The position numbers were made by a program, and so were the translations under genes. A DNA stretch of 23,852 nt from a virus, in IMG/VR virus record IMGVR_UViG_3300043313_000589, positions 1-23,852 of that record. One strand, 5' to 3'. How positions within the stretch are numbered: the first letter of the stretch is position 1; every line of letters starts with the position of its first letter. Under the pieces are notes generated by a model, which saw only the letters and a program-made list of their open reading frames with translations, made no database searches and was not told where the DNA came from. Below are positions 1 to 23,852 of the stretch, piece after piece.

Positions 1-2
1 AT

Positions 3-44
3 CTGGCGGGGTACACCTACACGCTCCCGATTGAACGAGTATGA
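3..44 (+). CDS. C-terminal end of an upstream phage gene (partial)
   Basis: An open frame enters from the left edge and reads LAGYTYTLPIERV before a TGA at 42-44. That stop overlaps the ATG at 41 in an ATGA arrangement, the coupling used repeatedly further right in this operon, so it is probably the end of a real gene. By position, just before head-closure and neck genes, it could be a head-tail connector (gp6-like), but 13 residues cannot establish a family. Confidence 0.5.
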   Translation: MAGYTYTLPIERV

Positions 45-421
45 CGACCCAGACCGCCCAGCGGGCCATAACCACGGCGTTCATTGCGGATGACCCCACG
101 AGCATCGTTCTGGTACCCTGGGAGACAGCCACAACGCCGGGCGGGGGTCGGTCCATGGTTCCGGGTACCCCCCGGGCTGCCCAGACGTTCAAGTTGATAC
201 CAATGACCTTCGACCAGCGACCCACGGTCACGGCCGGTGGGGTAGAGCGCATCATCGACTACACCTTGCTCGGGGAGTGGGACTCGGTCGGGGAGGTGTG
301 GGACCGGTTCGACCTGGGGGACGAAACCGAATACTTCTTGGTGGTGGCCATCGCGCCGGGACATGGATACGAGAAAAAATACCTGTGCGAACGTCACCTG
401 TACCAGGATGGGGTGGCGTAA
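41..421 (+). CDS. putative head-tail stopper / head closure protein
   Basis: This is a 126-residue soluble protein at the left end of the tail-side structural operon. Its size and its place between a connector-like gene and a gp10-like gene fit the small beta-barrel head-closure (stopper) proteins that plug the portal channel after packaging. The sequence is rich in beta-type segments (for example FKLIPMTF and EYFLVVAIAP) and has no membrane segment or catalytic motif. The stop TAA shares its last base with the ATG of the next gene. Function is assigned mainly by gene order; it could instead be another connector component. Confidence 0.55.
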   Translation: MTTQTAQRAITTAFIADDPTSIVLVPWETATTPGGGRSMVPGTPRAAQTFKLIPMTFDQRPTVTAGGVERIIDYTLLGEWDSVGEVWDRFDLGDETEYFLVVAIAPGHGYEKKYLCERHLYQDGVA

Positions 422-798
422 TGGTCGTCAAGCGCGGGATCTTCGACTTCGACTCGTTGTCACCATCTCTTAAGAAGATGTTGCCGGTGATCGACGCCGG
501 GGTTGATCTCGCGTTCGACTACATTGAGCCTCGCGCCTCGTCCATGATGAGGACTAACGCCCCGTGGGTAGACCGGACAGGTAATGCGCGTAATGGCCTG
601 TTCGCGGAGCATCAAAAAACCCCGATGGTCGTTCATCGCCTGGTTCTGTACCACACCATGCCCTACGGTATCTGGTTAGAGATTCGATGGTCCGGCCGGT
701 ACGCGGTGATCGGTCCGACCATGTTAGAGGTTGCACCCGAGTTGTCTATCGTGGTGGCCGAATCAGTAAAACGTGCCATCGACTTGTTGGGGGACTGA
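421..798 (+). CDS. HK97 gp10-like neck / tail-completion protein
   Basis: This 125-residue protein starts at ATG 421, overlapping the previous stop. A longer reading from 277 would overlap the upstream gene heavily and adds an unlikely Gly/Arg-rich leader, so 421 is preferred. The segment APWVDRTGNARNGL near residues 46-59 matches the W-x-D-R-T-G-x-A-R signature of HK97 gp10-like proteins, which sit at the head-tail interface. A helix follows near the C-terminus (VVAESVKRAIDLLG). Its place between the stopper and terminator genes agrees with the family's usual position. Confidence 0.72.
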   Translation: MVVKRGIFDFDSLSPSLKKMLPVIDAGVDLAFDYIEPRASSMMRTNAPWVDRTGNARNGLFAEHQKTPMVVHRLVLYHTMPYGIWLEIRWSGRYAVIGPTMLEVAPELSIVVAESVKRAIDLLGD

Positions 799-799
799 C

Positions 800-1198
800 A
801 TGCGGGCTGTGATTCGTACGGCGATTTTGGCCGACAGTGCGCTGCAAGCCCTCGGCATCGCCGATGGTGACCATGTCTTGTCTGGTGATGTGGACTCCTT
901 CGCCGTGAGGCCATTCATCAACTTGAAATGGGGTATCACCAATCCCGCACCTTTTGGCAACGCTGCCCAGCAGACCAGCCTTGTTGCATGGGTGCACGAC
1001 GACCCCAACGACTATGAACGGATAGACGCAATCCTTCGCCGGTTGCGTGTACTCATTCCATCGCTCGTCGGGCTGACGGATACAAACGACTACGTCTCGC
1101 AGGTCGCATGGACCGGTGACGGCCCTGACCTGAAGGACGACGGTCACCGCACCATCACTCGCCAAGGGAACTACACGCTGAATGGGAGCATGAGATGA
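800..1198 (+). CDS. tail terminator protein
   Basis: This 132-residue protein starts at ATG 800, one base after the previous stop. A start at 773 lies inside the upstream gene. N-terminal helix, then beta segments (FINLKWGI, TSLVAWVHD), then a helix (YERIDAILRRLRVLI) and C-terminal strands ending in a polar NYTLNGSMR tail resemble tail terminator (gpU / gp17-like) proteins. These form the ring that stops tail-tube growth and joins the tail to the head. The gene is immediately downstream of the gp10-like gene, as expected, and overlaps the next start by four bases. Confidence 0.65.
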   Translation: MRAVIRTAILADSALQALGIADGDHVLSGDVDSFAVRPFINLKWGITNPAPFGNAAQQTSLVAWVHDDPNDYERIDAILRRLRVLIPSLVGLTDTNDYVSQVAWTGDGPDLKDDGHRTITRQGNYTLNGSMR

Positions 1199-1536
1199 GC
1201 CAATCGTATGCCCGGTACATCGGAGGTGCGACGACTCGCCGTATCTCCGCCCGGGACTGGAAGGCGAAGGGAATTGAGCAGAACACCCTCGCGTGGACTG
1301 CCGCGAATGGGCACAGCATCCCGCGCGAGGACATCACGGAGGCGGCCTGGAACGTCCTGCGTCTCGACCCCGGTATCGTCTTCACCGACCAGGAGCCGAC
1401 CAAGGCGGTAATCGACTCAGCCAAGATCGACGCCGCAAAGGCGCGGTTGATGGCTCGATCGGGCGGCGCTGACGTGCTGCATGCTCAGGACCCGATCCAG
1501 GGAGTGGACGAGTCCAAGTCCACCTCCGGGGAGTAA
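1195..1536 (+). CDS. hypothetical protein in the tail operon
   Basis: This 113-residue soluble protein is translationally coupled to the terminator gene by an ATGA overlap. It has a basic N-terminus with paired arginines (TTRRISARDW), a helical stretch (KAVIDSAKIDAAKARLMA) near residues 73-91 and a polar, acidic tail. No catalytic motif or membrane segment is visible. Its position between terminator and major tail protein suggests a virion or tail-assembly role, but the family is not recognised. Confidence 0.72.
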   Translation: MSQSYARYIGGATTRRISARDWKAKGIEQNTLAWTAANGHSIPREDITEAAWNVLRLDPGIVFTDQEPTKAVIDSAKIDAAKARLMARSGGADVLHAQDPIQGVDESKSTSGE

Positions 1537-1539
1537 GCC

Positions 1540-1731
1540 ATGGTCCTCCGGTGTCCACATCGCAAGTTCGGGGAGTTGAAGCGTCCCTCGGCCGATCCCG
1601 GCCTGGTGGAGGTTTCATGCCCGTCACGGTGGTGTGGGAAGGTGCCGGGGGTTGTGGTTCTGCACACGTTTGACACGTCCACTGGAGTACTGGTGGGTAC
1701 TCGCGCATTCCGTGAACCACAGAAAGGATAA
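1540..1731 (+). CDS. small zinc-ribbon-like protein
   Basis: This 63-residue protein follows a GGGGAG ribosome site 3 bases after the previous stop. It carries C5-x-H7 near the N-terminus and C27-x4-C32 (SCPSRWCG) in the middle, a plausible four-ligand metal site, followed by beta strands VVVLHTFD and LVGTRAF. Small proteins with this CPHRKFGEL and W-C-G layout recur in structural regions of actinobacteriophages; their role is not established. Com-like translational regulators are another small zinc class, but similarity to them is not evident. Confidence 0.7.
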   Translation: MVLRCPHRKFGELKRPSADPGLVEVSCPSRWCGKVPGVVVLHTFDTSTGVLVGTRAFREPQKG

Positions 1732-1736
1732 GGCAA

Positions 1737-2594
1737 ATGGCACTTGGCACTTCGCTACCGTATGGCCTCCGGGACGTCAAGCTCATCGAGTACCCGACGC
1801 TGGCGGCTGACTCGTTCGGTACCGCCCTGGTGGACCTGCCGAACGCACAAACACTCTCGTTCACCGAGACCGAGGAGTACACCGAACTTCGGGGCGATGA
1901 CCAGTTGGTTGCCTCCCATGGGCAAGGTGCACAACTGGACGCCGAACTGGAGTCCGGCGGTATCTCGATGGAGGCGTACAAGGTCATCAATGGTGGCCAG
2001 ATCGTCGAGACCGGGATCACACCTAACCAGGTGAAGCGGTACCGGAAGCTGGTTACCGACCAGCGACCGTACTTCGTCGCCATCGGCAAGTCGATCAGCG
2101 ACAGCGGCGGTGACTTCCACACGGTCATGTACCGCGTGCGGGCAACTGGTGATGTGGGCGGTGAGTTCGCGGATGGCGCGTTCTTGGTGCCGACGTCGGC
2201 ATTGACCGGCTTCCCGTGCCTCGTGGAGGGTGACGTTGACGGGGACGAAATCCTCGGCGCGCTGTACGACTTCATTCAGCACGAGACCATCTCGGACATC
2301 GTGGCTCCGGCAATCGATATCGCGTCGGTCCCGATCCTGTTCTCACTGTCTGACATCACCGGCCCTGCGGCGGGTGGAGAGATCGTTACGATCCACGGCG
2401 AGTTCTTCGGACCCACGGTCTCGGCTGTGGTGTTCGGCGCGACCAACGCCACGGACTACGAGGTCGTGGATTCTCACACCATCGTGGCCATCAGCCCGGC
2501 GCACGCCGCAGGCGCGGTTGCTGTCCGCGTGACCAACCCCACCGGCCAGTCCACGGCCACCCTTTCCGGGGCCAACACCTACACGTACGTCTAA
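1737..2594 (+). CDS. major tail protein with C-terminal IPT/TIG Ig-like domain
   Basis: This 285-residue protein has a good ribosome site (GGATAAGG). Residues 1 to about 195 look like a tail-tube subunit, with alternating strands and the acidic patch TETEEYTELRGDDQ typical of siphovirus major tail proteins. From about residue 200 an Ig-like fold of the IPT/TIG type begins: DITGPAAGGEIVTIHG, then VVFGATNATDYEVVDS, then VTNPTGQSTAT. Such appended domains project from the tail surface and may bind carbohydrate. It lies directly before the tail chaperone genes, the canonical place for the tube gene. Confidence 0.83.
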   Translation: MALGTSLPYGLRDVKLIEYPTLAADSFGTALVDLPNAQTLSFTETEEYTELRGDDQLVASHGQGAQLDAELESGGISMEAYKVINGGQIVETGITPNQVKRYRKLVTDQRPYFVAIGKSISDSGGDFHTVMYRVRATGDVGGEFADGAFLVPTSALTGFPCLVEGDVDGDEILGALYDFIQHETISDIVAPAIDIASVPILFSLSDITGPAAGGEIVTIHGEFFGPTVSAVVFGATNATDYEVVDSHTIVAISPAHAAGAVAVRVTNPTGQSTATLSGANTYTYV

Positions 2595-2624
2595 CCACTC
2601 AACGACGGGATTTAGGAGCACACG

Positions 2625-3302
2625 ATGCCTCCCACTAACGACCAGATCAACGATGTCTGGGGTCAGTCCAAACTGACCGAGACCTCTCTCATCACCCTCC
2701 CCTCCGGGCAGACATGCCAAGCCAAGCCCATCGGTATGGAGGGCGTGTTTGCGTCCGGCATCATGGGGGCGGCTGACACGTTGACGGCATACGTCGGCAA
2801 GGAGTACATCCGCAAGGTTCGCGGGGCGAGGGGCAAAGCCGACGCCGAAGAAATCAATGTCAAGGCGTTGATGAAGGATCCCGACGCTCTCGGCCGAATC
2901 GTCAAAATGGTGGATACTGTCACACCCCTCGTGGTCGTGGAGCCCGAGGTCATCCGTCACTTCGTAGACATCGAGGTCGACGGCAAGCCGGACACCCGGA
3001 AAATCCCCGATGACGAGCGCGTCTGCCGAGAGTGCGGCATCATGCGCCGAGATCACTCGACCGGGGAGCAAAGCCGCCACAAGCACGCGTGGACGTCGGC
3101 CATCTATACCGACATGATCGGTATGGAGGACAAGATGTTCCTCTTCAACTTCGCCCTGTCGGGGGTTCGCGATGTCGAATCCTTTCGTGAAGCATCCGAC
3201 GCGGCTATGGGAACTGTGGAGGATGGCGAAGGACTTCAGGTGCCGACCGAGCGAACTGACGGGCCACACCCTAAAAGGCGACGACCTGCACGGCGGAGGT
3301 AG
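2625..3302 (+). CDS. tail assembly chaperone, G-type product
   Basis: This 225-residue protein has an AGGAG site upstream. It is the first of the two overlapping reading frames that precede the tape measure gene, where lambda-type G and GT chaperones sit. The body contains a metal-site-like group C134-x2-C137, H144, H152 and H154. The segment FNFALSGVRDVESFRE is reminiscent of other actinophage G proteins. Beyond about residue 190 the sequence turns into a low-complexity basic tail ending PKRRRPARRR, as expected for the part read only by ribosomes that do not shift. Chaperones of this type coat the tape measure protein during tail assembly. Confidence 0.78.
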   Translation: MPPTNDQINDVWGQSKLTETSLITLPSGQTCQAKPIGMEGVFASGIMGAADTLTAYVGKEYIRKVRGARGKADAEEINVKALMKDPDALGRIVKMVDTVTPLVVVEPEVIRHFVDIEVDGKPDTRKIPDDERVCRECGIMRRDHSTGEQSRHKHAWTSAIYTDMIGMEDKMFLFNFALSGVRDVESFREASDAAMGTVEDGEGLQVPTERTDGPHPKRRRPARRR

Positions 3303-3546
3303 AGCCGTTGTCGCCCTCGTCATCGATCGCGCGGTGTGGACGTTCGGATCTGCGGTGGAGACCGACATGGATGAAGCCGAACGGTCGATGACCAAGGTTA
3401 ACAAGAAAGCAACGCCAGAACGGATCGCGGCAACCCGGCAGGCGGTCCTCGACAAATACTTGAACATCGGGAAGGAAGCAAGGGAAGAGGCGCCAAAGGG
3501 GCGTTTCCGCGACCCGGCTCTTTCGGTCAAACGACGAAGGAGTTAA
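3172..3546 (+). CDS. tail assembly chaperone T part, probably made as a +1 frameshift GT fusion
   Basis: This frame is open from 3118 (after TGA at 3115-3117) and ends at 3546, three bases before the tape measure ATG. Its first ATG is 3172, but that start has only a G-run before it. The protein has the T-type pattern LWELWRMAKDFRCRPSEL, then VVALVIDRAVWTFGSAVETDMDEAE, then a charged C-terminus. It is in the +1 (or -2) frame relative to the G gene. The best slip site is UCC-UUU-C at 3180-3186, where tRNA-Phe could move from UUU to UUC. A G5 run at 3161-3165 is the alternative. The fusion would read about 187 residues of G, then 119 of T. Confidence 0.7.
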   Translation: MSNPFVKHPTRLWELWRMAKDFRCRPSELTGHTLKGDDLHGGGRAVVALVIDRAVWTFGSAVETDMDEAERSMTKVNKKATPERIAATRQAVLDKYLNIGKEAREEAPKGRFRDPALSVKRRRS

Positions 3547-3549
3547 GAC

Positions 3550-6171
3550 ATGGCTGGGCCAACGATCGGCACTATCCGGGGCACCATCGAGATTGACTAC
3601 GATGGCAAAGGCATCATCCGGGCGAAAGACGATGTAGACCAACTGGATAAGAAGAGCGTTGGCACCCAGGCGTCATTGAACAAGATGGCCACTGGATTGG
3701 CTGCGGTCGGTGGTGTGATCGCAGCCGGGTTCGCGGTGGCGACTGCATCGGCCATCAGCTTTGAAAAACAGATGTCGGCTGTCAAGGCGGTATCGGGGGC
3801 CTCCACCGAACAGATGCAAAGATTGACCGATAAGGCATTAGAATTGGGGGCGAAGACTAAATTCTCCGCCAGTGAAGCCGCCCTCGCTTTGGAAGAGTTG
3901 GTCAAAGCCGGTCTCTCTGTTGAAGAGGTATTGAACGGCGCGGCAGATGCCACGGTGGCATTGGCGGCTGCCGGTGAGATTGACCTGGCAAGCGCCGCCA
4001 CGATCGCGGCCAACGCGCTGAACCAATTCAACCTTAAAGCATCAGATCTTACCGGAGTCGTGGACACCATCGCCGGGGCTGCCAACGCGTCGGCAATTGA
4101 CGTCCACGAGTTCGGGCTGTCGTTGAGCCAGGTCGGCGCTGTCGCCAACTTGGCCGGACAAGACTTTGATCAAGTGGCAACGGCCATCGCCCTGTTGGGT
4201 AACGCGGGCATCAAGGGCTCGGACGCCGGTACGTCGTTGAAGACCATGCTATCGAACTTGGTGCCAACCACGGGACCAGCAATCAAGGCGTTCAAGGAAT
4301 TGGGGCTGAACGTCGGGGCGAGTGGTAATGCCTTCATTGACGCCCAGGGCAACTACAAATCGCTTGCCGAGATATCCGGCATCCTCAACACGGCCACAAA
4401 GGGATTGTCGGAATCGCAGAAACAGGTGGCGCTCGAAACTATCTTCGGGTCCGATGCCATTCGCGCGGCAGCCATTATCGCCAACACTGGTGCCGAAGGA
4501 TTCGCGGCCCTCAACGCCGAGATGCACAAGACCACGGCTGCCGAGGTCGCTGCCACCCGCATGGACAACGCGGCTGGCTCGATCGAACAGTTGAAGGGTT
4601 CCGTCGAGACGTTGGGTATCGCCATCGGCTCTAGATTTACCCCGGTACTTCAAGATGTCGTGGACAAGATCACCATCTGGGTGAACGCCTTCGGTGAACT
4701 GGACAAGGGAACCCAGGGAACCATCCTCGCCATCGTCGGTATCGTCGGGGCACTGTCTTTGTTACTTGCGGCGGTCATCAAGATCACACAAGCATTCCTG
4801 GCCCTTCGCACGGCTATCACGATCATCAAGGCCTGGGTGATTTGGTCGAAGATAGCCGCAGCCATGACCAAGATCTGGGCGGGTGTTCAGTGGTTGCTGG
4901 CCGCAGCCATGAACGCAACCTTCTTGATCGTGATTCTGGTCATCGCGGTTATTGCCCTACTCGTCGCAGCCATCATCTGGCTCTGGAAGAACAATGAGAC
5001 CTTCCGTAAAGTTGTCATGGCGGTCTGGTCGGCCATCAAGAAGGCGATCGCGGCGGTTGTGGACTGGTTCGTTAACACGGCTTGGCCTGCGCTCAAGAAG
5101 GTGTGGGAAGCGATCCTGTCCATCTGGGACCTCATTGCCCCAATCGTCAAGGCTGCGTTCGCTGCGTGGATCTCGGCGGTTCAAACGGCATGGGCCATCA
5201 TCTCGGCGATCTTCGCGGTTATCGTCGCGGTCGTCAAGGCAGTGTGGGGGTTCATCGGCCCGTACATCATCGGTGCGGTCAAACTGTGGTGGGACTATGT
5301 CACGTTCGTTTGGAACGCTCTGGTCACCATCACGACGTTCGTCTTCAATCTGATTAAGTCAATCATCGTCGCAGTCTGGGGCTTCATCGGCCCTTACGTG
5401 ATGACGGTGGTTAAGGGAATCTGGGACATCATCACCAAGGTGTGGGGAATCATCTGGGCGGTCACCCAGAAGATCTGGGGGGACTTCAAGGCTTTCTTTG
5501 TCGCCCTATGGCAATTCCTGGTCGCTTTGTTCGATGCGGCGGTACAGACTGTCGTCAACATCTTTACCGGAATCAAGGTCATTCTCGACAAGGTCAAGGG
5601 GTTCTTCAACGAATTGAAGACTGCGGCCAACGGCGGTACCGATACCTTGATCGCTTTCGTCAAGGGTATCCCCGGGCGCATCCTCGACGGACTGGGCAAC
5701 CTCGGCGCGATGTTGTTCGACTCCGGTAAGAAGATGATCCAAGGTTTGATCGACGGTATCTCGTCGATGGTCGGTAAGGCCAAGGACACCTTGTCCAACC
5801 TCCTGAAAAGCCTTCGCAATCTGCTCCCATTCTCACCCGCCAAGGAAGGTCCGTTCTCGGGTAAGGGATGGACGTTCAACTCCGGCACTGCGCTGATCGA
5901 AGACTTCGCTCGTGGCATCGAACGCGCCTCGGCGACTTCGCTGGACTCGATGATGGGCGCAGTGTCCGGCGTATCGGCATCGTTCGCGCCGGGTACCCCG
6001 TCCACCACGGCTCCAACGTCCACCACCACCACGAACAACACCGGAGGTGTGACCCACATCGGGACCGTCGCTGTCAACGGCGTTTGGGACTTCACTGACC
6101 CGATGGCCACCCGTAAGATGGTGGCGGAACTCGATAAAGAACTGACCAACTACCAGAACGGATTCAAGTAA
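3550..6171 (+). CDS. tape measure protein (TP901 family)
   Basis: This 873-residue protein sets tail length and is injected with the DNA. Residues about 75-415 match the TP901 tape-measure core (FEKQMSAVKAVSGAS, then LGAKTKFSASEAALALEEL, then NAGIKGSDAGTSLKTML). Several hydrophobic segments lie at about 395-420 and 455-480. These are followed by a Trp-rich helical region with AVWGFIGPY at residues 564-572 and again at 608-616, a 44-residue period. The C-terminus carries the common LLPFSPAKEGPFSGKGW motif. At about 0.15 nm per residue the tail would be about 130 nm (inference). Its stop overlaps the next ATG by one base. Confidence 0.94.
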   Translation: MAGPTIGTIRGTIEIDYDGKGIIRAKDDVDQLDKKSVGTQASLNKMATGLAAVGGVIAAGFAVATASAISFEKQMSAVKAVSGASTEQMQRLTDKALELGAKTKFSASEAALALEELVKAGLSVEEVLNGAADATVALAAAGEIDLASAATIAANALNQFNLKASDLTGVVDTIAGAANASAIDVHEFGLSLSQVGAVANLAGQDFDQVATAIALLGNAGIKGSDAGTSLKTMLSNLVPTTGPAIKAFKELGLNVGASGNAFIDAQGNYKSLAEISGILNTATKGLSESQKQVALETIFGSDAIRAAAIIANTGAEGFAALNAEMHKTTAAEVAATRMDNAAGSIEQLKGSVETLGIAIGSRFTPVLQDVVDKITIWVNAFGELDKGTQGTILAIVGIVGALSLLLAAVIKITQAFLALRTAITIIKAWVIWSKIAAAMTKIWAGVQWLLAAAMNATFLIVILVIAVIALLVAAIIWLWKNNETFRKVVMAVWSAIKKAIAAVVDWFVNTAWPALKKVWEAILSIWDLIAPIVKAAFAAWISAVQTAWAIISAIFAVIVAVVKAVWGFIGPYIIGAVKLWWDYVTFVWNALVTITTFVFNLIKSIIVAVWGFIGPYVMTVVKGIWDIITKVWGIIWAVTQKIWGDFKAFFVALWQFLVALFDAAVQTVVNIFTGIKVILDKVKGFFNELKTAANGGTDTLIAFVKGIPGRILDGLGNLGAMLFDSGKKMIQGLIDGISSMVGKAKDTLSNLLKSLRNLLPFSPAKEGPFSGKGWTFNSGTALIEDFARGIERASATSLDSMMGAVSGVSASFAPGTPSTTAPTSTTTTNNTGGVTHIGTVAVNGVWDFTDPMATRKMVAELDKELTNYQNGFK

Positions 6172-7376
6172 TGGGATGGGGCTCTTTGCAGGTGGGTCGT
6201 ACGCCCCTCCGGGAGACGTACACGATCACCTACTCCGTTAACGCGACAACTGGCCAGCAGTCGGTGAACCTCGAAGGTATGGAGTCAAGCCCACCGTTCA
6301 CCCAGGCCCAGATTCAGGCAAGGTCGGAAGATCTCGTCTCCATGTTGGACAAGGCCTTGCCTGTGGTCTTCTCGGACAAGACAACGCAGACTGGGTTCTA
6401 CGAAGTACATGACGTTGGGGCAGCGATTACCGGATGGCCCGAGGCGGGGTTCTTCAACTGGACTCTACGACTAGACCGCATAGGCTCAGAGAATGCGGTG
6501 GATATCGAGAGCCGGTTGGGGTCGGTTGTTCGACAGAACGGTTTCGCGTTGACGGGCGAACGGTGGCACGCCCCGGCGATCGGTGCTTATGGGTACTTCA
6601 CTGGTACCACACCCCCCAGCGGTTCCATTGGGCGCGTGCTGGCCGACGCCGAGGGCACGATAACCGTCTTCAGGGGCATCCCAGCGGGAGTATCCCCGGT
6701 GTGGGGTATCGGGGCATCAAATTACCTGCTGGGGCGGTCACGCGTCCTTGTGGCGGGTATAGAACGCTCGGGCATCGGCATCCGGGTGGCTACGACGGAC
6801 TGGACGCTGACCAACGGCCTGATTCGGGTCACACCCAATCCCTCGGGGTCCATGTTGCAGGTAGAGGGATGGGATGGTGCGGCGTGGTCGTCCAAAGACC
6901 TGGACATCACCGTAGGCACCGATCTGGCTCCGCCATGGGATGCTATGACGATCCTCCGGAACGATTTCGAGTGCGTGGTCTTGCGGTTGGTCAAGTCCAA
7001 GTCACCCGGGCGCATCTTGGTTGACCTGACACTTCGGCGAGGTGCCGGATTCGTTGAAGGCTTCATCCAGACGGACGCGTCAGCCACACTCGGAGTCAAG
7101 ACCGATCCGGCGCTAACGACGACCAACAACGCGGCAACCGGGTACATCCTCGAAACCTCGAACGATGTGAACGGTAACCAGTTCACGATCGGAGTGCCAG
7201 TCACCTTTACCGGATCGACCACGGGAGGTGTGAGCAAGGCGACCTCGATCGAATTGCCCTGGTACGCCGGGTACGTCATTGACGGGACCTCGGGCGTGTC
7301 CGGCAACACGGCGATTCATCTGCGGGACCAGTACATCGGTGCCCTCACGGAACAGGCATTGGCGGTTAAGCGATGA
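6171..7376 (+). CDS. distal tail / minor tail protein
   Basis: This 401-residue protein directly follows the tape measure, the position of the distal tail (Dit-like) hub. The sequence is beta-rich throughout, with a polar N-terminal strand region (YTITYSVNATTG), a hub-like middle and a C-terminal jelly-roll-like part (TFTGSTTGGVSKATSIELPW). No catalytic motif is apparent. The stop overlaps the following start (ATG 7373). Conserved gene order supports a structural role in the tail tip; the exact subunit identity is inferred. Confidence 0.68.
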   Translation: MGWGSLQVGRTPLRETYTITYSVNATTGQQSVNLEGMESSPPFTQAQIQARSEDLVSMLDKALPVVFSDKTTQTGFYEVHDVGAAITGWPEAGFFNWTLRLDRIGSENAVDIESRLGSVVRQNGFALTGERWHAPAIGAYGYFTGTTPPSGSIGRVLADAEGTITVFRGIPAGVSPVWGIGASNYLLGRSRVLVAGIERSGIGIRVATTDWTLTNGLIRVTPNPSGSMLQVEGWDGAAWSSKDLDITVGTDLAPPWDAMTILRNDFECVVLRLVKSKSPGRILVDLTLRRGAGFVEGFIQTDASATLGVKTDPALTTTNNAATGYILETSNDVNGNQFTIGVPVTFTGSTTGGVSKATSIELPWYAGYVIDGTSGVSGNTAIHLRDQYIGALTEQALAVKR

Positions 7377-10063
7377 GCGTTACCCAGATCAAGCAATCAG
7401 TCGGAGGCTGGAACGTCCGGTTGCGGGGGAACATTCCGAAGGCCGTACTCTCTACTCTCCAACCCTTCGGCCACATCGCCATTGTGCCGGGGTCGGTGAA
7501 CGTCGCGGAGTACGGCGATGCCCTCCTTAACGCGGCTCGTTACGTCGGGGTGTACCGCACCAAGTCGGCCAACAACGACGGGACGGTTATCAGCGGGGTC
7601 GGGCTCGAGTCGTGGTTGGGCGACGAGAACAACTCCGGTGACGTATTCGAGTTTCCACAGGAGTTCGACGCTGACACCTTCGCTGTGGTGATCGGTGCGG
7701 TGCTGCCGCCGAGTGGGTCAATTACGGCTGGGACCATTCACTCGCTGCCGGGCCTGTATACCGGTCGACATCAGTATGTGACGTCTCGTCAGATCATTGA
7801 TTACGTCACCTCGACCTACGGCGCTGAATGGAGGATCAACAACAACGGCACACTTGACGCCGGGTTGGTGACGGATCTCTATGCGACGACTCCTCGTGCC
7901 ATCCTCGTGGCCAAGCAAACCGATGGGTCTGATCTGCGGTACCGATCCATGCCGGGACAGTCATCCATGATTAAGGACAGCGCAGACTACACCACGCGGG
8001 TTGTCGTGTTGTCAGCTGGCGAGGGCGACACCATCACCGTGGGGGAGTCGGCACCGGTACCGGTTCCGTACAAAGATCTCCACGGTAACGATGTGGTGGT
8101 CACCCGCGTGGTGAGCGAGTCGTTCACTGACGGGACCAATGCAGATACACGTGCCGAGATCTTGTTTAACGAGTGGGGCCAGGCATCCACCCCCCGGGTG
8201 ACTCTGTCCACCTCTATCTACGACATCAAGGGAAACGTGGTTGTCGGGGACTACGTCTATGTGTACCACCCGGAACGAGGATTCGAGGACGTCGCCAACC
8301 AGGAAACCTGGAACGGGGAGATAATCAACCCGGTGAAGTTGCGCGTGGTTGAACTGTCCTGGCCCATCCGGACCGGCTGGACTGTGGCGTTCCGCGACGG
8401 TGACGGGGTGTGGACCGATCTGTCTCCGTACGTGTTTTACGAGTCCGGGGATACCAACGTGGTGGTTGGCGATCTACCTCGGTCGTTGACCGGTGGAGGC
8501 ATCGTAGAGCCGGTGGGATCACGCCCGATTGGGGATGCCACCATACCGGGGGTGGTGACGTTCACTTCGTCGTCTACTGGGTCTTACCAATCCGCCGAGA
8601 CCAACACCACCAAGTCAGCGATTCGATTGACCTGGGGCATCCCTCTAAACGCGGATGGGTCAACCATCCTTGACGGGGCATACTACGAACTGCGGTACCG
8701 GGTTTCGGTTCAGATCGGTTATCAGATCAAGTGGGCCGATACGAACGGCATGGAGTGGGCCGACATCCAAGGCCACCCGTGGGCCTTCCCATTGAGCGAG
8801 CCTGTTGAGGCCAGCCCAGAGTGGCATTATCTGTCGGTGGGCTGGGGAACTAACGTTGCCACTATTCTTGAACTGACACCGGCCGTTGAATATGAGATCC
8901 AGATCCGGGCGGTGGACGCTGCCACGCCTCCGCACTTCGGGGTGTTCTCCGGTATTAGCGTAACCACTGTGGGAGATCTATTCGCGCCGAGCGTGCCCGC
9001 ACCTCCGGTTGTCGCCGGGAGTATGACGGCCATCATGTTGACTCACACCTTGGGCAAGAACAGCGGCGGTACGTTCAACCTGGAACCTGACATTGTCCGG
9101 TTGACGGTGCATGTCGGGGGGTCGGCTGATTTCTACCCCGATGCGTCGAACCAGGTTGGAGAATTGGCGGCCAACGCGGGAATGCTTCTCGGCGGTATCG
9201 CGGCGGTCGGCACGTTCCCCATTACCCCGGTCGAGCAGATTCACGTGAAGGTTATTGCGGTGGACCGGGCAGGCAATTCGTCGAACCCCTCGCCCTCGGC
9301 AACGGTGACCGTTCAGTTGATCGACAATGCTCACATCGGGAGTTTGTCGGTCGATAAGTTGACCGCTGGCACCATCACCGCCGAATCCATCCTTGCGGCG
9401 CGTATGGGCGTCTCTGGGGCCGGTGGATTGACCGTTTCCGGGGGTGGTGACATCACGGTGTTGGGTGGGGGTGACATCACCATCCAGGAGGGGTCGTTGG
9501 ACATCCTGAACAATCTCGGGGAGGTCCAGGTTGAGTCTGGCCTGTTGTCCGATGGCACCTATGGGCTGGCCGCTCGTAATGCCTCCGGGGTGCTCGTGCC
9601 CCTGTCTCGTTTGGCGTTCGGGGTGAAGTCAGAGCAAATCAACAATAGTGAATCTACCACCAACACCTCGAACTTTGTAGACCTGGCCACATACGGGCCC
9701 TACGTTACGGATGTGGAGGTGGGACCACTCGGTAGAATGATCATCATTTTGAGCTGCGGTATCAACATCGGGGGTTCAAGTACAGTATGGGGGGCGGGGG
9801 GTTATATGGGCTTCGACATGATTAATCAGGCAACCGGTACTGTTTTTTGGACTTCATCGCAATCGGTTTCATGTCATTACTGGGCTCTCGGACTTCCGGC
9901 TTTGTACCAAGGATCAGCCTCGATTAGCCGGTGCTTTTTGATGACCAACATACCGGCTGGTATCTATACCCTGGTTACCAAGTATTTGAGTTTTGGGGTA
10001 TCCAGTCCGGGAACCACTCATGCCGAATTCTTCCGTCGCAACATCACTGTTCTTCCATATTGA
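7373..10063 (+). CDS. tail tip protein with fibronectin type III-like domains
   Basis: This 896-residue protein has a likely modular layout. Residues 1 to about 330 form a Tal-like base, with ends typical of tail-associated hub proteins (SMIKDSADYTTRVVV). Residues about 395-520 and 535-645 look like two fibronectin type III domains (SAIRLTWGIPLNADGS, YEIQIRAVDAATPP; then VDRAGNSSNPSP). Residues about 650-685 carry HIGSLSVDKLTAGTITAE, a motif that joins tip proteins to their fibre modules. The last 130 residues (about 767-896) form a separate adhesin-like module encoded by visibly more A/T-rich DNA. It probably builds the tail tip and contacts the host surface. Confidence 0.78.
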   Translation: MSVTQIKQSVGGWNVRLRGNIPKAVLSTLQPFGHIAIVPGSVNVAEYGDALLNAARYVGVYRTKSANNDGTVISGVGLESWLGDENNSGDVFEFPQEFDADTFAVVIGAVLPPSGSITAGTIHSLPGLYTGRHQYVTSRQIIDYVTSTYGAEWRINNNGTLDAGLVTDLYATTPRAILVAKQTDGSDLRYRSMPGQSSMIKDSADYTTRVVVLSAGEGDTITVGESAPVPVPYKDLHGNDVVVTRVVSESFTDGTNADTRAEILFNEWGQASTPRVTLSTSIYDIKGNVVVGDYVYVYHPERGFEDVANQETWNGEIINPVKLRVVELSWPIRTGWTVAFRDGDGVWTDLSPYVFYESGDTNVVVGDLPRSLTGGGIVEPVGSRPIGDATIPGVVTFTSSSTGSYQSAETNTTKSAIRLTWGIPLNADGSTILDGAYYELRYRVSVQIGYQIKWADTNGMEWADIQGHPWAFPLSEPVEASPEWHYLSVGWGTNVATILELTPAVEYEIQIRAVDAATPPHFGVFSGISVTTVGDLFAPSVPAPPVVAGSMTAIMLTHTLGKNSGGTFNLEPDIVRLTVHVGGSADFYPDASNQVGELAANAGMLLGGIAAVGTFPITPVEQIHVKVIAVDRAGNSSNPSPSATVTVQLIDNAHIGSLSVDKLTAGTITAESILAARMGVSGAGGLTVSGGGDITVLGGGDITIQEGSLDILNNLGEVQVESGLLSDGTYGLAARNASGVLVPLSRLAFGVKSEQINNSESTTNTSNFVDLATYGPYVTDVEVGPLGRMIIILSCGINIGGSSTVWGAGGYMGFDMINQATGTVFWTSSQSVSCHYWALGLPALYQGSASISRCFLMTNIPAGIYTLVTKYLSFGVSSPGTTHAEFFRRNITVLPY

Positions 10064-10077
10064 GGGGAGCCTGAACG

Positions 10078-11115
10078 ATGGGCACAAACACAACTCGGCT
10101 CTTGCTCTGGAAGCCTGATGGTTCGCCAGGCGGAGACAACATCAACGTCGACACCGACATCTCTGACAACGCCGACATCATCGACGACGCAGTCGGTTTC
10201 AAGGTGTGCACCAGTGGCACCCGGCCAACCGGGGCGCAGCGGTGGAATGGGCGGGTTATCTACGAAACGGACACCAAGCGTACGTACATGTGGCAGGCAA
10301 CCCTTGGGTTCTGGATGCCCCTCATCATCGGCCAGGGGTCAGGGGTCGGTCCATACCTGCTTGGGACGTCGACTGATTCCGGTGGAGAAGGAATCAACAT
10401 CAGTGCGTCAGTGGCCAATGCGCATATTCTGCGGTCACGGGTCACCACCGAGGCCAACCCTCGATTGACCCTGGACACAGATGGAAGGATCCAGTGGGGA
10501 GCCGGTGGTGCCTCGGCGGTTGATACCAACCTGTACCGGAACGCAGCCAACGAACTAAAGACTGACGATGCCTTTTCTGTGGTGGGGAATCTCACGGTCA
10601 CTGGCACAGCGGCCTGGAACAAACTGGATGTGCAGACCCCTACTGGCGCGACTTGTACTTTCTCCTCCATCAACCAGAATTATCAACATCTGATGATCGT
10701 CGGATCGGGTCGTGGCACAACAGTCGCGACTTTCACGATGATGTCCATGCAGGTGAACGGGAATGCCACGGCTATTTATGACATGCACCAGGTAGCCGGT
10801 AGCGCCGCCACTGTGGCCGGGGCCGAAAACATCTCGGTTACCTCGGCCAGTCTTGGTGAAATGTCAGCCGCAAGTGCAACGGCGGGTGCCTGTTCTACTT
10901 ATCAGGTTATGATTCCCAATTACAAAGGGACCAGTTTTTGGAAGAGTTGGCAGGTGTGCCACACCTTGTCGAGTGGTACGGGGTCCGGCACTCTCCACAA
11001 CAAGATTTGGGCTGGACGCATTCGCGCTACGGCGGCCATCACCTCAATTGTCTTGCTTGCGGCTGCAGGTAACTTTGCCACGGGCAGCACGTTTACGCTG
11101 TACGGATTGTTGTAA
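10078..11115 (+). CDS. tail fibre / receptor-binding minor tail protein
   Basis: This 345-residue protein is preceded by a strong GAGGGGAG site. The N-terminus TTRLLLWKPDGSPGGDNINVDTDI followed by a repeat-rich shaft is typical of attachment domains in actinophage fibres that bind the tip protein. The pattern GRVIYETDTKRTYMWQATLGFW is a frequent connector in these proteins. The last part (about residue 185 onward) is a beta-sandwich-like adhesin module ending FATGSTFTLYGLL. Being the last tail gene before the lysis genes, it is a good candidate for the host-range determinant. Confidence 0.7.
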   Translation: MGTNTTRLLLWKPDGSPGGDNINVDTDISDNADIIDDAVGFKVCTSGTRPTGAQRWNGRVIYETDTKRTYMWQATLGFWMPLIIGQGSGVGPYLLGTSTDSGGEGINISASVANAHILRSRVTTEANPRLTLDTDGRIQWGAGGASAVDTNLYRNAANELKTDDAFSVVGNLTVTGTAAWNKLDVQTPTGATCTFSSINQNYQHLMIVGSGRGTTVATFTMMSMQVNGNATAIYDMHQVAGSAATVAGAENISVTSASLGEMSAASATAGACSTYQVMIPNYKGTSFWKSWQVCHTLSSGTGSGTLHNKIWAGRIRATAAITSIVLLAAAGNFATGSTFTLYGLL

Positions 11116-11152
11116 GTTCAGATCTCGTAGAATGATCGGGAATGGAGGGGTT

Positions 11153-11431
11153 ATGACAGAGATAGGGGAAAGGCCGAAGTGGAACGGTCCCTGCATCGGC
11201 GGTCCGATGGATGGCCGGGATGGAGTGTCACGGTTCCCCTCGGGGTTCCTGCTCGTTGACCGTCCTTCGGGTAAGTGCTGGGTGTACGACTGGCTGCCGG
11301 GAGATGAGTCGTTCCTGGTTCGGGTGTCAGACGGGGAGCCGTTGATCGAGGACCGTAGCGCGGTCAAGAATCGATACCGGGCTGCCGAAGAGTCCGAGTT
11401 CGACGTGATCGCATGGGAGGCCACACCATGA
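11153..11431 (+). CDS. conserved hypothetical protein before the lysin
   Basis: The start ATG 11153 is chosen because GGAGGGG lies 2-8 bases before it; upstream ATGs in the same frame have no such site. The 92-residue protein is soluble and contains WNGPCIGGPMDGRDG near residues 10-24 and FLLVDRPSGKCWVYDWLPGD near 31-51, two Gly/Pro-rich turns around predicted strands. Similar short proteins occur next to lysis genes in actinophages, without an assigned function. Its stop overlaps the lysin start (ATGA at 11428). Confidence 0.7.
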   Translation: MTEIGERPKWNGPCIGGPMDGRDGVSRFPSGFLLVDRPSGKCWVYDWLPGDESFLVRVSDGEPLIEDRSAVKNRYRAAEESEFDVIAWEATP

Positions 11432-12279
11432 CCACCAAGGCCACCTCGCTCTTGCTGAATGTCGCCTACGAATGGGAAACCATCTACTCATCGGCTGCGT
11501 TCTCCGGGATCGTCGGGGATGAGGCGCACGCGGCCAAGGGTGGATATCACATCTCGATCGAGGATCAACCCTCGACCAACTACTCCGTGGTCCGGCCGGA
11601 CGACAAAGCACCCCCCGGGGACTGGTCCCGCATTCACGCGGTTGCCCTCGACATGTCGATGAACAAGGCCGACATGATTTTGAGCACGCGCCGGTGGATG
11701 GTGGTGTGGTCCGATCGCACTGACCCTCGGCGGAAATACTTCAACGCGTTCAACGGGTGGACGGGGTCCGGTGATGCCCAGCGATGGGACTTCGTCACCA
11801 ACACCGTTCAGAAATCCACCAACGATCACCAGTGGCACCAGCACACGGAACTCCGGCGCAAATACTGGAACGACCCAGTAGCACACCGGGCCGAGATATC
11901 AATCGCTCGGGGCGAAACCAAAGAGCAATGGTTGGCCTCAAACGGAGGGATAAAGAACATGTTCTGTAACTACGGCGACAAGGGCGAGAACGTCGTCGCC
12001 CTCCAAATGCAATTGCTTCAACTCGACCCCAACGCCCTGCCGCAGTTCGGGCCTGACGCTGGGTACGGCGATGAGACCGCCGCTGCCGTTTCACGGCTGG
12101 TCACCGGCGGACCGGGCAAGGTGTACCAGGGCAAGGAATGGGCCCTCATGCAGAAATTGTGTCAGGCCAAGAACGGCGGGGGCGGCTCTGGTGGACTGGT
12201 CCAGCACACGCACACTGTCGAGGCCCAATCGGTATTTGTCGCCGGATCAGTGACCGGTGCAGCCGTAGCGTCCAAATAG
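11428..12279 (+). CDS. endolysin: zinc peptidase domain plus peptidoglycan-binding domain
   Basis: The start ATG 11428 has GGGAGG at 11415-11420 and overlaps the previous stop; an in-frame ATG at 11413 adds five residues but lacks a site. The 283-residue protein has an N-terminal domain resembling actinophage LAS/M15-like peptidases, with GDEAH at 30-34, possible zinc ligands H41 and D75 (in VALDM) and a histidine cluster DHQWHQH at 133-139. Residues about 183-235 match a peptidoglycan-binding type 1 repeat (GDKGENVVALQMQLLQ and GYGDETAAAVSRL). No signal peptide is seen, so release would need the neighbouring membrane proteins. A Gly-rich linker and an HTHTVEAQSVF tail complete it. The cleaved bond is inferred, not shown. 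Confidence 0.77.
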   Translation: MTTKATSLLLNVAYEWETIYSSAAFSGIVGDEAHAAKGGYHISIEDQPSTNYSVVRPDDKAPPGDWSRIHAVALDMSMNKADMILSTRRWMVVWSDRTDPRRKYFNAFNGWTGSGDAQRWDFVTNTVQKSTNDHQWHQHTELRRKYWNDPVAHRAEISIARGETKEQWLASNGGIKNMFCNYGDKGENVVALQMQLLQLDPNALPQFGPDAGYGDETAAAVSRLVTGGPGKVYQGKEWALMQKLCQAKNGGGGSGGLVQHTHTVEAQSVFVAGSVTGAAVASK

Positions 12280-12307
12280 TCACCAACCGCCCGATGGGCC
12301 ACGATCG

Positions 12308-12360
12308 CCCCATCCCGAACCATTGTCTTCTTCCTGTGGCGTTGGTTCGGGGTGGGGTTT
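12308..12360 (+). terminator. candidate terminator after the lysin gene
   Basis: Arms at 12308-12322 and 12343-12357 pair over 15 positions with a single A-C-type disruption (CCCCATCCCGAACCA against TGGTTCGGGGTGGGG). A 20-base loop separates them and TTT follows. It could attenuate transcription between the lysin and the membrane-protein genes. The short T-tract makes full termination uncertain. Confidence 0.5.
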
Positions 12361-12418
12361 CCCGCAGATTCGCCGAACTGCCCACACGACCGCCATAATC
12401 AACAATGCATATACCATA

Positions 12419-12432
12419 CGTATACGTATACG
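12419..12432. promoter_or_regulatory. perfect 14-base palindrome CGTATACGTATACG
   Basis: The sequence is its own reverse complement and lies within an alternating purine-pyrimidine A/T-rich stretch, 16 bases before the GTG start at 12448 and just before its ribosome site. It could be a protein-binding site or part of a -10 region (TACCAT at 12412-12417). No matching copy was seen elsewhere in the window, so the role is unknown. Confidence 0.35.
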
Positions 12433-12447
12433 GGAGGGGGTGGAGGG

Positions 12448-12759
12448 GTGCCACCGGAGATCTTGGACTCCCTGGGACCATGGGGACAACTGGGACTGAT
12501 CGTCGGCCTGGTGACGATGATCGTTACCGGGTTTGTGAAGGGGTGGATCTTCACCTCGACCTCGGTGCAGTGGCAGAACAAACATCTCGAAGCCCGGCTG
12601 GCGGACAAGGATAGCATCATCGCCGAGCAGAAGGCCACGATCGCGGCGGTGCTCGAGACCAACAAGACCAATTCGGCTTCCATTCAAGAACTTGTTGAGA
12701 TATCCCGAACTATGAACGCGGTCATCTCGGCCCTACCCCGGGCGGAGGTCACCAAGTGA
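12448..12759 (+). CDS. single-pass membrane protein with coiled coil, lysis region
   Basis: A GTG start at 12448 is preferred: GGGAGGGGG lies 8-16 bases before it, while the in-frame ATG at 12352 lies in the terminator-like hairpin. The 103-residue product has one membrane segment at about residues 13-32 (GQLGLIVGLVTMIVTGFVKG). An amphipathic, charged coiled-coil stretch follows (LEARLADKDSIIAEQKATI). Similar proteins sit beside lysins in actinophages and are candidate holins or holin partners. It overlaps the next gene by four bases. Confidence 0.7.
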   Translation: MPPEILDSLGPWGQLGLIVGLVTMIVTGFVKGWIFTSTSVQWQNKHLEARLADKDSIIAEQKATIAAVLETNKTNSASIQELVEISRTMNAVISALPRAEVTK

Positions 12760-12974
12760 AATGGTTCTGGCAGAAACCTCCACCGATTATCGATGATGAG
12801 ATCTCGCTGGAGGAAGCGCGGGCACAACGCGCCGAGGCAGAACGGAAGTTGAGGGAAAGTCAGATCGCTGCTCGTCAGGTTCGCCAAGTATCAATCCGGG
12901 CTCGGTTGCTCCGGACTGACAACCAGTTCAGCACCAGGTTGGATCAAGCATTTAGGAGTCGGCCAAATGGATGA
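12756..12974 (+). CDS. small charged protein of the lysis region
   Basis: This 72-residue protein is coupled by ATGA to the previous gene and overlaps the next by eight bases. After an N-terminal KWFWQKPPP it is almost entirely a charged helix (EEARAQRAEAERKLRESQIA) with a basic end. It has no membrane segment. Short WxW/coil proteins like this occur in actinophage lysis cassettes, with no known activity; membrane-surface association through the Trp-rich N-terminus is possible. Confidence 0.7.
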   Translation: MKWFWQKPPPIIDDEISLEEARAQRAEAERKLRESQIAARQVRQVSIRARLLRTDNQFSTRLDQAFRSRPNG

Positions 12975-13308
12975 CATTCTGCGGGGGATCGCCGGGCTGG
13001 AGATGTTCGCCCTCACGATCGGGGTGTGGGCATTTGCTCTACTATTCCATGTGCTGTCTGACTGGAAAGAGTCCGCCATGGGACGACACTTCATGTCATT
13101 CATGGTGACCTGCGGCCTGGTGTTGACTTGGTCGTGGGTTGGGTTCATCTTCGGCATAGACGAGGCAATCCGGGGATGGGTCAGGGTGATTTTGTATGGC
13201 GCGCTCGCGTTCGTCGTATGGCGTCAGGTTCAGATCCTCATCAAGTTGCAGGTCATCAGTCGCACCCCCCTTCCGGACAATCCGGCCAGCAAGATGTCTG
13301 ACCAGTGA
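12967..13308 (+). CDS. multi-pass membrane protein, holin candidate
   Basis: This 113-residue protein has three hydrophobic segments at about residues 10-31 (LEMFALTIGVWAFALLFHVL), 41-64 (SFMVTCGLVLTWSWVGFIFG) and 73-92 (VRVILYGALAFVVWRQVQIL). The C-terminus is polar. Size and three-pass topology fit class I-like holins, and it lies three genes after the lysin. Several membrane proteins follow each other here, so which one forms the lytic hole is not decidable from sequence. Confidence 0.7.
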   Translation: MDDILRGIAGLEMFALTIGVWAFALLFHVLSDWKESAMGRHFMSFMVTCGLVLTWSWVGFIFGIDEAIRGWVRVILYGALAFVVWRQVQILIKLQVISRTPLPDNPASKMSDQ

Positions 13309-13574
13309 CGGGGTCCGAGATTGCCCTCATCATCACGGCGACTGGAACGGCGATCACGGCCGTAGGAGGTGTGGTCATTGCGGTTATGGCCAAGAAAACC
13401 AGTGTGGCTACTCAAGAGGTACACACCATGGTTAACCAACAGCGAACTGATGCCAAGCGGTATGAGATAACATTGATCAAAGCGATGAAGGCTGCGGGGA
13501 TTGACATACCGGACGACCAAAGTCTGTATGCCACCAACCAGGAAGGAATCAAATCAGATGGACAATCTACCTGA
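13305..13574 (+). CDS. single-pass membrane protein with coiled coil, lysis region
   Basis: A GTG start at 13305 overlaps the previous stop (GTGA). The 89-residue protein has one membrane segment at about residues 5-27 (EIALIITATGTAITAVGGVV). A helical cytoplasmic-type tail follows, with VHTMVNQQRTDAKRYEITL and the ending IDIPDDQSLY seen in related actinophage lysis-cassette proteins. It overlaps the next gene by 17 bases. A role as holin partner or antiholin is inferred from position only. Confidence 0.68.
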   Translation: MTGSEIALIITATGTAITAVGGVVIAVMAKKTSVATQEVHTMVNQQRTDAKRYEITLIKAMKAAGIDIPDDQSLYATNQEGIKSDGQST

Positions 13575-13926
13575 TCTGCCCGTATACGCATTCCAGCCCA
13601 ACTTTGGCGGTCTGCTCTCGATGATCCTGACGCTGGTACTACCGCTGGCCGTTGCGGTCATCACCACCCGCGTGACGTCGGCCAATATCAAGGCAATTTT
13701 GCTCCTCATCATCGTGACCATCAAGACGTTGGTCGAGGCGTTGATCTCGAACGGAAACGACTACATCCATTTCGGGTGGGTTCCGTTCCTGATGAATCTG
13801 ATTCTCAACTTCGTGATCGCAGTCACCGTGCATCTCGGGTTGTGGAAACCCACCGGGGCGGCTGCCAAGGTGCAGGAGGACGTTGGACTGAAAGTACGTG
13901 ATTGGGAGGAGCCGGTAACCCGGTAA
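13558..13926 (+). CDS. membrane protein, holin-like
   Basis: The start ATG 13558 has AGGAAGGA upstream; the earlier in-frame ATG at 13501 lies deep in the preceding gene. The 122-residue product begins DNLPDLPVYAFQPNFGG and has hydrophobic stretches at about residues 18-38, 43-62 and 77-98. A polar tail (AAAKVQEDVGLKVRDWEE) follows. This N-terminal motif plus multi-pass organisation resembles holin-type proteins of actinophages. It is the last gene before the strong terminator at 14044, so it ends the late operon. Confidence 0.72.
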   Translation: MDNLPDLPVYAFQPNFGGLLSMILTLVLPLAVAVITTRVTSANIKAILLLIIVTIKTLVEALISNGNDYIHFGWVPFLMNLILNFVIAVTVHLGLWKPTGAAAKVQEDVGLKVRDWEEPVTR

Positions 13927-14012
13927 CATGACCGCCATCGGGTGCCACCAGGGCGACGGATGGAACCCCCCGATGCCGGGGGCGGAACGGACGGGTTTGA
14001 CATCGGCCCATC

Positions 14013-14024
14013 CCGGTTAACCGG
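14013..14024. promoter_or_regulatory. perfect 12-base palindrome CCGGTTAACCGG
   Basis: This dyad lies in the 176-base gap after the late operon, 20 bases before the terminator. As RNA it could only make a tight hairpin, so a DNA-binding site or chance palindrome is more likely. Nothing else in 13927-14040 looks coding. Confidence 0.25.
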
Positions 14025-14043
14025 ACGATCGGCACCTACGAAG

Positions 14044-14078
14044 CACCCCGGGAGGGATGACGGCTCCCGGGGTGTTTT
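14044..14078 (+). terminator. rho-independent terminator closing the late operon
   Basis: A perfect 11-base-pair stem (CACCCCGGGAG with CTCCCGGGGTG) at 14044-14054 and 14064-14074 has a 9-base loop and is followed by TTTT. It separates the structural/lysis operon from the accessory gene at 14103, which must therefore use its own promoter or readthrough. Confidence 0.88.
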
Positions 14079-14102
14079 CGTGCGTGGATGTAAGAATCAA
14101 TC

Positions 14103-15155
14103 ATGAGACATCGATTTTTCACGATCGCATTCACCTTCATACTCTCTCTATCCCTTTGGGCTGTCCCCCGGTCCGATGCGGTAGTTACCGGCCAGTCCAT
14201 AACCATCACTGGCATCGACTCACACGATGGCATGGTGTACCAAGATGGCGACACGTTCTACTGGGTGGGCACCCGGTACGCCTGTGGATTCGTATGGACC
14301 AACCCGGCCACCCCGTGGTGTGGGTTCGGGGTGTGGACCGCCCCGGAACCATCCGGCCCCTGGACATTTGTTCGGAACCTATTCGACCCCTCGGGCACAT
14401 CTGCCCCGGCATACTTCCAAGAATCGTGGCAGACCATTTGCCGGGGTGATGGTTGCTACAACTCGCGCATGTTGCGCCGGGGTGATGGGGTGTGGGTACT
14501 CTGGTTCAACGCTCCTCGTGACCTCTTGGTGCACGGGGGTAATGCGTATTGGGTGATGGGATGCAACGGGCCAGCGGGTCCATGCGGGCAATCAGCCGGG
14601 GCACCCTACGGGTCTACCATCAAGCCCCCGTTGTGGGTCTGTAACGCTGGTGGGGACTTCTCCATTCTCGACGATGCCGGTACTTGGTACTTGTACTGTG
14701 GCCATGGTTCTCACACCATCTCTGTGGAGAAACTACAACCGTGGGGTACGGGTGGGACCGGCCTCGGATCGTCCAATCTGGCGGGGTTGAGCTGGGTTGA
14801 AGGTGTCGGGGCGTTTCGGTCAGCGTCGAAATATATAATCACTTATGGGGGTAACTGCCCATATTGCTCGGCGACTGACACCTCGTACGCCGTAGCCAAC
14901 AATCCGATGGGACCGTTCAGCGCACCCCCAGGGGCATATGGTCGACGCATTATCTCGGGAAACTCTTGTGGGGGTCAACCGCGCACCGTGGTTACCCTGA
15001 ATGGACAACCGTACGAGCAGGTTGACCATTGGTACGACGGGTACTCGCAACCCAACGCGTCCACCTCATTGTTTCCGCTGGTGGAGTCCGGCCCATTGAT
15101 GGCCACGCCGAATGGTTCTCCATGGACCGGGTTCGCCGGGTTCGACTGCGGTTAA
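14103..15155 (+). CDS. secreted GH43-like beta-propeller glycosidase (accessory gene)
   Basis: This 350-residue protein has a clear signal peptide: basic MRHR, a hydrophobic core at about 5-20 and a likely cut after SDA (residue 26). The mature part resembles five-bladed GH43-type enzymes: blade-1 motif SHDGMVYQDGDTFYWVGTRY with candidate base D42, FSILDDAGTWYLYCG (D185, D190 and D191 are candidates for the second acid), WVEGVGAF with candidate acid E233, and H309 in QVDHW. Twelve cysteines suggest disulphides and an extracellular site. It lies alone after the late terminator, without a good ribosome site. TAAGAAT at 14091-14097 could be a -10 giving a leaderless message. It would presumably act on a host or environmental polysaccharide; substrate and activity are not shown. 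Confidence 0.7.
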   Translation: MRHRFFTIAFTFILSLSLWAVPRSDAVVTGQSITITGIDSHDGMVYQDGDTFYWVGTRYACGFVWTNPATPWCGFGVWTAPEPSGPWTFVRNLFDPSGTSAPAYFQESWQTICRGDGCYNSRMLRRGDGVWVLWFNAPRDLLVHGGNAYWVMGCNGPAGPCGQSAGAPYGSTIKPPLWVCNAGGDFSILDDAGTWYLYCGHGSHTISVEKLQPWGTGGTGLGSSNLAGLSWVEGVGAFRSASKYIITYGGNCPYCSATDTSYAVANNPMGPFSAPPGAYGRRIISGNSCGGQPRTVVTLNGQPYEQVDHWYDGYSQPNASTSLFPLVESGPLMATPNGSPWTGFAGFDCG

Positions 15156-15505
15156 TGGTCCCAACCCTCCGGATTGCGGAATACGCCGGGTGTCTTGTCA
15201 CGGGGGAGCAAGTTCACGCCGAACCAGTCCATTAAGGATACAGCGATCTTGGATCGGTAACCCCGGTTCCGGAGACCACATGCGTGGACCATGTACCCCC
15301 GGCGTACCCGTTTCCACCCAGCCTCCTTGCAACCCCCCGAGATGCCCGGACAGACCGGTTCATCGCGGTCCGGCATGCGGTACACCCCGACGATGCGTGC
15401 TCCCTGAAACGCGCCCCCGACGTCGGGAAGGCGGTTCATCATGACGCGTGCTGCGTCTATTGTCTCGACGTGTGCGATGACCAGATATCCCATGCCGACA
15501 ATCAT
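15152..15505 (-). CDS. conserved hypothetical protein, lone minus-strand gene
   Basis: This 117-residue protein starts at 15505 with AAAAGG five bases upstream. It has conserved-looking segments: VCPGISGGCKEAGWKR at about residues 51-66, GYMVHACGLRNRGY at about 70-83, then SLMDWFGVNLLPRDKTP and RNPEGW at the end. The pattern of Cys, Trp and Gly and the DWFG and NPEGW motifs recall small actinobacterial and phage proteins of unknown function. It is convergent with the glycosidase gene, the two stops overlapping by four bases, and no terminator lies between them. No signal peptide or membrane segment is seen. Confidence 0.66.
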   Translation of the reverse strand: MIVGMGYLVIAHVETIDAARVMMNRLPDVGGAFQGARIVGVYRMPDRDEPVCPGISGGCKEAGWKRVRRGYMVHACGLRNRGYRSKIAVSLMDWFGVNLLPRDKTPGVFRNPEGWDH

Positions 15506-15514
15506 GACAACCTT

Positions 15515-15544
15515 TTGGCGAAGGTCAAAGCCAAGCGGTAATGT
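15515..15544 (+). promoter_or_regulatory. promoter candidate for the winged-helix/histone-like gene
   Basis: TTGGCG at 15515-15520, an 18-base gap and TAATGT at 15539-15544 form an actinobacterial-type promoter. Transcription would start near 15552, giving a leader of about 60 bases. That leader includes a perfect 6-base-pair hairpin GTCGCC-AGGAAA-GGCGAC at 15556-15573. Unlike the other promoters of this arm it lacks GTCAGGGC at the start. Confidence 0.5.
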
Positions 15545-15555
15545 CGTGAGCGTTG

Positions 15556-15573
15556 GTCGCCAGGAAAGGCGAC
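15556..15573 (+). other. hairpin in the 5' leader of the 15613 gene
   Basis: A perfect inverted repeat GTCGCC/GGCGAC with loop AGGAAA sits in the predicted leader, 40 bases before the start codon. The loop itself resembles a ribosome-binding sequence. It may stabilise the RNA or serve as an operator between the divergent genes at 15505 and 15613. Confidence 0.4.
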
Positions 15574-15612
15574 ACCCCCGGATGCTAAACGAACAGGAAG
15601 CGAGACATTGTC

Positions 15613-16164
15613 ATGCCGAAGACCAAGGCAGCCGTCGAAGAGTTGGATGACGACGACCTCGAACTGGTAGACGACGACGAGGCGGAAGCCGCGCCGGTGA
15701 AGGCCAAGGGCAAAAAGGCCAAGACCACGAAGGCTCCCGAGAAAGCCGCCCCGAAGGCGGAGCGCGAATCCAACATCCTCGGCGCGTCGTGGCTCGCGGA
15801 GCACATTAACGAGGAAACTGGCTCGAACCTGACCGCCGCGAACATCCGTGTCATCCTTCGCCGGATGGCGTCTGACGGTGATATCGAGCGTGAGGTCGGC
15901 ACCGATCGCGCCCGGTACTCGTTCACCGGCGAGAAGGACCCCACGGTTCGCGCCGTGCTCAAGCGAGTCCGGTCCGGCGAGGCCATCAGCAACAAGAAGG
16001 AAGCGATCGAAGCCGCCGCTGCCCCCAGCAAGGCCCGCAAAGCCGCCAAGGAAACCGCCGAGGAGACCGAGGACGTCAAGCCGCCGAAGGCGAAGCGCAA
16101 GGCCAAGGCCGATCCGGAGCCCGAGCCGGAGCGCAAGCCCGCTCGCCGGAAGCGCGCCGAGTAA
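15613..16164 (+). CDS. DNA-binding protein: acidic N-terminus, winged-helix module, lysine-rich histone-like tail
   Basis: This 183-residue protein has three parts. Residues 8-25 are strongly acidic (LDDDDLELVDDDEAEA), then a lysine/alanine stretch to about 50. Residues about 52-115 form a helix-turn-helix-like domain (SWLAEHINEETGSNLTAANIRVILRRM, then DRARYSFTGEKDPTVRAVLKR). Residues about 125-183 are Lys/Ala/Pro-rich like an H1-type tail (KARKAAKETAEE, PKAKRKAKAD, ending RKPARRKRAE). A chromosome-organising or regulatory DNA-binding role is inferred. The central module resembles parts of the proteins at 17231 and 19023. It is monocistronic, between the promoter at 15515 and the terminator at 16180. 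Confidence 0.74.
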   Translation: MPKTKAAVEELDDDDLELVDDDEAEAAPVKAKGKKAKTTKAPEKAAPKAERESNILGASWLAEHINEETGSNLTAANIRVILRRMASDGDIEREVGTDRARYSFTGEKDPTVRAVLKRVRSGEAISNKKEAIEAAAAPSKARKAAKETAEETEDVKPPKAKRKAKADPEPEPERKPARRKRAE

Positions 16165-16179
16165 CCAACCCACAGACGG

Positions 16180-16233
16180 ACCCCGGTCCCACCACATTCC
16201 CTCGTCGGAGGTGTGGACCGGGGTTCTCCTCTT
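16180..16233 (+). terminator. rho-independent terminator
   Basis: Ten perfect base pairs (ACCCCGGTCC at 16180-16189 with GGACCGGGGT at 16215-16224) extend with CAC/GTG pairing and are followed by TTCTCCTCTTTGT. The right arm GTGTGGACCGGGGT is repeated at the terminator at 20818-20831. Confidence 0.8.
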
Positions 16234-16302
16234 TGTCCGCTTTGGCACAGACAGAGCGAAATTTTAGCATATCCCGGTACGACATCTATTTTGACACAGG
16301 GG

Positions 16303-16347
16303 TTGACATCGGTCCACACCCCCGCGTACCGTCCGTGTTGTCAGGGC
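16303..16347 (+). promoter_or_regulatory. promoter with GTCAGGGC start element (copy A)
   Basis: TTGACA at 16303-16308, 18 bases, TACCGT at 16327-16332, 7 bases, then GTCAGGGC at 16340-16347. The element begins where transcription should start, 32 bases before ATG 16372. A second TTGACA at 16291 has no matching -10. Confidence 0.78.
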
Positions 16348-16371
16348 AACGACAACCCGAAGGAGCACCCG

Positions 16372-17160
16372 ATGCGTCAGACGTTCCCCCTTCACGGCGA
16401 CACCCCCCACAACGGGACGACCACGATCTACACCCAGCACGAACTCACGGCCGGTGAAATCGCCCGGGACCGTGGGCGCACAGCCGCAATCGATCGCAAT
16501 CGGGTCAAGCGCAGGAAGCACGACGTGAACGCCGTGACCATCGTGCACGTCAACGACGCGGCCAGCGACCCCCAAAAGGAATTGATCGTTTCTCTGCTCA
16601 AAGACTTGTCCGTGTTGGACGAAACCACCTGGATGGCCGCTGCCACATGGTGGCTCGGTGGCGGAGGCGCAACCGGCGCGGTTGATACCGCTAACAAAGC
16701 GTTGGCCTCGCAAACCATCGCCCGACTGAAGATCCGGATCACTGAAGCCAAAGCAAAGCCCGGGGTCACCCGTCCATTGCCGACGTATGCGTCTGCGGTT
16801 GGGGCAACGCTGGCGTCGATGACAACCACTCCGGCATACACCCCCCGGGACAAATTCGCTGACGTGCCCAACGGGTACTACGCGGTGACCACCAACGATG
16901 ACGTGCTGGCGTTCTACCGGGTGTCCACCTGGGAGAAATCCAATAACCGAAAGGTTCAGGTCCAGGCGTCGGACGCACTTCACCTGGTCCGTGGCCGGGT
17001 AGCAACCGACGCCATCCTCTCAAAAATCCGCATCGCTACCGCTCCGATCGCGGGTAAACTGTACGCCGATCACCTCGGCAATTGCTGGATGTGTGGACGT
17101 ACGTTGACCGACGCCGACTCACGCGCCCGGGGCATCGGCCCGGTATGCGCCAGTAAATGA
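16372..17160 (+). CDS. DUF6011-like C-terminal zinc-motif protein
   Basis: The start ATG 16372 has AAGGAG upstream and lies just after promoter copy A; the longer frame from 16213 would run back through the promoter. The 262-residue protein has a basic N-terminal part (RDRGRTAAIDRNRVKRRKHD), then a helical region (QKELIVSLLKDLSVLDETTW) at about 68-87. The C-terminus carries C238-x2-C241 and C259 in NCWMCGRTLTDADSRARGIG, the pattern of the DUF6011 zinc-binding family common in actinobacteria and their phages. A linker and a beta segment YYAVTTNDDVLAFYRV lie between. The molecular role of the family is unknown; nucleic-acid binding is a guess. Confidence 0.75.
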   Translation: MRQTFPLHGDTPHNGTTTIYTQHELTAGEIARDRGRTAAIDRNRVKRRKHDVNAVTIVHVNDAASDPQKELIVSLLKDLSVLDETTWMAAATWWLGGGGATGAVDTANKALASQTIARLKIRITEAKAKPGVTRPLPTYASAVGATLASMTTTPAYTPRDKFADVPNGYYAVTTNDDVLAFYRVSTWEKSNNRKVQVQASDALHLVRGRVATDAILSKIRIATAPIAGKLYADHLGNCWMCGRTLTDADSRARGIGPVCASK

Positions 17161-17167
17161 TTTACTC

Positions 17168-17193
17168 GGGGGGTGCCTACGGGCACCTCCCCC
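17168..17193 (+). terminator. strong hairpin after the DUF6011-like gene, no T-tract
   Basis: GGGGGGTGCC pairs with GGCACCTCCCCC around the loop TACG, an extra-stable UNCG-type tetraloop, with two bulged bases. It begins 8 bases after the stop. AATCAGGGC follows instead of a T-tract, so it may end, protect or process the RNA rather than terminate fully. Confidence 0.5.
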
Positions 17194-17194
17194 A

Positions 17195-17202
17195 ATCAGG
17201 GC
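17195..17202 (+). promoter_or_regulatory. leader element ATCAGGGC (variant copy) before the 17231 gene
   Basis: The sequence ATCAGGGCAACC, one base off the GTCAGGGCAAC found at promoter starts, lies 36 bases before ATG 17231 and directly after the hairpin. No TAnnnT is found 6-7 bases upstream, so either this gene is read from promoter A or the element acts in the RNA. Confidence 0.45.
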
Positions 17203-17230
17203 AACCATCTCATCTGAAAGGTCACATCTC

Positions 17231-17650
17231 ATGGGCACGATTGATACCAAAACCGTAGCGGCCGCATTGGGTACCGAACCTAAAGTTCTTCGTCGCTTCC
17301 TCCGTGATCCGAAATCGACCTACGCGGCGGTTGGCTCGGGGTCGCGTTACAACTTCACCGAAAACGATCTCCCCGAACTGACTCGTCGCTTCCAGGAATG
17401 GTCGGGTAATAAGGCATCACGTCCGGCCGTTATCCGGGTTCCGCAGGATGAGGACACCAAACGTGAGAAGGACATGGCCGTTTGGGAGGAGGAGGGTCCG
17501 GTGTTCATGGCGGACCTCCGTGATCCTCGGGTTCGTCGCCGGGTGAAGGAAATTGCCCAGGCACAAATGGATCGTCTCGACGAACGGCTGATGGCCGTGG
17601 GTCTGCACATCTCTCAACTGCGGTACCGTGATCAGGAGTTGGCCGCATGA
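17231..17650 (+). CDS. winged-helix-like DNA-binding protein
   Basis: This 139-residue protein has a GAAAGG site upstream. Its first 60 residues form a compact helical module (IDTKTVAAALGTEPKVLRRFLRD, then VGSGSRYNFTENDLPELTRRF) with the VG-x-G-x-RY signature shared with the 19023 protein. The rest is a long charged helical region (EKDMAVWEEEGPVF, then RRVKEIAQAQMDRLDERLMAVG), likely for oligomerisation. It is a probable phage regulator or DNA-organising protein. The stop overlaps the small membrane gene by four bases, so the two are co-translated. Confidence 0.74.
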   Translation: MGTIDTKTVAAALGTEPKVLRRFLRDPKSTYAAVGSGSRYNFTENDLPELTRRFQEWSGNKASRPAVIRVPQDEDTKREKDMAVWEEEGPVFMADLRDPRVRRRVKEIAQAQMDRLDERLMAVGLHISQLRYRDQELAA

Positions 17651-17787
17651 TCGAGCTAATCTTTGATCTCGTCTATGGACTGAAGGGCGATTTCTGTCTC
17701 GTGGTATTCCTGATCGGTGCGCTTCTCCTGGGTATCGGGTTGGCCGGATCGAGCCCCCCTGTTGACGCCGACCAGGACAACGCGTAG
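17647..17787 (+). CDS. 46-residue membrane peptide
   Basis: This small gene begins with ATGA overlap to the preceding stop. It encodes a short amphipathic start (MIELIFDLVYGLKGDF), one membrane segment (CLVVFLIGALLLGIGLAG, about residues 17-34) and a polar, acidic tail SSPPVDADQDNA. Coding is supported by tight coupling and by its clean membrane-peptide layout. The TAG stop forms the first three bases of the -10 box of the next promoter. Function is unknown; small phage membrane peptides often act on host envelope or superinfection, which is only a guess here. Confidence 0.6.
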   Translation: MIELIFDLVYGLKGDFCLVVFLIGALLLGIGLAGSSPPVDADQDNA

Positions 17788-17805
17788 CGTCAACGACGTC
17801 AGGGC
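17762..17805 (+). promoter_or_regulatory. promoter with GTCAGGGC start element (copy C)
   Basis: TTGACG at 17762-17767, 17 bases, TAGCGT at 17785-17790, 7 bases, then GTCAGGGC at 17798-17805, 32 bases before ATG 17830. The promoter is buried in the end of the small membrane gene; its -10 uses that gene's stop codon. Confidence 0.75.
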
Positions 17806-17829
17806 AAACGACGAACCCCGGAGGGGACA

Positions 17830-18882
17830 ATGACCACAGACCACATGGCCAAGATCATGGGGTTGATCCAAAAACTGATCAATCTTGCCGAGCACCCTAA
17901 TACTGGTCCCGACGAAGCAGCCGCGTTCCGCGAGCGGGTCGAGCGTTTGATGCGGGAGTACCGCATCGAGGAAGAGCAATTGATCGCCACTGACCCGACG
18001 TCAATCGTGCCGGTGATGCACACTATCCTGGTCTCTTCATACGAAAGCGAATTCGCCGGGGAATATGAGGCCATACTGGCGTACATCGTCAACCACACGG
18101 GCGTGCTGGTTCAATACCGGCGTCCTCCGACTGGATCGCCTCCGGGATCGTACGTCGACATGTTCGGCTACGACGGTGACCTCCGCATGACCGAATGGCT
18201 GTGGTCATCGGCGCGCCTCGTATTCGGATCACACCTTGAGCCGTCCGTGGACCCCGCGCTGGGTGACCAGGTCAACGCGTACAACCTCCGCCAGTCGGGG
18301 ATGCTCCGAAAGGACATCGCACGCAAACTTTGGGGAGCCAACACCCCCGCCAACCGGTCGCGCGCCCAGCGGTTGTACGTGGCGGAGTGCAAGGTGCGGG
18401 GCGAACAACCGGCCCTCAGCGGGCTTGGGATGGACGCCACGATGTACCGTGACGCGTATGCAGCCGGGTTCCTCGATCGCCTGTACGGCCGTCTCAGGGC
18501 CGCGCGCAACGCCGCTGACGTAGCCGGTGGCGCGTTGGTGTTCCCCGGTCGAGAGGAGCGGGTCAAGGAATTTCTGTACGCCGCATACCCCCACCGTCGC
18601 CCGAAGCCCAAGCCGGAAGGTGTGGTCGCCCCGGTCATTGTGCCGGACACCACTCCAGCGAAGGTGGACAAGCGCCGGAAGGATTGGACCCAGGCCGATC
18701 AGCGCGCGTGGGATCGGCGTAACGGCGCATCGGCACAACGAGGTCACGCTGCCGGACATGATGCCGCTGGCAAGGTGGACGTTGCCCCCACGCACGAGCG
18801 CGCACAGCGGGTTGATGCGCCGGAACCTCGCGGTACTCGGGTACCCAATTCGCGAATCATCCGATTGGAAGTTCAGAACTAA
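17830..18882 (+). CDS. DUF2786-like protein
   Basis: This 350-residue protein has an excellent GGAGGGG site. The N-terminus, AKIMGLIQKLINLAEHPNTG, then DEAAAFRERVERLMREYRI, matches the DUF2786 pattern (K-I-x-x-L-x-x-L-A ... E-A-x-x-F ... L-M). The middle (about residues 65-235) is a mixed domain with AYIVNHTGVLVQYRR, VDMFGYDGDLRMTEWL and YRDAYAAGFLDRLYGRL, similar in layout to actinobacterial relatives. The C-terminal 90 residues are polar and probably disordered (PKPKPEGVV, KRRKDWTQADQRAWDRR). Function of the family is unknown. It has its own promoter (copy C) and terminator. Confidence 0.78.
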   Translation: MTTDHMAKIMGLIQKLINLAEHPNTGPDEAAAFRERVERLMREYRIEEEQLIATDPTSIVPVMHTILVSSYESEFAGEYEAILAYIVNHTGVLVQYRRPPTGSPPGSYVDMFGYDGDLRMTEWLWSSARLVFGSHLEPSVDPALGDQVNAYNLRQSGMLRKDIARKLWGANTPANRSRAQRLYVAECKVRGEQPALSGLGMDATMYRDAYAAGFLDRLYGRLRAARNAADVAGGALVFPGREERVKEFLYAAYPHRRPKPKPEGVVAPVIVPDTTPAKVDKRRKDWTQADQRAWDRRNGASAQRGHAAGHDAAGKVDVAPTHERAQRVDAPEPRGTRVPNSRIIRLEVQN

Positions 18883-18905
18883 AACTGCGCTGACCTGGGA
18901 GATGT

Positions 18906-18948
18906 GGGCCGGATCGAGGTTTTCTAAAAAATCTTGGTCCGGCCCTTT
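18906..18948 (+). terminator. terminator running into the next promoter
   Basis: A perfect 8-base-pair stem GGGCCGGA/TCCGGCCC (18906-18913 and 18938-18945) is followed by TTT, which is the start of the next -35 box TTGACA at 18947. The 24-base loop contains a TTTTCTAAAAAA run that could form extra pairing. Confidence 0.72.
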
Positions 18949-18990
18949 GACATGTCCAGGCGAATGCTCTAACGTTAGTGGTGTCAGGGC
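18947..18990 (+). promoter_or_regulatory. promoter with GTCAGGGC start element (copy D)
   Basis: TTGACA at 18947-18952, 17 bases, TAACGT at 18970-18975, 7 bases, then GTCAGGGC at 18983-18990, 40 bases before ATG 19023. It is the best consensus copy; the -35 shares bases with the T-tract of the terminator before it. Confidence 0.82.
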
Positions 18991-19022
18991 AACGAAACGA
19001 AAAACCACCCAAGGAGATCGCA

Positions 19023-19511
19023 ATGAACATCATCACCGCCACCACCCCCGCCGCTTCCGCTGAATACAAGGGAATGGCCGCGACGCTCACCCTCACCGAT
19101 GGCACCACGCTCGCCGGGACGTTCCTCTCGGTCAACTCGAAGGGTTGGAACATCGTGGTTGAGGGGGTCACCGTCTCCCGTGGATTCTCCCGGGTTACCG
19201 CCGTGAACGTGGACGCCGATTCGGTTCCGGACATGGACGAGGACACCGAGGCGGACTACATGGCCGACATGACCGACGCTGGCGAAATCGACTTCTCGGA
19301 CGACGACAACGCCGAAATGAACGCCCTCGTTGCTGAACTCGATGGGGCCACCACGGCGGAGGTCGCGGATGTGTTCGGGACGTCGGCCAAGGAATTGCGC
19401 GTGACGCTCCGGGCATTGGGCATGGGCGTTGGCAAGGGTCACCGCTACCACCTGACCGCCGATCAAATCGCCACCGTGCGGACCGCACTCGAAGGCGCAC
19501 CGATCGCGTAA
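19023..19511 (+). CDS. two-domain protein with C-terminal winged-helix-like module
   Basis: The start ATG 19023 follows AAGGAG; an in-frame GTG at 18978 lies at the transcription start and is rejected. The 162-residue protein begins with a small beta domain (ATLTLTDGTTLAGTFLSV, then NIVVEGVTVSRGFSRVTAVNV), Sm-like or SH3-like in pattern. A very acidic linker follows (MDEDTEADYMADMTDAGEID, DDDNAEMN). The last 55 residues, TTAEVADVFGTSAKELRVTL and VGKGHRYHLTADQIATV, resemble the module at the start of the 17231 protein. A nucleic-acid-binding regulator is inferred. It is monocistronic under promoter copy D. Confidence 0.75.
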   Translation: MNIITATTPAASAEYKGMAATLTLTDGTTLAGTFLSVNSKGWNIVVEGVTVSRGFSRVTAVNVDADSVPDMDEDTEADYMADMTDAGEIDFSDDDNAEMNALVAELDGATTAEVADVFGTSAKELRVTLRALGMGVGKGHRYHLTADQIATVRTALEGAPIA

Positions 19512-19522
19512 CAACTGCAAAA

Positions 19523-19556
19523 GCCCGGGTGGACCGCTCAACGATGTCCCCCGGGC
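19523..19556. terminator. hairpin after the 19023 gene, better terminator on the minus strand
   Basis: An 11-base-pair stem (GCCCGGG-T-GGAC with GTCCCCCGGGC, one bulged T) starts 12 bases after the stop. On the + strand no T-tract follows. On the minus strand the stem is followed by TTTT, a normal rho-independent layout. It could stop minus-strand readthrough as well as mark the end of the + transcript. Confidence 0.5.
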
Positions 19557-19561
19557 CTGAT

Positions 19562-19648
19562 GGGCCTGATTCAGGTGAAACGGCCGCTTCCCGGTGAAAC
19601 CCCGGGTGATATGCGGAATCGGCTGGGGTTCGAATCCCCACGGGCTCA
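19562..19648 (+). ncRNA. tRNA-like RNA with canonical T-arm, non-canonical body
   Basis: Positions 19624-19640 form an exact T-arm: TGGGG, loop TTCGAAT, CCCCA. A 7-base-pair acceptor-like stem joins GGGCCTG (19562-19568) with CGGGCTC (19641-19647), two pairs being G-U, with A as discriminator. The 87-base span matches a class II (Leu/Ser-size) tRNA. However, no D-stem is found, and the hairpin in the anticodon place (CCCGG, loop TGAAACC, CCGGG) lacks U33. A longer stem GGCCG/CGGCT can enclose it, recalling the stemless D-loop layout of the tRNA-like domain of tmRNA. CCA is not encoded. It could also be a decayed tRNA or an attP copy of a host tRNA 3' end. Confidence 0.4.
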
Positions 19649-19697
19649 CGTACCGGGCGGGTCGTTGTCATTTGGACGCGGCCCGTTCGTGTAGAGA

Positions 19698-19726
19698 TTG
19701 ACCGTTCGGATGAGGCGAAATACTGG
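19698..19726 (+). promoter_or_regulatory. possible promoter for an intergenic RNA
   Basis: TTGACC at 19698-19703, 17 bases, TACTGG at 19721-19726. The -10 ends in G instead of T, so strength is doubtful. No GTCAGGGC follows and no reading frame begins downstream before the next terminator. Confidence 0.35.
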
Positions 19727-19732
19727 ACGGTA

Positions 19733-19902
19733 CACCCCGAAGCGCGCGGGTCACCACAACACCCGCCCACTGTCTTGGTCCTCTCACAAAACATGTGACC
19801 ACCCGGCAACCCCCGCCGCTCGCGCGGCGTGCCGGAAGGCACGGGCCACCGAGAAATAACCGAACGGATGAGGTCCCCGGTCGCAGGTTGGCCGGGGATT
19901 TC
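19733..19902 (+). ncRNA. candidate structured noncoding RNA
   Basis: About 170 bases without a plausible gene contain successive hairpins: GCGGGT/ACCCGC (19746-19766), GCCGC-TCGC-GCGGC (19815-19828) and CGTGCC-GGAA-GGCACG with a GNRA loop (19828-19843). The terminator at 19874 ends the unit. A promoter-like sequence precedes it at 19698. An imperfect repeat, ACCG-TT-CGGATGAGG at 19701-19715 and ACCG-AA-CGGATGAGG at 19859-19873, brackets the unit. No known RNA family is recognised. Confidence 0.35.
19874..19902 (+). terminator. terminator before promoter copy E
   Basis: TCCCCGG at 19874-19880 pairs perfectly with CCGGGGA at 19892-19898, then TTTCT. It ends whatever transcript covers the 19512-19900 gap and lies immediately before the next -10 region. 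Confidence 0.68.
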
Positions 19903-19925
19903 TGTTAGAGTTTGGGGGTCAGGGC
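19903..19925 (+). promoter_or_regulatory. extended -10 promoter with GTCAGGGC start element (copy E)
   Basis: TGT-TAGAGT (19903-19911) is an extended -10; six bases later GTCAGGGC lies at 19918-19925, 34 bases before ATG 19952. No good -35 is present at the usual distance, where the terminator stem lies. Confidence 0.6.
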
Positions 19926-19951
19926 ATGACAAACACGAAAGGACCACGACA

Positions 19952-20263
19952 ATGGCTCGCATGGATCACACGAACTGCACACACCCCCGGACCCCCGCTG
20001 GCCGCGCCACCTGTCGCAAGAACGCCACGGTGACCCCGTCGCTCGCTCCGGACCGCTCGCTGTTCGCCATCCCGACGTCGAAGTTGACGGCCGATGAAAT
20101 CACCGCCGCAAACGAGGCGATGTCGGAACTGATCGGCACCGACCCGATTGACCACCGGGTGGACGACGCGGACAACCAGGCATTGGTTCAGCAGGTCATC
20201 GGTCGCATGACCCGCGCGCAACTCGCTTCGCCCACGATCCAATCAATGCTCCCCAAGAAGTAA
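19952..20263 (+). CDS. hypothetical protein with N-terminal His/Cys cluster
   Basis: The start ATG 19952 has AAAGGA upstream and follows promoter copy E; the longer frame from 19829 crosses the terminator and promoter. The 103-residue protein has H6, C9, H11 and C21 (HTNCTHPRTPAGRATC), a possible metal site. A helical remainder follows (LTADEITAANEAMSELIG, then DADNQALVQQVIGRMTRAQL) and it ends MLPKK. It is monocistronic with its own terminator at 20278. The family is not recognised. Confidence 0.7.
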   Translation: MARMDHTNCTHPRTPAGRATCRKNATVTPSLAPDRSLFAIPTSKLTADEITAANEAMSELIGTDPIDHRVDDADNQALVQQVIGRMTRAQLASPTIQSMLPKK

Positions 20264-20277
20264 ATCGCCTGAACGAT

Positions 20278-20311
20278 ACCCCCGGCCTTGGTTGATTTGG
20301 GTCGGGGGTTT
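20278..20311 (+). terminator. terminator containing the next -35 box in its loop
   Basis: ACCCCCG at 20278-20284 pairs with CGGGGGT at 20303-20309, followed by TTT. The 18-base loop holds TTGATT, the -35 of the promoter for the 20357 gene, so terminator and promoter occupy the same DNA. Confidence 0.72.
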
Positions 20312-20339
20312 CGCGTAGGATATTGATATTGGTCAGGGC
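20292..20339 (+). promoter_or_regulatory. promoter with GTCAGGGC start element (copy F)
   Basis: TTGATT at 20292-20297, 18 bases, TAGGAT at 20316-20321, 10 bases, then GTCAGGGC at 20332-20339, 25 bases before ATG 20357. The gap to the element is three bases longer than in copies A, C and D. Confidence 0.68.
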
Positions 20340-20356
20340 CAACGAAGGGAAATTAC

Positions 20357-20773
20357 ATGGCCACCAAAACTCGCGGTAGCATGATCCCCACACTTTTCGT
20401 GGTTGGGGTCGTGGCAGCGGCCGCGATGGTATTCGGTCGGTGGGACAACGACACCCCCGTACGCAACGACACGGAGGAGTTCGTAGAGGTAACGGTCCGG
20501 TTCACACCTTCGCCCAGCCACGACGGGATTCACATCAAATTTGATGTAGAGAACGTCACGGTGGTGGAGCACGTGGCCGACCGCTCGCCGTGGGTCCATG
20601 GGCAATGGGTCCCCAAGGGTGCCCAGGTGTCCGTCATGGCGCAGCAAGTCACCACGGGCATGGTGATGTGCACGTTGACGTCAAACGGGCTCGTGGTGGA
20701 CACCAGCGTTCGGAAGGACGAGTTGGGTTCGGCGCGGTGCTGGCACAACCGGAGGATCACGGTTCCGCAGTAA
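20357..20773 (+). CDS. membrane-anchored extracellular protein, MmpS-like pattern
   Basis: This 138-residue protein has a basic start, one membrane segment at about residues 10-26 (IPTLFVVGVVAAAAMVF) and a beta-rich domain predicted outside the membrane (FVEVTVRFTPSP, GIHIKFDVENVTVV, VPKGAQVSVMAQQV). C105 and C128 could form a disulphide. Topology and the late C-x-L-x-x-x-G motif resemble small MmpS-type proteins of mycobacteria, without enough evidence to assign them. A surface role such as superinfection exclusion is conceivable. It has its own promoter (copy F) and ends at the bidirectional terminator. Confidence 0.7.
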   Translation: MATKTRGSMIPTLFVVGVVAAAAMVFGRWDNDTPVRNDTEEFVEVTVRFTPSPSHDGIHIKFDVENVTVVEHVADRSPWVHGQWVPKGAQVSVMAQQVTTGMVMCTLTSNGLVVDTSVRKDELGSARCWHNRRITVPQ

Positions 20774-20797
20774 AGATCTTATCCCCTTAAAGGAGAA

Positions 20798-20839
20798 ACC
20801 CCGGTTCACCTGTCGTGGTGTGGACCGGGGTCTCTTTTT
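20798..20839. terminator. bidirectional terminator between convergent gene sets
   Basis: ACCCCGGT (20798-20805) pairs with ACCGGGGT (20824-20831), extended by CAC/GTG pairing, then TCTCTTTTT on the + strand. On the minus strand the same stem is followed by TTTCTCCTTT. It separates the + strand accessory arm from the minus-strand replication/recombination genes. Confidence 0.87.
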
Positions 20840-20859
20840 GCTCAACCGAGGATGGTTGC

Positions 20860-21348
20860 TTACGCGTCGGGGGTTACCTCGGTGACCTCGCCGAACTTGA
20901 ACGCCCGGCTGGCCATGTCGCCCACACCAACGTTTATGGTCTCGACGGTGGTCGAGCCGTCCGGGAACGTCGCGGTCACCTGCGCGTTGCCCACCACGCC
21001 GACCGCCGCGATGACGCCGGTACCGTCGCCGTTGTCCGTCAGAACGATGACGTTGCCCGCAACATCGTCGGTGGTGTACGTCGGCTGGTCGGCCGAAGCG
21101 CCAATCTCGTTGCCCATCTCGTCGAGATCGACCATGCCGAGGAGTTCGACCTTCTTGTCTGCCTGGAGGTTCATGATGCTGGTCACCCTTCCACTGTGCG
21201 GACTGTACGGCTGGGGAATGACGGGCACCCGATCGGCAGGTACCGTCTTGCGGACAATCCCTAACTTGCGGACCGACCGGTTCTTTGCCGGTTGATCTTT
21301 CAAGTTCAGGGTGAACTCGGCTACGATGTCGCCGAGGTCAATTTTCAC
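20860..21348 (-). CDS. Ig-like domain protein of unknown function
   Basis: A GTG start at 21348 is chosen because GGAAGGGGGC precedes it closely; a TTG at 21387 overlapping the upstream stop would add 13 residues. The 162-residue protein has a basic first part with VRKLGIVRKTVPADRVPVIPQ. From about residue 57 (MNLQADKKVELLGMV) it becomes an Ig-like beta-sandwich: VIVLTDNGDGTGVIAAVG, then AQVTATFPDGSTTVETINV. Similar bacterial-Ig-type proteins occur in actinophage genomes with unknown role; a virion decoration is possible but it is not in the structural operon. It is the last minus-strand gene before the terminator. Confidence 0.68.
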   Translation of the reverse strand: MKIDLGDIVAEFTLNLKDQPAKNRSVRKLGIVRKTVPADRVPVIPQPYSPHSGRVTSIMNLQADKKVELLGMVDLDEMGNEIGASADQPTYTTDDVAGNVIVLTDNGDGTGVIAAVGVVGNAQVTATFPDGSTTVETINVGVGDMASRAFKFGEVTEVTPDA

Positions 21349-21383
21349 TATTGCCCCCTTCCGTGGATTCGGGGTCAACGATA

Positions 21384-21707
21384 TCAATCAACGGCCTCAG
21401 ATGGCCCCAGATCGATTTTCCGGTCAATGGCGTCCATCACCCGGCGTGCGTCGCGTACGGACCGTACGACGTAACTGACTCCCCCCGCACCCCTGATTTG
21501 TTTGATCCGCAACCGTTGGATTGGTTCCGGGCCCTTGCCTTCGGGCATTTTGGTTTCTAATGCCAGCATGAAGCCCCGGTAACATCCAATTACATCGGGC
21601 AGGCCAGCCATCATCAGGGCGTTGCCATGCACTTTGAAGGCGAACCCCCCACGTGCCCGAATGGCATCAATGATCGACCGTGACAGTTTAGATTCGCCCT
21701 GTGACAT
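21384..21707 (-). CDS. VRR-NUC nuclease
   Basis: This 107-residue protein has AAGGA upstream of ATG 21707. It carries the PD-(D/E)xK layout of stand-alone VRR-NUC nucleases: a helix SKLSRSIIDAIRARGG at about 6-21, KVHGNALMMAGLPDVIG with the PD aspartate at about residue 38, LALETK with catalytic E and K at about 49-53, then AGGVSYVVRSVRDARRVM. Such phage proteins are thought to cut branched DNA (Holliday-junction-like) during replication or packaging. It is in the recombination gene group but set off by a 159-base gap with its own promoter-like region. Confidence 0.85.
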   Translation of the reverse strand: MSQGESKLSRSIIDAIRARGGFAFKVHGNALMMAGLPDVIGCYRGFMLALETKMPEGKGPEPIQRLRIKQIRGAGGVSYVVRSVRDARRVMDAIDRKIDLGPSEAVD

Positions 21708-21731
21708 TGCGTGTGTCCTTGTCTATGAGGA

Positions 21732-21772
21732 ACCCCGAACCGGTCGGAATATTCACGTGCCCGGTTCGGGGT
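21732..21772 (-). other. 12-base-pair hairpin in the leader of the nuclease gene
   Basis: ACCCCGAACCGG at 21732-21743 and CCGGTTCGGGGT at 21761-21772 are perfect complements around a 17-base loop. In the minus direction TTCC follows, so termination would be weak. It lies between the promoter-like region at 21783-21821 and ATG 21707 and may be an attenuator or the end of the upstream transcript. Confidence 0.55.
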
Positions 21773-21782
21773 CCTTCGGGGG

Positions 21783-21821
21783 GTCAGGGCAGACCACCAC
21801 ATTAGGAATGATCGTCATTCC
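21783..21821 (-). promoter_or_regulatory. minus-strand promoter candidate with operator-like dyad
   Basis: Reading leftward: the perfect dyad GGAATGA-TCG-TCATTCC (21805-21821, given here on the + strand), then TAATGT (21804-21799), 7 bases, then TGCCCTGAC (21791-21783), the reverse complement of the start element. The dyad fills the 17 bases just upstream of the -10. No consensus -35 is seen, which would fit a regulated promoter. Confidence 0.42.
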
Positions 21822-21866
21822 CGCACTAACCAATGGTGTCATACCCCGGGCTGACGAGCAAACGGA

Positions 21867-22643
21867 TCACAGTTCGTAGAGGTCCAGTTCATCGTCATCG
21901 TCGTCATCGACGGGCTTCTTCTTGCTCTTGCCCTTGGCCGACTTGTCCTTGCCCTTCTTGGCCTTGACCGGTGGCTCGTCGTCGTCCTCGTCATCCTCGT
22001 CATCATCCTCGACGGGCTTAGCCTTGGCCTTCGACTTGCCCTTGGCTTTTGCCGGGGGTTCGTCATCATCGTCATCATCGTCTTCGTCGTCGTCCTCAAC
22101 GACAGCCTTGGCTTTTGTCTTGCCCTTGTTGCGGACCGGCTTCGCAGGCTCCTCGTCTTCGTCGTCCTCGATGTCGTCGTCTTCTTCGGCCGCGCGGGAC
22201 TTGGCCTTGGTGGAGGTGGCCTTGCCGCTCCGCTCGTTCAGCGGGTCGTCCATGTCGTCAGCCGGGAAGATGGCGTCGATGGTGGACTTGGGGCGGCCCT
22301 CGTACTCGTCGTCCACGAGCGCGATACCGATGACCTTACCAACCACCTTGTTGGGGTCCGCCTTCAACCGCTTCGGCGGAACCTTGATGCCAGCCGCGAC
22401 GAACAAGCCGCGCGCCTTCCACAGCGAGTCGGCATCCAGCCCGACGTAGTACGGGTACGCGGCGCGTGCGTCGCCGTGAACCTTGACGGTGAAGCACCAC
22501 ATCTCGTCACCGGTCTTGCCGGACTTGTGGTCCTTGACGGCCGTGATGGTTGCGTAGTAATCGCCCTCCGGCTTCCGGCGAGGACGGAACTCAGAACCCT
22601 CGGATACGCCCTCGAAATTCAGGACTTTGGCGGTAGCACCCAT
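21867..22643 (-). CDS. single-strand DNA-binding-like protein with acidic/lysine repeat tail
   Basis: This 258-residue protein starts one base inside the stop of the Sak4-like gene. Residues about 1-135 look like an OB-fold domain of the phage SSB/DUF669 type: FRPRRKPEGDYYATITAVKD, WCFTVKVHGDARAAYPYYVG, VGKVIGIALVDDEYEGRPKS. From about residue 150 the chain alternates acidic blocks (EDDDEDDDDDDDEPP, VEDDDEDDEDDDEPP) with lysine-rich blocks (AKAKGKSKAKAKP, KGKDKSAKGKSKKKP) and ends DDDDDDELDLYEL. Acidic ends of SSBs recruit partner proteins; the lysine blocks may add DNA binding. Pairing with a Sak4-like ATPase supports a recombination or replication role. Confidence 0.78.
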   Translation of the reverse strand: MGATAKVLNFEGVSEGSEFRPRRKPEGDYYATITAVKDHKSGKTGDEMWCFTVKVHGDARAAYPYYVGLDADSLWKARGLFVAAGIKVPPKRLKADPNKVVGKVIGIALVDDEYEGRPKSTIDAIFPADDMDDPLNERSGKATSTKAKSRAAEEDDDIEDDEDEEPAKPVRNKGKTKAKAVVEDDDEDDDDDDDEPPAKAKGKSKAKAKPVEDDDEDDEDDDEPPVKAKKGKDKSAKGKSKKKPVDDDDDDELDLYEL

Positions 22644-23467
22644 TACTTGATCACTCCTTCTTTCATTGCCCTGACCACGTTGGCCACGGTTGGGTTGGGT
22701 ATGAAGTCCGGTAGCACATGCTCGCTCCGGTACCCGGTCTCGTACATGTCGTCTGGTCCGATCAGTAGTCGTCGTTGACGCGTCGACTCCTCGACGACTA
22801 CCTCCCCATTCCTCTTGAACTTGCGGATGAACGGCTCCTCCGGAGATGCCCTCACCACGTAGATACGTCCGGTCAGGTCAACGATGGCGTTGATGGCTGA
22901 TCGCGCGCCCTTGGGAAGATCTACGATGTACTGGTACGTAACCGGCGTGGCCTCGTCGTCATCCTCCATCGAATCCATGGAGTCGACCCCCACCATCTTC
23001 TCCTGGGCGGTGAACACGATACCCATGTGCCGGAGTGAATGGAAGTTGTCAAGCATGTCCTGGAACTTTTGGTTGGCACGGCCGTAGTGTTGCTTGCCCA
23101 CCTGGATGGGCTGGTTCGAGATGTTGGCTTCCTCGGCCTGGTGCATGACCCACTTCAACGCGCGCTGGTATATCTTGGTCAGTCCGTCCATCGAGATCCA
23201 CTCGTATGGGTGGTCACCCGATCGGAGGAACAAGAACGCGTCGTTCATGTCGTCCCACTTGCGGATGTGCCATAGATCACGCAACGCCTTGGGCTGGTCA
23301 TCCGGATCGAGCACCAGCACTTTGGGCGCAGTGTTCCCAAACCGAGTCTTGCCCTTTTTATTCCTGCCGTAGATCAGCAGCCGGGGGGCGCGTTCGTCGC
23401 CGGGTTGACGGATGGTCTTCCGAGCAATCTCTGAGTAGTTCTTCTTGGCCGTGGACGTTTTGGCCAT
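22643..23467 (-). CDS. Sak4-like RecA-fold recombination ATPase
   Basis: This 274-residue protein contains a Walker A motif GRNKKGKT at residues 34-41 after strand RLLIY. A Walker B-like strand is at about 92-96 (WISMD), and a helix-rich middle holds KQHYGRANQKFQDMLDNFHSL. The segment MGIVFTAQEKM and the later GARSAINAIVDLTGRIYVV match the AAA_24/Sak4 group, phage single-strand annealing or RecA-like ATPases. Its coupling to an SSB-like gene is the usual arrangement for Sak4. The gene start overlaps the stop of the gene to its right by one base. A copy of GTCAGGGC lies in its 3' end, 32 bases before the next start. Confidence 0.83.
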   Translation of the reverse strand: MAKTSTAKKNYSEIARKTIRQPGDERAPRLLIYGRNKKGKTRFGNTAPKVLVLDPDDQPKALRDLWHIRKWDDMNDAFLFLRSGDHPYEWISMDGLTKIYQRALKWVMHQAEEANISNQPIQVGKQHYGRANQKFQDMLDNFHSLRHMGIVFTAQEKMVGVDSMDSMEDDDEATPVTYQYIVDLPKGARSAINAIVDLTGRIYVVRASPEEPFIRKFKRNGEVVVEESTRQRRLLIGPDDMYETGYRSEHVLPDFIPNPTVANVVRAMKEGVIK

Positions 23468-23852
23468 TAGTGAGACCGACCCGATTGTATCGGCCCGTAC
23501 TGCACAACGTCATACCTCATGGCCCGTTGTCTCGCCGCCTCGGCGTCCATCGCAGCCGCCTTTCCCCATGCGCTACCCAAGCCCATTTGAGCCACGGTGA
23601 ACGATGCCGGGTACCCGTAGTCCATCCCCGCGACCACACCACCGGGCGCGTTGGGCATCATGGCCACTCGGGGAACCCCGGCAGCGGGGAAGGTCACGTC
23701 TATCATCGGCACGGCTCCCCCCATCTGGATGGTGTTAGCCAGGCCTACGATGGCGTTGAATCGTCGTGCTGATTGGTCGCCCGAGATCGGTACTCCATCA
23801 CGATGGCGGATGTGCACGTGCCGACGTCCGGCGCGAACGTCATCGACCCACA
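23467..23852 (-). CDS. unknown protein, 5' end beyond the window (partial)
   Basis: The frame is open from the right edge to the stop at 23467. An internal GTG at 23817 could start a 116-residue product, but coding-like sequence continues upstream (WVDDVRAGRRHVHIRHRDGV), so the gene probably begins outside. The visible part has TIQMGGAVPMIDVTFP and GGVVAGMDYGYPASF, then a helical end rich in Ala and Arg. It has no recognised motif. Coupling to the Sak4-like gene suggests a replication/recombination context. Confidence 0.6.
   Translation of the reverse strand, partial: WVDDVRAGRRHVHIRHRDGVPISGDQSARRFNAIVGLANTIQMGGAVPMIDVTFPAAGVPRVAMMPNAPGGVVAGMDYGYPASFTVAQMGLGSAWGKAAAMDAEAARQRAMRYDVVQYGPIQSGRSH

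Follow-up and report, generated by a model that had tools for sequence, protein, structure and literature searches.

Cluster K mycobacteriophages carry start-linked repeats, the SAS and ESAS, which were described in 2011, have no assigned function and are thought to concern translation initiation (PMC3203893). The SAS, GGGATAGGAGCCC, contains the SD core and lies 3 to 7 bp before the start codon (PMC3203893). The stoperators of cluster A are 13-bp sites with an invariant G at position 1 and TCAAG at positions 9 to 13, which are bound by the immunity repressor of these temperate, integrase- or parABS-bearing phages and halt elongation (PMC9283540, PMC5559632). The repeats of the cluster O mycobacteriophages are 17-bp palindromic dyads, about a third of which lie in coding regions (PMC4351075).

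The element described here, with the consensus (G/A)TCAGGGC or RTCAGGGC, stands ahead of about nine genes in three phages, namely that of a 23.9-kb viral fragment (the window, which is the whole 23,852-nucleotide stretch that was analyzed) and those of its nearest distinct relatives, the viral contigs G004 (57,155 bases) and G006 (58,072 bases). In common with the cluster K SAS (PMC3203893), it is short, asymmetric, present in a single orientation and linked to gene starts, it belongs to the non-structural part of an actinobacteriophage genome, and it is conserved across different gene families; the likeness in idea to start-associated sequences that the first-pass annotation had proposed is borne out. 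It differs from the SAS, however, in its distance of 25 to 44 nt from the start codon, in preceding the SD and in coinciding with the probable +1. Within two mismatches, the SAS consensus GGGATAGGAGCCC occurs nowhere in the window, nowhere in G004 and once in G006, and we favor the view that the element is analogous to the SAS yet not a member of it. It would then be a case independent of cluster K and with a sharper anatomy, in that an invariant core coincides with the probable mRNA 5' end. Cluster A stoperators are also short asymmetric sites that occur at promoters and in short intergenic gaps and run along transcription, whereas the element has TCAGGGC at 22 of 22 leader sites, and neither a tyrosine (PF00589) nor a serine (PF07508) integrase was matched in G004 or G006. 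The cluster O repeats (PMC4351075) resemble the element in being clade-specific and in occurring in phages without an integrase, but they are palindromic and are not tied to start codons. A literature search with the literal word gave no phage work among the matches listed, and the sequence of the element itself is likely to be novel.

The window contains eight exact copies of GTCAGGGC, six on the plus strand (16340, 17798, 18983, 19918, 20332 and 21783) and two on the minus strand (22675-22668 and 1129-1122), compared with a mean of 1.17 and a maximum of 4 in 100 dinucleotide shuffles, none of which reached eight. Five copies sit 6 to 10 nt after a TAnnnT -10 box, and the composite TAnnnT-N5..10-RTCAGGGC occurs five times, against 0.063 in simulation (maximum 1). 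The excess of this rare word that the first-pass annotation had claimed therefore holds, although its expectation of less than one copy was slightly optimistic; its count of seven copies between 16340 and 22675 is correct, with the qualification that one of these, on the minus strand, falls within coding sequence, and the coordinates, -35 and -10 boxes and spacers of its five promoters with TAnnnT followed by the element could be confirmed from the sequence. A near copy at 17195, ATCAGGGC, which the first-pass annotation had overlooked, directly follows a hairpin ahead of the gene at 17231. In the structural region, the copy at 1129 is antisense; it is shared only by further contigs of this phage (L003 to L005, pieces that cover the left part of the window), no counterpart in that context was seen in G004 or G006, and it looks like a chance occurrence. 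The sites in the window, numbered S1 to S7 and S9, are as follows.

16303-16332, plus strand: S1 promoter, TTGACA-18-TACCGT, of the DUF6011 gene (16372-17160); orthologous promoters in G004 and G006
16340-16347, plus strand: S1 element, GTCAGGGC, 7 nt past the -10 and 32 nt before the ATG at 16372
17168-17193, plus strand: S2 hairpin, GC-rich, GGGGGGTGCC TACG GGCACCTCCCCC with one bulge, directly before the S2 element, from sequence
17195-17202, plus strand: S2 element, ATCAGGGC, without a -10 and 36 nt before the ATG of the HTH gene (17231-17650)
17762-17790, plus strand: S3 promoter, TTGACG-17-TAGCGT, of the DUF2786 gene (17830-18882)
17798-17805, plus strand: S3 element, GTCAGGGC, 7 nt past the -10 and 32 nt before the ATG at 17830
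18947-18975, plus strand: S4 promoter, TTGACA-17-TAACGT, of the p162 gene (19023-19511); promoter also in distant relatives
18983-18990, plus strand: S4 element, GTCAGGGC, 7 nt past the -10
19023-19511, plus strand: p162, with a predicted Sm/Hfq-like N-terminal domain, an acidic linker and an HTH-like C-terminus
19874-19911, plus strand: S5 terminator-like hairpin (19874-19898) fused to the -10 TAGAGT (19906-19911), from sequence
19918-19925, plus strand: S5 element, GTCAGGGC, 6 nt past the -10 and 34 nt before the ATG at 19952
20292-20321, plus strand: S6 promoter, TTGATT-18-TAGGAT, overlapping a terminator-like hairpin, of the p138 gene (20357-20773)
20332-20339, plus strand: S6 element, GTCAGGGC, 10 nt past TAGGAT and 25 nt before the ATG at 20357
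21730-21790, plus strand: S7, a large hairpin (21730-21773) and then GTCAGGGC (21783-21790), kept in both relatives
22668-22675, minus strand: S9 element, GTCAGGGC, in the last codons at the 3' end of the Sak4-like gene (22643-23467)

The S2 hairpin has counterparts in the same place in the relatives, and the fusion of hairpin and -10 at S5, where the promoter has no TTGAC -35, is also found in G006 and in L147. The S7 copy is flanked by two leftward genes (21867-22643 and 21384-21707), and in the gap that separates them an SD-like stretch is present and no conserved rightward ORF was found in the three genomes; it is the exception to the association with gene starts, having no gene. The S9 copy lies within a coding region and inside an operon, 32 nt upstream of the ATG at 22643 of the next gene.

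Named phages gave no match to the window at the DNA level by megablast, while at the protein level its nearest matches include Gordonia phage Cozz and Mycobacterium phage JacoRen57 and, for the tape measure protein, also Microbacterium phages such as Erudite. The tape measure protein is 64% identical to that of G004 and 61% identical to that of G006, and the continuation of gene order across the contig ends suggests that these two contigs are complete, circularly permuted genomes. The three element-bearing phages are uncultured and probably infect actinobacteria. Further carriers were sought with five proteins (tape measure, DUF2786, HTH, Sak4-like and p138) and with the conserved S4 21-mer, and only G004 and G006 had the element; in the regions examined it is not in excess in Cozz and JacoRen57, the nearest cultured relatives by protein, and positions 1-37299 of Erudite contain GTCAGGGC once. 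Genome-wide among 30 records, the composite occurs five times in G004, eight times in G006 and one to three times in four others, one of which, G033, has three copies of TAAAGTAGTTCYCATCAGGGC. A scan of viral and bacterial collections with TTGAC-TANNGT-GTCAGGGCA gave, beyond G004 and G006, two isolated viral and four bacterial matches, which by estimate is about the level of chance, and the matches of a looser scan were mostly chance. The element is restricted to this clade, its carriers being the window phage, G004 and G006.

Conservation was followed through seven sets of orthologous leaders in the window, G004 and G006, which are those of the DUF6011 gene (S1), the HTH gene (S2), the DUF2786 gene (S3), p162 (S4), p103 and its paralogs (S5) and p138 (S6), together with the gap between leftward genes (S7). 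The presence of the element upstream of orthologous genes in relatives, which the first-pass annotation had proposed as a check, was looked for and found in both genomes. TCAGGGC is invariant in all 22 leader sites, the first base is always a purine (G in 19, A in 3), and the base after the element is A in 18 of the 22. Adding S8 and S9 gives 27 sites in nine sets. At S8, which lies in a second region, G004 has TAGAAT-7-CAGGGC (35464, plus strand) and G006 has TACAAT-7-CAGGGC (38984, plus strand), in each case ahead of an A-rich leader, an SD and the ATG of a membrane-protein-like gene, and this shifted core narrows the core to CAGGGC and shows that more than one region carries the element. 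Pairwise identity between orthologs in S1 to S7 and S9 (S8 being excluded) is 98% for the element, compared with 58% for the -10 register, 42% for positions -40 to -14 and 28 to 55% for the flanks. The element has thus stayed identical while nearly all of its surroundings diverged, and from this comparison it is probably a real control signal.

In the case of S9, all eight bases are kept in G004 and G006 as GTG GTC AGG GC, in which AGG is a rare arginine codon (10 of 182 arginine codons in the nine window genes counted). Two relatives, L150 and L151, have CGA as the arginine codon of the same VVRA, and this codon comparison disfavors an explanation of the S9 conservation by protein constraint on VVRA only; conservation at the nucleotide level is no more than suggested, since the relative L155 also has AGG at this position.

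Apart from the gap at S7, what unifies the sites is that a start codon follows 25 to 44 nt downstream, with a separate SD between it and the element. In nearly all of the promoter sites the element begins 6 to 7 nt past the -10, the sole wide spacing being the 10 nt at S6 in the window (7 nt if counted from an alternative GATATT), for which the G006 ortholog has a spacing of 6 nt. In distant relatives some of the orthologous genes are leaderless, with TAGGTT-6-ATG and TAGATT-6-ATG (L147 and L160), and because the element shares its -10 register with these leaderless ATGs, its first base is the probable mRNA 5' end (+1) at promoter sites, in agreement with the earlier placement of the element at the expected start of transcription. 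The leaders are 51% A, compared with 20 to 22% genome-wide.

The element is nevertheless not part of the promoter, because promoterless copies are conserved and orthologous promoters in distant relatives are free of it. No -10 box precedes S2 in the window or in G004 (that of G006 is TAGATT, at 5 nt), S7 in the window or in G006, or S9 within its operon, and the promoterless copies at S2 and S7 follow hairpins. A sigma-A element or an initial transcribed sequence would always directly follow a -10, which is not the case at S2, S7 and S9. Conversely, distant relatives keep the -35 and -10 of p162 and most of them keep the GC-rich hairpin before the HTH gene, in both cases without the element. 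The near relatives with the element and the distant ones with promoters only thereby offer a natural before-and-after comparison of the acquisition of a signal.

Our favored reading, held tentatively and nearly as apt to be right as wrong, is that RTCAGGGC, with its core CAGGGC, is a leader signal that is tied to gene starts, is specific to this clade and acts as RNA in a lytic-looking actinobacteriophage lineage. The signal would act in the untranslated leader, where it precedes the SD and is 25 to 44 nt away from the start codon; in most genes it would form the mRNA 5' end, the +1 of the promoter being its first base, and in the others it would lie between cistrons, in a leader that follows a hairpin, or within the 3' end of the gene upstream. 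A putative phage-encoded RNA-binding factor, or the ribosome, would read this tag and so jointly set the translation or the stability of the tagged mRNAs within their A-rich leaders. Both the action as RNA and the reading by a putative factor are what we infer, and the proposed leader signal accounts for the position relative to SD and start codon, the hairpin-adjacent and operon-internal copies and the A-rich leaders. It leaves S7 unexplained, with its SD-like stretch and lack of a conserved ORF, and the fixed +1 register, which we count against it, would also suit a DNA-binding protein. Indeed, an operator or stoperator, at which a phage protein binds asymmetric DNA and blocks initiation at +1 and elongation at S2, S7 and S9, would account for S7 without a downstream gene and for the fixed +1 overlap, and asymmetric sites co-oriented with transcription at promoters and in intergenic gaps are what cluster A phages have (PMC9283540, PMC5559632). 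We consider it a serious rival but the less likely of the two, in that the cluster A consensus is not matched (invariant TCAAG there, TCAGGGC here), stoperator-like 13-mers within two mismatches lie off the elements in these genomes, the absence of integrase matches in G004 and G006 leaves no sign of a lysogeny that needs silencing, and an operator does not require a constant spot ahead of SD and start codon. The leader signal is ranked above the operator, the data not deciding between the two; the coexistence of promoter-bearing and promoterless copies makes the choice between RNA and DNA directly testable.

One proposal of the first-pass annotation was an initial transcribed sequence, for which the placement of the element exactly after the -10 at promoter sites speaks; its bases +1 to +8 would tune promoter escape or be read by a modified RNA polymerase. 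This proposal does not survive well and is very unlikely, given the equal conservation without a -10 (at S9, and in two of the three genomes at both S2 and S7), the orthologous promoters of distant relatives that have no element, and S6 of G004, from which the element is absent while the TAAGGT box is still present. Least probable of all is a functionless relic of promoter-leader cassettes copied between genes, whose common word would be due to recent ancestry or recombination: in the S5 family of G006 three promoter-leader units do resemble one another and their genes are partly related, but identity is down to 28 to 58% in flanks, -10 boxes and spacers against the 98% of the element, and one copy is retained inside coding sequence.

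No conserved RNA structure was seen in the leaders, and Rfam covariance models gave no match at gathering thresholds in 81 kb. The structures predicted around the element differ from site to site, and a hairpin within it, by GTCA/TGAC or GTTG/CAAC pairing, could form at some sites and is impossible at others. GCCCTG, the complement of the core, is absent from the 16S rRNA of E. coli, and two 7-base complements in E. coli 23S rRNA were judged to be chance. The lack of a conserved structure, of an Rfam match and of a 16S complement counts against the RNA-level reading, as does the small number of carriers, three genomes.

The p162 protein is a speculative candidate regulator on the basis of its predicted model, which has a mean pLDDT of 74.5 overall and of about 86 to 90 over residues 21-60, and which aligns with Hfq (6gwk) at Z 9.0 over 59 residues and 1.6 Å; an Hfq-like fold by itself shows no function for p162. 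A post-transcriptional regulon in which a 5'-terminal RUCAGGGC is read by a phage RNA-binding factor, possibly p162, is unlikely in that specific form, and the link between p162 and the element is only a guess, since relatives that lack the element have p162 orthologs too. The promoter-leader of p162 is the most conserved of all the leaders, with CGTTAGTGGTGTCAGGGCAAC at S4 identical in all three genomes.

Orthologs of genes tagged by the GTCAGGGC element appear to be leaderless in two distant relatives, L147 (13589-15739) and L160 (14961, 17257), where TAGGTT or TAGATT is followed 6 nt on by the ATG, and this appearance suggests that leaders have been gained or lost between lineages. Distant relative L140 (7962-13975) has its own leader word, GACAAGGGGA, ahead of eight genes, often with GATCGA coming next, and its copies are found behind promoters (TAGGCTAGTATG) as well as behind hairpins. 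Five genes in another relative, L142 (4840-12306), are preceded by repeated CTACCCGGGAGGGT or close variants, and TAAAGTAGTTCYCATCAGGGC occurs three times, in both orientations, in distant relative G033 (25097-25513).

Fused terminator-promoter units are directly preceded by the motif ACCGAA(C/A)GG(A/T)TGAGG, which recurs in a distant relative devoid of the GTCAGGGC element:

window, 19859-19873
L133, a further viral record, near 3543, 2868 and 2390
G006, a near relative, near 38984
L147, six copies

A short motif resembling HxxCTHxxTPxxRxxCR is common to proteins encoded by element-tagged genes:

p103 N-terminus (window gene 19952-20263)
C-terminus of the membrane-protein-like products encoded behind the shifted core CAGGGC (S8) in the nearest relatives (G004 35504-36133; G006 39017-39658)

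The family of p162 (window gene 19023-19511, plus strand), with a predicted Sm/Hfq-like domain, acidic linker and HTH-like domain, is kept in ten related phage loci.
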